From Maritimibacter sp. (GTDB taxonomy: Bacteria; Pseudomonadota; Alphaproteobacteria; Rhodobacterales; Rhodobacteraceae), in assembly GCA_017792445.1 (NCBI GenBank), contig CP051232.1, positions 3,260,001 through 3,324,000 on the forward strand: a DNA stretch of 64,000 nucleotides, given 5' to 3'. The position numbers and the translations under genes were made by a program. The notes beneath the pieces are model-generated. The model ran no database searches. It was given only the letters and a program-made list of their open reading frames with translations, and was not told the DNA's origin. Of this stretch, positions 1 to 64,000 are shown in pieces. How positions within the stretch are numbered: the stretch's first letter is position 1; the number at the start of each line of letters is the position of its first letter.

Positions 1-331
1 GGTGTTCTACGCCACCTCGAACCGCCGCCACCTGATGCCGCGCGACATGATCGAGAACGAGCGTTCCAGCGCGATCAGCCCCTCGGAAGCGACCGAGGAA
101 AAGGTGTCGCTGTCCGACCGCTTCGGCCTGTGGCTGGGGTTCCACCCGTGCTCGCAGGACGAATACCTTGCGATGATCCGGGGCTATTGCGATGCGCACG
201 GGGTCGAGATCGACGACGAGACCCTGCGCGCCGAGGCGATCGAGTGGCAGGCCACCCGTGGCGCGCGCTCGGGTCGGGTGGCGTGGCAGTATTTCACCGA
301 CCTTGCGGGACGGCGCGGCGCGGCGATCTGA
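1..331 (+). CDS. DUF815-family AAA+ ATPase, C-terminal fragment
   Basis: Only the last 109 or so residues are inside the window; the gene begins upstream of base 1. The fragment carries the family's conserved tail, including YATSNRRHLMPR followed by EEKVSLSDRFGLWL, which belongs to the distal part of the AAA+ core (sensor-1 and box VII region) of DUF815 proteins. These are predicted ATPases of unknown cellular role. The Walker A and B motifs must lie outside the window. The family is common in Rhodobacteraceae. The frame stays open to base 1 without a start, so this is a truncation by the window edge and not a pseudogene. Confidence 0.85.
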   Translation, partial: VFYATSNRRHLMPRDMIENERSSAISPSEATEEKVSLSDRFGLWLGFHPCSQDEYLAMIRGYCDAHGVEIDDETLRAEAIEWQATRGARSGRVAWQYFTDLAGRRGAAI

Positions 332-445
332 CGGCCCGACGCGGGCGCTGGCCCTTGTCCGTTGCCGTAACGTGAGTTTGCCGCTACTTTTGCCCTATTG
401 ATTGCGGTCCCCTCGCGGGGACGGACGCTGGATAGGGCTTTGGAT

Positions 446-1042
446 ATGTTCAGGACTTTCGCTTTCGCAACGGCCTGCCTGCTTGGCGGCGCGGGACTGG
501 CTTCGGCCGTGACGATCTCGGACGGCGCGGCGGTGATAACAGAGCGGTTCGACGGAACAACACTGTACTTCCGCTTCGACAAGATCCCCGAAAGCGCCCG
601 CAAGTTCCGCCTGTACGTCGTCGGCCCGAATGGCTATCGCGCCGAGGTCGAGACCGGCAAGCGCATCCCGAAGATCGACCTGCGCGAGTTTCTCGACAAC
701 AAGGCCGAGCCGCTGGAGAAGCGCGAGTATCCCAACGGCGACAAGCTGTACGACGGCTATTACAGTTACGAGATCAGCTTTGCGACGGATGAGTTCGTCC
801 GCGACCCCGAGGTGCTGGACAGCGGTCGCGAGAAGAAGTCCGAAGGCACGTGGAAGGTCTACAAGCTGGAGGGCCGCTTCCTGCTGGATGGCGGTGAGAT
901 CATCGTCTACGCGCAGGACGAGGAAAAGCCGGGCGAGCCCGGAAAGGGCGACGACGCGCCGTCCCGTGACGAGGACGAGGGCTACGAGGGCACGATCACG
1001 AACCCGCGCCCGGACTTCCGCAGGGATTTCGACAAGAACTGA
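446..1042 (+). CDS. Secreted protein of unknown function
   Basis: A 198-residue protein. The ATG at 446 opens a classic signal peptide: MFRTF, a hydrophobic core, and GLASA as a likely cleavage site near residue 21. The same frame is open from 398 but has no ribosome-binding site there, so 446 is preferred. The mature part is mixed alpha/beta in character, rich in Tyr and charged residues, with no motif I recognise. The last 40 residues are strongly acidic with Pro and Gly, and look disordered. It stands alone, convergent with the RTX/Hint gene. I cannot assign a function; a periplasmic or surface location is inferred from the signal peptide. Confidence 0.7.
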   Translation: MFRTFAFATACLLGGAGLASAVTISDGAAVITERFDGTTLYFRFDKIPESARKFRLYVVGPNGYRAEVETGKRIPKIDLREFLDNKAEPLEKREYPNGDKLYDGYYSYEISFATDEFVRDPEVLDSGREKKSEGTWKVYKLEGRFLLDGGEIIVYAQDEEKPGEPGKGDDAPSRDEDEGYEGTITNPRPDFRRDFDKN

Positions 1043-1066
1043 CGACCGGCGTACCGAAGGCGGCGG

Positions 1067-3487
1067 TCAGGCCGCCCGGTACCGCAGGGCCAGCAGCCGC
1101 AGGTCAAGCCGCTCCAGCGCCTCGCGCCGCTTCAGGATGGGGCGGGCGGTGGGGCCGTAGACCTCGGTCACCGGCGCGGTCCCCAGACGCGGGATAAGGC
1201 AGGCCAGCTGCAACCGCGCGATGGGCGGGTACATCTTCAGCGCCTCGTCACCCGGATAGAAACTTTCCGTCGCACAGCCGTTCGCCAGAACCAGCTCGTG
1301 CCGGGCGAACAGGATGTGGTGATACACCACATCGCGGCGGCCATGGGCGACGCGGACCGGGCCGGGAGCTTCGGCAAGGAACTTGGCGCGCACCAGAACC
1401 GGCTCGTCGAAGCCGTGCCGCTCGTCCAGCGCCATCGCGTGCTGCGGCGACACGATCAGCGGAGCGTAGTTGCCCAGAAGCCCCTCGGGAATGCGGACGG
1501 GACGGTTCTGCGGTTCCGCCGCCAGCGTGGCCGCGTCCATCTTGCGGGCGCCGCGCCACAGGATCGGCTGAGCGCCGTGCTTCAGGGTTGTGACCATGTC
1601 GCCGACCCGCAGGTTCTGCACCGGCACATCGCCGCGCGGCGTACGGATCAGCGTGCCCTCGCAAAAGCAGGGCACACCGGCAGAGGCCAGCGCCTGCGCG
1701 CCGGAGATTTCTGACGGGGCGACCCCCATAAGGGTGATGCTTTCGCCGCCCGGGAAGCTGAGCACCGCGTTGCCGCTGCCGTCGTCGGTCACGGTGACGT
1801 CCCAGGCGTTGACCGGATTGCCGTCAAGGTCGGTCAGGTTCCCAAGGTCGATCTGGTCGTTGAAGATCCCGTCGCCGTCGTCGTCACCGGTATCGAAATC
1901 GGTGATCACGTCGGCGCCGCCGCCGCCCTGCAGCACGAACAGGTCCGACCCTTCGCCACCGGTCAGCGTGTCCGAGCCTTCGCCGCCGATCAGGGTGTCG
2001 TCGCCCATGCCGCCGTCGATCTCGTCGTCGCCTTCGCCGCCATCCAACAGGTCGGCCTCGCTGCCGCTGCCGCCCATCTCGTCGGTGTCGAGGATGGTGG
2101 TGAAATGCACGTCCGAGACATAGACCGCCTGCGTGCCGTTCAGCCCGTTGGAATAGGAAATCTCGATCCGCGACACCGGTCCCGCGATCTCGACCAGCAC
2201 CGAGCCGTTGGCGTCGTCGGGATCGTCCAGACCGTTTCCGGCCTGGATCGTGCCGGCAGAGTCGTTGGTGGTGTCGTCGCCTTCGGCCGTCAGCGTGATG
2301 TCGACCGGATTGTTGTCGGCGTCATAGGCCCGGATCGTGATCTGGTCGCGGTGGTTGCCCGAGGCGAAGTCGATGTCGTTCAGCCGGAACGACACGTCCT
2401 GCACCTCGTCCGTGACCGGAGCGCCCGAGGCCGCCGAGAAGTTCAGCGTGGTGGTCGAGGTCGCGCCGTCACCGTTACCGTACAGGTAAAGGTTGGAATG
2501 CGCATCGAAGGGATCGCCGCTTTCGGTATAGCCGGTGTCCGACGTCTCGACCCGGAATTGCGGGTTGTTGTTGCCGTTGTTGGCGAAGGACACGGCGACG
2601 TTCATGTCGCCGGTGGTCTGGGTGAATCCCGCTGACAGGTTGGTGCCGTCACCGCCCTGCGCGCTCCAGTCGAGGAATTCGTCGCTGCCTGCGGCGTCGC
2701 CGCCGGAACTGGCCGAACTGTCGCCGACAAGCGTGTCGTTGCCGGTGCCGCCTTCCAGCGTGTCGCTGCCCATGCCACCGGTCAGGCTGTCGTCGCCGGT
2801 CCCGCCCATGAGAGAGTCGTCGCCGTCGCCGCCGTCGATGGTGTCATGACCCGCGCCGCCGTCGACGGTGTCGTCGCCGAGACCGGCGTTGACCACGTCG
2901 TCGCCGCCCTGCGCGTCGATCGTGTTGTCGTTGCCGTCATCGCCACCGCCGAACCCGTCGTCGACGGAATCCTGCTGCGCATCGCCAAGATAATTCCCGT
3001 CGATGGTGTCGTTGCCCGAGGTGCCGGTGATCTCGTGGTCGGGGGCGACGTAGTCTTCGGAACTGAAGGCGATGTCGCCCGCGCTGACGTTCGGATTGCT
3101 GTCGAACTCCAGCACGGTATAGCTGCGCCCGGCGACCAGCGGGATCTCGGAAATGGTGTAGTAGCCCGAGGCGGGACCGTCCTCGACCTCGAAGGTCGCG
3201 ACCTGGAACACCTCGCCGGTGACGTCGTCGCGAACGGTCCAGACCTCTTCCGCATCGACGTCAGAGGCCGAGGAGGTGACGCCGTTAATGCTGACGTCCG
3301 CCGTCGCTCCTTCGTTGCCGTCGTTGTCATCGTCCAGCGTGGTGCCGCCGATGCCGCTGTCCGGGTCGTCGACAATGGCCTTGCCGACCGCGTCCGAGGG
3401 ACCGGTCCAGGTGAAGGTGTCGTTCGTCCCCTGCGGCAAAATCCCATAGGGATCAGCGTCGTAGAAGCGGATGTTATAGGTCGCCAT
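1067..3487 (-). CDS. RTX-repeat protein with C-terminal Hint domain
   Basis: An 806-residue protein. The ATG at 3487 is chosen over an earlier in-frame start at 3583 because GGGAGG lies just upstream. Order: an N-terminal beta-rich region (1-160); a first block of glycine/aspartate nonapeptides such as GGDGDDSL and GGTGNDTL (about 160-255); a beta-sandwich-like middle (275-445); a second RTX block (475-530); and a Hint_2-type domain (about 610-745) starting at CFCEGTLI with the later motif SPQHAMAL. RTX nonapeptides bind calcium outside the cell and are typical of type I secretion substrates. Hint_2 domains are frequent at the end of such proteins in Rhodobacteraceae, but whether they self-process is unclear. 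Likely a secreted adhesin or surface protein. No type I exporter is adjacent. Confidence 0.85.
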   Translation of the reverse strand: MATYNIRFYDADPYGILPQGTNDTFTWTGPSDAVGKAIVDDPDSGIGGTTLDDDNDGNEGATADVSINGVTSSASDVDAEEVWTVRDDVTGEVFQVATFEVEDGPASGYYTISEIPLVAGRSYTVLEFDSNPNVSAGDIAFSSEDYVAPDHEITGTSGNDTIDGNYLGDAQQDSVDDGFGGGDDGNDNTIDAQGGDDVVNAGLGDDTVDGGAGHDTIDGGDGDDSLMGGTGDDSLTGGMGSDTLEGGTGNDTLVGDSSASSGGDAAGSDEFLDWSAQGGDGTNLSAGFTQTTGDMNVAVSFANNGNNNPQFRVETSDTGYTESGDPFDAHSNLYLYGNGDGATSTTTLNFSAASGAPVTDEVQDVSFRLNDIDFASGNHRDQITIRAYDADNNPVDITLTAEGDDTTNDSAGTIQAGNGLDDPDDANGSVLVEIAGPVSRIEISYSNGLNGTQAVYVSDVHFTTILDTDEMGGSGSEADLLDGGEGDDEIDGGMGDDTLIGGEGSDTLTGGEGSDLFVLQGGGGADVITDFDTGDDDGDGIFNDQIDLGNLTDLDGNPVNAWDVTVTDDGSGNAVLSFPGGESITLMGVAPSEISGAQALASAGVPCFCEGTLIRTPRGDVPVQNLRVGDMVTTLKHGAQPILWRGARKMDAATLAAEPQNRPVRIPEGLLGNYAPLIVSPQHAMALDERHGFDEPVLVRAKFLAEAPGPVRVAHGRRDVVYHHILFARHELVLANGCATESFYPGDEALKMYPPIARLQLACLIPRLGTAPVTEVYGPTARPILKRREALERLDLRLLALRYRAA

Positions 3488-3558
3488 GTCCAGCCTCCCG
3501 AAAAAGGGGTGACACGGCAGCGGGCGCAAACCTGTAAGGTCCGCCCCCGCCGCTGCTT

Positions 3559-3601
3559 CGTTAACCACCCCTGGTTCAACCACGACGATTGATGGTTAAC
3601 G
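3559..3601 (-). promoter_or_regulatory. Cluster of TGGTT/AACCA half-sites upstream of the RTX/Hint gene
   Basis: CGTTAACCA (3559-3567) and TGGTTAACG (3593-3601) form a perfect 9-bp inverted repeat. Between them lies a second palindrome, TGGTTcAACCA (3572-3582). The four half-sites sit 70-115 bases before the RTX/Hint start, where an operator would be expected. No regulator is encoded next to it. Confidence 0.4.
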
Positions 3602-3660
3602 GGGACCGGGTGAGGGCGAGAATCTGACCGTTTTTAGGTTAATGCGCCTTGGAAAGCGAA

Positions 3661-3684
3661 AAGGCCCCGCGCGGGCGGGGCCTT
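3661..3684 (-). terminator. Rho-independent terminator of the surE-pcm-nlpD operon
   Basis: A perfect 10-bp stem, AAGGCCCCGC / GCGGGGCCTT, with loop GCGG. Read on the minus strand it is followed by TTTTCGCTTTCC. It lies 36 bases after the nlpD-like stop codon. Confidence 0.8.
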
Positions 3685-3719
3685 CCATGACCAGAATGTG
3701 GCGATGCGTCCGGGCCGCG

Positions 3720-4877
3720 TCAGTTGACGAACGGCACCGGGTCCACGCTTTCAAAGCCCTCGCGCACCTCGAAGTGCAGGAAGGACGACCCCGACCCGCG
3801 CACTTCGGCGATGGTCTGGCCGCGGCTGACCTTGGCGCCCTTCTCGACGGGGATGTTCTGGATGTTGGCGTATACCGTCAGCAGCCCGTCCGCGTGGCGG
3901 ATCACGAGGATCGGCACCTCTTCGGTGTCGCGGGTGATCGCGGCGACGGTGCCTGCCTCGGCGGCCTTGACCGGGGTGCCCGCGGGGGCCGCGATGTCGA
4001 TGCCGTCGTTCTTGCCCTTCGAGTAGGGCCGCACGATCGAGCCGGACACCGGCAGCAGCAGGCGCGACGCGCTGTCCGTCGTGCGCTCTTCCGACAGGTT
4101 CGGCGACGGCGGCGGCGCGACAGAGGCCACATCGACCTCTTCCGGCAGCGGCTGCGAGGCGCTGGGCGGCTCGGGCGTCAGGCTGCCTGCGCCCGGAGCT
4201 TCTACCGCGACCGGCACAGGTGCCGGCTGGTTTTCCGAGGCGACGGGGATCAGCAGGACCTGACCCTCGCGCACGTTCATCTCGGGGCCAAGCCCGTTCC
4301 AGTCGGCCAGCGCCCGCACGGACACCTTGTAGAGCCGCGCGATCGAATAGGCGGTCTCGCCGCGGGTGACCTTGTGGCGCACCGGCTCTGCGGCCGAGGG
4401 CGCGGCGGACGGCGCCGGGTCCAGCGTGGTGGTGGTGACGCCCGTGTTGCGGTTGCCGCCATCCACCCGGTCCAGCGCGCCGGTCGCCAGCGAGGCGATG
4501 TCGTCGGTACCGCCGGTGACGGTGGTGCCGTCGATGCGGCGGGGCAGGGCGATCACCTCGCCCTCGCGCAGCGGCACGTTCGCGGCGATGCCGTTGTAGC
4601 GGGCAAGCTCGGCCGGGTTCAGCCCCAGCCGGGTCGCCATGCCGACGATGGTGTCGCCACGCTCGGCCAGCGCCACCTGGAAATTCGGATAGGTGATCAC
4701 ACCGCGGCTGTCGGGCTGCGGCCTCGGCTCGGTCGCAAGCCGCGTGGCCTCGGTCGTGTCCAGCCCGCCGCTCAGGTCGCGCATGTCAACGTCGAAGCCG
4801 TCCGAACACGCCGCCAGCGCCAGAAGGCTCGCGGATGCCAGATAAATACGGGTATTCGATAGGCGGATTCTTGCCAT
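3720..4877 (-). CDS. nlpD: NlpD-like lipoprotein: two LysM domains and a degenerate LytM (M23) domain
   Basis: A 385-residue outer-membrane lipoprotein. The lipobox LLALAAC puts the lipidated Cys at residue 24, which supports the ATG at 4877. LysM domains that bind peptidoglycan span about 62-112 and 165-210. A Pro/Ala/Glu linker leads to an M23/LytM domain (about 280-385). In that domain the usual zinc ligands are lost: the HxxxD site reads NDGID and the HxH site reads YANIQ, while the last HFE motif is kept. This matches NlpD-type proteins, which do not cut peptidoglycan themselves but activate amidases at the septum; that role is inferred from family knowledge. It is the third gene of the surE-pcm-nlpD operon, 43 bases after pcm, and is followed by a strong terminator. 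Confidence 0.88.
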   Translation of the reverse strand: MARIRLSNTRIYLASASLLALAACSDGFDVDMRDLSGGLDTTEATRLATEPRPQPDSRGVITYPNFQVALAERGDTIVGMATRLGLNPAELARYNGIAANVPLREGEVIALPRRIDGTTVTGGTDDIASLATGALDRVDGGNRNTGVTTTTLDPAPSAAPSAAEPVRHKVTRGETAYSIARLYKVSVRALADWNGLGPEMNVREGQVLLIPVASENQPAPVPVAVEAPGAGSLTPEPPSASQPLPEEVDVASVAPPPSPNLSEERTTDSASRLLLPVSGSIVRPYSKGKNDGIDIAAPAGTPVKAAEAGTVAAITRDTEEVPILVIRHADGLLTVYANIQNIPVEKGAKVSRGQTIAEVRGSGSSFLHFEVREGFESVDPVPFVN

Positions 4878-4920
4878 GGCTCGTCCCCTCGCGGCCCCGT
4901 TGTTGCCCGGGGCCTTTCGC

Positions 4921-5580
4921 TCAGTCCTGTCCCAACCCCTCGACAAGGGGCACAAATCGTACCGGCGCAAGCTCTTCATACTCCAGCCCGGACTCGGTTT
5001 TCGTAACCTTTATAAGGCTTTGAACCGTATCCGACTGGCCCACCGGCACCACCATGATACCGCCTGTGCGAAGTTGCGCCAAGAGGGGCCCGGGCGGGTC
5101 CTCTGCGGCGGCGGTCACGACGATGCGATCGAAGGGCGCCTGATCCGGCAGGCCAAAGCTGCCGTCGCCCACGATGGTGGTCACGTTGGTCAGATCCAGC
5201 GCCTCGAACACCTCGCGCGCCTCGTGGACAAGGCGGCGGTGGCGGTCGATGGTATAGACCCGGCGCGCAAGCTGGCTGAGGATCGCGGCCTGATAGCCGG
5301 ACCCGGTGCCGACCTCCAGCACCTTGTCGCGCGGCTGCACGTCCAGCGCCTGCGTCATCAGCCCGACGATGCCCGGCTGGCTGATCGTCTGGCCGCAGGC
5401 GATGGGCAGCGGCAGGTCCTCGTAGGCGCGTCCGGCGAAATGGCCGCGCACGAAGAGGCCGCGGTCGATCTTCTCCATCGCTTCCAGCACCCGCTTGTCC
5501 GTCACCCCCTTGGACCGGAGGGCGAAAAGGAACTGCATCGTGCGTTCGGCATCCATCATCGGCGGGGCCATCATGTTCAT
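4921..5580 (-). CDS. pcm: Protein-L-isoaspartate O-methyltransferase
   Basis: A 219-residue cytoplasmic repair enzyme. It methylates the alpha-carboxyl of abnormal L-isoaspartyl residues with S-adenosylmethionine, starting their return to normal aspartate. The SAM-binding motif [10 protein letters not shown] lies at 87-96 and is preceded by the family signature [10 protein letters not shown] (63-72). Length is normal for the bacterial enzyme. Its ATG overlaps the surE stop codon (ATGA at 5577-5580), so translation is probably coupled. The surE-pcm-nlpD order is a classical stationary-phase survival cluster. Confidence 0.95.
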
Positions 5581-6362
5581 TCGACTGTCCCCCGCAGCTT
5601 ATCCAGCAAATCGTGCGCCGTCAGGTCGCATCGCATCGGGGTGACGGAAACATAGCCCTCGCGGTTCACCTGGTTGTCGGTGCCGGGGGCGGTGTCGACG
5701 TGCTGGTTGCCGCCCTTGAGCCACAGGAACCTGCGGCCGGAGGGCGAGATATGCGCCTCGGCGCTGAAGTTGGTGCCCTTGCGCAGCCCCTGCGAGGTGA
5801 CGCGGGTGCCTTTCACGGCGGCGGCGGGGCAGGGCGGGAAGTTGACGTTGTAGAACACCGAATAGCCGTCGCCGCCCCACTCGCCCGCATCCAGCAGCTT
5901 GCGCACGATGTCGGCGCCGGTGGCCGCGGCGGCCTCGAACGGGTCGTCCAGCCCTGCGTTGTCCGGGCCCCAGAACTGGCTGAGCGCGATGGCGGGAAGG
6001 CCCTGCAACGCCGCTTCCATCGCGCCGCCGATGGTGCCGGAATACAGCGTGTTCTCTGCGGCGTTGTTGCCGCGGTTCACGCCGGACAGCACAAGATCGG
6101 GGCGGCCGTCGGGCAGCACGTCATAAAGGCCGGCCAGCACGCAATCGGCCGGAGACCCCTCGGCCGCGAAACGGCGCGGTCCCAGTTCGGCGATCATCAT
6201 CGGATGGACGTAGTTGATGCAGTGGGCCACGCCCGACTGCTCGAAGGCCGGCGCGACGGTCCAGACCTCGCCGCCCGGGCCGGCGACCGTTTCGGCGATC
6301 CGCGTCAGGACCTCGAGTCCCGGCGCATTGATCCCGTCGTCATTCGTGATGAGAATTCGCAT
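5577..6362 (-). CDS. surE: 5'/3'-nucleotidase SurE
   Basis: A 261-residue metal-dependent nucleoside monophosphate phosphatase with a role in stationary-phase survival. The N-terminus [11 protein letters not shown] carries the metal-binding Asp-Asp pair at residues 8-9. SGVNRG and [13 protein letters not shown] are the other family motifs. Length matches other SurE proteins. It is the first gene of the surE-pcm-nlpD operon and overlaps pcm by four bases. The next gene upstream on the same strand (puuA) ends 210 bases away, with a hairpin in between, so surE probably has its own promoter. Confidence 0.95.
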
Positions 6363-6504
6363 GCCCGCCTCGTCTTTTCTTTATTGATCACATCATAGAA
6401 CAGCCGGGACAGGATTTGAATCGCCGATCAACCATTTGGCCTGCGCAAGTTGCCCCGCGTTGCTTTTTGGCGTCGACATCCCGGAAGACGCGGCCGTCCT
6501 GCCG

Positions 6505-6530
6505 CTTCTTCTCTTCCGAAATACCTCGGG
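6505..6530 (-). repeat. GAGGTATTT-NN-AAGAGAAGAAG intergenic repeat, copy 1
   Basis: On the minus strand the sequence reads CCCGAGGTATTTCGG then AAGAGAAGAAG. It is one of three copies in the window; the others are at 21311-21333 and 25811-25836. It directly follows the hairpin at 6529-6558, downstream of puuA. Confidence 0.75.
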
Positions 6531-6558
6531 GAGCGCGAGGGGCTGGCCCCTCGCTCCC
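6529..6558 (-). terminator. Hairpin between puuA and surE, probable terminator
   Basis: The arms GGGAGCG..GAGGGGC and GCCCCTCGCTCCC pair with a 2-nt bulge and a tiny loop. The 3' end runs into GAGGTATTT of the adjoining repeat on the minus strand, which supplies a short U-rich stretch. It begins about 15 bases after the puuA stop. Confidence 0.55.
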
Positions 6559-6572
6559 GCAGGTCCGACCGG

Positions 6573-7913
6573 TCAGAGACGCCCGAGGTACGTCCGGTAT
6601 TCGGCGGGAGTGATCTCGGAGGTCAGCTTGGCGATCTCGTCGTATTTCAGCGTCGCGTAGATCTCGACAAAGCGCTCGCCGAAGATGTCCTTGATGAACT
6701 CCGACCCGGCGAAAGCGTCGACCGCCTTGCGCCAGTCATGCGCCAGCGGCGCGGGCTGGGAGGCGCTTGGGTCGTCGATCGGCATCTGCAGCGGCGGCTT
6801 GTTGTCCAGCCCCCACAGCACGCCGCCGAGGATCGCGGTGATGGCAAGGTACGGGTTGCAGTCGGCGCCGCCGATCCGGTGTTCCAGCCGCGCGCCGGGG
6901 CCCTCTGTGTCGGGCAGGCGCACCGCCGCGCCGCGGTGGTCGAGCCCCCAGTCGGGCCGGTTGGGCGAGAAGCTTCCGGGCGCGAAGCGGCGGAACGAGT
7001 TCAGGTGCGGCGCCAGAACCGCCTGCACCTCGGGCATCGTCTTCAGCACGCCCGCAACCGCGTATCCCAGCAGGTCCGACGGGTCGTCTCCGGTGCCGGG
7101 GAAGATGTTGCCGTCTTCCCCCGACACGCTGACATGGACGTGCATGCCGTTGCCCGGGTACTCGGCATAGGGTTTGGCCATAAAGGTGGCTTCCATCCCG
7201 TGCCGCTGCACCACGCCGCGCACCAGACGGCGGAACAGCACGGCGGTGTCCGCCGCTTCTAGCGCGTTATCGGAATGGTGGAAGTTGATCTCGTACTGGC
7301 CCGGCCCGTACTCGGCGATCAGCGAATCCGTGGCGAGGCCCTGAATGGCCGAGGCCTGCTGGATCTCGGTCAGGATCTCCTGCGTGCGGTCCAGCACGTT
7401 CAGTTCGTAGTTCTGCGCCTCGGGGGCGTGCGGCGGCGGGCAGGGCGCGTCCTCGGGCGCCTCTCGCGGAAGCAGCAGGTAGAATTCCAGCTCGGTCGCG
7501 ATCACCGGCTTCAGGCCGCGTTCGGCGAAGCGATGCACCATCGCCGCCAGCTTGTCGCGGGTCGACAGCGGCGAGGTCACGTCGCCGTCGCCGGTCATCT
7601 CGCACTGAACCTGCGCCACGTGGCCGTCGGCCCATGGCACCGGTTTCAGCGTGCCCTCGACGGGCACCATGATGCCGTCCGGGTCGCCGATGGCGATGCC
7701 AAGGCCGGTCTCGGGAATGTCCTCGCCCATGATGTTGGGCGCGTAGGTCGACAGCGGCAGGCGCACGCCGCCCTCTTGCAGCTTCTTGGCGTCGGTGCCG
7801 GGAAGCCATTTGCCGCGGTGGATCGCGTTGATGTCGGGCAGCAGCAGTTCGATGCGGTCAGGCGTGCCGTGCGCGGCGGTGTAGGCCGCGTATTCGTCAA
7901 GGAAACTTGTCAT
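6573..7913 (-). CDS. puuA: Glutamine-synthetase-family gamma-glutamylpolyamine synthetase (PuuA/SpuB type)
   Basis: A 446-residue type I glutamine synthetase-like protein. It has the metal-binding motif TELEFYLL, the GNGMHVHVS motif and the HRIGGADCNPYLA motif near the substrate site. The context points to ATP-dependent gamma-glutamylation of putrescine or a related polyamine rather than ammonia assimilation: it is the last gene of a potFGHI operon and overlaps potI by four bases (ATGA). In PuuA-type pathways the glutamylated amine is oxidised and released as GABA. A PuuB-like oxidase is not in the window. The exact amine substrate is inferred. Confidence 0.85.
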   Translation of the reverse strand: MTSFLDEYAAYTAAHGTPDRIELLLPDINAIHRGKWLPGTDAKKLQEGGVRLPLSTYAPNIMGEDIPETGLGIAIGDPDGIMVPVEGTLKPVPWADGHVAQVQCEMTGDGDVTSPLSTRDKLAAMVHRFAERGLKPVIATELEFYLLLPREAPEDAPCPPPHAPEAQNYELNVLDRTQEILTEIQQASAIQGLATDSLIAEYGPGQYEINFHHSDNALEAADTAVLFRRLVRGVVQRHGMEATFMAKPYAEYPGNGMHVHVSVSGEDGNIFPGTGDDPSDLLGYAVAGVLKTMPEVQAVLAPHLNSFRRFAPGSFSPNRPDWGLDHRGAAVRLPDTEGPGARLEHRIGGADCNPYLAITAILGGVLWGLDNKPPLQMPIDDPSASQPAPLAHDWRKAVDAFAGSEFIKDIFGERFVEIYATLKYDEIAKLTSEITPAEYRTYLGRL

Positions 7914-8725
7914 GTGGCGGCCGCGGCCTGTTCGTCGCGCTGCCGCGCCGAGATGGCGCGTTTCGACACGATGGATGCTGTGACGACGCCGATGGTGACG
8001 ATCCCGATCAGGATCGTCGAGAGCGCGTTGATTTCCGGGCTGACACCGAGCCGGACGGAGGACCAGATTTTCATGGGCAATGTCGTGGCCGAGGGGCCGG
8101 TAACGAAAGACGCGATGACGAGATCGTCAAGCGACAGGGTGAAGGCAAGCAGCCAGCCGGATATCACGGCTGGTGCGATGATGGGAAGCGTAACCAGACG
8201 GAACGCCTCGAACGGGGTGCAGCCGAGGTCCAGCGCCGCCTCTTCAAGCGACTGGTCGAACGTCGCCAGCCGCGACGAGACCACGACCGAGACGTAGCAC
8301 ATCGCGAAGGTGGTATGCGCCAGCACGATGGTCAGGATGCCGCGGTCGAGGCCGATGGCGATGAACAGAAGCAGCAGCGACAGGCCGGTGATCACTTCGG
8401 GCATCACCAGCGGCGCGTAGATCATGCCCGAGAACAGGGTGCGTCCCGGGAACCGCCCCGCGCGCACCAGCACCAGCGCCGCCATGGTGCCCAGCACGGT
8501 CGCCATGGTCGACGAGAACACCGCGACCTTCAGCGTGACCCATGCGGCGTTCAGGAAGGCCTCGTTGTTCAGCAACTCGCCGTACCAGCGGGTCGAGAAG
8601 CCGGCCCAGACGGTCACCAGCTTCGAGGCGTTGAAGCTGTAGATCACGAGGATCAGCATCGGCAGGTAAAGGAAGGCGAAGCCCAGCGTCAGCGATGTGG
8701 CGTTGAACCAGGAAAAACGTCTCAT
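7910..8725 (-). CDS. potI: Putrescine ABC transporter permease, PotI type
   Basis: A 271-residue inner-membrane protein with about six hydrophobic segments. It carries the EAA loop that docks on the ATPase, visible as LEEAALDLGCTPFEAFRLVTL (cut here to LEEAALDLGCTPFEAF), in the usual place before the last two helices. Together with potH it forms the transport channel. It follows potH by 55 bases and overlaps puuA. The family assignment (PotC/PotI side of the heterodimer) rests on its place in the operon and general similarity. Confidence 0.88.
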   Translation of the reverse strand: MRRFSWFNATSLTLGFAFLYLPMLILVIYSFNASKLVTVWAGFSTRWYGELLNNEAFLNAAWVTLKVAVFSSTMATVLGTMAALVLVRAGRFPGRTLFSGMIYAPLVMPEVITGLSLLLLFIAIGLDRGILTIVLAHTTFAMCYVSVVVSSRLATFDQSLEEAALDLGCTPFEAFRLVTLPIIAPAVISGWLLAFTLSLDDLVIASFVTGPSATTLPMKIWSSVRLGVSPEINALSTILIGIVTIGVVTASIVSKRAISARQRDEQAAAAT

Positions 8726-8780
8726 GCGGGCACCTCTGGGCGCGTCCAGGTGGCACGATCTTCCGGAAAACTCTGGTATC

Positions 8781-9671
8781 TCATCCCTCTGCCTCCCGCT
8801 GTTTCTGCTCGTTGCGCTGGAACAGCACGATGGGGATCACGAGGATCAGCAGCAGGATGACCGCCACCGCCGACGCAAGCGGCCAGTCGCGGTTCGAGAA
8901 GAACTCGTCCCACAGCACCTTGCCGATCATCAGCGTTTCCGACCCGCCCAGCAGCGATGGGATCACGAACTCGCCGATGGTCGGGATGAACACAAGAAAG
9001 CACCCCGCCACGATGCCGGGGATCGACAGCGGGATCGTCACCAGCCAGAAGGCGGAGGTGCGCGAACAGCCAAGATCCTCGGCGGCTTCCAGAAGCGAGC
9101 CGTCCAGCTTTTCCAGCGTCGCGTAGATCGGCAGCACCATGAACGGCAGGTAGGTATAGACGATGCCGATATAGACCGCCGTGTTGGTGTTCAGGATGCG
9201 CAGCGGTTCCGAGATCAGGCCGACGGCCAGCAGCAGCTGGTTCAGGTATCCGTCCTGGCTGAGAATGCCCATCCACGAATAGACCCGGATCAGGAACGAG
9301 GTCCAGAACGGCAGGATCACCAGCATCAGCAGCATCGGCCGCCAGCTTTCCTCGGCCTTCGCCATGCCATAGGCGATTGGAAAGCCCACAAGCAGCGTCA
9401 GGAAAGTCGCGACCACCGCGATCTTCAGGGACGAAAGATACGCCTTCCAGTACAGATCGTCGGTCGTCAGGAACAGGAAGTTGTCGAAGTCCAGCTGCGA
9501 GAAGAACCGTTTCAGACCTTCCCACCCGGCCGAGAAGTCCAGCAGCGGCGTGTAGGGCGGGATCGACACCGCGTAGTCCGACAACGAAATCTTCAGGACG
9601 ATGATGAACGGCACCAGGAACAGCGCCACGAGCCACAGGTAGGGGACGATGATCAGGGCGAAGCGGCGCAT
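8781..9671 (-). CDS. potH: Putrescine ABC transporter permease, PotH type
   Basis: A 296-residue inner-membrane permease. The ATG at 9671 starts the natural sequence MRRFALIIVPYLW. The longer frame upstream reads through potG in another frame and is not real. It has about six transmembrane segments and the coupling loop LEAAEDLGCSRTSAFW. The start follows the potG stop by one base, so the two are translated together. It partners potI as the membrane channel of a polyamine importer. Confidence 0.9.
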   Translation of the reverse strand: MRRFALIIVPYLWLVALFLVPFIIVLKISLSDYAVSIPPYTPLLDFSAGWEGLKRFFSQLDFDNFLFLTTDDLYWKAYLSSLKIAVVATFLTLLVGFPIAYGMAKAEESWRPMLLMLVILPFWTSFLIRVYSWMGILSQDGYLNQLLLAVGLISEPLRILNTNTAVYIGIVYTYLPFMVLPIYATLEKLDGSLLEAAEDLGCSRTSAFWLVTIPLSIPGIVAGCFLVFIPTIGEFVIPSLLGGSETLMIGKVLWDEFFSNRDWPLASAVAVILLLILVIPIVLFQRNEQKQREAEG

Positions 9672-9672
9672 C

Positions 9673-10797
9673 TCAGCTCTCCAGCAAGACGCCGCAGGCG
9701 GTGGTGAAGTTGACCCAGACCTCGTCTTCCCACGTGAAGGTCTGGCGGGTCGACCGCTCGGTGTTGAAGTTCTGCGCCCGGATGATCTGACCGTTCGCCA
9801 GTTCGACGTGGTAGGTCGAGAGGTTCCCGAGATAGCCGATGTCGATGATCTTGCCGCGCAGGACGTTGTCGTCCTCGGGTTTCTCGTGGTGGATCTCGAC
9901 CTTCTCGGGGCGCACCGCGACATAGCCGCGGCTGCCGTCCGGCAGGTCAAGCGCGGACCGGATCAGGATCGGCGGCTGGCCCTCGGCCCAGTCCAGCGCG
10001 TAGACCTCGCCGTCCTTGCGCGCGGTGCCTTCTAGGATGGTGACCTCGCCGATGAAGTCCGCGACGTAGACCGAGTTCGGGTTTTCGTAGATCTGCGGCG
10101 GTGTGGCGACCTGTTTCAACTGGCCCGCGTCCATCACCGCCACGCGGCTGGCGACGGTCATCGCCTCTTCCTGATCGTGGGTCACGATCACGAAGGTGGT
10201 GCCGGTCTTTTCCTGGATGTCCATCAGCTCGAACTGGGTCTCTTCGCGCAGCTTCTTGTCGAGCGCGCCCAGCGGCTCGTCGAGCAGCAGCAGCTTCGGC
10301 GCCTTCGCCAGCGAACGGGCCAGCGCCACGCGTTGCCGCTGGCCGCCGGAGATCTGATGCGGCTTGCGGGCCGCGAATTTCTGAAGCTGCACAAGGCGCA
10401 GCATCTCTTCCACGCGGGCGTGAATCTCGTCCTTGGACTTGCCCTCGCGCTTCAGGCCGAAGGCGATGTTCTCGCGCACGCTGAGATGCGGGAACAGCGC
10501 GTAGGACTGGAACATCATGTTGGTCGAGCGCTTGTTGGGCGGGATCGGCGCCACGTCCTGACCGTCCAGCCAGATGGTGCCCTCGGTGGGTGTTTCGAAC
10601 CCGGCCAGCATCCGCATCAGGGTGGTCTTGCCACAGCCCGAGGGACCCAGAAGCGCGAAGAACTCGCGTGCATAGATGTCGAGGTCGATGCTGTCGACCG
10701 CCGTGAAGTCTCCGAACCGCTTCGTCACGCCCTGGAAGCGGATCAACGGTTTCTCGTTCGGGTCGGTCCAGGGGGCGAAAACGGTCTGTGCACTCAT
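9673..10797 (-). CDS. potG: Polyamine ABC transporter ATPase, PotG/PotA type
   Basis: A 374-residue ATP-binding subunit. Walker A GPSGCGKTT lies at 51-59, Q-loop FQSYALFPHL near 95-104, signature ISGGQRQRVALARS near 148-161, and Walker B LLLLDEPLGALD just after. The C-terminal 110 residues form the TOBE domain typical of polyamine and sugar importers. It energises PotHI after PotF delivers substrate. The binding-protein gene ends 229 bases upstream, with a 12-bp tandem repeat between them. Confidence 0.93.
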   Translation of the reverse strand: MSAQTVFAPWTDPNEKPLIRFQGVTKRFGDFTAVDSIDLDIYAREFFALLGPSGCGKTTLMRMLAGFETPTEGTIWLDGQDVAPIPPNKRSTNMMFQSYALFPHLSVRENIAFGLKREGKSKDEIHARVEEMLRLVQLQKFAARKPHQISGGQRQRVALARSLAKAPKLLLLDEPLGALDKKLREETQFELMDIQEKTGTTFVIVTHDQEEAMTVASRVAVMDAGQLKQVATPPQIYENPNSVYVADFIGEVTILEGTARKDGEVYALDWAEGQPPILIRSALDLPDGSRGYVAVRPEKVEIHHEKPEDDNVLRGKIIDIGYLGNLSTYHVELANGQIIRAQNFNTERSTRQTFTWEDEVWVNFTTACGVLLES

Positions 10798-10834
10798 GCG
10801 CGGGGTTCCAGCGGTGAGGGGGGCGGGGACGGGG

Positions 10835-10894
10835 CCAGTGTCGCAGCCAGTGTCGGAGCAAGTGTCGCGGCCAAGGTCGGGGCCAGGGTCGCAA
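10835..10894. repeat. Five tandem 12-bp imperfect repeats between potF and potG
   Basis: CCAGTGTCGCAG, CCAGTGTCGGAG, CAAGTGTCGCGG, CCAAGGTCGGGG and CCAGGGTCGCAA follow each other without gap from 10835 to 10894. They lie in the 229-base gap between potF and potG. On the minus strand the frame through them stays open from inside potF to an ATGA overlap with the potG start; as a peptide it gives a Leu-Ala-Pro-Thr-Leu-Ala-Ala-Thr repeat. Confidence 0.8.
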
Positions 10895-11026
10895 GTCGGC
10901 AGGGCGCGATGGCCGCCGGCGTGGCCGATTGGCCCGCCGCAGCGCGTCGAGAGGCTGCCGGATCTGGAAGGAAGGGTGCGGCGGTCCGTGTCCGGGCCGC
11001 CGCGGTGTCTGTCAGGACGGGCAAGA

Positions 11027-12109
11027 TCAGGTGCCCGACTTCACCTTGGTCCACAGCCGGGTCACGGTGCGCTGAACCTGCGGCGGGTAGGGGGTGAAGG
11101 TATAGAGGTTCTCAAGCGTCGCCTCGTCCGGGTAGATCGCGGTGTCGTCGATCACGTCCTCGATCAGGAACTCCTGCGACGCCTCGTTGCCGTTGGCGTA
11201 GTAGACGTAGTTCGAGGCCGCGGCCATGTTCTGCGCGTCCATGATGAAGTTCAGGAACGTGTGCGCCGCTTCCGGGTTCGGAGCGTCTACCGGGATCGCC
11301 ATCTGGTCGAACCACATCAGCGCGCCTTCCTTCGGCGCGTTGTAGACGATCTCGACGCCGTTGTCGGCCTCGGCCGCACGGTCGCGCGCCTGAAGGATGT
11401 CACCCGACCAGCCGAAGGCCACGCAGATCTCGCCGTTGGCGAGCGCGTTGATGTATTCGGACGAGTGGAACTTCTGGATGTAGGGCCGCACGCCCAGCAG
11501 GACTGCTTCCGCCTTTGCGATGACTTCCGGGTCCTTGCTGTCCGGGTCTTCGCCCAGGTACTTCAGCGCGGCCGGGATCACCTCGGTCGGGGCGTCAAGG
11601 AAATGCACGCCGCATTCGGCCAGCTTTTCCATGTTCGCCGGGTCGAAGATCAGCGCAAGGCTGTCGAGCGGCGCGTCTTCGCCTAGGGCTTCCGTGACCG
11701 CGCCGACGTCAGCGCCGATGCCGGTGGTGCCCCACATGTAGTTGATCGAGTACTGGTTGCCGGGGTCGTACTTGTCGGTCCGTTCCTTGATCACGTCCCA
11801 CAGGTTCTCGGCATTCGGCAGTTGCGCGAAGTCGAGAGGCTGGAACGCGCCCGCTTCGATCTGGCGCTGCAGGAACGAGCCCGTCGGCACCACGACGTCA
11901 TAGCCGGATCCGCCCGCCAGCATCTTGGTCTCGAGCACCTCGTTCGAGTCGAACACGTCGTAGATCAGGTCGATCCCGGTCTCTTCCTCGAATTTCGTCA
12001 GCAGCTCTTCGTCGATGTAGTCGGACCAGTTGTAGACCCGGACCTCGTCGGCGGTGGCAGCCGTGGCGGCCAGAGTGGCGGCGACCAGGGCGGCGATTTC
12101 CGTTTTCAT
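11027..12109 (-). CDS. potF: Periplasmic putrescine-binding protein, PotF/SpuD type
   Basis: A 360-residue extracytoplasmic solute-binding protein. The start at 12109 has GGGGAG seven bases upstream and opens a signal peptide ending near ATAATA (about residue 20). The mature N-terminus VRVYNWSDYI and the motifs YDVFDSNEVLETKM and INYMWGTTGIG are characteristic of PotF/SpuD polyamine-binding proteins, where Trp, Asp and Ser residues of these motifs line the amine pocket. It is the first transporter gene of the operon and lies 109 bases downstream of a LysR gene on the same strand. Confidence 0.92.
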   Translation of the reverse strand: MKTEIAALVAATLAATAATADEVRVYNWSDYIDEELLTKFEEETGIDLIYDVFDSNEVLETKMLAGGSGYDVVVPTGSFLQRQIEAGAFQPLDFAQLPNAENLWDVIKERTDKYDPGNQYSINYMWGTTGIGADVGAVTEALGEDAPLDSLALIFDPANMEKLAECGVHFLDAPTEVIPAALKYLGEDPDSKDPEVIAKAEAVLLGVRPYIQKFHSSEYINALANGEICVAFGWSGDILQARDRAAEADNGVEIVYNAPKEGALMWFDQMAIPVDAPNPEAAHTFLNFIMDAQNMAAASNYVYYANGNEASQEFLIEDVIDDTAIYPDEATLENLYTFTPYPPQVQRTVTRLWTKVKSGT

Positions 12110-12218
12110 TGGTTTACTCCCCATTTGTGGGAAAGAGTCGCAACTCCTTCGGTTGGGCATTTGAACGGATAACCTGTTCCCCCGCAATGGGGATTGTCCA
12201 CACGCGGGGGCGTCGCGG

Positions 12219-13109
12219 TCAGGAAGCCGTGAGGGCGTTCGCAATCAGATCAAAAACCATGCGAACCCGGCGGCTTGTGTTCAGTTCGCGGTGCGCCGTG
12301 AGCCACAGCGGGACCGTCATCGGCGGCAGGTCGACCGGAACGCGGCGCAGCGCCGGGTCGGTGTCGCCCAGCGTCTCGGGCAGCACCGCGATGCCCGCGC
12401 CGGCGCGGGCGAGGTTCCACTGCACGATCTGGCTGGGACAGATCAATGTGAAATTCCCGGGCGCCAGCGACAGACCCAGACCACTCAGCGCCCGCAGCAG
12501 GGCGGGCCCGGTGTCAAAGCCGATGAAGTCCGCAGTCGAAAGGTCGTCGGCCGTGGCGGGGTCGCCGAGACGGGCAAGGTAATCCGGTGACGCGTAAAGC
12601 CACGCACGGTCGTCCCGCAGCTTGCGGGCGACCAGATCCGGCTGTTCGGGACGGAAGTTGCGCAGGGCGATGTCGGCCTCGCGGCGGCGCAGGTCGGCGG
12701 CAGCGTTGGAGGCGACGATCTCGACTTCGATCCCCGGCGCCTTGCGCCGCAGTTCGGCCACGACGGGGGGCAGCAGGTGCGCGGCGTAAAGCTCCGAGGC
12801 CGAGATGCAGATCGTCCCCTCGATCTCTTGCGAGCGGCCACCCGCCGCCAGCGACATGCGCCCGGCGGCGTCGCCCATGGCGCGAACGTGATCCAGCAGT
12901 TCAAGCCCGGCGGGGGTCAGGACCAGCCCATGCGCCGCGCGCTCGAACAGCGCGACGCCCAGTTCCCTCTCCAGCGCGCTGACCTGCCGGCCCAGCGTCG
13001 GCTGCGCCATGCCAAGCGCCCGCGCGGCGGCGGACAAAGAGCCTTCCTCGGCGGTGACCAGAAAGGCCCGCGCGCGGTTCCAGTCGAATTTAATGGAACG
13101 CCAGTCCAT
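12219..13109 (-). CDS. LysR-family transcriptional regulator
   Basis: A 296-residue regulator. The N-terminal winged helix-turn-helix covers about 8-68, with the typical SLSAAARALGMAQPTLGRQ helix pair. The C-terminal substrate-binding fold follows from about residue 90. Starts at 13109 (MDWRS) and 13121 are both possible, and neither has a clear ribosome-binding site. It is divergent from the MDR oxidoreductase, the usual LysR arrangement, and also sits just upstream of potF on its own strand. Two ATGC-N6-GCAT palindromes in the divergent promoter region are good candidates for its binding sites. Its inducer is unknown; control of the oxidoreductase is the simplest inference, polyamine genes an alternative. 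Confidence 0.88.
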   Translation of the reverse strand: MDWRSIKFDWNRARAFLVTAEEGSLSAAARALGMAQPTLGRQVSALERELGVALFERAAHGLVLTPAGLELLDHVRAMGDAAGRMSLAAGGRSQEIEGTICISASELYAAHLLPPVVAELRRKAPGIEVEIVASNAAADLRRREADIALRNFRPEQPDLVARKLRDDRAWLYASPDYLARLGDPATADDLSTADFIGFDTGPALLRALSGLGLSLAPGNFTLICPSQIVQWNLARAGAGIAVLPETLGDTDPALRRVPVDLPPMTVPLWLTAHRELNTSRRVRMVFDLIANALTAS

Positions 13110-13121
13110 GCATATACGCAT
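13108..13121. promoter_or_regulatory. ATGC-N6-GCAT palindrome 1 (candidate LysR site at its own start)
   Basis: ATGCATATACGCAT overlaps the possible start codons of the LysR gene. The same ATGC-N6-GCAT pattern occurs again 43 bases away, about four helical turns. Confidence 0.45.
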
Positions 13122-13150
13122 AGCAGAGCAACGGGATTGGTCAATTCCGC

Positions 13151-13164
13151 ATGCGTTATCGCAT
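13151..13164. promoter_or_regulatory. ATGC-N6-GCAT palindrome 2 (candidate LysR site before the oxidoreductase)
   Basis: ATGCGTTATCGCAT, extended to CATGCG-TTAT-CGCATG (13150-13165), lies 35 bases before the oxidoreductase ATG, in the LysR/oxidoreductase intergenic region. Confidence 0.5.
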
Positions 13165-13199
13165 GAGTATCTTCAGTGTCAGACAAAAGGAGACACACC

Positions 13200-14177
13200 A
13201 TGCAAGCCGCAACCCACCGCCAATATGGCCCCGCCGACGTTCTTTCCCTCGAAACCCTGCCGCGCCCCGAGCCGGGGCCCGGCCAGATCCTTGTCCGCGT
13301 CGCCGCTGCTGGCGTGACCTCGGCTGACTGGCGCATCCGCGCTGCCGATTTCCCGGCGTTCAAGCTGCCCGCGCGGCTGATGTTCGGGCTGTTCCGCCCG
13401 CGCCAGCCGGTCGGCGGGCACGACTTCGCGGGCCGTGTAGTCGGCCTTGGCGCCGGGGTCAGCCGGTTCCGGATGGGCGACGCCGTTTTCGGCTCGGCCA
13501 AGGTCGGGGCGCATGCGGAATACCTCGTCGCCGATGCCGAAGGTGCGGTCGCGATGATGCCCGCCGCGCTGGGCTTCGACGGGGCCGCCGCCGTGCCCTT
13601 CGGTGCGTTGGCCGCGCTGGGCTACCTGCGCGACGTCGCCAATCTGCAAGCGGGCGAGCGTATCCTGATCGTCGGTGCGACCGGCGGGGTCGGGGCCTAC
13701 GCGGTGCAGCTTGCCGCCGCGATGGGGGCCGAGGTCACCGCGCTGGCCCGGTCCGAACTGCACGGGCTGGTCCGCGATCTGGGCGCGGCAGAGGTCGTCG
13801 ACTATCGCAAGACCGACGTGACCCGTGCGGAGCTGCGCTATGACGTGGTGCTGGACACCGCCGGCGTGCTGTCGTGGCGCGCGGCGCGGCGCATTCTTGC
13901 GCCGAAGGGCCGGTTCGCGCCGCTGGAGTTCGGGTTGCGCGACGTGCTGCGCGGCATGGTCTCGAAACGCATCCGGGTCGGAATCACCGCCGAGACGAAA
14001 GACAATGTCGCAGAGATCGCGGCGATGCTGGACAAAGGCACCCTGCGGCCCGTGGTCGACAGCCGCTTTCCGTTGGACCGGATCGCCGATGCGCACCGCC
14101 GCGTCGAAACCCGGCACAAGACCGGCGCCGTGGTCGTGACGATGGACGAGGCGATGCCGCTGCCGGCGGCGGCGTGA
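13200..14177 (+). CDS. Zinc-independent MDR-family NAD(P)-dependent oxidoreductase (quinone oxidoreductase-like)
   Basis: A 325-residue medium-chain dehydrogenase/reductase. The ATG at 13200 has AAAAGGAG upstream. A GroES-like fold fills the N-terminal third. The NAD(P)-binding motif GATGGVGAYAVQLAA sits near 160. The C-terminal HKTGAVVVTM is the usual end of this family. The catalytic zinc ligands of alcohol dehydrogenases are absent, so it belongs to the quinone-reductase/enoyl-reductase-like side of the superfamily. Divergent from a LysR gene that probably controls it. The substrate cannot be told from sequence. Confidence 0.85.
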   Translation: MQAATHRQYGPADVLSLETLPRPEPGPGQILVRVAAAGVTSADWRIRAADFPAFKLPARLMFGLFRPRQPVGGHDFAGRVVGLGAGVSRFRMGDAVFGSAKVGAHAEYLVADAEGAVAMMPAALGFDGAAAVPFGALAALGYLRDVANLQAGERILIVGATGGVGAYAVQLAAAMGAEVTALARSELHGLVRDLGAAEVVDYRKTDVTRAELRYDVVLDTAGVLSWRAARRILAPKGRFAPLEFGLRDVLRGMVSKRIRVGITAETKDNVAEIAAMLDKGTLRPVVDSRFPLDRIADAHRRVETRHKTGAVVVTMDEAMPLPAAA

Positions 14178-14271
14178 CGCTGCGACCGGATCAATACACC
14201 GCTTTTCGGCGATTGACCGCGCCGCGCAGGGTAATATCGTGCGCGGCGTACTCTTTCCCGAGGTTCCCTAC

Positions 14272-15669
14272 ATGACCACGATCCAGAATCACCTGCCCAC
14301 GGCAGAGCTTCAGGCGCTTGACGCCGCGCACCACATGCACCCGTTCACCCACGGCGACGCGCTTGCCAAGAAGGGCGCGCGTGTCATCACCAGTGCGAAG
14401 GGCGTGTTCCTGAAGGACAGTGACGGCGTCGAGATTCTTGACGGCATGTCCGGCCTGTGGTGCGTGAACCTTGGCTATGGCCGCCCGGAACTGGCCGAAG
14501 TGGCCGCGCGCCAGATGCGCGAACTGCCCTATTACAACACCTTCTTCCAGACGACGACCGTGCCCGCCCTGTCGCTGGCCGCCCGCATCGCCGAGCTTGC
14601 GCCGGATGGGCTGGATCACGTGTTCTTCTCGTCCTCGGGGTCCGAGGCAAACGACACCAACATCCGTCTTGTCCGCCATTACTGGCACGCGATGGGCAAG
14701 CCCTCGAAGAAGGTGATCATTTCGCGCAAAAACGCATACCATGGCTCGACCATGGGCGGCGCGTCGCTGGGCGGCATGTCGGGCATGCATGCGCAGGGCG
14801 GTCTGCCGATCCCCGACATCGCGCATATCGACCAGCCGCACTGGTGGGCGGAAGGCGGCGACTCGACCCCCGAGGAATTCGGCCTCGCACGCGCCCGCCA
14901 GCTTGAAGAGAAGATCGTCGAACTTGGCGCCGACAATGTCGCGGCGTTCATTGCCGAGCCGATTCAGGGGGCAGGCGGCGTGATCATTCCGCCCGAGACC
15001 TACTGGCCCGAGATCCAGCGCATCTGCGACGCGCACGACATCCTGCTGATCGCCGACGAGGTGATCTGCGGCTTCGGGCGGACCGGCGAGTGGTTCGGCT
15101 GTCAGGCGATGGACATCCGGCCCGACATCATCACTTTCGCGAAGGGCGTCAGCTCGGGCTATCAGCCCGTCGGCGGCTCGATCGTCCACAAGGACGTGGC
15201 GTCCGTGGTGAACGCGGCGGGCGACTTCAACCACGGCTATACCTATTCGGGGCACCCGGTGGCCTGCGCGGTGGCGCTGGAAAACCTGCGCCTTCTGGAC
15301 GAGGAGGGCGTGCTTGAGCATGTCCGCGACATCGCCGCCCCGGCGCTGGCCGAGAAGTTCGCCAAGCTGGGCGAGCACCCGATGGTCGCCGATCCGCGCA
15401 CCTTCGGGATGCTCGGCGGGCTGCAGCTGTCGCCCGACAAAGAGGCGCGCGCCAAGTTCGCGTCGGATGTCGGCACCATTGGCCTGCGGGTGCGCGAGCG
15501 CTGTTTCGCGAATGGCGTGATTATGCGCCACGTGGGCGACCGCATGATCGTCTGCCCGCCGCTGATCATCACCCCGGACGAGATCGACACGATGGTCGAA
15601 CGGGCGTGGAAGTCGATCGACGAGGCTTACGAGGGCGTGAAAGCCGACGGCCTGTTCAAATCAGCCTGA
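14272..15669 (+). CDS. spuC: Class III aminotransferase, SpuC-type (putrescine/polyamine:pyruvate)
   Basis: A 465-residue PLP-dependent transaminase. The PLP lysine is K291 in ITFAKG. The cofactor-binding Asp lies in ADEVICGFGRTG (about 261-272), and SSSGSEANDTN (120-130) is the phosphate-binding loop. Long stretches such as PYYNTFFQT and EEKIVELGAD match Pseudomonas SpuC closely, which transfers the amino group of putrescine or related amines to pyruvate. Start chosen at 14272 with GAGG eight bases upstream. With puuA and potFGHI on the other side of LysR it suggests two routes of polyamine degradation in one region. A beta-alanine or taurine aminotransferase role is the main alternative. 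Confidence 0.85.
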   Translation: MTTIQNHLPTAELQALDAAHHMHPFTHGDALAKKGARVITSAKGVFLKDSDGVEILDGMSGLWCVNLGYGRPELAEVAARQMRELPYYNTFFQTTTVPALSLAARIAELAPDGLDHVFFSSSGSEANDTNIRLVRHYWHAMGKPSKKVIISRKNAYHGSTMGGASLGGMSGMHAQGGLPIPDIAHIDQPHWWAEGGDSTPEEFGLARARQLEEKIVELGADNVAAFIAEPIQGAGGVIIPPETYWPEIQRICDAHDILLIADEVICGFGRTGEWFGCQAMDIRPDIITFAKGVSSGYQPVGGSIVHKDVASVVNAAGDFNHGYTYSGHPVACAVALENLRLLDEEGVLEHVRDIAAPALAEKFAKLGEHPMVADPRTFGMLGGLQLSPDKEARAKFASDVGTIGLRVRERCFANGVIMRHVGDRMIVCPPLIITPDEIDTMVERAWKSIDEAYEGVKADGLFKSA

Positions 15670-15756
15670 TCCGGCACGGTACCGGCCCGAGCTTGCCACG
15701 CTTTAACCATCTTTGCGGGGTTGAGTCGGGCCGGGGAAAACGTCCTGGAGGGCACT

Positions 15757-16749
15757 ATGCGCTACCTGCTGCTTTTCGGAATACTGATCGCTGCCTCGGT
15801 GACGCTGCCGTTCGTCACCATGTCCGAGGAACCGCCGTCTGCTCAGCCGGTGGAACCTGTCGACGTGGTCACGCTGCCGCCGATGGAAGAGGCCGCGCCG
15901 GATGCGCCGGCCGAGGTTCCGGCGGGATCGGCCGCGGCCGCAACACCCGAGGCGGTGCTGCCGCTTGACGTGACTGCCGATGCGCCGGAAACGGTGATCG
16001 AAGTCGCGGACGCCGGGGTGACGCCGCGCGGCGCGATGCCGGGTCTGGTAATGGGGAACATGGCGCTTGGCTTCGTCAGCGCGGTTCCCTTCGGCGTGCT
16101 GCCGCACCTTTTCGACGGCAGTGACGCCGAAGGCCGGATGACTGCCGACGCGCCGGATGTTTCCGACGACGCCGGGTTCGAGCGGTTCGCCGCGCTGGGC
16201 ATGTTCCAGACCGAAGACGCGGCCCCCGAGGCGCCGTCGGCGGAAATGGCCGACGCGATGGTGGAAGAGATCGTGGAAGATTTCGAAACCGTCGTAGCCG
16301 AGGAAACCGCCCCCGAGCCCGCGACCCCTTCGGAAAGCCTCGCCAGCGTTCCCGCGCCTGCGGACGACCGGTCCTATCCGTTGGCCCCGGCCACCGAAGA
16401 AGTCGGCAGCCTTGTGATGAATGCCAACAGCGATCCGATCATCATTTCGCAGATCTCGGGCGTCGCCGCCCCGGCGCCTGCGGAAAAGCCTGAACCGGCC
16501 GCTGCACCGGAAGTGGCGGAAGCGCCCGCTTCGGCGACCGATGGGGAAGTGTTCAAGGTGACCGCCAACGCGCTGAACATGCGGGCGGGACCGTCCAGCA
16601 GCCACGCGGTCGTCACCGGGCTGTCAAAGGGCGAATTGGCCGAGCGGATCGGCGAAGTGAAGAACGGCTGGGTTCCGGTCCGCGTCAAGGATGGCGAGGC
16701 GACCGGCTGGGTCTTCGCGCGATACCTCGCACGGGCCGAAGGCGCCTGA
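15757..16749 (+). CDS. Membrane-anchored SH3-domain protein with Pro/Ala/Glu-rich stalk
   Basis: A 330-residue protein with GGAGGGC in front of the ATG. Residues 1-20 form a single hydrophobic anchor or signal. A long low-complexity Ala/Pro/Glu region follows. A bacterial SH3_3 domain closes the protein (about 265-328), with TANALNMRAGPSSSHAVV and GWVFARYLA. Such domains bind cell-wall peptides or surface ligands in the periplasm. A role at the envelope is inferred; no enzyme domain is present. The gene ends 42 bases before a strong terminator and is not clearly part of an operon. Confidence 0.75.
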   Translation: MRYLLLFGILIAASVTLPFVTMSEEPPSAQPVEPVDVVTLPPMEEAAPDAPAEVPAGSAAAATPEAVLPLDVTADAPETVIEVADAGVTPRGAMPGLVMGNMALGFVSAVPFGVLPHLFDGSDAEGRMTADAPDVSDDAGFERFAALGMFQTEDAAPEAPSAEMADAMVEEIVEDFETVVAEETAPEPATPSESLASVPAPADDRSYPLAPATEEVGSLVMNANSDPIIISQISGVAAPAPAEKPEPAAAPEVAEAPASATDGEVFKVTANALNMRAGPSSSHAVVTGLSKGELAERIGEVKNGWVPVRVKDGEATGWVFARYLARAEGA

Positions 16750-16791
16750 CCGCACATCGCGGCAGACCCGTACCAAGCATCACTTTGGAAG

Positions 16792-16816
16792 CCGCCCCGC
16801 CTTTGGGGCGGTTTTT
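16792..16816 (+). terminator. Rho-independent terminator after the SH3-domain gene
   Basis: Stem CCGCCCC / GGGGCGG with loop GCCTTT, followed by five T residues (16812-16816). Confidence 0.85.
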
Positions 16817-16858
16817 CATTTCAAGGGATCCCCATCCCCGGTTGTCCGGACGGTCCGC

Positions 16859-17281
16859 CTAGCGGTCCAGTCGGGACAGTTCGTTCAGCAGGTCAAGCAG
16901 CGTGCTGACTTTCTCGTAGCCCAGCTCGCGCTCAAGCTCGTCATAGATCTGGTTCGCTTCCTCGACATGCGCGTCGATGAGGGCGCGACCGGCGTCGGTG
17001 ATCGACACCAGTTGCTTGCGGCCGTCGCTGGGATGCGGCTGGCGCGAGGTCAGACCCTTTTCCTCGAGACCCTGAAGAATGCGGGTGAGGCTGGGCATCA
17101 GAAGGCAGGCTTCGCCCGCAATCTCTGTCGCGTCGGTCGGTCCGATCTCGTTCAGGACGCGAAGGACGCGCCACTGCGCTTCCGTCACTTCGGCCTTGGC
17201 GAGAATTGCACGTATCGGCTGCATGACACGCTCGCGCGCACGAAGAAGCGCGATGGGTAATGAGCGTGTCGTAGCGCGCAT
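16859..17281 (-). CDS. hpaR: MarR-family regulator of homoprotocatechuate degradation
   Basis: A 140-residue MarR protein with the winged-helix core at about 35-100 (recognition helix near LMPSLTRILQGLEEKGL). The N-terminus TRSLPIALLRARERVM is characteristic of HpaR. HpaR represses the hpa meta-cleavage operon until the aromatic inducer is present. It is divergent from hpaF, with 163 bases between. An in-frame upstream ATG at 17317 would add 12 residues; 17281 is preferred because the family starts near RATTRSL. Confidence 0.88.
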   Translation of the reverse strand: MRATTRSLPIALLRARERVMQPIRAILAKAEVTEAQWRVLRVLNEIGPTDATEIAGEACLLMPSLTRILQGLEEKGLTSRQPHPSDGRKQLVSITDAGRALIDAHVEEANQIYDELERELGYEKVSTLLDLLNELSRLDR

Positions 17282-17413
17282 ATGAGAAGGATCTTTTCTT
17301 AATGGAGCTAAACTCATAGCACTCGTTTACCTTAGGTCACTCGATAGTTCACAGTGGATTCTACCTATGGGATTCTGTCAAGGAAATCCGCTTGACTCCT
17401 GTCGTGGAAATGA

Positions 17414-17425
17414 TTAACACGTTAA
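17414..17425. promoter_or_regulatory. TTAAC-AC-GTTAA palindrome, candidate HpaR operator
   Basis: Perfect 5-bp arms 20-31 bases before the hpaF start. A TTGACT that could serve as a -35 box lies at about 17392. The position would let a MarR repressor block the hpa promoter. Confidence 0.45.
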
Positions 17426-17444
17426 CAGAAAGAGGGAGGAACTG

Positions 17445-17840
17445 GTGCCACACATCATCGTGGAGTACTCCGCGAACCTGGAAGAGGACGCCGATCTGGC
17501 GGGCCTCTGCAATGTGCTGCGCGCATGTGCGGCGGCACAGGAAATCTTCCCCGAAACCGGGGTCCGCGTCCGTGCAATCCGTTGTGATATCTACTCAATT
17601 GCCGACGGCGACCCCGAGAACGGTTTCATCGACATTTCGGTCCGGCTGCGCGAAGGGCGACCTTTGGACAAGCGCAAGGCGGCGACCGAAGCGATCTTCG
17701 AAGCGGCGAAGAATCACCTTGGCGATCTGGTGGATCGCCGGCCCATCATGCTGTCCCTCGAGATGCGCAACATCGACGCAGAACTAGCGCCGAAGTTGAA
17801 CACCGTCCGGGATTTCATCGAAAGGAAGAAGAATGGCTGA
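17445..17840 (+). CDS. hpaF: 5-carboxymethyl-2-hydroxymuconate delta-isomerase
   Basis: A 131-residue tautomerase-superfamily enzyme. It shifts a double bond of the ring-cleavage product after oxidation by HpaE, preparing it for decarboxylation. The start is GTG at 17445, with GGGAGGA upstream. The second codon is Pro, which becomes the N-terminal catalytic base once Met is removed (MPHIIVEYSANLE). First gene of the hpa operon. Its end overlaps hpaE by eight bases. Confidence 0.92.
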   Translation: MPHIIVEYSANLEEDADLAGLCNVLRACAAAQEIFPETGVRVRAIRCDIYSIADGDPENGFIDISVRLREGRPLDKRKAATEAIFEAAKNHLGDLVDRRPIMLSLEMRNIDAELAPKLNTVRDFIERKKNG

Positions 17841-19344
17841 GTTGCAAAATAATATTGCGCGGCTGGAAGAATACCTCGCGCCGTTCCGCGAAGGTATGGT
17901 GAGTAATTTAGTTAACGGTGAAGCAATTCCCGCAAAGTCCGGCGCGACGTTTGAAACAACGTCGCCCGTGGACGACAGCGTGATCGCCACCGTTGCGAAA
18001 GGCGGGGCCGAGGACATCGACGCCGCCGCGAAAGCCGCGAAGGATGCCTTCGCCGAGTGGCGCGACTTCCCGCTGGCCGAGCGCAAGAAGGTGCTGCACC
18101 GGATCGCCGACGCCATCGTCGACCGGGCCGAGGAAATCGCCTTCTGCGAATGCTGGGACACCGGGCAGGCGCTGCGGTTCATGTCGAAGGCGGCGCTGCG
18201 CGGGGCCGAGAACTTCCGCTTCTTCGCCGACCGTGCGCCGTCGGCGCGTGACGGGCAAAGCCTGCCGTCGCCGACGCTGATGAACGTCACCACCCGCGTT
18301 CCGATCGGGCCGGTGGGGGTCATCACCCCGTGGAACACGCCGTTCATGCTGTCCACGTGGAAGATCGCCCCGGCACTGGCGGCGGGCTGCACCGTGGTCC
18401 ACAAGCCGGCCGAGTTCTCGCCGGTCACCGCGCGCATCCTTGCCGAGATCGCGCTGGACGCCGGGCTTCCGGCGGGCGTGTGGAACGTGGTCAACGGCTT
18501 CGGCGAAGACGCAGGCCGCGCGCTGACGGAACACCCCGACATCAAGGCCATCGCTTTCGTCGGTGAATCCAAGACCGGCAGCATGATCATGAAACAGGGC
18601 GCCGACACGCTGAAGCGGGTGCATTTCGAACTGGGCGGCAAGAACCCCGTCGTGGTGTTCGACGACGCCGACCTCGACCGGGCGCTGGATGCGGCGATCT
18701 TCATGATCTACTCGCTGAACGGCGAACGCTGCACCTCGTCCTCGCGGTTGCTGGTGCAGTCCTCGGTCGCCGCCGAGTTCAAGGCCAAGCTGATCGAGCG
18801 GGTCAACAACATCAAGGTCGGCCACCCGCTGGACCCGGCGACCGAGGTTGGTCCGCTGATCCACAAGGTGCATCTCGACAAGGTGACCTCGTATTTCGAC
18901 ATCGCCAAGGCCGACGGCGCCACCATCGCGGCGGGCGGCGAGACCACCGGCGACAAGGGCTGCTTCGTGAAACCCACGCTGTTCACCGACGCCAAGCCCG
19001 ACATGCGCATCGCGCAGGAGGAAATCTTCGGCCCCGTCCTGACGATGATCGAATTCGACACCGAGGAAGAGGCGCTGGAGATCGCCAACGGCGTCGAATA
19101 CGGCCTGACCGGCTATGTCTGGACCAACGACCTGACCCGGGCGCTGCGGTTCACCAACAAGCTGGAAGCCGGGATGATCTGGGTGAACTCCGAGAACGTC
19201 CGCCACTTGCCCACGCCCTTCGGCGGCGTGAAGGCCAGCGGCATCGGGCGCGACGGCGGGGACTGGTCCTTTGAATTCTACATGGAGCAGAAGCACGTCG
19301 GCTTTGCGCTTGGGGATCACAAGATCCAGCGCCTTGGGGCCTGA
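17833..19344 (+). CDS. hpaE: 5-carboxymethyl-2-hydroxymuconate semialdehyde dehydrogenase
   Basis: A 503-residue aldehyde dehydrogenase that oxidises the ring-cleavage semialdehyde with NAD+. The catalytic base E266 lies in FELGGKNP, the nucleophile C300 in NGERCTSSSR, and the NAD-contacting lysine K191 in VVHKPAEFSP. Length and N-terminal region fit HpaE. It overlaps hpaF by eight bases, and two dioxygenase genes follow in the same direction, which fixes the pathway. Confidence 0.93.
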   Translation: MAELQNNIARLEEYLAPFREGMVSNLVNGEAIPAKSGATFETTSPVDDSVIATVAKGGAEDIDAAAKAAKDAFAEWRDFPLAERKKVLHRIADAIVDRAEEIAFCECWDTGQALRFMSKAALRGAENFRFFADRAPSARDGQSLPSPTLMNVTTRVPIGPVGVITPWNTPFMLSTWKIAPALAAGCTVVHKPAEFSPVTARILAEIALDAGLPAGVWNVVNGFGEDAGRALTEHPDIKAIAFVGESKTGSMIMKQGADTLKRVHFELGGKNPVVVFDDADLDRALDAAIFMIYSLNGERCTSSSRLLVQSSVAAEFKAKLIERVNNIKVGHPLDPATEVGPLIHKVHLDKVTSYFDIAKADGATIAAGGETTGDKGCFVKPTLFTDAKPDMRIAQEEIFGPVLTMIEFDTEEEALEIANGVEYGLTGYVWTNDLTRALRFTNKLEAGMIWVNSENVRHLPTPFGGVKASGIGRDGGDWSFEFYMEQKHVGFALGDHKIQRLGA

Positions 19345-19410
19345 CCACGAACTTGAAACAGGACCGGAGACGGGGAAACGCGCGAACGTTCCCTTTCAAG
19401 GAGGAGACCG

Positions 19411-20265
19411 ATGGGGGAAATCGTACTTGCGGCCAAGATGACCCACGTTCCGACAATGATCATGTCGGAACAGGACGGGCCGGTGCAGGGCAAACGGCAG
19501 GCGGCCATTGACGGGCACCGCGAGATCGCGCGCCGGGCGAAGGCGCTTGGCGCCGACACCGTGGTGATCTGCGACACGCACTGGGTGGTGAACGCGGGCT
19601 ATCACATCAACGCCAACGACCATTTCGAGGGGCTGTTCACATCGAACGAGTTCCCGCAGTTCATCCAGAACCTGCCGTATCGCTATGAAGGCAATCCGGC
19701 GCTGGGTGACGCCATCGCGGCGAAGGCGCAGGAAAAGGACGTCTACACGCTGTCGCATCACCTCGGCTCGCTGGAGCTGGAATACGGCACGCTGGTCCCG
19801 ATGCGCTTCATGAGCCGGGAACACGAGATGAAGGTCGTCTCGGTCGCGGCATGGTGCACGGTGCACAGCTACGAAAGCTCGCGCAAGCTGGGCGAGGCGA
19901 TCCGCGAGGCGGTGGACGAAAGCGATGCGAAGGTGCTTCTGGTCGCGTCCGGCTCGCTGTCGCACCGCATCTGGCCGAACGACGAATATGCCGCCAACAA
20001 CGGCACCTTCACCATCTCGAAAGAGTTCAACCGCCAGGTGGATCTGCACGTGCTGGAGCTTTGGAAGCGCGGCGAGTGGGACACCTTCATCAAGATGCTG
20101 CCCGAATATGCCGACTTCTGCTGCGGCGAGGGCTCGATGCACGACACCGTCATGATGCTGGGGGCCCTTGGCTGGGATTCCTACACCGGCAAGGGCGAGG
20201 TCGTGACCGAGTACTTCCCGTCGTCCGGCACCGGCCAGACCAACGTAATCCTGCCTGTTCAATGA
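19411..20265 (+). CDS. hpaD: 3,4-dihydroxyphenylacetate 2,3-dioxygenase, LigB-type (class III extradiol)
   Basis: A 284-residue non-haem iron enzyme that opens the homoprotocatechuate ring next to the hydroxyls. Expected metal ligands are H12 (MTHVP), H57 (CDTHWVV) and E240 (CCGEGSMHD). H185 in GSLSHR corresponds to the catalytic histidine of LigB. Length matches enterobacterial HpaD. AAGGAGGAG lies before the ATG. The next gene encodes an unrelated enzyme for the same reaction, so either the two are redundant or one has another catechol substrate. Confidence 0.88.
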   Translation: MGEIVLAAKMTHVPTMIMSEQDGPVQGKRQAAIDGHREIARRAKALGADTVVICDTHWVVNAGYHINANDHFEGLFTSNEFPQFIQNLPYRYEGNPALGDAIAAKAQEKDVYTLSHHLGSLELEYGTLVPMRFMSREHEMKVVSVAAWCTVHSYESSRKLGEAIREAVDESDAKVLLVASGSLSHRIWPNDEYAANNGTFTISKEFNRQVDLHVLELWKRGEWDTFIKMLPEYADFCCGEGSMHDTVMMLGALGWDSYTGKGEVVTEYFPSSGTGQTNVILPVQ

Positions 20266-20298
20266 GTTGCCCCGCTTCTGGGGCGAAGGAGGCCTGAC

Positions 20299-21279
20299 AT
20301 GCCCATTCCCGCACCGAACCTTTACCCGCCGTTCAACATCGTGCGCCTCAGCCACGTGGAACTGGTGGTCACCGACCTCGCAAAGTCGCGCGCCTTCTAC
20401 GTGGACACGCTCGGCCTTCAGGTGACGGACGAGACCGCCGATACCATCTGGCTGCGCGCGCTGGAGGAACGCGGCCACCATTGCATCGTGCTGAAGAAGG
20501 GCGACACCGCCTGCGCCCGCGATCTGTCGTTCAAGGTGTTCGACGACGAAAGCCTTGACCGGGCCGAGAAGTTCTTCACCGACAAGGGCCTGCCGGTGGA
20601 CTGGGTCGAGCGCCCGTACCAGTCGCGCACCTTCCGCACCCGCGACCCGCACGGCATCCCGCTGGAGTTTTACGCCCGGATGGACCGCCTGCCGCCGATC
20701 CACCAGCAGTACAAGCTGTACCGGGGCGTGAAGCCGCTGCGGATCGACCACTTCAACTGCTTCTCGCCCAACGTCGACGAAAGCGTGGCCTTCTACAACG
20801 AACTGGGCTTCCGGGTGACCGAGTACACCGAGGACGAGGACAGCGGCCACCTGTGGGCCGCGTGGTGCCACCGCAAGGGCGGCGTACACGACATGGCCTT
20901 CACCAACGGCTTGGGTCCGCGCCTGCACCACACGGCGTTCTGGGTGCCAACGCCCCTGAACATCATCGACCTCCTGGACCTGATGGCCACGACGGGCTGG
21001 GTGTCCAACATCGAACGCGGACCGGGCCGGCACGGCATCTCGAACGCGTTCTTCCTGTACATCCGCGACCCCGACGGCCACCGGATCGAGATCTACTGTT
21101 CCGACTACCAGACGGTCGACCCGGATCTGGAGCCGATCAAGTGGGACCTGAAGGACCCGCAGCGGCAGACCCTGTGGGGCGCGCCCGCGCCGCGCTCGTG
21201 GTTCGAGGAAGGCAGCGTGTTCGAGGGGGCCGAGGTGCGCCCGTCGCTGATGAAAGCCCAGCCGATCGTTGCGCCGTAA
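20299..21279 (+). CDS. 3,4-dihydroxyphenylacetate 2,3-dioxygenase, vicinal-oxygen-chelate type
   Basis: A 326-residue type I extradiol dioxygenase with two VOC modules, closely resembling the Brevibacterium Fe- and Arthrobacter Mn-dependent homoprotocatechuate dioxygenases. Likely metal ligands are H151 (RIDHFNCF), H210 or H211 (LHHTAFW) and E264 (HRIEIYC). H197 in GGVHDMA fits the conserved second-sphere acid/base histidine. The start has GAAGGAGG upstream. It lies 33 bases behind the LigB-type hpaD, in the same operon. Having both protein families adjacent for one pathway step is unusual. Confidence 0.88.
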   Translation: MPIPAPNLYPPFNIVRLSHVELVVTDLAKSRAFYVDTLGLQVTDETADTIWLRALEERGHHCIVLKKGDTACARDLSFKVFDDESLDRAEKFFTDKGLPVDWVERPYQSRTFRTRDPHGIPLEFYARMDRLPPIHQQYKLYRGVKPLRIDHFNCFSPNVDESVAFYNELGFRVTEYTEDEDSGHLWAAWCHRKGGVHDMAFTNGLGPRLHHTAFWVPTPLNIIDLLDLMATTGWVSNIERGPGRHGISNAFFLYIRDPDGHRIEIYCSDYQTVDPDLEPIKWDLKDPQRQTLWGAPAPRSWFEEGSVFEGAEVRPSLMKAQPIVAP

Positions 21280-21310
21280 GGGCAGGAAATTGACTTTCAT
21301 GCCTCCGGCG

Positions 21311-21333
21311 GAGGTATTTTTGAAGAGAAGAAG
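21311..21333 (+). repeat. GAGGTATTT-NN-AAGAGAAGAAG intergenic repeat, copy 2
   Basis: GAGGTATTTTTG then AAGAGAAGAAG, preceded by the short palindrome CCTCCGgCGGAGG (21302-21314). It sits between the VOC dioxygenase and hpaG. Its 3' end runs into GGAGGGGG, the ribosome-binding site of hpaG. Confidence 0.75.
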
Positions 21334-21345
21334 GAGGGGGCTTTG

Positions 21346-22200
21346 ATGAAGTTCTCAACGGTAAACGCGGGCGGCAAGGTGCTTTACGGTGCGGTCACCG
21401 AGGCCGGGTTCACGGCGGTGAACGACCTGTTCCCGGACTGGCCGACGCTGCGCGAGGTGGTCGAGGCCGGTGGCTTCGATGAGCTGGCCAAGGCGGCCGA
21501 GGCACGCGGCGAGACCCATGCGCTGTCCGAGGTGACATTCCTGCCGCCGGTGCCGGGGCCCGAAAAGATCATCTGCGTCGGCGTGAACTTTCCCGACCGG
21601 AACGCCGAGTACAAGGACGGGCAGGACGCGCCGCCGAACATGTCGCTGTTCCCGCGCTTTCCGCGGTCGTTCACCGGCCATGGCCAGCCGCTGATCCGCC
21701 CGCCGGAATCGCCGCAGCTGGATTACGAGGGCGAGATCGCCATCGTGATCGGCAAGGGCGGGCGGCGTATTCCCGAGGCGGAAGCCTATGACCACATCGC
21801 GGCGGTGACCCTGTGCAACGAGGGCACGATCCGCGACTGGGTGCGGCACGCGAAGTTTAATGTGACGCAGGGCAAGAACTGGGACAGCTCTGGCGCGCTG
21901 GGGCCGTGGCTGGTGCCCTTCACCGACAAGGCGCAACTGGCGGACGTCGAGATCGTGACCAAGGTCAACGGCGAGGTGCGCCAGCAGGATCGCACCGGCC
22001 GGATGCTGTTCCCGATCCCGCGCCAGATCGCCTATATCTCGACCTTCACCACGCTTGTGCCCGGCGACATCATCGTCACCGGTACGCCCACGGGCGCGGG
22101 CGCGCGGTTCGATCCGCCACGGTTCCTTGTGCCGGGCGACCAGATCGAGGTTTCGGTCGAGGGGATCGGTACGCTGGTCAACGGGGTCGCGGACGAATGA
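21346..22200 (+). CDS. hpaG: Fumarylacetoacetate-hydrolase-family 5-oxopent-3-ene-1,2,5-tricarboxylate decarboxylase
   Basis: A 284-residue FAH-fold enzyme. The metal-binding Glu-rich motif DYEGEIAIVIG lies near 125-135, and the substrate loop around ICVGVNFPDRNAEY near 75-90. The C-terminal TGTPTGAGARFDPP is typical. In the hpa pathway this fold decarboxylates the tricarboxylate made by HpaE; the gene order supports that assignment, though other FAH-family reactions look alike. It starts at the ATG at 21346 with GGAGGGGG in front and overlaps hpaH (ATGA). Confidence 0.85.
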   Translation: MKFSTVNAGGKVLYGAVTEAGFTAVNDLFPDWPTLREVVEAGGFDELAKAAEARGETHALSEVTFLPPVPGPEKIICVGVNFPDRNAEYKDGQDAPPNMSLFPRFPRSFTGHGQPLIRPPESPQLDYEGEIAIVIGKGGRRIPEAEAYDHIAAVTLCNEGTIRDWVRHAKFNVTQGKNWDSSGALGPWLVPFTDKAQLADVEIVTKVNGEVRQQDRTGRMLFPIPRQIAYISTFTTLVPGDIIVTGTPTGAGARFDPPRFLVPGDQIEVSVEGIGTLVNGVADE

Positions 22201-22994
22201 CGCCGGAAGAGATCGACGCCGCCGGGGCGGCCCTGTTCGAGGCGGAGCAGACGCGCCGCCAGATCGGCCTGCTGACGCTGGCCTATCCCGATATCGACAT
22301 GGACGACGCCTATGCCGTGCAGGCCGCGTTCTGCGCGCGGCGGGAAGCGGCGGGGGCGAAGGTCACCGGCTGGAAGATCGGGCTGACGTCCAAGGCGATG
22401 CAGCAGGCGCTGCAGATCGACACGCCGGACAGCGGCATCCTGTTCGACGACATGCATTTCGAGACCGGCGGCACCGTGCCCGCCGGTCATTTCATCCAGC
22501 CTCGGATCGAGGCGGAGATCGCCTTTGTGATGAAGTCCGACCTGTCGGGCGAGATCACCCGCGAGGACGTGCTGGCGGCGACGGACTATGTCGCGCCGAG
22601 CCTCGAGATCCTCGATACGCGGGTGCTGCGGGTCGACCCGGCGACGGGCGCGCCGCGCAAGATCTGCGACACGATCTCGGACAACGCCGCCAACGCGGGC
22701 ATCGTGCTGGGGGCCGAGCGGCATGCGCCGGACGCGGTGGACCTGCGTTGGGCCGGCGCCATCGTCACCCGCGACGGCGAGGTGGAGGAAACCGGGCTGG
22801 GCGCCGGGGTGCTGAACGATCCGGCGATGGGCATCGTCTGGCTTGTGCGGCGTCTGGCGCAGTACGGGCAGGGGATCGCGGCCGGGCAGGTGGTGCTGTC
22901 GGGCAGTTTCATCCGCCCCATCGAGGCGCCGCCGGGCTGTCAGGTCGCCGCGGACTTCGGCAGCTTCGGCAAGGTCGAGATCGCCTTCGGCTGA
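22197..22994 (+). CDS. hpaH: 2-oxo-hept-4-ene-1,7-dioate hydratase
   Basis: A 265-residue hydratase of the MhpD/HpaH family. It adds water to the decarboxylated, isomerised product before aldol cleavage. Seen motifs are VTGWKIGLTSKAMQQ, QPRIEAEIAFVM (metal-binding Glu residues) and the C-terminal DFGSFGKVEIAF. The ATG overlaps the hpaG stop. It is the last recognisable hpa gene here: the aldolase hpaI and the hydroxylase hpaBC are not in the window and must be elsewhere if the pathway is complete. Confidence 0.9.
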   Translation: MTPEEIDAAGAALFEAEQTRRQIGLLTLAYPDIDMDDAYAVQAAFCARREAAGAKVTGWKIGLTSKAMQQALQIDTPDSGILFDDMHFETGGTVPAGHFIQPRIEAEIAFVMKSDLSGEITREDVLAATDYVAPSLEILDTRVLRVDPATGAPRKICDTISDNAANAGIVLGAERHAPDAVDLRWAGAIVTRDGEVEETGLGAGVLNDPAMGIVWLVRRLAQYGQGIAAGQVVLSGSFIRPIEAPPGCQVAADFGSFGKVEIAFG

Positions 22995-23000
22995 TCGGGC

Positions 23001-23027
23001 CGCGCGGGCCGTGGACAGGCCCGCGCG
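23001..23027 (+). terminator. Strong hairpin after hpaH, possible end of the hpa operon
   Basis: Perfect 10-bp stem CGCGCGGGCC / GGCCCGCGCG with loop GTGGACA, beginning six bases after the hpaH stop. There is no U-tract, so a Rho-independent role is uncertain; it may instead protect the mRNA 3' end. Confidence 0.4.
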
Positions 23028-23067
23028 CGCGCCATAGGTTGCCCTGACGTCGCGCGAAGGGGGCCTC

Positions 23068-23670
23068 ATGGCGAAGCTGTTGATCTACTACGCTCATCCG
23101 GGCCAGCGCTTTTCCCGCGCGAACGCCGCGATGTGGGCGCGCGCGCAGACGGTAAAGGACGCGACCTGCGTCGATCTTTACGCCGAATACCCGCGCTTCG
23201 ATATCGACGTGGACCGGGAACAGCAGCGGCTGCTGGATCACGACGTCATCGTGTTCCAGTTCCCGGTGTTCTGGTATTCCACCCCGTCGCTTCTGAAAGA
23301 GTGGCAGGATCTGGTGCTGGAGCATGGCTTTGCCTACGGCCACGAGGGAACGCGTCTGGCGGGCAAGGCGATGCAGCTTGCCGTCACCACCGCCGGGCCC
23401 GAAACGGCCTATGCACCGGGCGGGCACAACCGCTATCCAATCCGCGACTACCTGCGTCCGCTGGAGCAGACAGCGTTCCTGTGCAATATGACTTTTCTTG
23501 CACCGCTGGTATTGTTCGGTGCTCTGAAGGCTGAAAATAGCGGACAAATCGAACAAAATGCAGAGACCTACGGCTGGTTGCTGGACGGTTTGTCGAGCGG
23601 GCGCGTGCCGGTGGAGGAGGCCGCGCCGGACGCGGTGCTGACCCACGAGACGCTGCGGGAAAGGGTCTGA
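23068..23670 (+). CDS. kefF: KefF-like NAD(P)H-dependent flavin oxidoreductase
   Basis: A 200-residue flavodoxin-fold quinone reductase. YYAHPGQRFSRAN near the start is the flavin phosphate region, QFPVFWYSTPSLLKEW the conserved core, and TTAGPETAYAPGGHN the third motif. KefF-type proteins bind and activate KefC potassium efflux and also reduce quinones. The stop is one base before the ATG of the antiporter gene, which supports that partnership. Confidence 0.88.
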   Translation: MAKLLIYYAHPGQRFSRANAAMWARAQTVKDATCVDLYAEYPRFDIDVDREQQRLLDHDVIVFQFPVFWYSTPSLLKEWQDLVLEHGFAYGHEGTRLAGKAMQLAVTTAGPETAYAPGGHNRYPIRDYLRPLEQTAFLCNMTFLAPLVLFGALKAENSGQIEQNAETYGWLLDGLSSGRVPVEEAAPDAVLTHETLRERV

Positions 23671-23671
23671 G

Positions 23672-25699
23672 ATGGATTTCCTGTCGCTCGCCTTCCTGTT
23701 CCTTGTCGCCGGCATGATCTCGGTGCCGCTGGCGTCGAAGTTCGGCCTTGGCTCGGTTCTGGGCTACCTGATCGCGGGGATCGCCCTAAGCCCGATCCTG
23801 AGCGCGTTCCGGGTCGACGTGGTCTCGCTTCAGCATTTCGCCGAGTTCGGCGTGGTGATGATGCTGTTTCTTGTCGGGCTCGAGCTGGAGCCAAAGATGC
23901 TGTGGCAGATGAAGGCGCGGCTTCTGGGACTGGGCGGGCTGCAGGTGGGCGTCACAACGCTGGCGGTCATGGGCATCGCGATGGCGCTGGGGCTGGAATG
24001 GTCCATCGCGCTGGGCCTTGGCCTGATCTTCGCGCTGAGTTCCACCGCAATCGTGCTGCAGACGCTGGGCGAGAAGGGGCTGATGCGGTCGGACGGGGGG
24101 CAGGCGAGTTTTTCGGTGCTGCTGTTCCAGGACATCGCGGTGATCCCGATGCTGGCGCTGATCCCGCTGCTGGCATCTCCGGCGCTGATGGACAGTTACG
24201 TGACGCCTTACGAACCGGTGGAGACCCAGCTTGAAGCGCCGGAAATCCCGATGGAGGACGGCGCGCAGGCCGAGGACGGGCATGCGGCGGGAGAGGATCA
24301 CGCGGGAGAGGATCACGCGGGCGAGGATCATGGCCCCGCCGCGCCCGGCTGGATCGACACCATCCCGGGCTGGAAGCGGGCGCTGCTGACGGTTGGGGCG
24401 ATCGCGCTGGTGGTGGTCGGCGGCTCGTGGCTGACGCCACGGCTGTTTCGCTACATCGCGCTGGCGCGGCTGCGCGAATTGTTCGTTGCGACGGCGCTGT
24501 GCATGGTGGTGGGCATCGCGCTGCTGATGAACCTTGTCGGCCTGTCGCCGGCCCTTGGGACGTTCCTTGCCGGCGTGGTGCTGGCCAACAGCGAATACCG
24601 GCACGAGCTGGAATCCGACGTCGATCCGTTCCGGGGCATGTTGCTGGGCCTGTTCTTCATGACGGTCGGCGCGGGGATCGATTTCGCCCTGCTGTGGGAC
24701 AGGCTGTTCACCATTGTCGGGCTGACGGTCGGTTTGATCGCGCTGAAGGCGGTGATCCTGCTGGCGCTGTCCTATCCGTTCCGGGTGACCGGTCCGAACC
24801 GCTGGCTGTTCGCGCTGGGACTGGCGCAGGCGGGGGAGTTCGGCTTTGTGCTGCTGAGTTTCACCACCTCGGTGCAGGTGGTGCCGCAGGCCATCGCGGA
24901 CGTCGCGTTGTTGGTGGTGGCGCTGTCGATGCTGCTGACCCCGGGGCTGTTCATCCTGTACGACCGGGTGATCGCGCCGCGGTTCTCGATCAGCGGCGAG
25001 CACGCAGCGGACGAGATCGACGAGGAAGCGCCGATCATCATCGCGGGCCACGGGCGCTGGGGCGGCATCGTGAACCGGCTGCTGCTGGGCGCGGGATACC
25101 GGACCGTGGTGCTGGACCACAGCTCGGCGCAACTGGAAATGCTGAGGGCGTTCGGGTTCAAGGTGTTCTTCGGCGATGCCTCGCGGCCCGACCTGCTGGT
25201 GGCGGCGGGGATCGAGCGGGCGAAGATGCTGGTGGTGGCGATCGACGACCGCGATCAGGCGACCGAGATCGTGCGGCACGTGCGCAAGCATCACCCGCAT
25301 GTCTACATCATCGCGCGGGCGCGGGACCGCAACCATGTCTACGAGCTGTGGGGCGCGGGCTGCCGCGACATCATCCGCGAGACCTTCGACAGCGGCGTGC
25401 GGGCCGGGCGGTCGGCGTTGGAGGCGCTGGGCGTCCACCCGTTCGACGCCGAGCGGATGGCGCGGGGCTTTGTCGACATCGACCGGCGCACGATGCGCGA
25501 ACTGGCGAACCTGTACGACCCCGAGATACCGACCCACCAGAACAAGCCCTATATCGAGCGCTCGCGCGCGCTTCGGGCCGAGACAGAGGCCGCGATGACC
25601 GGCGGCGGCACGGCCTATGACGCACGGATCGAGCGGGGCTGGGCGCCGCCCGTCGGGCGCGACGAACCCGAGGGCGATCCGGCGAAGGGGATCGAGTAA
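23672..25699 (+). CDS. KefB/KefC-type potassium:proton antiporter (CPA2) with TrkA-N domain
   Basis: A 675-residue membrane protein. A CPA2 transport domain of about 12 helices fills residues 1-440, and a NAD-binding TrkA-N/RCK domain follows (about 450-570, starting IIIAGHGRWGG). Within the membrane part a non-conserved loop (about 185-225) holds the pentapeptide AGEDH three times and is rich in Asp, Glu and His. KefC-type systems export K+ to acidify the cytoplasm during electrophile stress and are gated by glutathione adducts; that role is inferred. Paired with the KefF-like gene one base upstream. Confidence 0.9.
   Translation: MDFLSLAFLFLVAGMISVPLASKFGLGSVLGYLIAGIALSPILSAFRVDVVSLQHFAEFGVVMMLFLVGLELEPKMLWQMKARLLGLGGLQVGVTTLAVMGIAMALGLEWSIALGLGLIFALSSTAIVLQTLGEKGLMRSDGGQASFSVLLFQDIAVIPMLALIPLLASPALMDSYVTPYEPVETQLEAPEIPMEDGAQAEDGHAAGEDHAGEDHAGEDHGPAAPGWIDTIPGWKRALLTVGAIALVVVGGSWLTPRLFRYIALARLRELFVATALCMVVGIALLMNLVGLSPALGTFLAGVVLANSEYRHELESDVDPFRGMLLGLFFMTVGAGIDFALLWDRLFTIVGLTVGLIALKAVILLALSYPFRVTGPNRWLFALGLAQAGEFGFVLLSFTTSVQVVPQAIADVALLVVALSMLLTPGLFILYDRVIAPRFSISGEHAADEIDEEAPIIIAGHGRWGGIVNRLLLGAGYRTVVLDHSSAQLEMLRAFGFKVFFGDASRPDLLVAAGIERAKMLVVAIDDRDQATEIVRHVRKHHPHVYIIARARDRNHVYELWGAGCRDIIRETFDSGVRAGRSALEALGVHPFDAERMARGFVDIDRRTMRELANLYDPEIPTHQNKPYIERSRALRAETEAAMTGGGTAYDARIERGWAPPVGRDEPEGDPAKGIE
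24287..24331 (+). repeat. Three 15-bp tandem repeats encoding AGEDH inside the antiporter gene
   Basis: GCGGGAGAGGATCAC occurs twice exactly (24287-24301, 24302-24316) and once with two changes (24317-24331). The repeat is in frame and gives AGEDHAGEDHAGEDH in a probably exposed loop. Confidence 0.9.
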
Positions 25700-25736
25700 A
25701 CCGTGTGCCGCGCGGGCGGGGGATGGGGGCTCTGCT

Positions 25737-25807
25737 CCCCGTCGCACCGGAGGTGCGCATAAGGGATATAGACGGGGGGTCTGCCCCCGTCGCACCGGAG
25801 GTGCGAC
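25737..25807 (+). repeat. 21-bp direct repeat with nested hairpins between the antiporter and mnmH
   Basis: The 21-base segment beginning CCCCGTCGCACCGG and ending AGGTGCG occurs identically at 25737-25757 and 25785-25805. Each copy folds as CGCACC-GGA-GGTGCG. Between them GACGGGG and CCCCGTC can pair as well. This may act as a terminator for the kef pair, and it leads straight into the third copy of the GAGGTATTT repeat. Confidence 0.75.
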
Positions 25808-25810
25808 TCC

Positions 25811-25836
25811 CCCGAGGTATTTGGAAAGAGAAGAAG
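25811..25836 (+). repeat. GAGGTATTT-NN-AAGAGAAGAAG intergenic repeat, copy 3
   Basis: CCCGAGGTATTTGG then AAAGAGAAGAAG follows directly after a hairpin array, 55 bases before the mnmH start, in the direction of transcription. Confidence 0.75.
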
Positions 25837-25891
25837 CGGGGGCGGTTGCGGGGGTTTGCCGCGTGCTTTGGCTTGGATTAGAAGGGCCGTC

Positions 25892-26944
25892 ATGCCTCAG
25901 TCCTTTCCCACGCTTTCCGACTTCTACGGTCATGGCTTCGACACCCTGATCGACGTGCGTTCTCCTGCCGAGTTCGCCGAGGATCATGTGCCCGGTGCGA
26001 TCTCGCTTCCGGCTTTGTCGAACGACGAGCGGGCCGAGGTGGGCACGATCTATGTGCAGGACAGCCCGTTCCGGGCGCGCAAGATCGGTGCGGCGCTGGT
26101 GGCGCGCAACGTGGCCTCGCATCTGGAGGGGCCGCTGGCCGACAAGGACGGCGGCTGGCGGCCGCTGATCTATTGCTGGCGCGGCGGGCAGCGGTCGGGA
26201 TCGTTCGCGTCGATCCTGAGCCAGATCGGATGGCGGGCGCAGACGGTCGAAGGCGGTTACCGCAGCTATCGGCGGCTGGTGGCGGGGATGCTGCACGACA
26301 CGCCGCTGCCGCACCGGCTGGTTCTGCTGGACGGGAACACGGGTACGGCGAAGACCGACCTGCTGCACCGGCTGGCGTCGCGGGGGGTGCAGGTGGTGGA
26401 CCTTGAAGGTCTGGCGGCGCATCGCGGCTCGCTGTTCGGGGCGGTGGCGCGTCCGCAGCCGGCGCAAAAGGCCTTCGAGTCGCTGCTGGCCCATGCGTTC
26501 ACCGGGCTCGACCCGGCCCGGCCGGTGGTGGTGGAGGCGGAATCGTCGAAGATCGGCGAGTTGCTGGTGCCGCCGTCGGTCTGGACCGCGATGCGGGGGG
26601 CGAAGCGCATCCGGGTGGCGGCGCCGCTGGACGCGCGGGCGCGGTATCTGGCGCGGGCCTATGCGGACCTGACCGCCGAGCCCGAGGCGCTGGCCGGGAC
26701 GATCCGGCAGCTTGTGCCCTATCAGGGTCGCGAGCAGGTGGAGGCGTGGCTTCAGATGGCGGCGGAGGGGGCCTTCGCGCCGCTGGCGGGTGAGTTGATG
26801 CGGGTGCATTACGATCCGCGGTACTCCAAGTGGCGCGGCAAGCACGACCACGACGAACTGGCGGTGATCGAGGCGCCGGATCTCGAGGATGCCGACCTCG
26901 ACCGCGCGGCGGACCGGATCGCCGAGGTGGTCGGGCGCGTCTGA
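25892..26944 (+). CDS. mnmH: tRNA 2-selenouridine synthase
   Basis: A 350-residue protein that replaces sulfur with selenium in 2-thiouridine at the tRNA wobble position, using selenophosphate. The N-terminal rhodanese domain carries the essential C95 in LIYCWRGGQRSGS. The C-terminal P-loop reads GNTGTAKT (148-155), with Ala where most members have Gly. The ATG at 25892 has GAAGGG upstream; the frame is open further upstream without a signal. It converges on the SelD fusion gene with six bases between the stops, pairing selenophosphate supply and use. Confidence 0.92.
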   Translation: MPQSFPTLSDFYGHGFDTLIDVRSPAEFAEDHVPGAISLPALSNDERAEVGTIYVQDSPFRARKIGAALVARNVASHLEGPLADKDGGWRPLIYCWRGGQRSGSFASILSQIGWRAQTVEGGYRSYRRLVAGMLHDTPLPHRLVLLDGNTGTAKTDLLHRLASRGVQVVDLEGLAAHRGSLFGAVARPQPAQKAFESLLAHAFTGLDPARPVVVEAESSKIGELLVPPSVWTAMRGAKRIRVAAPLDARARYLARAYADLTAEPEALAGTIRQLVPYQGREQVEAWLQMAAEGAFAPLAGELMRVHYDPRYSKWRGKHDHDELAVIEAPDLEDADLDRAADRIAEVVGRV

Positions 26945-26950
26945 CCCGTT

Positions 26951-29119
26951 TCAGGTGGCCGTGACGAAAGGCGATCCCGCGACCATGCGGCCAATGCGGA
27001 CGGCGGGGACTCCGGCGTCCTGAAGGCGGAACAGCACGCGCTCTGCCGTTTCTTCCGGCACCGCCGCCAGCAGGCCGCCCGCCGTCTGCGGGTCGAACAG
27101 CAGCTCTCCCTTCGCGCCCCACGGGACGGACACGCGGTCGGCCAGACTGCGGTTCTCGGGGTAGAGCGTCGAGCGGATGCCGGCTTCGGCCAGGTCCACC
27201 GCGCCGGGCAGGAACGGGACCGCGTCAAGCGCCAGTTCGGCGGCAAGGCCCGAGGCGTCGCAGATCGCCAGCAGGTGACCGGCCAGCCCGAAGCCGGTGA
27301 CGTCGGTCATCGCGTTTGCGCCGGCCAGTTCCACCGCGGCGCGGCCCTGCGGTTCGGCCATCTGCGCCAGCGCCGCGATCACCCAGCGGCCCTGTGCCTT
27401 GCGCTGCATCTCGCCCGCGAGGACGGTGCCGGAGCCGATAGGTTTGGTCAGGATCAGCACGTCTCCGGGCCGCGTCCCGGCCAGGGTGATCGGGTCCCGG
27501 TCGCACAGGCCGGTCACCGTGAACCCTACCGTCAGTTCGGTGCCAAGCGAGGTGTGGCCGCCCACGATCTCGGCGCCCGCGTCGGTGAAGACGGCAGAGG
27601 CGGCGGCCATGATCTCGGCCAGCCAGTGTTCCTGCAGGGCGGGCGCCATGCGGGGCAGGATGATCTGCGCCAGCGCGGCCTGCGGTTTCGCGCCCATCGC
27701 CCAGGCATCGCCAAGCGCGTGGACGGCGGCGATCTTCGCCTGCAGGTAGGGGTCCTCGGTGAAGGCGCGCAGGTGATCGGTGGTGATCACCTGCCGGGTG
27801 CCGCCGATGGCGAGGACGGCGGCGTCGTCGCCCGGCCGCGTTTCGACATCGGAGCGGCCGGCAGAGGGCAGCCCCGCCAGCACCCGGCCCAGCGTCGCAC
27901 CGCCGACCTTGGCGCCGCAGCCGCCACAGGCGGGCTTGTCGCCAAGCGCCTCGGTCACGCCGGCGGCATGCGCGCGGGGCAGGGGCGGCGGCGCCATCTC
28001 GGGCAGTGCGTGGAACTTGCGCATGAACTTGCGGTCGATGCGGTCCTTCCAGCGCCACAGCCAGCGTCCGCTGACCGAAAAGCCGTGCTTGTCCATCAGC
28101 GCAGAGCGTTCGCCCAGCGAGATGAGTTTCAGGTAGTCGCGCTGCGGGCGGTAGGTTTTGGCCGGGGGGTGCCCGGACAGTAGGGCGCGGAGGTTGCGGT
28201 AGAGAACCGGGGCCTCGCGCACGGCGAAGACACCGGCCTTGGGACGCGGGTCGTGGGACAGGTGGGCGCAGTCTCCGGTCGCGAAGACGCCGGGGGTGTT
28301 CACCGATTGCAGGTCGGGACCGACGGTCACGTAGCCGTCGGTGAGGTCCAGCCCGGTCTCGGCAAGCCACGGCTGCGGCCGGGCGCCGGCGGCGCCGATG
28401 GTCAGGTGCGCGGGCAGGTCTGTGCCGCAGGCCAGCGTGACGGACCGGTCACTTACGCTTGCGACATCGGCCCCCTCGCGGCTGTCGACGCCGAGCGCGG
28501 CGAGGCGGGCCATCAACGTGGCGCGGGCGCGGTCGCCGACGCCGGGCAGCAGGCGGTCGCGTTCCAGCAGGGTGACCCGGGGCGTCTGCCCCGACGCCTT
28601 CAACGCATGGGCCATCGCCATCGCCAGTTCCACGCCGCCGACGCCGCCGCCGATGACCGCGACCGGGCCGCCACCCTGTGCGAGGAAGTCGCGCCAGCGG
28701 GCGGCGTAGGGGCCAAGCGGTTTGGCCGAGACGCCATGTTCCGCGAAGCCCGAAAGAGTGACCGGGGCCGAGGAGATGCCGATGTCGATGCCTGCCGCAT
28801 CATAGGGGATCGGCGGGCGTCCGGAGACATGGATCAGGCGCGCATCGCGGTCGATGCCCGTCGCGCGGCCAAGGATCAGCCGGGCGCCGGCGAAGCGGGC
28901 GAGCTTGACGAGGTCGATCTCCAACTCGTCCAGCGTGTAGTGCCCGGCGACGTGGCCCGGCAGCATCCCGGTGTAGGGCGCGGAGGGGTTCGGGTCGATC
29001 ACCGTCACGCGCACCCCCGGCAAGGGGTTCATCCCCCACATCCGCAACACCAGCGCATGGGCATGGCCGCCGCCGATCAGGACAAGCTCTCGGGTCAGGG
29101 GCAGGGGGGCAGGCTGCAT
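26951..29119 (-). CDS. selD: Fused NADH-dehydrogenase-like FAD protein and selenophosphate synthetase (SelD)
   Basis: A 722-residue two-part protein. Residues 1-380 are a pyridine-nucleotide-disulfide-type flavoprotein like a type II NADH dehydrogenase: FAD site LVLIGGGHAHALV (12-24), NAD site VAVIGGGVGGVELA (153-166), and second FAD motif VFATGDCAHL near 278-287. Residues 390-722 are SelD, with the catalytic pair C401 and K404 in GGCGAK, making selenophosphate from selenide and ATP. Fusions of this sort are known in several bacterial groups; the flavoprotein may supply reduced selenium, which is inference. It is convergent with mnmH. No selA, selB or tRNA-Sec is in the window. Confidence 0.93.
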   Translation of the reverse strand: MQPAPLPLTRELVLIGGGHAHALVLRMWGMNPLPGVRVTVIDPNPSAPYTGMLPGHVAGHYTLDELEIDLVKLARFAGARLILGRATGIDRDARLIHVSGRPPIPYDAAGIDIGISSAPVTLSGFAEHGVSAKPLGPYAARWRDFLAQGGGPVAVIGGGVGGVELAMAMAHALKASGQTPRVTLLERDRLLPGVGDRARATLMARLAALGVDSREGADVASVSDRSVTLACGTDLPAHLTIGAAGARPQPWLAETGLDLTDGYVTVGPDLQSVNTPGVFATGDCAHLSHDPRPKAGVFAVREAPVLYRNLRALLSGHPPAKTYRPQRDYLKLISLGERSALMDKHGFSVSGRWLWRWKDRIDRKFMRKFHALPEMAPPPLPRAHAAGVTEALGDKPACGGCGAKVGGATLGRVLAGLPSAGRSDVETRPGDDAAVLAIGGTRQVITTDHLRAFTEDPYLQAKIAAVHALGDAWAMGAKPQAALAQIILPRMAPALQEHWLAEIMAAASAVFTDAGAEIVGGHTSLGTELTVGFTVTGLCDRDPITLAGTRPGDVLILTKPIGSGTVLAGEMQRKAQGRWVIAALAQMAEPQGRAAVELAGANAMTDVTGFGLAGHLLAICDASGLAAELALDAVPFLPGAVDLAEAGIRSTLYPENRSLADRVSVPWGAKGELLFDPQTAGGLLAAVPEETAERVLFRLQDAGVPAVRIGRMVAGSPFVTAT

Positions 29120-29196
29120 CGCGGTCTCCTTCGGAGCGCGACGCTAGCGCAGGCGGACGGGCTTGGCGATGCGGCAAGCTGTGGAAAGGGGACCTC

Positions 29197-30522
29197 TCAG
29201 TCCACCGGCAACCCGCTTGGCACCGCGTCGGGGCGGCCCATGGGGCGCTCTGCGGCGGTGCGGCCCGTGAGGCATTCGAGGAATGCCACCAGTTCGCCGA
29301 TCTCGGTATCGGTCAGCGGCGGCAGGTCGACCTCGACCCGGGCCAGCATGCGGGCGTCTTCCAGCGTGTCCTCGCGCATCACGAAATCGGCGGTCGACAG
29401 CCACGGCACGTCCGGCAGGCCCGCCATCTCGGGCGTCCACGCGGCTAGGCTGGCGGCGGGGTCGACATGGTGGCGGATCATCGCTTCGAGCGTCGGCATG
29501 GAACCGTTGTGACCATAGGGCGCGGTGAGGGCCACGTTCCGCAGCGAAGGCGTGCGGAAGCGGTAGGCGTCGGCAAGGTCGTCGGTCTTCAGCATCCGCC
29601 CGATGTCGCGCGGCACCGGGTCCCACGGTCGGGTTTTGCCGGGGCCGAAATGGGGCAGGGCCAGCGCGTGGAACTGCTGGTCGGTGAACAGCGGGCCCGA
29701 GTGGCAGGTGGAACACTGGGCCGCGCCGAAGAACAGCTCCATCCCCCGCATCTCGGGGGCGTCCAGCGCGGTGTCGTCCCCTGCGACATAGGCGTCGAAG
29801 TCGCTGTCGTGGCTTTGCCATTCCTGCGCCTCGAAGGCGCCGATGGCGTTGGCGATCTCGACGATGGTGATGTCTTCCGGGCCGTTCACGTGATCGTAGG
29901 CTGCGCTGAACATCCGGACATAGGCCGGGATTTCGCGGATGCGGGCCGCGATGATCGGCCAGCCGCCGTCCAGCCGGGGAACCACGGCGTCGGCAATCTC
30001 GTTCTCGCCCGGGTTGCCGGCCATTTCGTCGTGGCTGGTGATCGGGAACAGCGCCTGCACCGCAAGGATCGAGGTCAGGCCCTTGGGCAGCCAGTCCTCG
30101 GCCGGAGAGTCGAAGCCGTTGCCCCAGCGGTCGCCCAGTTGCAGGCGGCCGTCGTGGAACACCGACGAGATGCCCTTGTGCCCGAGGTTCCAGATCGGCG
30201 GCGCGCTGCGGGGGATGCGGGCGTGGATGCGCATCTCTTCATAGCCGGGAGAGCGGTCGCGGCCGATGCCCTCGCCACCCTCGCCAATGCCCAGCGACAG
30301 GCCGTCCGCGCCGTTCAGATCGTGGTGGTGGCAGGTGCCGCAGCTGATGTTGCGGTTGCCGGACAGAACCTTGTCGTAGAACAGCAGACGACCGATGGCG
30401 GCAAGCTCGGGGTCGGACTGGATATAGTCGGCGTCGTCGATCGGGGCGGGCAGTTCAAAGGCCGCGGCGGGCAGCGCGACAGCCGGGACGAACAGGACGG
30501 TGTGCAGGAACTTGCGGAACAT
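29197..30522 (-). CDS. Di-haem cytochrome c peroxidase / MauG-family protein
   Basis: A 441-residue exported protein. The ATG at 30522 opens a signal peptide cleaved after about residue 21. Two haem c sites are present: CGTCH at 61-65 and CSTCH at 270-274. The spacing and the surrounding motifs (LFYDKVLSGNRNISC, TPSLRNVALTAPYGHNG) are those of di-haem peroxidases. It acts in the periplasm, reducing peroxide or performing a MauG-like oxidation; its partner is not evident. The stop lies 77 bases before selD on the same strand, so cotranscription is possible. Haem c maturation genes are not nearby. Confidence 0.9.
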   Translation of the reverse strand: MFRKFLHTVLFVPAVALPAAAFELPAPIDDADYIQSDPELAAIGRLLFYDKVLSGNRNISCGTCHHHDLNGADGLSLGIGEGGEGIGRDRSPGYEEMRIHARIPRSAPPIWNLGHKGISSVFHDGRLQLGDRWGNGFDSPAEDWLPKGLTSILAVQALFPITSHDEMAGNPGENEIADAVVPRLDGGWPIIAARIREIPAYVRMFSAAYDHVNGPEDITIVEIANAIGAFEAQEWQSHDSDFDAYVAGDDTALDAPEMRGMELFFGAAQCSTCHSGPLFTDQQFHALALPHFGPGKTRPWDPVPRDIGRMLKTDDLADAYRFRTPSLRNVALTAPYGHNGSMPTLEAMIRHHVDPAASLAAWTPEMAGLPDVPWLSTADFVMREDTLEDARMLARVEVDLPPLTDTEIGELVAFLECLTGRTAAERPMGRPDAVPSGLPVD

Positions 30523-30861
30523 GGCTTGGTCTTCTCTTGGAACTACAGGGAAGGCGGGGAGGGGCGCGCCATGACGCGCCGAGCGTCCCCGGGGCCGGGT
30601 GCGCTGTCGGTCGCTGGCGGCGCGTGCGTGTGATCTCGCATGCCGGGCCCTGATCAAATGGTTCTGCGGTCCAAGGGGTGTCGGACCGGCAATCAACAAT
30701 GGTTCTTCAATCGATATTCAGTTTGGATGGCCGCCTTACGCGAAGTCAAGCAAAGGTCCGGCCCCGGCTTGCACAGACGGAACATGGCGGCGAAAAAAGT
30801 TGTTCGGCGTGGGCGGGACGGCGTCGCCGGTGCGTGAAAACGCCGGGCTCGGACCGGTCCT
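30523..30861. other. Upstream region of the di-haem peroxidase gene, no gene seen
   Basis: This is the larger part of the 398-base gap between the peroxidase and gltA. Short frames exist on both strands, but none has a ribosome-binding site or recognisable product. The stretch 30690-30800 is less GC-rich, as expected of a promoter for the peroxidase gene. The rest of the gap is the gltA terminator. Confidence 0.5.
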
Positions 30862-30896
30862 TGGAAACGAAAACGGCGGACCGAATGGCCCGCCGT
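30862..30896 (-). terminator. Rho-independent terminator after gltA
   Basis: On the minus strand ACGGCGGGCC-ATTC-GGTCCGCCGT folds as a 10-bp stem with one G-U pair, followed by TTTCGTTTCC. It lies 25 bases beyond the gltA stop. Confidence 0.85.
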
Positions 30897-30920
30897 CTGC
30901 AATCTTCATGTCACCGCGGA

Positions 30921-32216
<1,296 letters not shown>

Positions 32217-32287
32217 CTCATCCCTCTCTGAAAGGTCCGCCCCGGACGGGGCAACTCTGTGCAGGCACGGCGTCTGCCGTGCCCGGA

Positions 32288-33691
32288 TCAAGCGGTTACA
32301 TCGCCCAGGCGCGCAAGCGTTTCGTCGCGGCCCAAAACCAGCATCATGTCAAAAACGCTGGGAGACACCGAACGCCCGGCCAAGGCTGCCCTCAACGGCT
32401 GCGCCACCTTGCCAAGCTTGGTGTCATTCGCCTCGGCCACGTGCGTCACGACCTCTTCCAGCGCGTCGCGGTTCCAGCTAGCATTTTGCAACTGCGGCGT
32501 CAATTGAGCCAGTATACCACGGGATACATCGTCCAGCGCCTTGGCCGATTTCTCGTCGATTTCCAGCGGACGGTCGGCCAAGACGAAGTAAGCTTTCTCA
32601 AGAAGTTGCGGGAAGGTCTTCGCGCGATCCTTCAGGCAGAACATCGCGTCGCGAAGCGCCTGTTCCTTTGCGTCGTCCAACGCAGGTTCTTTTGCAGCCG
32701 CGAGGTAAGCCTGGATCTCGGGAACCAGCGCGTCATCGTCGGCCACGGCGATGTGCTGACCTGAGAGATGTTCGAGTTTCTTCATGTCGAAGCGGGCCGC
32801 CGATTTGCCGATTCCATCGAGATCGAACCACTCTTTTGCCTGCGCATCGGTGAAGAATTCGTCATCGCCGTGGGACCAGCCCAGGCGGGCAAGGTAGTTG
32901 CGCATCGCGGCGGCGGGAAAACCCATCGCCTGATACTCCTCGACCCCCAGCGCGCCGTGGCGTTTCGACAGCTTCTTGCCGTCGGGACCGTGGATCAGCG
33001 GGATGTGCGCCCAGACCGGAACGTCCCAGCCCATCGCGTCGTAAACCAGCATCTGCCGCGCGGCGTTGTTCAGGTGGTCGTCGCCCCGGATCGCGTGGGT
33101 GACGCCCATGTCGTGATCGTCGACAACCACGGCCAGCATGTAGGTCGGCGTACCGTCCGACCGCAGCAGGATCATGTCGTCCAGCTGGTCGTTCTTCACG
33201 GTCACGTCTCCCTGCACCCGGTCGCGGATCACGGTGGCGCCGTCCAGCGGCGCCTTCACGCGGATCACGTAGGGCAGGTCGGGATGGGTCGACGGGTCGG
33301 CGTCGCGCCACGGCGAGCGGAACAGGGTCGACTTGCCTTCGGCCTTGGCCGCCTCGCGGAACGCGGCGATTTCCTCTTGCGTCGAGAAGCACTTGTAGGC
33401 CGTGCCCTCGGACAGCATCTGGTTCGCGACCTCGGCGTGACGGTCGGCGCGCTCGAACTGGCTGACGGCGTCGCCGTCCCAGTCGAGCCCCAGCCACTTC
33501 ATGCCGCGATAGATCGCCTCGGTCGCCTCGGGGGTCGAGCGGGCGCGGTCGGTATCCTCGATCCGCAGCAGGAACTTGCCGCCGCGACCGCGCGCATACA
33601 GCCAGTTGAACAGCGCCGTCCGGGCGGTGCCGATGTGCATGTAGCCGGTGGGAGACGGGGCGATCCGGGTGACGACGGGGGCGTCGGTCAT
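32288..33691 (-). CDS. gltX: Glutamyl-tRNA synthetase
   Basis: A 467-residue class I aminoacyl-tRNA synthetase. The HIGH motif is [14 protein letters not shown] (11-24) and the KMSKS counterpart is KKLSKRHG (about 244-251). Length and order are normal. Alphaproteobacteria often carry two GltX paralogues, one of which charges tRNA-Gln for later amidation, and I cannot tell which this is. It is divergent from comEC with 78 bases between the starts. Confidence 0.95.
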
Positions 33692-33769
33692 GGGTGTCGT
33701 TTACCTTTTGGAAAGGGTGCGGAACTAGGCTTGCCAGCGGTCTAGTCAATCGGGGTCAGGAGGACAAGA

Positions 33770-35794
33770 GTGGCGCCCCTTCGCTGGATCGCGGACGTGG
33801 TCGAGGCTCAGCGCGGGCACCTGTTTCCCTGGGTTCCGGTGTGTTTCGCCCTTGGCATCGCGTTGTATTTCCGGCTGCCGGCAGAGCCCGGCTTGCCTGC
33901 GCTGATCGGCTGTGGCGCGGGTGTCCTGCTCGCCGCTGTGGCGGGCTGGCGGCTGGGCCCGCGCGCAGCCCCGTTGCTGCTGTGCGGGGCGCTGGTTCTG
34001 GCCGGGATCTGCATGGCGTCGGTCCGGGCGCATATGGTTGCGGGGCCGGTGCTGGGCTTTCGTTATTACGGCCCGGTGGAGGGGCGGATCGTGGTCATCG
34101 ACCGCTCTGCTTCGGACGCGGTGCGGCTGACGCTGGACCGGGTAGTTCTTAAACGCACCTCCCCGGACCGCACGCCCCTGCGGGTGCGGGTCTCGCTGCA
34201 TGGCGATCAGGGCTGGATCGACCCGGTACCGGGCATGCGCATCATGATGACCGCCCACCTGTCACCGCCCTCTGGCCCGACCGAGCCGGGGGGCTTCGAT
34301 TTTCAGCGGATGGCATGGTTCGACCGGCTGGGCGCGGTAGGCTACACGCGCACGCCGGTCCTTGGCGTGGCCCCCGCCCAAGACGGCGCGGCGGGGCTTT
34401 GGGTCCACCGCTTGCGGATGGCGATCTCGCGCGCGGTGCAGTCGGCCCTGCCGGGAGAGGCGGGGGCCTTCGCCGCCGCGATCACCACCGGCGACCGGTC
34501 GGGCATGGGGCAGGACACGCTGGAGGCGCTGAGAGGGTCCAACCTTGCGCACCTGCTGGCGATTTCGGGGCTGCACATGGGGCTGCTGACCGGCTTTGTC
34601 TTCGCCGCCTTGCGGCTGGCGATGGTGCTGGTGCCCTATGTCGCGCTGCACTGGCCGGTAAAGAAGCTTGCGGCGGCGGGGGCGCTGGTAGCGGGGGGCT
34701 TTTACTATCTGCTGTCGGGCGGCAACGTCGCGACGGAACGTGCGCTGATCATGATCTCGGCAATGCTGGTGGCGGTGATGCTGGACCGCCGGGCGATCAC
34801 GCTGCGGGCGGTGGCGATCGCGGCGATGGTGGTCCTGTGCCTGCGCCCCGAAACGCTGCTGGAGCCGGGGTTCCAGATGTCCTTCGCGGCGACCACGGCG
34901 CTGGTCGCGGTGTTCGGCGCGCTGCGCGACCTGAAACGCTGGAAACCGCCACGGTGGGCGCGGCCGGTGGTGGCGGTGGTGATCTCGTCCGCCGTCGCGG
35001 GGCTGGCGACCGCGCCGGTCGCGGCGGCGCATTTCAACCGCGTGTCGGATTACGGGCTGATCGCCAACCTGCTGGCGGTGCCGGTGATGGGTACGCTGGT
35101 GATGCCGATGGCGGTGCTGGCGGCGGTGCTGTGGCCGCTGGGGCTGGCGCCTGTGGCGCTGACCCTGATGCGGCCGGGGCTGGACTGGATCCTGTCGGTG
35201 GCGCACCGGGTGGCCGACCTGCCGGGCGCGACGACGCCGGTGGTCGCGCCGGGACCATGGGTGCTGCCGGTGCTGGCGCTGGGGGCGCTGTGGCTGATCC
35301 TGTGGCAGGGGCGGGCAAGGCTTGCGGGGCTGGCGCCGATGGCGGCGGCCTTCGTGCTGTGGTCGCAGGCACAGCGTCCGCCGCTGCTGATCTCGGACAC
35401 CGGCGGGCTTGTGGGCGTGATGACCGACACCGGCCGCGCGCTGTCGAAACCCCGGGGCGAAGGCTTCGTCGCCCTGAGCTGGCTGGAGAATGACGGCGAC
35501 GCGGCAGAACAGGCGGACGCCTTCGCGCGGCCCGCGATACAGGCGGGGCTGTTCGACCTCGACGGGCAAAGCGTGCTGCATGTCACCGGGCGCGACGCCG
35601 CCTTGCGCGCGGCCGAGGGGTGCCGCACCGCGTTGCTGGTGATCGTGCCGGCGGATGCGGCGGGCACGGGCCCTTGCGTCATGATCAACGAAAAAAGGCT
35701 CCGGGAAACCGGAGCCCTTGCCGTCTACCCCGAGGCCGGGGTGCTGCGGCTGGTGGGCGCGCGGGATGGCGCGCGCCGACTGTGGTCTCAGTAG
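33770..35794 (+). CDS. comEC: ComEC/Rec2-family DNA uptake channel protein
   Basis: A 674-residue polytopic membrane protein. The start is GTG at 33770, with CAGGAGG upstream. The DUF4131 region (about 30-190) and the competence domain with the core [11 protein letters not shown] (about 260-270) are present, with about ten membrane helices. The metallo-beta-lactamase domain found at the C-terminus of Bacillus ComEC is missing; short forms like this are usual in alphaproteobacteria. Family function is moving single-stranded DNA across the inner membrane during transformation. Its last seven bases overlap the lexA 3' end, and the lexA terminator lies inside its coding sequence. Confidence 0.88.
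35691..35716 (-). terminator. lexA terminator embedded in the comEC coding sequence
   Basis: On the minus strand GGCTCCGG-TTTC-CCGGAGCC forms a perfect 8-bp stem followed by six T residues. It lies about 70 bases beyond the lexA stop. On the plus strand the same bases encode part of the ComEC C-terminus (NEKRLRETG). Confidence 0.85.
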
Positions 35795-36474
35795 GTGCGG
35801 ATCAGCCCGACAAGGCGGCCCTGCACCTTCACCTGATCCTCGCGGAAGACGCGGGTCTCGTAGGCGGGGTTCGCGGCTTCCAGCGCGACGGCGGCGCCCT
35901 TGCGGCGGAACCGCTTCAGCGTGGCTTCGTGCCCCTCGACCAAAGCCACGACGATGTCACCGTTGTCGGCGGCGTCGGTCTCGCGGATGACCACGATATC
36001 GCCGTCGTTGATACCGACGTCGATCATCGAATCCCCTTTGACTTCAAGCGCATAGTGATGCGCCGGGCCGGTGATCATGCCGCCGGGGACGGACACGTTG
36101 TGTTCGACATGCGATATCGCCTCGATCGGGACACCGGCGGCGATCCGGCCCATCAAAGGCACGTCGAACGCGCCGCCGCTTTCCACCTGCATCGACGCGG
36201 CGGGCGGCTCGGACCGGCTGCCTTCGATCACGCGGGGGGTGAACCCGCTTTTCTCCAGCGCTTCGGGCAGCTTCACGATCTCGATGGCGCGGGCGCGGTG
36301 GGCAAGGCGGCGGATGAAGCCGCGCTCTTCCAGCGCGGTGATCAGCCGGTGGATGCCGGATTTCGAGCGCAGGTCCAGCGCGTCCTTCATCTCGTCGAAG
36401 GAGGGCGGCACGCCGTCACGCTGCATGCGGCGGTTTATGAACTCCAGAAGTTCCAGCTGCTTCTTGGTCAGCAT
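35788..36474 (-). CDS. lexA: SOS repressor LexA
   Basis: A 228-residue repressor and self-cleaving serine peptidase. A winged HTH lies at 1-65. The cleavage bond is A113-G114 in RIAAGVP. Catalytic Ser149 (KGDSMID) and Lys187 (EATLKRF) are in place. The start region follows the alphaproteobacterial form [10 protein letters not shown]. The promoter holds three GTTC half-sites spaced at 11 bases, so autoregulation is expected. It converges on comEC with a seven-base overlap. Confidence 0.96.
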
Positions 36475-36526
36475 CTCTTCACCCCGTGTCTCGTCACGCG
36501 CCGGCGCGGGCTGCGCCGGGTCGTGT

Positions 36527-36552
36527 GTTCGTTAAATGTTCTACGCGCGTTC
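36527..36552 (-). promoter_or_regulatory. Double LexA operator (three GTTC half-sites)
   Basis: GTTC at 36527, 36538 and 36549, each separated by seven bases, gives two overlapping copies of the alphaproteobacterial LexA box GTTC-N7-GTTC. It is centred about 65 bases before the lexA ATG. Confidence 0.85.
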
Positions 36553-36595
36553 CTGCTATGTGTCAACGATATTGCGAATCACCCAAGGGGACGAA

Positions 36596-37768
36596 TCAGA
36601 GGGGGATGTAATCGACCATCTCGCCCGCGCGGCGCGGGGCGTCGTGCGTCGGGCGCACCAGCAGCGCGTCGGCCGAGGCAAGCACGGTCAGCAGCGAGCT
36701 GTCCTGCCGGTCGTAGGGCGCGATGCCCGTGTCGCTGAGTTTCGCACGCATATAGTGCTCGCGCGGGCCGTTCTGGCCGATGTCGGCATCCAGCGGCCGT
36801 TGCTGGCGCGGTGCAGGGCCTTCGCCAAGACCCAGCATCGCGCGGATCACGGGCAGGATGAAGATCTGGCCGCAGACCATCGAGGACACCGGGTTGCCGG
36901 GCAGGCCGATCAGCGTCGCATCGCCCATGCGCCCCGCCATCAGCGGTTTGCCGGGCCGCATCGCCACCTTGTAGAAGCTGCGGTTCAGTCCCATTTCCTC
37001 GGCCGCCGGGGCGACAAGGTCGTGGTCGCCCACCGACGCGCCGCCGATGGTGACGATCAGGTCCGCGCCCTCGGCCAGCGTGAAGGCGGTGCGCAGAGAG
37101 GGCAGGTTGTCCCGCGCGATGGGCAGCAACCGCGCCTCGGCACCGGCGGCTTCCAGCATGGCTTTCAGGCCAAACGAGTTCGATGCGATGATCTGGTCGC
37201 GCGATGGCGTCTCGCCCGGCATCACCAGTTCGTCGCCGGTGGCGATCAGCGCGGCGACCGGGCGGCGGCTGACGGGCACCTCGGCGATGTTCATCGCGGC
37301 CAGCAGCGCCACGTCCTGCGGGCCAAGGCGGCGAGGCGCCTGCACCACCGACCCGGCGCGAAAGTCGCCGCCTGCGGGACGGACGTAGCCTTGCGGGTCG
37401 ATGTTGTCCTGCAGGGTGATGGTGTCGCCGTCACGGGCGGTGTCTTCCTGGATCACCACGCGGTCGGCGCCTTCAGGCACCGGTGCGCCGGTGAAGATCC
37501 GCACCGCCTCGCCGGGGCCGACGCTGCCGTCATAGCCGTGACCCGCGGCGGATTCTCCGACGATCCGGAAGGCCGCGCCGGGGCGCACCTCGGGGTTCCG
37601 CACCGCGTAGCCGTCCATGGCTGAGGCCGGGAAGGGGGGCTGGTCGCGCAGCGCGGTCACGGCCTGCGCCAGAACCCGTCCCGCGGCACGGTCAAGCGGC
37701 ACGGTCTCGGTCCCGACGGGCGAGACCAGCGCGAAGAGTTCGGCCAGCGCCTCGTCGACGGTGATCAT
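36596..37768 (-). CDS. moeA: Molybdopterin molybdenumtransferase
   Basis: A 390-residue enzyme that inserts molybdate into adenylated molybdopterin. Motifs are [12 protein letters not shown] (about 51-62), IATGDEL in the core and GLPGNPVSS near 305. The ATG at 37768 gives the normal start [11 protein letters not shown]; the longer frame upstream is a shadow of moaC. It overlaps moaC by four bases and ends the trpG-trpD-trpC-moaC-moeA operon. Confidence 0.94.
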
Positions 37769-38241
37769 GGGGCCTCGTAACGTCCCGATTTGCCGCCCTC
37801 TTTCAGCAGCAGGCGTATATCCGAGATCACCATGTCCTTCTGCGCCGCCTTCACCATGTCGTAGACGGTCAGGCACGCGGTGCTGACGGCGGTCAGCGCC
37901 TCCATCTCGACGCCGGTCTGGCCGGTGGTCTTGACGGTGGCCCGCACGCGCAGGCCGGGCAGCGTGTCGTCGGGCGTAATGTCGACGGCGACCTTGGAGA
38001 CGGGCAGCGGGTGGCACAGCGGGATCAGGTCAGAGGTGCGCTTGGCCCCCATGATCCCCGCCAGCCGGGCTACGCCCGCAACGTCGCCCTTCTTGGCGCG
38101 GCCTTCGGTGATCAGGGCCAGCGTCTCGGGCGACATGATCACGCAGCCTTCGGCCACGGCAGTACGCGAGGTGACGGCCTTGTCGGACACGTCCACCATA
38201 TGCGCGTCGCCCTTGGCGTCGAAATGGGTCAGTTCGGCCAT
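37765..38241 (-). CDS. moaC: Cyclic pyranopterin monophosphate synthase
   Basis: A 158-residue enzyme of molybdenum cofactor synthesis, acting after MoaA to form the cyclic phosphate. The signatures [18 protein letters not shown] (about 62-79) and [12 protein letters not shown] (109-120) are clear. Its ATG shares one base with the trpC stop (TGATG), and its end overlaps moeA. The protein was recovered from a longer open frame whose first part is an out-of-frame reading of trpC. Confidence 0.95.
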
Positions 38242-39044
38242 CAGGCGGGCACCGGATCGGCCAGCAGCGTCTTGGTGGCGGCGGTCACGTCGTCCTGCCG
38301 CATCAGGCTTTCGCCGATCAGGAACGCCCGCGCACCGTACTGCGCCATGTCGGCAAGGTCGGCGGGAACGAACAGCCCCGACTCCGAGATCAGGAACCGG
38401 TCGTCGGGCACCCGCCTGGACAGCTCGCGCGTGGTGTCCAGAGTGGTCTCGAAGGACTTGAGGTTGCGGTTGTTGATGCCCAGCAGCGGCGATTTCAGCG
38501 CCAGCGCACGGTCGAGCTCCGCGCCGTCGTGAACCTCGATCAACACGTCCATGCCCCAGCCGAAGGCCGCGTCTTCCAGTTCCGCCGCCTGCGCGTCGGA
38601 CACGCTGGCCATGATGATCAGGATGCAGTCGGCGTGCAGGGCGCGCGCCTCGGCCACCTGATAGGTGTCGTACAGGAAATCCTTGCGCAGCGCCGGCAGC
38701 GACACGGCGGACCGCGCGGCGGTCAGGAATTCGTCGGCGCCCTGAAAGCTGGGACCGTCCGTCAGAACCGACAGGCAGGTCGCGCCGCCGGCCTCGTAGG
38801 CGCGGGCCAGTGCGGGCGGATCGAAATCGGGGCGGATCAGGCCTTTCGACGGGCTGGCCTTCTTGATCTCGGCGATCAGGCCATAGCCGGTTTCCGCCGC
38901 CTCGCGCAGCCGCGCGCCGAAGCCGCGCACGGGGGGCGCGGCGCGGGCCGCGTCCTCGACATCCGCCAGCGGGCGGGCGGCCTTGCAGGCCGCGACATGC
39001 TCTAGCTTGTAGGCCTTGATCCGGTCCAGAACGTTGCCGCTCAT
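38241..39044 (-). CDS. trpC: Indole-3-glycerol phosphate synthase
   Basis: A 267-residue TIM-barrel enzyme closing the indole ring in tryptophan synthesis. [12 protein letters not shown] (about 57-68) holds the catalytic lysine and phosphate-contact residues. [13 protein letters not shown] and FLISESGL are the other family motifs. Monofunctional, not fused to TrpF. The ATG overlaps the trpD stop. Confidence 0.96.
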
Positions 39045-40060
39045 GCTGCCTCCGTCGTGGCTTTCGCCAGCGCTTCCACTTTCGCGCGGGCGGCACCGCT
39101 GTCGATGCTTTCCGCTGCCATTTCAGTGCCTTCCTTCAGGTCGCCCACCTTCTCGGCCATCAGCAAAGCGGCGGCCGAGTTCAGCAGCACCGCGTCACGG
39201 TAGGCCGATTTCGCGCCGCCCAGCAATTCGCGGAAGGCGGCGGCGTTCTCGGCGGGCGTGCCGCCGATGATCTCTTCGAAGGCATGCACGGGCAGGCCCG
39301 CGTCCTCGGGCGAAACCTCGAACTCGGTCACTTCGCCGTCCTTCAGCGCAGCGACCCACGAGACGCCGGCAATCGACAGTTCGTCGGTGCCGTCCGAGCC
39401 GTGGACCAGCCACGCGGCGTCAGAGCCCAGCGTCTTCAGCGTCTCGGCCATCGGGCGGATGATCTGGCGCGAGAACGCGCCGGTCAGCTGCCGCTTTACC
39501 CCGGCGGGGTTGGTCAGCGGGCCGAGGATGTTGAAGATCGTCCGCGTTCCCAGTTCGGCGCGGGTGGGGCCGACATGGGCCATCGCCGGATGGTGCATCG
39601 GCGCCATCATGAAGGCGATGCCTGTCTCGGCCATCGCCTTTTCCACCGCCTCGGCGGGCAGCATCACCTGCACGCCCATCTGGCTGAGCGCGTCGGCAGA
39701 GCCGGACTTGGACGACAGGTTGCGGTTGCCGTGCTTGGCGACCGGAACGCCCGCGCCGGCCACCACGAAGGCGGTCGCGGTCGAGATGTTCAGCGTGCCC
39801 TTGCCGTCGCCGCCGGTGCCGACGATGTCGATGGCGCCCTCGGGCGCTTTCACCTTGTGGCACTTGGCGCGCATCACGGCGGCGGCGGCGGCGAATTCCT
39901 CGACCGTCTCGCCCCGCGTGCGCAGCGCCATCAGCAGCCCGCCGATCTGGCTGGGCTTGGCCTCGCCCGCGAACAGGATCTGGAACGCCGTCTCGGCCTC
40001 TTCACGGGTCAGCGGACGCTCGGCGGCAGCGCCGATCAGCGGTTTCAGCGCGTCGCTCAT
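39041..40060 (-). CDS. trpD: Anthranilate phosphoribosyltransferase
   Basis: A 339-residue enzyme that attaches phosphoribosyl to anthranilate. The PRPP-binding motif [14 protein letters not shown] lies near 81-94, [15 protein letters not shown] near 109-123, and [13 protein letters not shown] near 163-175. The ATG at 40060 overlaps the trpG stop by four bases. It is translationally coupled with both neighbours. Confidence 0.96.
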
Positions 40061-40638
40061 GCCGCCACCGGCACGCGGTTCAGGAAGTTCTGCATCAGCT
40101 TGTGGCCATGTTCCGTGGCAATCGATTCCGGGTGGAACTGGACGCCCTCGATCGGCAACTCGCGGTGGCGCAGGCCCATGATCACGCCGTCTTCCAGCCA
40201 CGCGGTGACCTCCAACTCGGCGGGCAGGCTTTCGGGCTCGACCACCAGCGAATGATACCGCGTCGCCTTGAACGGCGAGGGGATGCCCTCGAACACGCCG
40301 GTGTCGTTGTGCAGCACCGTGCCCATCTTGCCGTGTACGATCTCGTGGCAGCGCACCACCTTGCCGCCGAAGACCTGACCGATGGTCTGGTGGCCAAGGC
40401 AGACGCCCATCAGCGGGGTCTTCGTCTCGGCGGCGGCGGCGGTCAGCGCAAGGCAGATACCGGCGTCGTCCGGCGTGGCGGGGCCGGGGGACAGCAGGAT
40501 GCCGTCGGGCCTCATCGCCATCGCGTCCTGCACGTTCAGGGCGTCGTTACGGCGCACGACCACGTCGGCGCCAAGTTCGCCCAGATAGTGCGCGAGGTTG
40601 TAGGTGAAACTGTCGTAGTTATCGATCAGCAGGATCAT
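40057..40638 (-). CDS. trpG: Anthranilate synthase component II (glutamine amidotransferase)
   Basis: A 193-residue class I glutamine amidotransferase supplying ammonia to TrpE. The nucleophile Cys is in [10 protein letters not shown] (about 77-86), and the His/Glu pair is in [10 protein letters not shown] near the C-terminus. It is the first gene of the trpGDC-moaC-moeA operon, while trpE lies beyond an inverted gene. The 130-base leader has a long inverted repeat but no tryptophan-codon leader peptide. It may also serve folate synthesis, as dual-use TrpG/PabA proteins exist. Confidence 0.94.
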
Positions 40639-40642
40639 GCGC

Positions 40643-40718
40643 GGCCCGGCCTGTTGCGGCTTCCGTTAGGGGGTGCCCCCGGTTTTTCATCGCGCTATAC
40701 ATGCTCAGAGGCCGGGCC
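40643..40718 (-). promoter_or_regulatory. trpG leader with long-range inverted repeat and nested GC hairpin
   Basis: GGCCCGGCCT (40643-40652) and AGGCCGGGCC (40709-40718) are perfect 10-base complements. They enclose GGGGGTGCCCCC (40669-40680), itself self-complementary. Just upstream of trpG on the minus strand a 23-codon frame beginning MKNRGHPLTEA overlaps the trpG start and contains no Trp codon. Confidence 0.4.
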
Positions 40719-40771
40719 GAGGGTCAAGGTGCCCGGCGCAATAACAATGAGGCGCAAGGGGGCTAGGGCAC

Positions 40772-42607
40772 GTGCGTGGATTTCTGACGGGCGCTGTCGT
40801 GGGAGCCGTGGTGTCGGGCGCGGGGCTCGCAACTGCATCCTATTTCGGAAGCATGGTGACGCTGGGCGATCCGGCGCCTTCGACCGGTGCGGTCGAGCTT
40901 CCTGCGGACAGCGAATTCAACCGCCCGCCGCCGGACGCCGAGCCGGTGCTGCCAGAGGCGGACGCGCCGCCCGAGACCACTGAGACGCCGGAAGTCAGCG
41001 CGCCCGAGGTCAGCGAGGCGCCAGCGCCCGAAACGGCGCCCGCTGCGCCGCCAGAGGTGGACAGCGCCCCGACACCGGACATCGCCGCGCCCGAGGAACC
41101 CGCAACGACGGTCGACGCGCCAGAGATGCCCGAGGCCGAGGAAACGGTGATGCCTGCGCCCGAGGCCGAAAGGCCCGCAGAGCCCGAGGCCGACGCGCCA
41201 CCTGCGCCCGAGATGCCCGCCGCGCCCGTCGCGGACACGCCGCCCGCGCCCGAGATGCCGGCGGAAGAGGTCGCCACCGCGCCCGAGCCGCTGGGCGACG
41301 CGCCCGCCGAGGTCACGGCGGATGCGCCCGAAGCGCCCGCCGCACCGTCCGAGGATGGGTCCGCCGATGCACCCGAGGTGGCGGAAGAGATGCCGGTGGA
41401 AGAAGCCGAAACGCCGCTGATCGCCGAGCCGGAAGCCGCGCCCGCCGCGCCCACGCCCAGCGTGCCGCCGGTTTTGGCAGACGTACCGGAACCGCCCGCC
41501 GCGCCGGAAGAGGACGCACCCGGCAAGGCGCCCGCCGTGGCAGAGGCCGCACCGGAAGCGGCGGACACGCCCGCCATCGCCGAACCGGACGCCGCGCCCG
41601 ATGTCCCCGCCGGGCTGGAAGCGCCCGAGGTCACCGACGCGCCCGACGCATTGGAGACGCCCGCTAACGAAACCTCGGACGGCAGCGTTGACGTTGCCGC
41701 CGCCGAGCAGGCCCCGGCACCCGAACCCACGCCGCCCGCGATCGTCGAGCCAGAGGCCGCGCCCGAAGCGCCGGAGGTCGCCGACACTCCCGCCGAGCCG
41801 CCCGCGCCGCCGGTCGAGGCCGAGGACGCGCCGCCGGTGTTCGGCAACCTCGCCCCCGGCGTGACCACCGACCGCCTGCCGCGCATCGGCGCGGGCGCGC
41901 CCGAACCCGAGCCGGAACAGCCCGAGGCCGAAGCGCTTCCGGCGCTGGAGGCCTATGCGGTTCCGTTCGAGACCGCGCCAGGCAACCCGCTGATGTCGCT
42001 TGTCCTTCTCGACCCCGGCCCGTCGCGGCCGGACCCGGCGGGCCTTGCCGGTCTGCCGGTTCCGCTGACCGTGGTGGTCGACCCGATGCAGCCGGGCGCG
42101 ACCGAGGCGATGCGGGCCTACCGTGCCGCCGGGGTAGAGGTCGCCGTGCTGGCGCCGCTGCCCGAAGGCGCGGCACCGGCGGATGTCGAGGTGGCGTTTC
42201 AAGAGTATCTCGACACCGTGCCGCAATCGGTCGCTGTGATGGACACGCCCGAGGCGCGGATGCAGGAAAACCGCCCGCGCGCCGCGCAGGTGGCCGAGAT
42301 CGCCGCCGCGACGGGACGCGGAATCATCACCTATGAACGCGGGCTGAACTCGGCGTTGCAGGTGGCCGACACGATGGACGTACCCGCGCTGGCGGTGTTC
42401 CGGTCGTTCGACGATGGCACCGAAAGCATCGCCGCGATGAAGCGGGTGCTGGATGTCGGCGCGTTCCGGGCCGGGCAGCAGGGCAGCGTCCTGCTGGTCG
42501 GTCACATGCGCGCGGACACCATTGCCGCCATTACTGAATGGGCGCTGGGTCAGCGGGCGACCAGCGTGACGCTGGCCCCGGCCTCGGCGCTGTTGAAGGC
42601 GCAGTAA
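40772..42607 (+). CDS. Divergent polysaccharide deacetylase (YibQ family) with long Pro/Ala/Glu linker
   Basis: A 611-residue protein starting at GTG (40772) after AAGGGGG. A transmembrane anchor lies at 4-27. A low-complexity Ala/Pro/Glu stretch of over 300 residues (about 30-365) follows, presumably crossing the periplasm. The C-terminal domain (about 385-610) belongs to the divergent polysaccharide deacetylase family, with LTVVVDPMQPGA and GHMRADTIAAI. The anchored long stalk suggests work on cell-wall or outer-layer sugars, but no activity is proven for the family. It interrupts the trp genes, divergent from trpG and convergent with trpE. Confidence 0.8.
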   Translation: MRGFLTGAVVGAVVSGAGLATASYFGSMVTLGDPAPSTGAVELPADSEFNRPPPDAEPVLPEADAPPETTETPEVSAPEVSEAPAPETAPAAPPEVDSAPTPDIAAPEEPATTVDAPEMPEAEETVMPAPEAERPAEPEADAPPAPEMPAAPVADTPPAPEMPAEEVATAPEPLGDAPAEVTADAPEAPAAPSEDGSADAPEVAEEMPVEEAETPLIAEPEAAPAAPTPSVPPVLADVPEPPAAPEEDAPGKAPAVAEAAPEAADTPAIAEPDAAPDVPAGLEAPEVTDAPDALETPANETSDGSVDVAAAEQAPAPEPTPPAIVEPEAAPEAPEVADTPAEPPAPPVEAEDAPPVFGNLAPGVTTDRLPRIGAGAPEPEPEQPEAEALPALEAYAVPFETAPGNPLMSLVLLDPGPSRPDPAGLAGLPVPLTVVVDPMQPGATEAMRAYRAAGVEVAVLAPLPEGAAPADVEVAFQEYLDTVPQSVAVMDTPEARMQENRPRAAQVAEIAAATGRGIITYERGLNSALQVADTMDVPALAVFRSFDDGTESIAAMKRVLDVGAFRAGQQGSVLLVGHMRADTIAAITEWALGQRATSVTLAPASALLKAQ

Positions 42608-42610
42608 GCC

Positions 42611-44125
42611 CTAGCGGTTGCCCTTGCCCGCGAAGCGCCCGGCGTCCTGCGCCGCGGCGCGGATCGCCTTGGACTTGTTGACGGTTTCCTGAAACTCGGC
42701 CTCGGGGTCGCTGTCATAGACCACGCCGCCGCCCGCCTGAATGTACAGGTCGGTGCCCTTCAGCACGGCGGTCCGCAGCGCGATGCACATATCCATGTCG
42801 CCGCCCGCGCTGAAATAACCCACGCCGCCGCCGTAGACGCCGCGCTTTTCGGGCTCCAGCTCGTCGATGATCTCCATCGCGCGGACCTTCGGCGCGCCGG
42901 ACACGGTGCCGGCAGGCAGACCCGCAAGCAGGGCGGACAGGGCGTCGTGTTCGTCGGACAACTCGCCCACCACGTTCGACACGATGTGCATCACGTGGCT
43001 GTAGCGTTCGACGATGAACTTCTCGGTCGGGCGCACGGTGCCGATCTTCGCGACCCGGCCCACGTCGTTGCGGCCAAGGTCCAGCAGCATCAGGTGCTCG
43101 GCGCATTCCTTCTCGTCGCCCATCAGGTCGGCCTCGTAGGCGCGGTCCTCGTCCGGCGTGGCGCCACGGGGGCGGGTGCCGGCGATGGGGCGGATCGTGA
43201 CCTCGTTGTCGAACACGCGGACAAGGATCTCGGGGCTGGCGCCGATGACCTGAAAGCCGCCGAAGTTGAAGAAGAACATGAACGGCGACGGGTTGGTGCG
43301 GCGCAGCGAGCGGTACAGCGCGAAGGGGGGCAGGGTGAATTCCTGCCGCCACCGCTGCGAGGGCACCACCTGAAAGATGTCGCCGGCGCGGATGTATTCC
43401 TTGGCCTTCTCGACCGCCTGAAGATAGGCGTCGTGGCTGAAGTTCGACGTCATCTCGCCGATCTGCGCGGCCTCGCCCAGATCGCGGCTGGTGTCGGCGG
43501 GCACGCGTTCGAGGTCGCGCACCGCGTCCATCACCCGTTCGGCGGCCTGCGCATAGGCGGCTTTCGCCGACAGGCCAGACGTCGCCCATGCCGGTGACAC
43601 GACCGTCACCTCGCCCTTCACGCCGTCCAGCACTGCGATCACCGAGGGGCGCATCATCACCGCATCGGGCAGCGCCAGCGGGTCGGGGTTGATGTCGGGC
43701 AGGTGCTCGACCAGCCGGATCATGTCATAGCCAAGATAGCCGAACAGCCCGGCGCTTGCGGCGGGAAGGTCGTCGGGCAGGGCGATGCGGCTTTCCGCGA
43801 TCAGCGACCGCAGCGTGTCCAGCGGATGCCCGTCTAGCGGCTCGAACGCTTCGGCGTCGAAGCGGGCCGAGCGGTTCAGCTCTGACGTCTCGCCGTTGCA
43901 GCGCCAGACAAGGTCCGGCTTCATCCCGATGATCGAGTAGCGCCCGCGCACCTCGCCGCCGGTCACCGATTCCAGCATGAAGCTGTCCTTGCGGGCTTCG
44001 GTAAGCTTCAGCATCAGCGACACGGGCGTGTCCAGATCCGCCGCGAGACGGGCGTAGACGACCTGATTTTCGCCCTTGTCGTATCCGTTGGCAAAGGCCT
44101 CGAAGGCGGGAGTAAGCTGGGCCAT
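42611..44125 (-). CDS. trpE: Anthranilate synthase component I
   Basis: A 504-residue chorismate-using enzyme. FMLESVTGG near 49-57 is the tryptophan feedback site (LLES-type). The catalytic half shows TNPSPFMFFF, IAGTRPRGATPDED, LDLGRNDVGR and the C-terminal motif IQAGGGVVYDSDPEAE. It works with TrpG, whose gene is two kilobases away on the same strand. Its start is six bases after the ppiD stop, so ppiD and trpE are cotranscribed. Confidence 0.96.
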   Translation of the reverse strand: MAQLTPAFEAFANGYDKGENQVVYARLAADLDTPVSLMLKLTEARKDSFMLESVTGGEVRGRYSIIGMKPDLVWRCNGETSELNRSARFDAEAFEPLDGHPLDTLRSLIAESRIALPDDLPAASAGLFGYLGYDMIRLVEHLPDINPDPLALPDAVMMRPSVIAVLDGVKGEVTVVSPAWATSGLSAKAAYAQAAERVMDAVRDLERVPADTSRDLGEAAQIGEMTSNFSHDAYLQAVEKAKEYIRAGDIFQVVPSQRWRQEFTLPPFALYRSLRRTNPSPFMFFFNFGGFQVIGASPEILVRVFDNEVTIRPIAGTRPRGATPDEDRAYEADLMGDEKECAEHLMLLDLGRNDVGRVAKIGTVRPTEKFIVERYSHVMHIVSNVVGELSDEHDALSALLAGLPAGTVSGAPKVRAMEIIDELEPEKRGVYGGGVGYFSAGGDMDMCIALRTAVLKGTDLYIQAGGGVVYDSDPEAEFQETVNKSKAIRAAAQDAGRFAGKGNR

Positions 44126-44131
44126 CTGGTC

Positions 44132-46186
44132 CTACGGGAACTGCGCGTGGACGGCGTTGATGGCCGCCTGATTAAGAGAGATGCCCGCTTCGGACTGCAC
44201 CGTGGCGGCGTAGGCGCCAAGGATGTCCTGACCAAGCGCCGCCGCAAGCTGGTCGCGAAGCTGGGTGGCTTCGTCGGCGTAGGCGGGGTCGGTCAGGTCG
44301 GGTTCGTTGATCGCGTCGAGGCGGACGAGATAGGCCGCGTTGGTGCCTTCGATCACCTGCGTCTCGCCGGGCTCCATGCCGAAGATCGTGACGATGAAAT
44401 CGGTGGGCGTGTCGGGGATGAAGCCGTCACGGCCGATGCCGGTCTCGGTGACATAGTCGATGCCGGCGGGCTCTTCGGCTGCGTGTTCCTCGATTTCCTC
44501 GACCACTTCCTCGGCCACAACGTCCGGGGTTTCTGCGTCCGGGGTTTCCTCGGCGGCTTCCTCGGTAGCGGGCTCTTCCGGCGCTGCGTCCTCTTCCGGC
44601 GCTTCCGCGACGGGCTCTTCTGCGGCGGGCTCTTCCTCGGTAGCGGGCTCGTCCTCGGCGACCGGCTCTTCAGCCGGAGCCTCTTCGACAGCAGCCTCCA
44701 TGCCGGCCTCGGCCAGCGCGCGGGCCTGTTCCGCCAAAGCGGCGACGGTCTGCTCGCGGCGCCATTCCGCCTCGACGCTGTCGCGCGCGTCCTCGAAGGG
44801 TTCGACGCGGGGATCGATCACCTCGTTCACGCGCAGTGCGAACAGCGCGCCGTCGGTGGTTTCGATCACCTCGGGGAAGTCACCGACTTCCGCATCCAGC
44901 GCGGCCTGACGGAACTCGGGGTAGGCGGCGACGCCGTCGGTCGCGCCCTCGGTCCAGTCGATCTGGCCTGTTTCCATTTCGGTCTCTTCGCCGACCTCTT
45001 CCAGCGTCGCACCGCCTGCAAGCAGGTCGTCGATGCTGTCGATCATATCGCCGATGGCGCGGCGGGCGGCGTCGGTGCGGTACTCGACCAGCAGTTGCTC
45101 GCGCGCGTCCTCGAACGGCGTTTCCTGCGCTTCCAGCACCGCGTTCATGCGGAACAGCGCCGGGCCGAGATCGGTGTCGACCGGGCCGACGACGCCGGGT
45201 TCTTCCAGCGCGAACACCGCTTCACCGGCGGCGTCGAGATCGTCTTCGGTCACGTCGCCAAGATCGACGTCGACCAGATCAAGCCCGCGCTCTTCGACGA
45301 GGTCCTCGAAGGTGGTCTCGCCCGCGGCAAGCGCGTCGGCGGCGGTCTGGGCGGCGGCGGGGTCGGTGTAGATCAGGCGTTCCACCAGGCGGCGCTCGGG
45401 CTGCGAAAACTCGTCGATGCGCTCGTCGTACAGACGCTGCAACGCTTCGTCGTCGCCTTCGATGGTGCCGGCGATCATCTCGGGGGTGATCAGCGCATAG
45501 GTGATGTCGCGGGTCTCGGGCAGCATAAAGCTGTCAGAGTTCTCTTCCCAGTAGGTGCGCAGTTCGTCCTCGGACGGGTCGGCGATCGGCGCGTCGAGAT
45601 CCGCGTCGGTCAGAACGGCCCACGTGAAGTCGCGGGTTTCCTCGGCATAGGTCAGCAGCGCGTTCACATAGGTGTCGGGCATCGCGGTGGCGCCCGAGAC
45701 GGATTCCTGAAGCAGGGTGCGGGCGAGGTCCAGGCGCAGGCCTTCCTCGAACTCGGTTTCGGTCATACCGGCGTTTTGCAGGGCAAAGCGATAGCCCTCG
45801 CGGTCGAACTGGCCGTCGACGCCCTGGAAGGCGGTGATGTTCAGGACCTGCTCGCCCACGCGTTCATCGCCGACGGACAGGCCGATGCGTTCGGCCTCGT
45901 TCTCAAGCGCGGTGGTGGACAGGATGCGTTGCAGCACGGCCTGGTCGATGCCGAACATCTGCGCCTGCTGCAGGGTAAGGTTGGTGCCGAACTGCTGCGA
46001 CAGACGCGCGAGTTCGTTCTGAAGCTCGCGGGCGTAACGGTCGACCGTAATCTCGCGATTGCCGACAGAGCCGACCGAGTTGACCGAGCCGCCGAAGTTG
46101 GTGGCGCCGAAACCGGCAAGCCCCACGATCAGCAGAAGCAGGATCACCCAGACCACTGCGTTGTACGCGGATTTCTTCTTAGCCAT
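44132..46186 (-). CDS. ppiD: Peptidyl-prolyl cis-trans isomerase / periplasmic chaperone PpiD
   Basis: A 684-residue inner-membrane protein. After a lysine-rich start (MAKKKS) one membrane helix covers about 11-30. A SurA-N-like chaperone region (about 35-200) and a parvulin-type region (about 250-400) follow. An acidic low-complexity insert of about 80 residues, dominated by EEPA and similar units (about 505-585), sits before the C-terminal domain. PpiD helps proteins leaving the Sec translocon to fold. The acidic insert is not part of the family core. It is first in a two-gene unit with trpE. Confidence 0.9.
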   Translation of the reverse strand: MAKKKSAYNAVVWVILLLLIVGLAGFGATNFGGSVNSVGSVGNREITVDRYARELQNELARLSQQFGTNLTLQQAQMFGIDQAVLQRILSTTALENEAERIGLSVGDERVGEQVLNITAFQGVDGQFDREGYRFALQNAGMTETEFEEGLRLDLARTLLQESVSGATAMPDTYVNALLTYAEETRDFTWAVLTDADLDAPIADPSEDELRTYWEENSDSFMLPETRDITYALITPEMIAGTIEGDDEALQRLYDERIDEFSQPERRLVERLIYTDPAAAQTAADALAAGETTFEDLVEERGLDLVDVDLGDVTEDDLDAAGEAVFALEEPGVVGPVDTDLGPALFRMNAVLEAQETPFEDAREQLLVEYRTDAARRAIGDMIDSIDDLLAGGATLEEVGEETEMETGQIDWTEGATDGVAAYPEFRQAALDAEVGDFPEVIETTDGALFALRVNEVIDPRVEPFEDARDSVEAEWRREQTVAALAEQARALAEAGMEAAVEEAPAEEPVAEDEPATEEEPAAEEPVAEAPEEDAAPEEPATEEAAEETPDAETPDVVAEEVVEEIEEHAAEEPAGIDYVTETGIGRDGFIPDTPTDFIVTIFGMEPGETQVIEGTNAAYLVRLDAINEPDLTDPAYADEATQLRDQLAAALGQDILGAYAATVQSEAGISLNQAAINAVHAQFP

Positions 46187-46291
46187 CGACCGGTGTCCCC
46201 TGGTTCCCTCTCAGCCTGTCTGGGCTGTCTAATGGGGCGCGGGCAGGGGAGCAAGGGGCCGCGGGACGCCTTCTGCGCAGGCTTGCGGCCC

Positions 46292-46330
46292 CGTGATCAG
46301 TCGTCGTGATCAGTCGGCGTGATCAGTCGC
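46292..46330. repeat. Three 13-bp tandem repeats across the gpt stop codon
   Basis: CGTGATCAGTCG plus one variable base (T, G, C) occurs three times in a row. The last copy contains the gpt stop codon (TCA on the plus strand at 46323). Confidence 0.85.
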
Positions 46331-46826
46331 TGCCGCGATAGGGCTTCACGTATTGCATCGCCATGTCCCACGGGAAGAAGATCCACGTGTCCTGGCTGAC
46401 GCCGGTGATGAAGGTGTCGACCATCGGCTCGCCCTGCGGTTTGGCGTAGACGGTGGCAAAATGCGCCTTGGGGTACATCTGGCGGACAAGGTCCAGCGTC
46501 TTGCCGGTATCGACAAGGTCGTCGACGATCAGGATACCTGTTCCGTCGCCCATCATCTCGGCGTCGGGCGCCTTCAGGACCTGCGCCTCGGCCTGGCTTT
46601 GGTTGTCGTAGCTTTTGACGCTGATCGTATCGACCGTGCGAATGTCGAGTTCGCGGCTGACGATCATCGCGGGCGCCATGCCGCCGCGTGTGATCGCCAC
46701 CACGGCGCGCCACGCGCCGTTGTCCGGACCCTTGCCGTCCAGCCGCCACGCAAGGGCGCGGCTGTCGCGATGGATCTGGTCCCAGCTGACGTGGAAACCC
46801 TTCTCGTGCGGCAGACGGTCACTCAT
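46323..46826 (-). CDS. gpt: Xanthine phosphoribosyltransferase
   Basis: A 167-residue purine salvage enzyme converting xanthine or guanine with PRPP to the nucleotide. The PRPP motif [14 protein letters not shown] lies near 88-101. [17 protein letters not shown] and WIFFPWDM are typical of Gpt. It lies 31 bases downstream of fabI on the same strand and may be cotranscribed. The 3' end carries the 13-bp tandem repeat. Confidence 0.93.
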
Positions 46827-46857
46827 CGCGGCTGGTCCTCCCGGTTTGGCTGTGCGG

Positions 46858-47664
46858 TCAGTTCTTTTCGATGTCGGGCGCGTCGACGGCTTTCATGCCG
46901 ACGATGTGATAGCCCGAGTCGACGTGGTGCGTCTCGCCGGTGACGCCCGCGCCCAGATCGGACAGCAGGTACAGCGCCGAATTGCCGACCTCGTCGATCG
47001 ACACGTTGCGGCGGAGGGGCGAGTTGTACTCGTTCCACTTCAGAATGTAGCGGAAGTCGCCGATGCCGCTGGCGGCCAGCGTCTTGATCGGGCCGGCGCT
47101 GATCGAGTTCACGCGAATGCCGTCCTTGCCCAGATCCTCGGCGAGGTACCGCACCGAGGCTTCCAGCGCGGCCTTGGCGACGCCCATCACGTTATAGTGG
47201 GGCATCACGCGCTCGGCGCCGTAGTAGGTCATCGTAAGCATCGCGCCGCCGTCGGGCATCATCGCCGCGGCCCGCTTGGCGACGGCGGTGAACGAGAAGA
47301 CCGAGATGTCCATCGTCATGGTGAAGTTGGCGCGGCTGGTGTCGACGTAGCGGCCGCGCAGCTCGTTCTTGTCGGAGAAGCCGATGGCGTGGACCACGAA
47401 GTCCAGCTTGCCCCACTTTTCCTGCAGCGCGTCGAACAGTCCGTCGATGCTGGCCTCGTCGCCCACGTCGCAGGGCAGCACCACGTCCGAGCCAAGGCTG
47501 GAGGCCAGCGGCTCGACTCGCTTCTTCAGAGCGTCGCCCTGGTAAGAGAACGCAAGTTCCGCGCCGGCATTGGAAAGCGCCTTTGCAATTCCCCATGCGA
47601 TCGATTTGTCATTGGCCAGCCCCATGATCAGGCCGCGTTTTCCCGCCATCAATTCGTGTGTCAT
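46858..47664 (-). CDS. fabI: Enoyl-[acyl-carrier-protein] reductase (NADH), FabI
   Basis: A 268-residue short-chain dehydrogenase-like enzyme for the last step of fatty-acid elongation. [16 protein letters not shown] (15-30) is the FabI nucleotide motif. The catalytic pair is in [20 protein letters not shown] (Tyr and Lys). [18 protein letters not shown] is the usual substrate-binding segment. It is divergent from pdxH; triclosan-type inhibitors act on this family. Confidence 0.95.
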
Positions 47665-47828
47665 GGGTCGCCTCTGAAACCTCTGGGTTGCCGCTTGCTT
47701 TAGGATAACAGACCGTGCGCTTCAAGAGCCGGGCCCGGAAGTGGCGTAGGGGCAATTGCGTCTGTACGGGGCTTGCTCCTTTCATGACAGGGGTTTACCC
47801 CTTGCGGGTGACTTCACGGGAGACACTC

Positions 47829-48449
47829 ATGAGCGGAACCGCGACCGGCGGCAGAAGCGGTATTTTTGCCGGCGACGACCCTTTCGAGGTGGTGCGCAGC
47901 TGGCAGGCCGAGGCCGCCAAATCCGAGATCAACGATCCCGACGCCATTGCGCTGGCCACCGTCGACGCGGATGGCCTGCCGAATGCGCGCATGGTGCTGC
48001 TGCGCGAGACAGAGGCGGATGCCTTCGTATTCTACACGAATTACGAGTCCGCGAAGGGCTCTGAGCTGATTGCCAGCGGCAAGGCGGCCTTCGTGATGCA
48101 CTGGAAATCCTTGCGCCGTCAGATCCGTGTCCGCGGGCTTGTCGAAAAGGAAGATGGGGCCGGGGCGGATAATTATTTTGCCAATCGTCCTTTGCAAAGT
48201 AGGATCGGGGCATGGGCATCGGACCAGTCGCGTCCACTCAAGAGCCGCGCCGAGCTGATGGCGCGGGTCGCGAAGGCCGGTGTCAGCCATGGACCAAGCC
48301 CGAAACGGCCGCCGCACTGGGGCGGCTTCCGCATCCGGCCGCTGGAAATCGAATTTTGGGCAGATGGAGACTTCCGTCTGCATGACCGCTTCAGGTGGCG
48401 GCGAAAAGACCTCCTGTCCGCTTGGGACGTAGACAGGTTGTATCCTTAG
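47829..48449 (+). CDS. pdxH: Pyridoxamine 5'-phosphate oxidase
   Basis: A 206-residue FMN enzyme making pyridoxal 5'-phosphate. [20 protein letters not shown] binds FMN. The C-terminal [10 protein letters not shown] and HDRFRWRR are the PdxH dimerisation signature. The ATG at 47829 follows GGGAGA; upstream in-frame codons lack family similarity. It stands alone, divergent from fabI. Confidence 0.95.
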
Positions 48450-48546
48450 GGTGCTAAACACGTTCTTGGCGCGCAAGTGTTAATAGTTGACCAGTTTGGT
48501 CTGGACTTTTGCCGCGAGGGGCGGTGAGAAATATAACGACGCAACT

Positions 48547-48573
48547 GTCCGGTGTTATTTTTGGGGACCGGAC
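48547..48573 (+). promoter_or_regulatory. 5'-UTR hairpin of the cold-shock gene
   Basis: GTCCGGT / ACCGGAC pair across a 13-base U/G-rich loop, ending 14 bases before the start codon. A structured leader is common for cold-shock genes; a thermosensing role is only a suggestion. Confidence 0.4.
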
Positions 48574-48587
48574 GCCGTAGGTGGGCG

Positions 48588-49124
48588 ATGACCGACGGAA
48601 ATCATAGTTTCGACTCTGTCGAAGGGCAGGTGAAGTGGTTCGACCCCGTGAAGGGGTTCGGCTTCGTCGTGCCCAATGGCGGGGGCCGGGACATCCTGCT
48701 GCATGCGAACGTTCTGCGGAACTTCGGCCAGAACTCGGTGGCCGACGGCTCGCTGATCTCGCTGACGGTGCAGGAGACGCCGCGCGGTATCCAGGCGGTT
48801 CAGGTCCTCAGCATCGAGCCGCCGGGCGGCGAGACCGCGCCGCCGCTTGATGAACTGACCTCTGAGGACGAGGACATCGACCTGAGCGCCGTTCCGCTGG
48901 AGCCGGCGCGGGTGAAGTGGTTCGACAAGGGCAAGGGCTTTGGCTTTGCCAACGTGTTCGGTCGGCCCGAGGACGTGTTCATTCACATAGAAGTGTTGCG
49001 CCGTTCGGGCTTTGCCGATCTTCAGCCGGGCGAGGCTGTTGTGCTGCGCGTCGTCGACGGGCATCGTGGCCGCATGGCCGCGCAGGTGGTCGCCTGGGAT
49101 ACGGTGTTGAGGTCGAAAGAGTGA
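48588..49124 (+). CDS. Protein with two cold-shock domains
   Basis: A 178-residue nucleic-acid-binding protein with two CSDs joined by an acidic linker. The first starts at EGQVKWFDPVKGFGFVV, the second at RVKWFDKGKGFGFANVF. KGFGF is the RNP1 motif in each. Double-CSD proteins are typical of alphaproteobacteria and act as RNA chaperones. The gene is preceded by a 138-base leader with a hairpin. Its stop overlaps the GTG start of the next gene (GTGA), so the two are coupled. Confidence 0.92.
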   Translation: MTDGNHSFDSVEGQVKWFDPVKGFGFVVPNGGGRDILLHANVLRNFGQNSVADGSLISLTVQETPRGIQAVQVLSIEPPGGETAPPLDELTSEDEDIDLSAVPLEPARVKWFDKGKGFGFANVFGRPEDVFIHIEVLRRSGFADLQPGEAVVLRVVDGHRGRMAAQVVAWDTVLRSKE

Positions 49125-49594
49125 TTTTGCGTGCAATCGGGGCGGCTGCGATCGCCCTGCTTCAGGCGGGCGCCGTACAGGCCGCCTGTTCCGAGAACTC
49201 GGTCGTGTTCCGCACCGACCGGGGACAAACCCAGTTCACCGTCGAGATCGCCGACGACCGCGAGGAAATCACCCGTGGCCTGATGCATCGCGAGTCGATG
49301 CCGGCGAAGGCGGGGATGCTGTTCGTCTATCCGCGCCCGGCGCCCGTGGCGTTCTGGATGCGTAACACGCTGATTCCGCTGGATATGATCTTTATCGGTT
49401 CGGACGGGGTGGTGCGTAAGGTGCACGAGAACGCAGTGCCGCTGGACGAAACGCCGATCCCCGGCGGCAACGACATCCAGTACGTGCTGGAGATCAATGG
49501 CGGCATGGCCGCGCTGCTGGGCATCGAGGCAGGCGCCGAGATGCGGCACCCCGCCGTGGACCCCGCGCAGGCCGCGTGGCCCTGCGCCGAGTGA
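49121..49594 (+). CDS. DUF192-family secreted protein
   Basis: A 157-residue protein starting at GTG (49121), which overlaps the cold-shock stop codon. The frame is open further upstream but only as a shadow of the cold-shock gene. A signal peptide ends near AVQA (residue 21). The DUF192 domain fills the rest, with RGLMHRESMPAKAGMLFVY, FWMRNTLIPLDMIFI and GGNDIQYVLEINGG. Its function is unknown; a periplasmic location follows from the signal. Confidence 0.9.
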   Translation: MILRAIGAAAIALLQAGAVQAACSENSVVFRTDRGQTQFTVEIADDREEITRGLMHRESMPAKAGMLFVYPRPAPVAFWMRNTLIPLDMIFIGSDGVVRKVHENAVPLDETPIPGGNDIQYVLEINGGMAALLGIEAGAEMRHPAVDPAQAAWPCAE

Positions 49595-49618
49595 TCCTTT
49601 ACGACATCTGAAACGGGG

Positions 49619-49636
49619 CGGGCCGGTAGGCCCTTT
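49619..49636. terminator. Small hairpin between two convergent genes, possible terminator
   Basis: GGGCC-GGTA-GGCCC followed by TTTA lies between the DUF192 and bpt 3' ends. The stem is only five base pairs, so this is weak. Confidence 0.3.
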
Positions 49637-49639
49637 ACG

Positions 49640-50470
49640 TCAGCCCTTTACCGGGCGGCTGTCCGGCAGGTTGATCCGCGCGACCTGTTCGGCGATCGGG
49701 TCGGTGGACAGCGGGTGCGTGGCGGACGAGTGATCCTCAGGTTCTCCGATGTCCTGCCAGCGGCCGTCCTTGTAGACCTCCAGCGCCGAGAAGTTCGCCT
49801 TGTATCCCATCTTCGGACTGCCGGGCACCCAATAGCCGAGATAGACATAGGGCAGCCCCGCCTCGCGCGCGATGCGGATGTGGTCGAGGATCACGTAGGT
49901 TCCAAGGCTTAGCCGCGCGCGGTCGGGATCGTAAAAGCTGTAGACCATCGACAGCCCGTCATCGAGCACGTCGGTCAGGCACACGGCGGCCAGCGAGGGC
50001 CGCCCGTCGGACCCCTGCGCGGTGTATTCGATGACCCGGCTGCGCACCGGCGTCTCTTCGATCATCGCGGCGAATTCGAAGATATCCATGTCGGCCATGC
50101 CGCCGTCGGCGTGCCGGGTGTCGAGGTATTCGCGGAACAGCGCGTACTGATCCTCTGTCGCCCAAGGCGAGGTCGCCTCGCGCCGAAGGTCAGAGTTGCG
50201 CTTGTCGGCGCGGCGCTGGCTTTTCGACGGTTTGAAGTCCGCGACCCGGACACGGGCCGAAAGACAGGCCGAACACTCGGCGCAGGAGGGCCGATAAAGC
50301 ACATTTTGACTGCGACGGAAGCCTTGCTTCGACAAAGAGTCGTTCAGCTTTTCGGCATATTCACCCTGCAAAGCGGTAAACAGTTTCCGTTCCATCCTAC
50401 CCTCGAGGTAAGGGCAAGGTTGCGGAGCCGTCACATAAAACTGTGGCGCAATGGGAAGAGTGTGGCGCAT
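49640..50470 (-). CDS. bpt: Aspartate/glutamate leucyltransferase (Bpt, ATE family)
   Basis: A 276-residue N-end-rule enzyme that adds leucine from tRNA to proteins beginning with Asp or Glu, marking them for ClpSAP. The N-terminal ATE domain shows [19 protein letters not shown] and the Cys cluster [15 protein letters not shown]. The C-terminal domain contains [20 protein letters not shown]. Arginyl transfer is the eukaryotic variant and the alternative substrate. It stands alone, convergent with the DUF192 gene. Confidence 0.92.
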
Positions 50471-50568
50471 TCTGCAGACATTCCGGAGCTACGAGGAAAC
50501 GTAACCCGGACTTTCGGTTCCGCCAAGGGCAAAGCGCCTCGCTTTTTACGGGGAGGGCCGATGACAAA

Positions 50569-50595
50569 ACGCCGGCCCTGTCAAAGGGCCGGCGT
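50569..50595 (-). terminator. Rho-independent terminator after the DUF2852 gene
   Basis: Perfect 11-bp stem ACGCCGGCCCT / AGGGCCGGCGT with a five-base loop, followed on the minus strand by TTTGTC. It begins about 35 bases after the DUF2852 stop. Confidence 0.85.
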
Positions 50596-50630
50596 CAAAT
50601 CCGTCATCCGGATCCGCAGGGGGGAACGGA

Positions 50631-51041
50631 TCAGATGGTGACGGGTTCGTCATTCTTGGGCTCGGCGTCCGAGCGCTTGGCACGTTCGTCCATGAACTGG
50701 TCGAACTCGGCCTTGTCCTTCGCTTCGCGCAGACGCTGCAGGAAGGATTCGAACGCGTCCTGCTCTTCTTCCAGCCGACGCAGCGTTTCCGCCTTGTAGC
50801 TGTCGAAGGCTTGGTTGCCTGTGGGGCGCAGACCACCGCGCATTTGGTTGTAATGGTCGTGCCGGCGGTGCTTGCAGCTGCCGTTGAACATACGTTTGCT
50901 CCAGATCATGTAGGCGAGTAATGCGAGGCCGACGGGCCAGAAGAAAATGAAGCCGAGGATCATAGCGACGATCCAGGCGCCTTTCCCGCGCGCATCGAGC
51001 CAGTTTTCGGCCTGCGAAGGCCAGGTGGCGACGGAACTCAT
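50631..51041 (-). CDS. DUF2852 membrane protein
   Basis: A 136-residue protein of unknown function, found mainly in alphaproteobacteria. One or two hydrophobic helices (about 22-46, GFIFFWPVGLALLAYMIW) are followed by NGSCKHRRHDHYNQ and a charged coiled-coil segment (RRLEEEQDAFESFLQRLREA). Its promoter holds a palindrome like the one between it and the upstream XRE regulator gene, on the same strand, suggesting control by that regulator. It has its own terminator. Confidence 0.85.
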   Translation of the reverse strand: MSSVATWPSQAENWLDARGKGAWIVAMILGFIFFWPVGLALLAYMIWSKRMFNGSCKHRRHDHYNQMRGGLRPTGNQAFDSYKAETLRRLEEEQDAFESFLQRLREAKDKAEFDQFMDERAKRSDAEPKNDEPVTI

Positions 51042-51067
51042 TAGGTCCTTCCTTTCGGTTCGTGTGT

Positions 51068-51086
51068 ATGTGAATGTCTTTCACAT
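51068..51086 (-). promoter_or_regulatory. ATGTGAA-N5-TTCACAT palindrome before the DUF2852 gene
   Basis: Perfect 7-base arms 27-45 bases upstream of the DUF2852 start. It resembles the second palindrome at 51128-51148. Confidence 0.5.
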
Positions 51087-51127
51087 CCCCAAGATCGGGA
51101 TTATGCGCGGCTTTATCAAGCCCTCAT

Positions 51128-51148
51128 GTAAATGTATTTTACATTTAC
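51128..51148 (-). promoter_or_regulatory. GTAAATGTA-TTT-TACATTTAC palindrome after the XRE gene
   Basis: Perfect 9-base arms with a three-base spacer, AT-rich in a GC-rich genome. It lies between the XRE regulator stop and the DUF2852 promoter. Likely an operator for the XRE protein or another dimeric regulator. Confidence 0.55.
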
Positions 51149-51203
51149 TTTTAAAATCGTTTTGTAACAGGTGCTTGTGCCGGAAAATTTCTACGGTATC
51201 GGG

Positions 51204-52067
51204 TCAGTCGGCCGCCGGATCGGGCGCATTTTCGTCCAGATAGGCGGGGAATTCCCGGTCTGAAACCGTCGCTTCCCGCACCAGCTGATCGAAGTGTTCA
51301 AGAATCGTCTCCACCCGCCCGATGTCGCGGAAGGCGAGGTAGTGACGCCCGACATAGATCACCGCCAGAAGCGGTCCGAATACCGTGATCGGCGACGAGA
51401 ACAGGCGCCGCGCATCGAACAGGTAGATCCGCAGCCGGGGATAAAGCCGGCGGTACAGCATCCGCATGTGCTCGATCTGCTCGATCCGGGTCTCCAGCGG
51501 CAGGCCGCGGTAATAGGCTTCGGCGTGCAGGAAGGACTCCATCTCGTGCAGGGGCAGGGCGATCTCGTAATCCGACTGCGAGGTCAGCATGAAGTTCAGC
51601 CGGTCCTCGGATGCGCCGATTGCCTGTTCCGTGGTGCGGCCAAGGTGCGGGCGGTATTCCCACTCCAGCATCGCGCGGGTCTTCAGAAGGTCGGGCATCC
51701 CGGCCGGAACGTGCCGGATCTTGTAGCCCGCCGCCTCTCGGTGCCAGTCGAAGATTTGCTGATCCACCAGCGCCCGTGGCGCCTCGGTCACCGCCAGCGC
51801 GTTGGCGACAACGTCGTCGGCGCTTTCCGGTCGCTCGCTCAGCCCCAGCAGCCAGTCCGCCGAGACCCCAAGCGTCGCCGCGCATTCGCCCACCACTTGC
51901 GCGTTGGGAAGGCGGGCGCCTTCACCGGACAGAAGCTGCGAGACAGTCGAGCGGTCGACCGAGATCGCGCGGGCCAGTGCGCTTTGGCTGGTCTCGTTCT
52001 TCCGCATCGCGTGCAACAGCCGGCGGCGGAACAACTCGGCACGGTCGCGCTTGTCGAATTTCGGCAT
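51204..52067 (-). CDS. XRE-family transcriptional regulator
   Basis: A 287-residue regulator. A Cro/C1-type HTH lies at about 14-75 (QSALARAISVDRSTVSQLLSG). The rest is an uncharacterised helical domain without the common peptidase or cupin sensor. It precedes the DUF2852 gene on the same strand. Two AT-rich palindromes in the gap are candidate sites. Its own upstream region is AT-rich and contains CAACTGTTG. The signal it senses is unknown. Confidence 0.85.
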   Translation of the reverse strand: MPKFDKRDRAELFRRRLLHAMRKNETSQSALARAISVDRSTVSQLLSGEGARLPNAQVVGECAATLGVSADWLLGLSERPESADDVVANALAVTEAPRALVDQQIFDWHREAAGYKIRHVPAGMPDLLKTRAMLEWEYRPHLGRTTEQAIGASEDRLNFMLTSQSDYEIALPLHEMESFLHAEAYYRGLPLETRIEQIEHMRMLYRRLYPRLRIYLFDARRLFSSPITVFGPLLAVIYVGRHYLAFRDIGRVETILEHFDQLVREATVSDREFPAYLDENAPDPAAD

Positions 52068-52146
52068 GTTTGGTGACTTTTATGAACAACTGTTGAGTTT
52101 TGTTAATCATATACGGAATTCGCTCGCACTGTCATCCGCGTTACCC

Positions 52147-52173
52147 CTGACATGGGACTGACAAAACCTGACA
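52147..52173 (+). repeat. CTGACA direct repeats in helical phase before the DUF2061 gene
   Basis: CTGACA at 52147 and 52158, and CTGACAAG at 52168: three copies spaced 11 and 10 bases, upstream of the DUF2061-desaturase operon. Confidence 0.4.
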
Positions 52174-52191
52174 AGAAGAACCGGAGGGACG

Positions 52192-52392
52192 ATGGAGACG
52201 CGGCGCAGAACCGTGGTGAAAGCCGTTGTGTGGGCGGCACTGGGATGGGTGACGATGGCGCTGGTCGGACTGGCGTTCACCGGCTCGGTGGCGGCGGGGG
52301 GCACGATGGCCTCGGTCAACACGGTGGTCGGGCTGGTCTGCTACGTGGCCTACGAACGGATCTGGGCCGGTGTCCGCTGGGGGCGCTGGTGA
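52192..52392 (+). CDS. DUF2061 small membrane protein
   Basis: A 66-residue protein with two hydrophobic helices and the DUF2061 end YERIWAGVRWGRW. CGGAGGG precedes the ATG. Function unknown; the family is often found beside sulfate or lipid genes. Its stop overlaps the GTG start of the desaturase gene, so the two are coupled. Confidence 0.82.
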   Translation: METRRRTVVKAVVWAALGWVTMALVGLAFTGSVAAGGTMASVNTVVGLVCYVAYERIWAGVRWGRW

Positions 52393-53273
52393 GGCGGGTG
52401 GAGTGGCCGACGCTGGGGCTTCTGGCGCTGTGCTATGGTACGTGGGCGCTGGGCACGACATGGGCCGCCGCGCTGTCGCTGCCGCTGGGGATTGGGCTGA
52501 CGGCGCTGGCCGTCGCCCTGTTCTCGTCGCTTCAGCACGAGGCGATCCACGGCCACCCCACGCGGTCGGCATGGATCAACGCCGCGCTGGTGTTCCCCGC
52601 CCTGACGCTGGTCGTGCCATACGTGCGGTTTCGCGACACCCATCTTGACCACCACGACAACGCGATCCTCACCGATCCCTACGACGACCCGGAATCGAAC
52701 TATCTCGACCCGAAGGTCTGGGACCGGCTGCCACGCGTGGTGCAGTGGCTTTTGTGGATCAACAACACGCTGCTGGGCCGGGTGACGGTGGGCACGGCGA
52801 TTGGCCTCCTGTCCTTCTTCGCGGGCGACTACCGCCTTGCCCGCAACGGCGACCGGCGGGTAATCCGGGGCTGGCTGTGGAACCTTCCGGCGCTGGTGCC
52901 GGTCATCGCGTGGCTGGCGACGGTCGGGCAGATGCCGTGGTGGGCCTATGCCATCGCGGCCTATCTCGGCATGTCGCTGGTCCGCGTGCGTACATTCCTT
53001 GAACATCAGGCGGCCGAGCGCGCCTCGGCCCGGACGGCGATCATCGAGGATCGCGGCCCGCTGTCGTGGCTGTTTCTCAACAACAACCTTCACGTCGTCC
53101 ACCACATGCACCCGAAGGTGCCGTGGTACCGGCTGTGGACACTGTACGACGGCAACCGCGAGCGCTATGTCACGCGCAACGGTGGCTACGTTTACCGGTC
53201 CTATGCCGAGATCTTCCGCCGCTATCTGTTCCGGGCCAAGGACCCCGTCGCGCATCCGCTCTGGAAGCGCTGA
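52389..53273 (+). CDS. Membrane fatty-acid desaturase
   Basis: A 294-residue integral membrane di-iron enzyme. The three histidine boxes are HEAIHGH (50-56), HLDHH (85-89) and HVVHH (235-239). Several membrane helices lie between. The start is GTG at 52389, overlapping the DUF2061 stop; longer open reading upstream is out of context. The family introduces double bonds or hydroxyls into acyl chains or carotenoids. The substrate cannot be told here. Confidence 0.87.
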   Translation: MRRVEWPTLGLLALCYGTWALGTTWAAALSLPLGIGLTALAVALFSSLQHEAIHGHPTRSAWINAALVFPALTLVVPYVRFRDTHLDHHDNAILTDPYDDPESNYLDPKVWDRLPRVVQWLLWINNTLLGRVTVGTAIGLLSFFAGDYRLARNGDRRVIRGWLWNLPALVPVIAWLATVGQMPWWAYAIAAYLGMSLVRVRTFLEHQAAERASARTAIIEDRGPLSWLFLNNNLHVVHHMHPKVPWYRLWTLYDGNRERYVTRNGGYVYRSYAEIFRRYLFRAKDPVAHPLWKR

Positions 53274-53295
53274 GACCCGCGTGCCATAGCGCGGC

Positions 53296-54189
53296 ATGGA
53301 CATCTGGATCCTCGCCACGCTGTTTGCCGCCGCCGTGCAGACCATGCGCTTCATGCTGCAAAAGCAGGTGAAGGCGGCGGGGCTGTCGACGGGGGGCGCC
53401 ACCTTCTCGCGGTTCCTCTTCGCGGTGCCTCTCGCGGCCTGCGCCGCCGCCGTGCTGGCGCAGGTTTTCGCCGAGCCGTGGCCGGGCTTCACCGGCAGGT
53501 TCTGGACCTACGCCGCCGTCGGCGGACTGGGCCAGATCATCGGCACCTACTGCACGGTGGCGCTGTTCGGGCTGCGCAACTTTGCCGTCGGCATCGCCTT
53601 CACGAAGACAGAGACGGTGCAGGTCGCGCTGTTCTCGCTGATCTTCCTTGGCGAGGCGGTGACGGGCATGGGCCTGCTGGCGATTTTCGTCGGACTGGCC
53701 GGCGTCATCCTGATCTCGTTGAAGCCTGCGGGCACCGAGGGCGGCGTCGGCAGCCGCGCCGTGGCGCTGGGCCTGCTGGGCGGCGCGGCCTTCGGGATCT
53801 CGGCCATCGGTTATCGCGGGGCGACGCTGGAACTGGGCGACGGCAACTTCCTGTTCCGCGCTGCGCTGACCCTGTCGATGGTGACGCTGCTGCAATCGCT
53901 GGCGATGTCGGCGTGGCTGCGGCTGCGCGAACCGGGCGAGATGACCAAGGTCGTCCGTGCTTGGCGCTCGACGCTGCCGGTGGGGGTTACCGGGATGCTG
54001 GGCTCGTTCGGCTGGTTCACCGCCTTCACGCTGCAGAACGCGGCCTATGTCCGGGCGCTGGGCCAGATCGAGCTGATCTTCGGTTTCGCCGTCACCGTGC
54101 TGGTATTCCGCGAGCGGCTGTCGGTGCGCGAAGTGGCGGGCGGCCTGCTGCTGGGTGTCAGCGTGGCGATGCTGGTGCTGTTCCTTTAA
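53296..54189 (+). CDS. EamA/DMT-family transporter
   Basis: A 297-residue inner-membrane protein with about ten helices in two EamA repeats (KTETVQVALFSLIFLGEA in the first, GQIELIFGFAVTVLVFRE in the second). Such proteins export metabolites or amino acids; no substrate is evident. The start follows the desaturase stop by 22 bases, so it may share its transcript. Its 3' end overlaps the Nudix gene tail to tail by four bases. Confidence 0.85.
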   Translation: MDIWILATLFAAAVQTMRFMLQKQVKAAGLSTGGATFSRFLFAVPLAACAAAVLAQVFAEPWPGFTGRFWTYAAVGGLGQIIGTYCTVALFGLRNFAVGIAFTKTETVQVALFSLIFLGEAVTGMGLLAIFVGLAGVILISLKPAGTEGGVGSRAVALGLLGGAAFGISAIGYRGATLELGDGNFLFRAALTLSMVTLLQSLAMSAWLRLREPGEMTKVVRAWRSTLPVGVTGMLGSFGWFTAFTLQNAAYVRALGQIELIFGFAVTVLVFRERLSVREVAGGLLLGVSVAMLVLFL

Positions 54190-54893
54190 CCCTTCGCGCC
54201 GATCGCCTGCATCGGCCCGACGCCGCCCAGGCGGCGGAACAGGCTTTCCTCGGCCCCGTTGTCGAAGAACGGCACCGTCTCGGGCGGGTCGAGCGAGGGC
54301 AGGGCGGCCGTGACTTCGGCCAGCACCACCTCTGTCACGAAGGGCAGGTGAAAGTCGCGCACCTTCTGAAGCGGAATCCATTGCAGGTGGCTGAGTTCAT
54401 CCGAGGCGCGCGAGAAATCGTCGAGGTCGCCAAGCAGCGCGTCGGCGTCCGCCACGAAGAAGCGGGCGTCGAAGCGGCGGGGGCGGCCCTTGGGTGTGAT
54501 CGCGCGGAACACGAAGGACAGGGCCGACGCGGCGGGCAGACAGCCGGGGGCCGCGAATTCGTGCCAGTCCTCGGGCGGCTCGCCGGGCCAGACGCCGGGC
54601 ACCGCCAGCCGCAGGCCGGTCTCTTCCCACAGTTCGCGGATCGCGGTGGCGGCCAGCGCGCGGCCAAGGCCGGGCGGGCTTTGGTCTTCCATCCGATCAA
54701 CGCATCCTGGGTCGAGGTCCGAGCCCAGCGGCACGTCCCGGTCGCCCGCGTCCATCGCGCCGCCGGGAAAGACGAACCTGTTCGGCATGAAGGCGGCGGT
54801 CTCGCCGCGCTGACCCATCAGCACGCTGGGCGCGCCGCTGGGATCGCGCACGAGGATTACCGTCGCCGCATCGCGAAGGGCGGTCTTGTCCAT
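54186..54893 (-). CDS. Nudix hydrolase
   Basis: A 235-residue hydrolase of nucleoside-diphosphate-linked compounds. The Nudix helix AATAIRELWEETGL is clear. FVFPGGAMD precedes it with a long insert between, as in NUDT7/19-like coenzyme A or larger-substrate members. The expected first Glu of the Nudix box is not obvious, so the spacing is atypical. GGGGGAGGACC precedes the ATG at 54893. It follows DUF983 by 44 bases on the same strand. Confidence 0.85.
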   Translation of the reverse strand: MDKTALRDAATVILVRDPSGAPSVLMGQRGETAAFMPNRFVFPGGAMDAGDRDVPLGSDLDPGCVDRMEDQSPPGLGRALAATAIRELWEETGLRLAVPGVWPGEPPEDWHEFAAPGCLPAASALSFVFRAITPKGRPRRFDARFFVADADALLGDLDDFSRASDELSHLQWIPLQKVRDFHLPFVTEVVLAEVTAALPSLDPPETVPFFDNGAEESLFRRLGGVGPMQAIGAKG

Positions 54894-54937
54894 GTGGTCC
54901 TCCCCCGACCTTGTCGCCGCGGCGGACGCGTTGCGGT

Positions 54938-55342
54938 TCAGCGGCCTCCGCCGAACCCGTGCATCCGCTTGGCCCATTGCAGGCCGACGATCATGCCTTT
55001 CAGCCTTGGGAGAAGATAGAGCGAAAGCGCCACGCACCCAACAGAGAACACGACCGCCAACACCAGAGGCTCTGGCCGCCAGTGGGTATAGACGGCAAGG
55101 ATCAGCGGCGCCAACAGGTGCCCCACGATAAGGATGGTCAGATAGGCCGGGCCGTCATCGGCGCGGTGGTGATGCAGTTCCTCGCCGCAGACGGGGCATT
55201 CGTTGCGGACCTTGAGGTAGCCGCGCATCATGGCGCCGGACCCGCAGGAGGGGCAGCGGCGGCGCCAACCGCGCAGCATTGCGGGCTTCACCGGGCGTTC
55301 GGCAAGCGTCTCGGCGTCTTCGAATGTCGACGAATCTCTCAT
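54938..55342 (-). CDS. DUF983 zinc-ribbon membrane protein
   Basis: A 134-residue protein. A four-cysteine zinc ribbon (C30, C33, C49, C52: CPSCG and CPVCG) precedes two membrane helices (about 66-88 and 94-113). The ATG at 55342 starts MRDSSTFEDAE; the open frame beyond it lacks family similarity. DUF983 proteins are found across alphaproteobacteria, sometimes near cytochrome oxidase genes. Function unknown. Confidence 0.88.
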   Translation of the reverse strand: MRDSSTFEDAETLAERPVKPAMLRGWRRRCPSCGSGAMMRGYLKVRNECPVCGEELHHHRADDGPAYLTILIVGHLLAPLILAVYTHWRPEPLVLAVVFSVGCVALSLYLLPRLKGMIVGLQWAKRMHGFGGGR

Positions 55343-55683
55343 GGCGTACCTGGAATGCGGGCGGACAGGATTTAGGGGACTTCCCCGAAGATAGGCCATT
55401 TTGCCCGGCGTGAAACCTGACGGATTGTCCTTGCGGCGGTCTGTCGCGCAGTCGGGCGTGTTTCTTGCCTTGCTGGTACTTTTTTCGCCCGCGTGCAGCG
55501 CGTGGCGGTGACTGGCCCGGAAACAGTGCAGGCCGGAGCCATCGAAAAGGGGGCGACCGGCGTCAGAGCACTTTTTTCGATTCCGTGCGACGGAAACCCC
55601 GCGGCCCCCCGTTTCAGGTTCAGAACACGCGGCAATGACGCCGACGCTGTTCCAGCAGAAAGAGACTGCGAGGAGAGTAGACG
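55343..55683. other. Divergent intergenic region between DUF983 and the EF-hand gene
   Basis: This 341-base gap must hold two divergent promoters. I see T-rich stretches (around 55489 and 55571) and a clear ribosome-binding site GAGGAGAG before the EF-hand ATG, but no convincing operator, RNA gene or repeat. Confidence 0.5.
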
Positions 55684-56508
55684 ATGAAACGCACAACGCT
55701 TCTGGCCGCCACCGCGATGCTGGCGATTGCTTCGACCGGCGTGATCGCGACGGCGCAGGACAATGACGCGACGCCGCCCGCGCAAGAGACGCCCGATGCA
55801 GGGCCGGGTCCGCGGGGTCCGATGCTGCGGATGATCGAACAATTCGACACCGATGGCGACGGCGCCGTGACTCAGGCCGAGGTCGACGCAGTCCGCGCCG
55901 AGCGGATCGCCGAGGTCGACGCCGACGGCGACGGGCTTCTGAACGCCGACGAACTGACTGCCTTCTGGGATGCGCGCCGCGCCGAGCAGCAGGCCGCCCG
56001 CCAACAGGCGATGATCGACCGGCTGGATACTGACGGCGACGGTCTTCTGAGCGCCGAGGAACTGGCCGAGATGGGCCGTGGCGACTTTTTCGCGCGGCTT
56101 GACGCGGACGGCGACGGCACGATCACCACGGCGGAACTCGAAGACATGCGCGGCAAGTTCGGTCCGCGCGGCGAAGGTCGGGATCGCGACGCAGGCCGCG
56201 GCGAAGGCCATGGGCGGTTCGAGGGCCGTGGCGAGGGCCGCGGTGAAGGTCGGGGCGAGCATCGCGACGGTGACCGCATGGGCTTTCACAAGCGCGGTCC
56301 CGGCGAAGGGCGCGGCCATGGCCACATGCCGCCGATGATGCAGGGCATGCCGATGATGCAGGGCTACGTGATGGTCCCGGTCTACCCGATGCAGATGTAC
56401 GGCTATGGCCCGATGAACGGCCAGATGGATGGCCCGATGCACGGCCAGATGGACGGGCGTCCGATGACCCCGCCCGCGATGAACCCGGCGGAACAGCCTG
56501 ACGGCTGA
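55684..56508 (+). CDS. Secreted EF-hand protein with Gly/Arg-rich linker and Met-rich tail
   Basis: A 274-residue exported protein with a signal peptide cleaved near ATAQ (about residue 25). Four EF-hand loops follow: DTDGDGAVTQAE, DADGDGLLNADE, DTDGDGLLSAEE and DADGDGTITTAE, which should bind calcium. A Gly/Arg/Glu repeat (about 160-205) follows, then a Met/His-rich tail (about 215-265) with units such as QMDGPMHGQMDG, reminiscent of copper- or silver-binding sequences. It lies upstream of an ECF sigma module on the same strand, 84 bases away with a hairpin between. A link to metal stress is inferred. Confidence 0.88.
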   Translation: MKRTTLLAATAMLAIASTGVIATAQDNDATPPAQETPDAGPGPRGPMLRMIEQFDTDGDGAVTQAEVDAVRAERIAEVDADGDGLLNADELTAFWDARRAEQQAARQQAMIDRLDTDGDGLLSAEELAEMGRGDFFARLDADGDGTITTAELEDMRGKFGPRGEGRDRDAGRGEGHGRFEGRGEGRGEGRGEHRDGDRMGFHKRGPGEGRGHGHMPPMMQGMPMMQGYVMVPVYPMQMYGYGPMNGQMDGPMHGQMDGRPMTPPAMNPAEQPDG

Positions 56509-56516
56509 CCCTCGGC

Positions 56517-56553
56517 GGCGGCGCGCTTCTCGTCCCCAGGTAGGCGCGCCGCC
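56517..56553 (+). promoter_or_regulatory. GC-rich hairpin between the EF-hand and sigma-factor genes
   Basis: GGCGGCGCGC / GCGCGCCGCC pair perfectly across a 17-base loop. There is no U-tract, so it could be an inefficient terminator or a leader structure of the sigma-factor gene. A ten-codon frame (56564-56596, MAQKDYAAGP) follows and overlaps the sigma start by ATGA. Confidence 0.4.
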
Positions 56554-56592
56554 GATTGCCAGTATGGCTCAAAAGGACTACGCCGCCGGCCC

Positions 56593-57177
56593 ATGACCAT
56601 GGCACTCGACGCGCTCTCCGACGTGCCCGACGAGGCATTGCTGATCGCCTACGGAAATGGCGACCGCGATGCCGCGCGGGCCCTGACCCTGCGGATGACC
56701 CCGCGGGTGCTGGGCTATGCCGCCCGGGTTCTGGGCGACCGCGCCGAGGCCGAAGACGTCGCGCAAGAGGCGATGCTGCGGCTGTGGCGGCAGGCGCCGA
56801 AGTGGCGGCAGGGGGAAGCAAAGGTGACGACGTGGCTTTATCGCGTCGTGGCCAACCTGTGCACCGACCGGCTGCGGAAGGGGCGCGGACAGGATCTCGA
56901 CAGCGTACCGGAGCCGGAAGACGAAGCGCCGGGCGCAGAGGCAGGACTACAGGAAGCAGCGCGGGCGCAGGCGCTGGAAGAGGCACTGCAGGCGTTGCCG
57001 GACCGGCAGCGGCAGGCGGTGATACTGCGTCACCTAGAGGGGTTTTCGAACCCCGAAATCGCCGAGGTCATGGACATCGGTGTCGAGGCGGTCGAGAGTC
57101 TGACCGCTCGGGGGAAGCGCGCGCTGGCGGCCAGTTTGGGCGGGCGGCGCGCAGAACTGGGATACGACGATGGCTGA
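56593..57177 (+). CDS. ECF RNA polymerase sigma factor
   Basis: A 194-residue sigma-70 family protein with only regions 2 and 4. Region 2 spans about 20-85 (DRAEAEDVAQEAMLRLWRQ). Region 4 spans about 125-185 (ALPDRQRQAVILRHLEGFSNPEIAEVM). The acidic linker between them is typical. ECF factors switch on stress genes when released from an anti-sigma factor. The next gene overlaps by eight bases and is a single-pass membrane protein, a good anti-sigma candidate; the third gene resembles a periplasmic metal sensor. Confidence 0.93.
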   Translation: MTMALDALSDVPDEALLIAYGNGDRDAARALTLRMTPRVLGYAARVLGDRAEAEDVAQEAMLRLWRQAPKWRQGEAKVTTWLYRVVANLCTDRLRKGRGQDLDSVPEPEDEAPGAEAGLQEAARAQALEEALQALPDRQRQAVILRHLEGFSNPEIAEVMDIGVEAVESLTARGKRALAASLGGRRAELGYDDG

Positions 57178-57559
57178 GAAGGCTGAGATGAAACCGCTGG
57201 GGGCGGACGATCTGGACGCCCTGTTCGAAGCTGCCCGCACGCGGACGGCAGAGCCCACGGCGGCACTGTTCGAACGCGTGCTTGCGGATGCCGAGGCAGA
57301 GATGCCCGCGGCGCCCCCCGTGGCGTCGCCAGTTGCACCTGCGCCCCGGCGCGGGCTGGCGGCGCGGCTGCTTTCGGCGGTCGGCGGATGGCCGGCGGCG
57401 ACCGGGCTCGTGGCTGCGGCGGCGACCGGCGTGTTCATCGGCATGGCCGCGCCCTCGGCGGTCGAGACGCTTTCGGGCGGCTACGTGTCGGGGACGACCG
57501 GCTACGGGATGGAAGACCTGATGGTTTCCTACGCGGGCCTGATGGGAAGCGGGGGCTGA
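57170..57559 (+). CDS. Single-pass membrane protein, candidate anti-sigma factor
   Basis: A 129-residue protein with a cytoplasmic N-terminal half (about 1-60), one membrane helix (about 73-94, ATGLVAAAATGVFIGMAA) and a short periplasmic tail. No zinc-binding anti-sigma motif is present. Its position, eight bases overlapping an ECF sigma gene and three bases before a periplasmic sensor-like gene, is the basis for calling it a CnrY-like anti-sigma candidate. This is inference, not homology. Confidence 0.6.
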   Translation: MAEKAEMKPLGADDLDALFEAARTRTAEPTAALFERVLADAEAEMPAAPPVASPVAPAPRRGLAARLLSAVGGWPAATGLVAAAATGVFIGMAAPSAVETLSGGYVSGTTGYGMEDLMVSYAGLMGSGG

Positions 57560-57561
57560 AC

Positions 57562-58059
57562 ATGGCCAGCGAAATCGAAAAGCCGAAACGCAAGTGGACT
57601 GCGGGCCGGATCCTTCTGATCCTGTCGCTTGGGCTGAACCTGCTGATCGTCGGGCTGGTGGCGGGAGCCATCGTGAACCGGCCGCACGGGCCGGACCGGC
57701 CGCCCAAGATCGCCGACCTCGGGTTCGGGCCTTATGTCCGGTCGCTCTCGCGCGAGGATCAGGCGGCCCTTGCAACCGCCTTCAAGGCCGAGGAAGGCAA
57801 CTTCCGCGAACGCCGCGAGACCCTGCGCCGCCAGTTCGAAGAGCTGCTGACCGCCCTGCGCGCGACGCCCTACGACCACGACGCGGTGCAGGCGATCATC
57901 ACCTCGCAGCAGGAAGAGGCGCTGGCTTCGCAACGCATGGGCGGGCGGCTGTTCCTGGACCATCTCGCCGGGATGAGCGACGCCGAGCGCACGGCCTATG
58001 CGGACAAACTGGAAAGCGACGTGAAACGCTGGCGCCGGGACAAGCCAGACGACGACTAA
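57562..58059 (+). CDS. Periplasmic heavy-metal-sensor-like protein (CnrX/CpxP fold)
   Basis: A 165-residue membrane-anchored protein. One helix lies at 17-38, then a helical periplasmic domain with long charged helices (FRERRETLRRQFEELL) as in the Metal_resist/CnrX group. H134 and M138 (HLAGM) reproduce the His-x3-Met spacing of a CnrX metal-ligand pair; H42 and H106 are other possible ligands. In CnrYXH the X protein senses nickel or cobalt and releases the sigma factor via Y. The same order sigma-Y-X here makes this the likely sensor. Confidence 0.8.
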   Translation: MASEIEKPKRKWTAGRILLILSLGLNLLIVGLVAGAIVNRPHGPDRPPKIADLGFGPYVRSLSREDQAALATAFKAEEGNFRERRETLRRQFEELLTALRATPYDHDAVQAIITSQQEEALASQRMGGRLFLDHLAGMSDAERTAYADKLESDVKRWRRDKPDDD

Positions 58060-58082
58060 AGCGCCTGCCAAAGCGCCGGCGT

Positions 58083-59456
58083 TCACGCCGCGTGGGAACT
58101 GACCGTCACCTGATTGCGCCCGTCCGCCTTGGCCGCGTACAGCGCCCGGTCCGCCTGCGCCATCAGCGCCGCGGGATCGGGGCGGCCGCTGGCCGAGCCG
58201 TCGCTGATCGCCACGCCGATGCTGATGGTTACAGGGATCTCGGTGCCGTCGGGCAGGCGCACCGGGGCGCAGGACACCGCCTCGCGCAGACGGTCGGCGG
58301 TGCGCGCCGCCTGATCCAGCCGGCACCCGAAAATCACCGCCATGAATTCTTCGCCGCCCATCCGCGCCAGCAGATCGCCCTGCCGCAACGTGCCCTCCAT
58401 CCGGCGTGCGACTTCCGCCAGAACGGCGTCGCCTGCGGGGTGGCCGTAGGTGTCGTTGATGCATTTGAAACGGTCGAGGTCCAGCGCCAGCACCGCGAAA
58501 GCGCCCGATGCGCCGCGATTGCGCTCTGCGATCTGCCGCAGCCGGTCCATCGCGAAACGGCGGTTTGCAAGCCCGGTCAGCGGATCGGTGACCGCCAGCC
58601 GCGCCCCGTCGCGCAGCGCCGCGCGGCAGCGATCCTCGTAGGCCTTCCGCGCCAACGCGTGCCGCAGCCTCAGCGAGACTTCCTCGGGGTCGAAGCCGGT
58701 CTCGATCAGGTCGTCCACGCCGATGTCCAGCGCCATCACCGCGCGGTCCCAGCCCGGTTCCGACTGCACCAACAGGATCGCCGCCCGCATCGTGGCGCTG
58801 CGGCAGCGCAGTTCCGACACCAGCCGCAACGCCATCTCGGGCACGGCGGGGTTCTCGACCACGACGATGGCGTCCGGCGGGTCGCCAGCGCGCAGTTCGG
58901 TCAGCGCGGTGTCGTCGCGGCACACCCGCAGCGGCCCACGGATGCGCGCCTGCATTTCGGCCTGCCAAAGGTCGCACGACAGGTCCGCCGGCACGATCAG
59001 CGCGACCCGGCCGGTATGCGGGATCACGTCCATCGCATCGGCAAGCCCCGGGGTCCGCACCACGTCATCCAGTTCCGCACCCGACGCGACCCGCCGCATC
59101 AGGCTGCGGATGCGCGCGGCCACGATCGACGGAGCGGTGTCGGCATCCATCACCGCATCCGCGCCGGCGGCCAGCGCGCGCAGCCGCCCGCCACGCTCTC
59201 CGGCGCTGGTCCGCAGGATCAGGGGCAGGCGGCTGGTCTCGGGATCGGCGCGCAGGCGGCGGCACAGTTCGATGCCGCAACTGCCGTCCAGCGTTTCCGA
59301 CAGCAGGATCACGTCGGGCCGGTCGCCCTGCGCGTGGTCCAGAACCGCCTGCGCCGAGGACGCCAGAAGGACGTCATAGGCATGCGAGGCGAGGGTTGCC
59401 CGAAGCAGGATGCGCTCGGCCGGTATGGCCGCGGCAATCAGGATGCGTCCAGACAT
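58083..59456 (-). CDS. PleD-like diguanylate cyclase with degenerate receiver domains
   Basis: A 457-residue REC-REC-GGDEF protein. The output domain is intact: GGEEF active site, with inhibitory site RQGD five residues before it, so it should make c-di-GMP and be product-inhibited. The first receiver is dead: with the start at 59456, position 53 is Ser where Caulobacter PleD has the phosphorylated Asp, and the acidic pair at 9-10 is Ala-Ala. The second receiver also lacks a phosphoacceptor, as in PleD. The start is chosen because GAGG lies five bases upstream. A partner or non-phosphate signal must control it. Confidence 0.88.
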   Translation of the reverse strand: MSGRILIAAAIPAERILLRATLASHAYDVLLASSAQAVLDHAQGDRPDVILLSETLDGSCGIELCRRLRADPETSRLPLILRTSAGERGGRLRALAAGADAVMDADTAPSIVAARIRSLMRRVASGAELDDVVRTPGLADAMDVIPHTGRVALIVPADLSCDLWQAEMQARIRGPLRVCRDDTALTELRAGDPPDAIVVVENPAVPEMALRLVSELRCRSATMRAAILLVQSEPGWDRAVMALDIGVDDLIETGFDPEEVSLRLRHALARKAYEDRCRAALRDGARLAVTDPLTGLANRRFAMDRLRQIAERNRGASGAFAVLALDLDRFKCINDTYGHPAGDAVLAEVARRMEGTLRQGDLLARMGGEEFMAVIFGCRLDQAARTADRLREAVSCAPVRLPDGTEIPVTISIGVAISDGSASGRPDPAALMAQADRALYAAKADGRNQVTVSSHAA

Positions 59457-59564
59457 CATTTCCTCGCAATTCGATACAAATCGCCCTTTCCGGCTTATGG
59501 TCTCGTTCAAATTGGTTAAGAAAAGCTTTCCCCCTCAACGAGGGTCTGAAGGAAGGTCGGATAG

Positions 59565-59843
59565 ATGAAGCAGGAACAGGCGGAAACGCTGGCGGCACAG
59601 GCGCTTGGATGGCTTGCCGGGTCGGAAGAGCTGATGCCGGTATTCATGGGCGCGACGGGCATTTCCGTCGACGACATTCGCGCCCGCGCCAGCGAGCCCG
59701 AGTTCCTGGCCTCGGTGCTCGACTTCCTGCTGATGGACGACGCGTGGATCACCGGCTTTTGCGACGAGGCCGGGCTGCCCTACGACTCGGTCATGCGCGC
59801 CCGCGCGGCATTGCCGGGCGGGCAACAGATGCACTGGACCTAG
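59565..59843 (+). CDS. DUF3572 protein
   Basis: A 92-residue soluble protein matching DUF3572 (AETLAAQALGWLAGSEELM, FLLMDDAWITGFCDEAGLPY). The family is confined mostly to alphaproteobacteria and often sits beside divK or pleD-like genes, as it does here in divergent orientation. Function unknown. Its stop is one base from the stop of the dehalogenase gene on the other strand. Confidence 0.85.
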   Translation: MKQEQAETLAAQALGWLAGSEELMPVFMGATGISVDDIRARASEPEFLASVLDFLLMDDAWITGFCDEAGLPYDSVMRARAALPGGQQMHWT

Positions 59844-59844
59844 G

Positions 59845-62800
59845 CTAGAGGTCGATTTCGACCACGCCTTCGGGCTCGGCGGCGCGGCTGCGGCACAGGA
59901 TCATCCGGCTTTCGCGCTGCTTCGCCGACAGGACGTAATCGCGGTGCTCGACCTTGCCCGAGACGACGCCGCACTGGCATACGCCGCACAGCCCGTCCGA
60001 GCATTTCACGTCCACGGAAACGCCCGAACGCAGCAGCGCGTCGCTGGCGGATTCATCGGCTGACACCTCGATTTCGCGGCCGGACCCCGCCAGCTTCAGC
60101 GTGAACGGGTGGTTCTCGTACTCGGGCTCTTCGGGGACAGAGAAGTATTCCAGGTGGCGCTGTTCGTCGTCGAACCCGTTCGCCTCGGCCGCCGCCATCA
60201 CCGCGCCCATGTAGGCGTCGCCGCCGCAGGTGTAGACATGGGCGCCATCGCGGTAGCGCAGCAGCTCGCCAAAGTCGGCGCGGCTGCCTTCGTCCGAGAA
60301 GTGCAGATGCACCCGGTTGCCCCATGGCACGTCGCGCAGGTCTTCAAGAAAACCGGCATCGGCCCGGCGCGAACAGGAATAGTGCAGCGCAAAGTCGGCC
60401 CCGATCGCGTGCAGCCGGTGCGCCATCGCGATCATCGGCGTGACCCCGATGCCGCCGCCCATGAGGTAGGTGAACGACGCGTCCTCGGCCAAGGGGAAGT
60501 GGTTGATCGGGTGCGAGATGAACACCCGCCGCCCCGGCGTGAAGATCCGGTGCATCAGCTTCGACCCGCCGCGCCCCTTGTCCTCGCGCAGCACCGCGAT
60601 CTGGTATTTCGACCGGTCCGCCGGGTCGCCCGACAGCGAGTATTGGCGGAAGAACTCGGGCGCCACGACCACGTCGATATGCGCGCCGGCGGTGAAGGCG
60701 GGCAGGTCCGACCCGTCGGGCAACGAGAACTCGTACTTGGTCACGCCGTCGGCCATCACCTCGGCCTTCGACACCACCACCTGCAACACCGGGCTTTCGC
60801 CGGTCCCGGCGGTATAGACATGCTCGGGCGGTGTGCCGGCGGCGCGGCGGCGGCGGTGCTCGTGGGCGGGTATCATCGACTGGTACGCGGCGATCCCGGC
60901 TTCGCGGTCCATCGGGAAGGGCCACGGATACGGCGGTGGCGCCAGAGGGGCGGGGTAGACCGCCAGCGTCTGGTCCTCGTACTTCAGGTCGATGTCGCGG
61001 TTCAGCCCGCGTTCGTTGGGCGGCTCGGACGGCGGGCCATAGGGCCCTTCGTCGGTCATCTCGAGATCCCACCACCATTTCTTGACTGGATTGATGTCGC
61101 CGTTGCCGACGATGTCGTCGAACTTCGCAAGCATCGGCGCGGTGCCGGGAAGGTTCATCGCCGCCCAGCGGAACGGGCTTTCGGCCAGCACGCCCTCCAG
61201 GTTCCACGGGCAGGTCTTCATGCAACGCCCGCACATTGCGCCGTTTTTCTGGCTGACGCGGTAGGTGGTGCATTTCTGGCTGTCGGACTTCCAGATCTCG
61301 TAGCCGTTGAACATCAGCTTCGGACCGGCGGTGATCGCGCCGGACGGGCATTCGCGGGCGCATTTGTTGCAGGCCTCGCAGAACCGTTGCAGGCCGAAGT
61401 CGATGGGCCTGTCGTGGGTGACCGGCATGTCGGTGGTCACCACCCCCGACTTCAGGCGCGGCCCGAGGTAGGGGTTCAGGATGACCTCTCCGATGCGGCT
61501 GACCTCGCCCAGACCAGACAACAGCAGCAGGGGCGGGTGCAGCACCTCGTCATCCATCACCGTATGCGTCCGCGCCGGGTGGCCGAGGTCGCGCAGGTGC
61601 TGCGCCAGCACGCCGCCCACAAGGCTGAACCGCAGGTAGGCCCGCATCGACTGGGCGCAGCTGATCCAGTCGTCGCCCGACGCGCCTTCCATCGTCTCGT
61701 GGCCCTGATCGACGATCATGCTGATCGCCTGCGCGTGGTAGGGCGTGATCGGGTTGCCGGCCGCGTCGTGGCTGTACCACGCCCAGTCCGGGCATTCGCT
61801 CAGGCCCACCGCGTCCTGCCCCAGCCAGTACAGCGCGCCCTTGATGTTGTCGGCATTGCGCTTGGGGTCAGCGGTCGAGGGATGCACGGCCTTCGTCTCG
61901 CCATCCTGCAACAGGATCAGCGCGCCCAGCGAGGGACGGAAGGCGAAGGCCGAGGCCGCCTTGCGTACGTAGTTGCCGTTCTTCGCGCCTTCCTGTGCCG
62001 CCTTGCCAAGGTCGCCGAACAGCGAGCGGGCGAACATGTTGGCGCGTTTCGGCACGCGGGCGACATTGGCGCGGTCGATATAGGTGGTGGGTTCGTCGAC
62101 CCGCTTCAGCCGCTCGAACGGATGCGCGCCGTCCTTGAAGTCGCGCTGCGCGAACGGGTCGGCGGTGCGGGCGGTCTTCGCCTGCCGACCAAGGCCCGCG
62201 GTATATGCGAAGCCGGGGCGCTGGCCGGGCAGGATCGGCTTGTCCGGCGCCATTTCCATCGTCGTGGTGATCACGGCAAGGCCATAGCGGGTTCCAAGGA
62301 AGGGGTTCACCGCGCCGCCGTCCTCGACCGCCGCCAGCCCGGCGGCGACGGCAAGGCGCGTCAGGTCCACATCGGACTGAGCGGCGGAATGGGCGCGGGC
62401 GTTGAAGCCCAGCAGGCGCATGTAATTCGCCAGCGTCACGGCGGTTTCCATCGTCCGCAGGCAGGCGCGGTGGTCCTGCGCGTCGTGGATCCAGTCGGTG
62501 CCGGGTTCGTCCTTCCTCGGATCGCGGGGATGCGCGCACAGGAAGACAAGCGCATGCGTGTGGTGGCGGATGTCACCGGGGGGCGTGGCGAGCGACTCGC
62601 GCAGGCCGGCCATGATCACGTCGATCCCGGCGGCCAGCGTCTTGGGCTGCATGGTGCGGATCTTCTCGGCCAGCCGGTCCACGTCGGGGTTGGCCACGGG
62701 GGTGTCCAGCCATGCGCCGCCGGGAATTTCGCATACGCCGACCATTGCGCTGTCGAGATAATAGCCGAACGCCTTCAGGTGGTTGCTGCGCTCGAGCGGG

Positions 62801-63036
62801 TCTTCGGGGATCTCGGCGCGGGCGCGGACGGTGCCGTCGCGGGTGGCGTCCAGCATCGCCTGATATTCCTGCATCGCGTTGACGATGGACAGCGGGTCTT
62901 CGGGCCTGCGGAACGACAGGCCCTGCATCGGCGGCAACCGGTCCAGCCCCACGGCGCGGTCGGTGCGCTTCAGCCCCTCCAGCGGGTAGGGGCCAAGGTG
63001 GACGGGGCGGTTGCGATAGGAAAACAGCTTGCCCAT
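59845..63036 (-). CDS. Self-sufficient reductive dehalogenase: RdhA fused to an FMN/NAD(P)H/2Fe-2S reductase
   Basis: A 1063-residue cytoplasmic enzyme without a Tat signal. Residues 1-550 hold the corrinoid-binding core, with an internal duplication (about 181-270 resembles 456-545). Two 4Fe-4S clusters follow: C553, C556, C559, C563 and C589, C602, C605, C609. Residues 750-1063 form a phthalate-dioxygenase-reductase-like module: flavin motif RQYS (797-800), NAD(P) motif GGGIGVTP (860-867) and a plant-type 2Fe-2S site C1012, C1017, C1020, C1048. This resembles the respiration-independent dehalogenase BhbA of Comamonas, which removes halogen from halogenated hydroxybenzoate with NADPH. It lies eight bases after a MarR gene. 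The substrate here is unknown. Confidence 0.93.
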   Translation of the reverse strand: MGKLFSYRNRPVHLGPYPLEGLKRTDRAVGLDRLPPMQGLSFRRPEDPLSIVNAMQEYQAMLDATRDGTVRARAEIPEDPLERSNHLKAFGYYLDSAMVGVCEIPGGAWLDTPVANPDVDRLAEKIRTMQPKTLAAGIDVIMAGLRESLATPPGDIRHHTHALVFLCAHPRDPRKDEPGTDWIHDAQDHRACLRTMETAVTLANYMRLLGFNARAHSAAQSDVDLTRLAVAAGLAAVEDGGAVNPFLGTRYGLAVITTTMEMAPDKPILPGQRPGFAYTAGLGRQAKTARTADPFAQRDFKDGAHPFERLKRVDEPTTYIDRANVARVPKRANMFARSLFGDLGKAAQEGAKNGNYVRKAASAFAFRPSLGALILLQDGETKAVHPSTADPKRNADNIKGALYWLGQDAVGLSECPDWAWYSHDAAGNPITPYHAQAISMIVDQGHETMEGASGDDWISCAQSMRAYLRFSLVGGVLAQHLRDLGHPARTHTVMDDEVLHPPLLLLSGLGEVSRIGEVILNPYLGPRLKSGVVTTDMPVTHDRPIDFGLQRFCEACNKCARECPSGAITAGPKLMFNGYEIWKSDSQKCTTYRVSQKNGAMCGRCMKTCPWNLEGVLAESPFRWAAMNLPGTAPMLAKFDDIVGNGDINPVKKWWWDLEMTDEGPYGPPSEPPNERGLNRDIDLKYEDQTLAVYPAPLAPPPYPWPFPMDREAGIAAYQSMIPAHEHRRRRAAGTPPEHVYTAGTGESPVLQVVVSKAEVMADGVTKYEFSLPDGSDLPAFTAGAHIDVVVAPEFFRQYSLSGDPADRSKYQIAVLREDKGRGGSKLMHRIFTPGRRVFISHPINHFPLAEDASFTYLMGGGIGVTPMIAMAHRLHAIGADFALHYSCSRRADAGFLEDLRDVPWGNRVHLHFSDEGSRADFGELLRYRDGAHVYTCGGDAYMGAVMAAAEANGFDDEQRHLEYFSVPEEPEYENHPFTLKLAGSGREIEVSADESASDALLRSGVSVDVKCSDGLCGVCQCGVVSGKVEHRDYVLSAKQRESRMILCRSRAAEPEGVVEIDL

Positions 63037-63044
63037 GCGGGACC

Positions 63045-63485
63045 TCAGAACTTGGACGGACGGGAGTCGTCGTCGGTGATGAGCTTGGCGAGCAGCCGCG
63101 CCAGCAGCTCTTGTTCGCCGTCGGTCAGTCGGTCGGCGATCAGTTCGGCGTTCGCCTGTGCCAGCGGCGTGGCGTCGGACAGCGCGGTCCGGCCGGCGTC
63201 GGTCAGTTCGACAGTGCGCGTGCGCCCGTCGCCGTCGCCGCCGCTGCGGGCGATCAGGCCGGCGTCCTCCATCCGGCGCAATGCGCGCGAGATGGCGGTG
63301 CGGTCGACGCCGACGTGGTCTGCGATGTCCGACGGCTGGCGCAGGTCTTCATAGCCAAGCGCCACAAGGATCACCCAGTCCAGCCGCGACAGGCCAAGCG
63401 GGCGCAGTTTTTCTTCCAGCCTGCGTTGCTGAACGCGCGAGGCGATGGTGAGGCGATAGCCGAGGGAGTCGCTCAGGCGGTACAT
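63045..63485 (-). CDS. MarR-family regulator, probable controller of the dehalogenase
   Basis: A 146-residue MarR protein with a winged helix at about 45-105 (DIADHVGVDRTAISRALRRMEDAGLI). The ATG at 63485 is preferred over an in-frame TTG at 63500. No clear ribosome-binding site precedes it, so it may be leaderless. It is eight bases upstream of the dehalogenase and must share its transcript. A near-perfect palindrome lies 13-27 bases before its start. MarR proteins controlling reductive dehalogenases with aromatic ligands are known (RdhR-type), so a halogenated phenol may be the inducer; this is inference. Confidence 0.9.
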   Translation of the reverse strand: MYRLSDSLGYRLTIASRVQQRRLEEKLRPLGLSRLDWVILVALGYEDLRQPSDIADHVGVDRTAISRALRRMEDAGLIARSGGDGDGRTRTVELTDAGRTALSDATPLAQANAELIADRLTDGEQELLARLLAKLITDDDSRPSKF

Positions 63486-63497
63486 GGTTGTCAGTGT

Positions 63498-63512
63498 CAA
63501 TCAAATTGATTG
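63498..63512. promoter_or_regulatory. CAATCAA-A-TTGATTG palindrome, candidate MarR operator
   Basis: Perfect 7-base arms around a single central base, between the MarR start (63485) and the divergent HAD gene (63592). TTGACA-like elements flank it on the minus strand. Size and symmetry fit a MarR dimer site controlling the marR-rdhA operon and perhaps the HAD gene. Confidence 0.7.
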
Positions 63513-63591
63513 GCATTGTCAATTACCTTACTTCCTCCTGTCCGCCACAGGCGTCTTGTGGCATGGAGAGGCGTCTGCAAGGAGGGACCAG

Positions 63592-64000
63592 ATGGCAGAG
63601 ATCCGTGGGCTACTGTTCGACAAGGACGGCACGCTGTTCGACTTCGAGGCGACGTGGAACGCGTGGGCCGCGACGACGCTGACGGATCTGGCGCAGGGCG
63701 ACCTTGATCGGGCATCCGAACTGGGCGCGCGGATCGGTTACGACTTCGCGGCAAAGCGGTTCGATCCGCAAAGCCCGGTCATCGCGGGCACGCCGGACGA
63801 TATCGTGTTGCTGCTGGGGCCGGGCGTGCCTGAACTGACGGGGGACGAGATCGTCACCCGCCTGAACGCCACCGCCGCCGAAGCTACGCAGGTCGAAGCG
63901 GTGCCGCTGGTGCCGCTGTTCAGCGGTTTCCGGGACGCCGGGCTGAAGCTGGGCATCGCCACCAACGACTCCGAGGTTCCCGCGCGGGCCCATATCGAAG
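63592..64000 (+). CDS. HAD-superfamily hydrolase, N-terminal part (cut by window edge)
   Basis: The first 136 residues are present. The ATG at 63592 follows AAGGAGGG. Motif I is FDKDGTLFD (9-17) and motif II is IATNDS (about 124-129). It looks like a phosphoglycolate-phosphatase-like member with a helical cap. The DxDGTL form points to a phosphatase, not a haloacid dehalogenase. It is divergent from the MarR-dehalogenase operon, sharing its promoter region. The frame runs open to the end of the window. Confidence 0.88.
   Translation, partial: MAEIRGLLFDKDGTLFDFEATWNAWAATTLTDLAQGDLDRASELGARIGYDFAAKRFDPQSPVIAGTPDDIVLLLGPGVPELTGDEIVTRLNATAAEATQVEAVPLVPLFSGFRDAGLKLGIATNDSEVPARAHIE

Follow-up and report, generated by a model that had tools for sequence, protein, structure and literature searches.

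A predicted self-sufficient reductive dehalogenase and an adjacent MarR regulator gene in the chromosome of Maritimibacter sp.

Introduction

Studies of reductive dehalogenation outside respiration have defined a class of enzymes published as "full-length" or "self-sufficient" catabolic RdhA, one member of which, JtRdhA (WP_104007082) from the marine bacterium Jhaorihella thermophila, has been purified and characterised (PMC10463259). JtRdhA uses NADPH and debrominates or deiodinates phenols, with KM values of 9-21 uM for debromination, while the chlorinated analogues tested inhibit the enzyme and are not turned over (PMC10463259). BhbA of Comamonas sp. 7D-2 (plasmid pBHB, WP_015585978; locus L088 in our set) has the same full-length architecture as the protein described here, and its gene lies on a conjugative plasmid, beside genes for protocatechuate 4,5-dioxygenase and for a transporter substrate-binding protein. 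The structurally known NpRdhA of Nitratireductor pacificus (PDB 4RAS, 6ZXU, 6ZXX, 6ZY0 and 6ZY1) has no fused reductase and needs separate redox partners (PMC10463259). Finally, the Tat-less Ros_A3X954 from the marine roseobacter Roseobacter sp. MED193 debrominates 2,6-dibromophenol and is reportedly highly oxygen-sensitive; it is described as having a more compact layout than that found here, its RDase domain spanning residues 174-269 and its two cluster motifs residues 283-294 and 337-345 (PMC13101508).

Here, we describe an rdhA gene from Maritimibacter sp., analysed within a 64,000-nucleotide stretch of the chromosome (the window; contig CP051232.1), and compare it with these systems. Unlike the BhbA gene, it is chromosomal and lies behind a gene for a MarR-family regulator.

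The rdhA gene and its product

The rdhA gene (59845..63036, minus strand) is a single unbroken open reading frame for 1063 amino acids, assigned from the frame itself, profile matches, a PDB sequence search and alignment. Its product, RdhA, scores 201.3 bits against the NCBIfam "reductive dehalogenase" model TIGR02486 (cut-off 160.35), and the PDB search matched it to NpRdhA at E 2.8e-166, with the best stretch at residues 158-732. As in NpRdhA, the core is internally duplicated: hhalign pairs residues 1-330 with 331-550 at a probability of 99.3% (E 1.4e-20, 170 columns). The first of these parts (62047..63036, minus strand) has a vestigial cobalamin-binding fold, in which the printed alignment places Cys192 and Gly252 at the positions of Tyr467 and Lys529 of the working copy. 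That working copy, the cobalamin and active-site domain at residues 331-550 (61387..62046, minus strand), carries F335, S463, M464, Y467 and K529, as read from an alignment that joins NpRdhA to 92 related loci. It is followed by the motif for two 4Fe-4S clusters (residues 551-612; 61201..61386, minus strand), found by Pfam as Fer4_7/Fer4_16 at residues 553-612 and by alignment, with cysteines 553/556/559/563 and 589/602/605/609 and the active-site residue R593.

The C-terminal part, residues 750-1063 (59848..60789, minus strand), is a module like phthalate dioxygenase reductase, matched in the PDB by 2PIA (E 7.2e-49, residues 750-1060), 6KBH and 7YLR, and also by Foldseek and by Pfam Fer2 at residues 982-1052. 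All four 2Fe-2S cysteines (1012, 1017, 1020 and 1048) are present. We take RQYS at residues 797-800 to be the FMN motif and GGGIGVTPM at 860-868 to be the NAD(P)H motif. The initial annotation had read one chain containing an RdhA core, two 4Fe-4S clusters and an FMN, NAD(P)H and 2Fe-2S reductase, with the eight cluster cysteines, RQYS and the 2Fe-2S cysteines intact, and both points hold. Its description of the protein as a self-sufficient, non-respiratory type also agrees with the fused reductase module and with the N-terminus, MGKLFSYRNRPVHLGP, in which no twin-arginine (Tat) leader was found on inspection by eye; the respiratory type of RdhA was set aside on that basis. The two genes that directly flank rdhA, among which alone rdhB was sought, encode the MarR regulator and a DUF3572 protein. 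One correction concerns NpRdhA, which had been cited as an example of the self-sufficient type and in fact has no reductase domain (PMC10463259).

The profile search that had been suggested gave a divided result. The Fer2 part succeeded, while PF13486 gave no match for the RdhA core fragment even at E<=10 (with HMMER filters), a miss that is uninformative because the BhbA control also had no match in the same library. An AlphaFold model of RdhA has a mean pLDDT of 69.5, and values drop below 50 across much of the stretch with the active site and the 4Fe-4S clusters. Foldseek places NpRdhA chains in the top 14 matches (E 1.3e-44 to 9.3e-43), followed by P450-reductase fusions and relatives of phthalate dioxygenase reductase. 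Considering the low pLDDT, and superpositions on NpRdhA with rmsd values above 10, the model gives no reading of active-site geometry.

Conservation of the active site

The six active-site residues common to NpRdhA and JtRdhA (F291, S422, M423, Y426, K488 and R552 in NpRdhA numbering; PMC10463259) are all kept in RdhA, as F335, S463, M464, Y467, K529 and R593. The catalytic Tyr and Lys that the initial annotation had wished to see aligned are thus in place, together with Arg593. These six residues and the eight 4Fe-4S cysteines do not vary in any of the 94 aligned rows, which include NpRdhA and the 92 related loci and of which 88 are distinct, the other six being exact repeats. RdhA shares 44.0% identity with NpRdhA (668 columns) and 50.5% with BhbA (1059 columns). 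An orthologue in a near relative, set among the same neighbours, reaches 94% identity. The likeness to JtRdhA, which was assayed as a protein, rests on its published description rather than on sequence identity: a duplicated cobalamin-binding domain, two 4Fe-4S clusters, a fused FMN/2Fe-2S reductase module, no Tat signal and the same active-site residues (PMC10463259). Jhaorihella is named for none of the best 80 of 482 relatives in a search of genome contigs.

By its sequence, then, the rdhA product is classed as a reductive dehalogenase of the catabolic kind that carries a phthalate-dioxygenase-reductase module on the same chain. It is an ordinary addition to a known enzyme type, the BhbA/JtRdhA subfamily, and not a rarity. 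RdhA is probably active on bromo- and iodophenols, and "dehalogenase" may here mean debromination and deiodination only, since JtRdhA fails to turn over the chlorinated analogues tested.

The MarR regulator and its predicted operators

The regulator gene (63045..63500, minus strand; Pfam MarR_2 at E 5.4e-12, and NCBIfam) precedes rdhA on that strand, with 8 bp between the two. It is annotated with a TTG start, and the ATG at 63485 is the more likely one. Two palindromes are predicted to be MarR operators: operator 1, TAATTGACAATGCCAATCA, at 63507..63525, and operator 2, TGATTGACACTGACAACCA, at 63485..63503, over the MarR start, with their centres 22 bp apart. A search of the 4.68-Mb genome with a pattern relaxed to fit both sites, one mismatch being allowed, found operators 1 and 2 and no others, although weaker sites would escape such a search. 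That the palindromes are unique in the genome at this stringency suggests a dedicated repressor-enzyme pair. MarR regulators often sense phenolics.

Counting the window, 38 of 85 loci have a MarR gene adjoining rdhA. The sole criterion was a BLAST match to the MarR of the window at E 1e-8 with half coverage, by which a diverged MarR counts as absent; the 47 regions without MarR include five plasmid loci outside the MarR scoring, two of which, L091 and L092, carry an annotated MarR gene beside rdhA. Eleven of the 38 MarR loci, among them L009, L021, L052 and L058, show at least three mismatches to the operator consensus. The operator count is partly circular, as it was made in the very upstream regions that had supplied the consensus, and its shuffles permuted single bases, not dinucleotides.

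Distribution and chromosomal neighbourhood

The initial annotation held this enzyme type to be known from few cases. That view can no longer be maintained: full-length rdhA copies occur in 108 of 295 genomes of the same family, its own included, the subfamily has been named (PMC10463259), and, according to the Discussion of PMC13101508, where Chen et al. are cited just before, BhbA homologues are widespread across the Roseobacter clade. Its suggestion of a stable chromosomal trait fares better, with rdhA in four of the five genomes of the genus, again counting its own, and a HAD or DUF3572 neighbour beside rdhA in 59 of 79 other loci. In the window, the conserved neighbours are a divergent HAD-IA phosphatase-like gene that runs past the window end (63592..64000, plus strand) and does not reach cut-off with the model for haloacid dehalogenase, a DUF3572 gene on the other side of rdhA (59565..59843, plus strand) and a response regulator-GGDEF gene (58083..59510, minus strand), the last two assigned by Pfam. 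An ECF sigma gene also belongs to the conserved neighbourhood, and no aromatic gene cluster surrounds rdhA here.

The genus-mate without rdhA (G152) has the DUF3572, GGDEF and ECF sigma genes in the same order on the 11.5 kb searched for an empty site, and no match to MarR, HAD or rdhA was found there. A second G152 stretch, compared by blastn with the window's genome, aligned in only one 605-column piece, at the DUF3572/GGDEF end. The tree left out eight rows as presumed duplicates; six are exact repeats, and the other two, L085 and L087, are distinct, with nearest rows at 78.7% and 81.4% and with HAD and MarR genes beside rdhA in both. Inheritance of rdhA in marine bacteria is wide and apparently vertical.

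Among the genes elsewhere in the genome are those for CobN and a cob(I)yrinic acid adenosyltransferase, as well as two PobA genes above cut-off, one of them beside LigA, a LigB-type dioxygenase and an oxalomesaconate tautomerase. No protocatechuate 3,4-dioxygenase beta subunit scored above cut-off in the genome, and the 4,5-route is present instead. The catabolic link is circumstantial, because rdhA is not clustered with aromatic genes as it is on the plasmid of BhbA.

Proposed mechanism and alternatives

RdhA is very probably a cytosolic, self-sufficient reductive dehalogenase that removes ortho bromine or iodine from phenolics, probably under MarR control and with a product that PobA and LigAB could take up. 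NAD(P)H would pass a hydride to FMN, and electrons would then travel singly, by way of the C-terminal 2Fe-2S cluster and both 4Fe-4S clusters, to the base-off cobalamin in the second RdhA domain, the working one. The reduced cobalt would take the ortho halogen off the phenolic ring, with a proton supplied by Tyr467 together with Lys529/Arg593. The MarR repressor, bound to the two predicted operators over its own start, would keep marR and rdhA off until a halophenol comes, and a dehalogenated product such as 4-hydroxybenzoate could enter ring cleavage by PobA and LigAB, encoded elsewhere on the chromosome. By analogy with JtRdhA the enzyme is probably oxygen-tolerant; the reported oxygen sensitivity of Ros_A3X954, likewise marine and Tat-less, means that this cannot be assumed.

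What would such an enzyme be for? Perhaps RdhA serves to detoxify bromo- and iodophenols of natural marine origin, or to scavenge their halogen, rather than to supply carbon: under MarR control it would strip the halogen from inhibitory phenols of algae or sponges, and the degradation downstream would be incidental. The conserved chromosomal setting, the palindromes seen only at this locus with one mismatch allowed and the phenolic-sensing habit of MarR proteins all fit, whereas ring-cleavage genes adjoin both the BhbA gene and the Nitratireductor OM-1 rdhA copy. However, PobA and LigAB for 4-hydroxybenzoate make use as a carbon source possible, and the neighbours of the other loci were scored for homologues of the window's neighbours only, not for aromatic genes; we give this alternative a substantial chance, somewhat short of an even one. 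It is improbable that RdhA is an RdhA-like corrinoid reductase for a non-halogenated substrate, with halogen removal as a side reaction. Its apparently vertical spread could suit a general metabolic role, but the invariance of the halophenol-site residues in every aligned row, and nearest characterised relatives that are dehalogenases (PMC10463259), argue otherwise.

Decay or inactivity of the gene, to which its absence from one genome of the genus might point, is less probable still, given a frame without breaks, cofactor ligands that are all kept and the orthologue at 94% identity among the same neighbours. Confusion with the epoxyqueuosine reductase QueG, a possibility raised at the outset, is already refuted and has next to no probability left: class III cobalamin enzymes are related, and RdhA does match TIGR00276 weakly (19.7 bits, E 3.4e-4), but that is far below the cut-off of 200, TIGR02486 is passed, and RdhA has a duplicated core and a fused reductase.

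Implications

RdhA as a dehalogenase adds little to enzymology that is already settled for BhbA, NpRdhA and JtRdhA, and the use of the finding is ecological. The new details are the conserved chromosomal neighbourhood and the MarR gene with its palindromes, and the regulator is a worthwhile lead: through the MarR-operator pair one could approach directly the substrate on which the marine copies naturally act, which we did not find stated in the literature consulted. With full-length rdhA in more than a third of the sampled family genomes, phenol debromination may be an ordinary capacity there. It is close to an even call, if just under, that in a large marine lineage of Rhodobacteraceae rdhA is an old chromosomal resident at one address, governed in many members, this one included, by its own MarR with apparently private operators. 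If so, rdhA would naturally serve a dedicated response to bromo- and iodophenols of marine origin, and the ligand of MarR would name the real substrate of RdhA.

Architecture and active site of the dehalogenase

The rdhA gene (59845-63036, minus strand) is an uninterrupted reading frame encoding 1063 amino acids. The initial annotation had described a reductive dehalogenase core with two 4Fe-4S clusters and a reductase fused to it on the same chain, and both parts are borne out by database comparison. The protein scores 201.3 bits against the NCBIfam reductive dehalogenase model TIGR02486 (cut-off 160.35), and Pfam places a double 4Fe-4S motif at residues 553-612 and a Fer2 domain at residues 982-1052. 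Among PDB sequences, the Nitratireductor pacificus enzyme NpRdhA is matched with an E value of 2.8e-166 (best stretch 158-732), and residues 750-1060 match phthalate dioxygenase reductase (2PIA; E 7.2e-49). Model PF13486 matched neither this protein nor, in the same library, BhbA from plasmid pBHB of Comamonas sp. 7D-2. A QueG identity was rejected, with only 19.7 bits for TIGR00276 (cut-off 200) against the 201.3 bits for TIGR02486; the protein is closer to dehalogenases than to QueG-like proteins. The same annotation had also grouped NpRdhA with the self-sufficient type, which is wrong because NpRdhA has no reductase.

Conservation was followed in an alignment of 94 rows (the window, 92 related loci and NpRdhA), six of which repeat others exactly, so that 88 are distinct. 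Residues F335, S463, M464, Y467, K529 and R593 align with F291, S422, M423, Y426, K488 and R552 of NpRdhA and are identical in all 94 rows, the catalytic Tyr and Lys (Y467, K529) thus being retained; the same six residues are reported as conserved between NpRdhA and the Jhaorihella thermophila enzyme JtRdhA (PMC10463259). The cluster cysteines are intact as claimed: all eight 4Fe-4S cysteines are likewise invariant (94/94), and 2Fe-2S cysteines 1012, 1017, 1020 and 1048 are found in 93, 92, 92 and 91 of the 94 rows, the remainder, NpRdhA among them, being gapped there.

Profile comparison also relates residues 1-330 to residues 331-550 (probability 99.3%, E 1.4e-20). A vestigial domain of catabolic RdhAs has already been described (PMC10463259), and the N-terminal copy is this domain. 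In the printed alignment, its Cys192 and Gly252 occupy the places of Tyr467 and Lys529 of the working copy. Two cysteines outside the cluster motifs are strongly conserved: Cys192, the vestigial-domain counterpart of the catalytic Tyr, in 82 of 94 rows, and Cys415 in 91.

An AlphaFold2 model built from 26 sequences has a mean pLDDT of 69.5 and a pTM of 0.64, with residues 558-619 below 50. The top 14 Foldseek matches are NpRdhA chains (E 1.3e-44 to 9.3e-43; TM by target 0.65-0.66, rmsd 10.3-11.4), followed by P450-reductase fusions and phthalate dioxygenase reductase. The predicted model supports the fold, not the geometry.

Occurrence and chromosomal address

How rare is this type of enzyme? 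The initial annotation counted it among few cases, a view that does not hold. A full-length copy is present in 108 of 295 genomes of the same family (own genome counted; match table read by eye), and in four of five genomes of the genus, again including its own. In eight of 72,556 plasmid records, among them BhbA's plasmid, 80% or more of the query is covered at a single place; five of the eight were looked at closely. The type is therefore common, and PMC13101508 already states that putative bhbA homologues are widespread in the Roseobacter clade.

Four more genomes (G287, G099, G102, G269) hold most of rdhA in cut or split form. In two of them the gene lies in two overlapping pieces (G269:C1:2006487-2009686 and G099:C4:333239-336423), which suggests recent frame breaks or assembly errors. 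Other partial matches, at 44-64% identity, occur in G033, G096, G160 and G212; the G033 match (G033:C1:3834-5612; 44% identical, residues 158-741 only, same family) is perhaps an RdhA without a fused reductase.

The genome scan gave 482 related stretches, the best 80 of which were retained. A homologue of the neighbouring HAD or DUF3572 gene lies near rdhA in 59 of 79 other loci, and both in 41, within at most 6 kb per side and less at contig ends; with the presence of rdhA in four of the five genomes of the genus, this upholds the proposal of a stable chromosomal trait. A FastTree tree of 86 rows (two distinct rows, L085 and L087, left out) places the window in a 70-row clade with support 100, comprising all 60 rows with a HAD or DUF3572 neighbour (window counted), nine Leisingera-like rows and the single locus L019. 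A separate 12-row clade (support 98) holds ten loci without those neighbours and two plasmid copies, and BhbA, Nitratireductor OM-1 and Aminobacter fall outside both; these support values are local, with 22 of the 83 internal branches left open. Together, shared neighbours and clade membership suggest that rdhA has been inherited vertically at one place in the window's lineage.

The rdhA protein in one record bearing the name of the actinobacterium Pimelobacter is identical to that of a Maritimibacter record (loci L004 and L007); it is 94% identical to the window's, and its gene has the same neighbours. The Pimelobacter name is probably wrong.

A MarR regulator and its predicted operators

The MarR gene ends 8 bp upstream of rdhA, and a homologous MarR gene lies directly upstream on the same strand in 38 of 85 loci (window counted). 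By the homology test used, no MarR gene can be recognised at about half of the loci, and MarR is thus not part of the whole rdhA family. Around the MarR start, TRATTGACANTGTCAATYA occurs with at most two mismatches in 27 of the 38 MarR loci, the consensus having been derived from the very sequences in which it was counted; the other 11 have at least three mismatches. It appears in none of 760 single-base shuffles and in none of 47 upstream regions scored without MarR, a set that includes five plasmid loci scored without the MarR test, two of which carry an annotated MarR. A relaxed pattern with at most one mismatch is found only at window positions 63485-63503 and 63507-63525 in the whole genome of 4,675,334 bases, and its reversed control nowhere in the same bases. 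Since the relaxed form was fitted to both window sites, the point is that no further close sites exist, rather than that these two are present. With the pattern confined to these two sites, MarR probably acts through the predicted operators on its own gene and on rdhA, and on few or no other genes; the divergent HAD gene is perhaps also under its control. We infer the direction of this regulation and the ligand.

Among the listed results of a literature search, none dealt with MarR control of a self-sufficient RdhA, a weak negative covering titles and abstract starts of open-licence literature; a text search of PMC10463259 likewise brought up no such regulator.

The HAD gene itself (63592-64000, plus strand) has mostly phosphatase-like best models. 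It could be mislabelled a haloacid dehalogenase, but the type II model of that family gives 38.3 bits (cut-off 125.4). Adjoining it just past the window end, in a stretch of the same genome, L107:6390-8042 codes for a protein resembling trimethylamine-corrinoid methyltransferases (252.5 bits against TIGR02369, under the cut-off of 525), possibly another corrinoid-linked enzyme near rdhA.

Expected activity and cellular setting

JtRdhA has the same architecture as the window enzyme. According to PMC10463259, it uses NADPH as reductant with tight coupling and is active on bromo- and iodophenols both with and without oxygen; the chloro analogues tested only inhibited it. By analogy, the window enzyme would be expected to use NADPH, act on bromo- and iodophenols, tolerate oxygen and be only inhibited by those chloro analogues.

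The genome encodes CobN, with a cob(I)yrinic acid a,c-diamide adenosyltransferase gene nearby, which suits cobalamin synthesis. Also near cobN, L109:6947-8338, in another stretch of this genome, encodes a protein of the TsoY family (NF047644, 538.5 bits), some members of which are selenoproteins. Two PobA copies score over the cut-off, one of which, about 182 kb from rdhA, clusters with LigA (which passes the NF009918 cut-off), a LigB-type class III extradiol dioxygenase and 4-oxalomesaconate tautomerase; no protocatechuate 3,4-dioxygenase beta over the cut-off was found in the genome. Given these PobA, LigA, LigB-type and tautomerase genes, debrominated 4-hydroxybenzoate could be degraded by the 4,5-route in this organism, genes for which are also carried by BhbA's plasmid.
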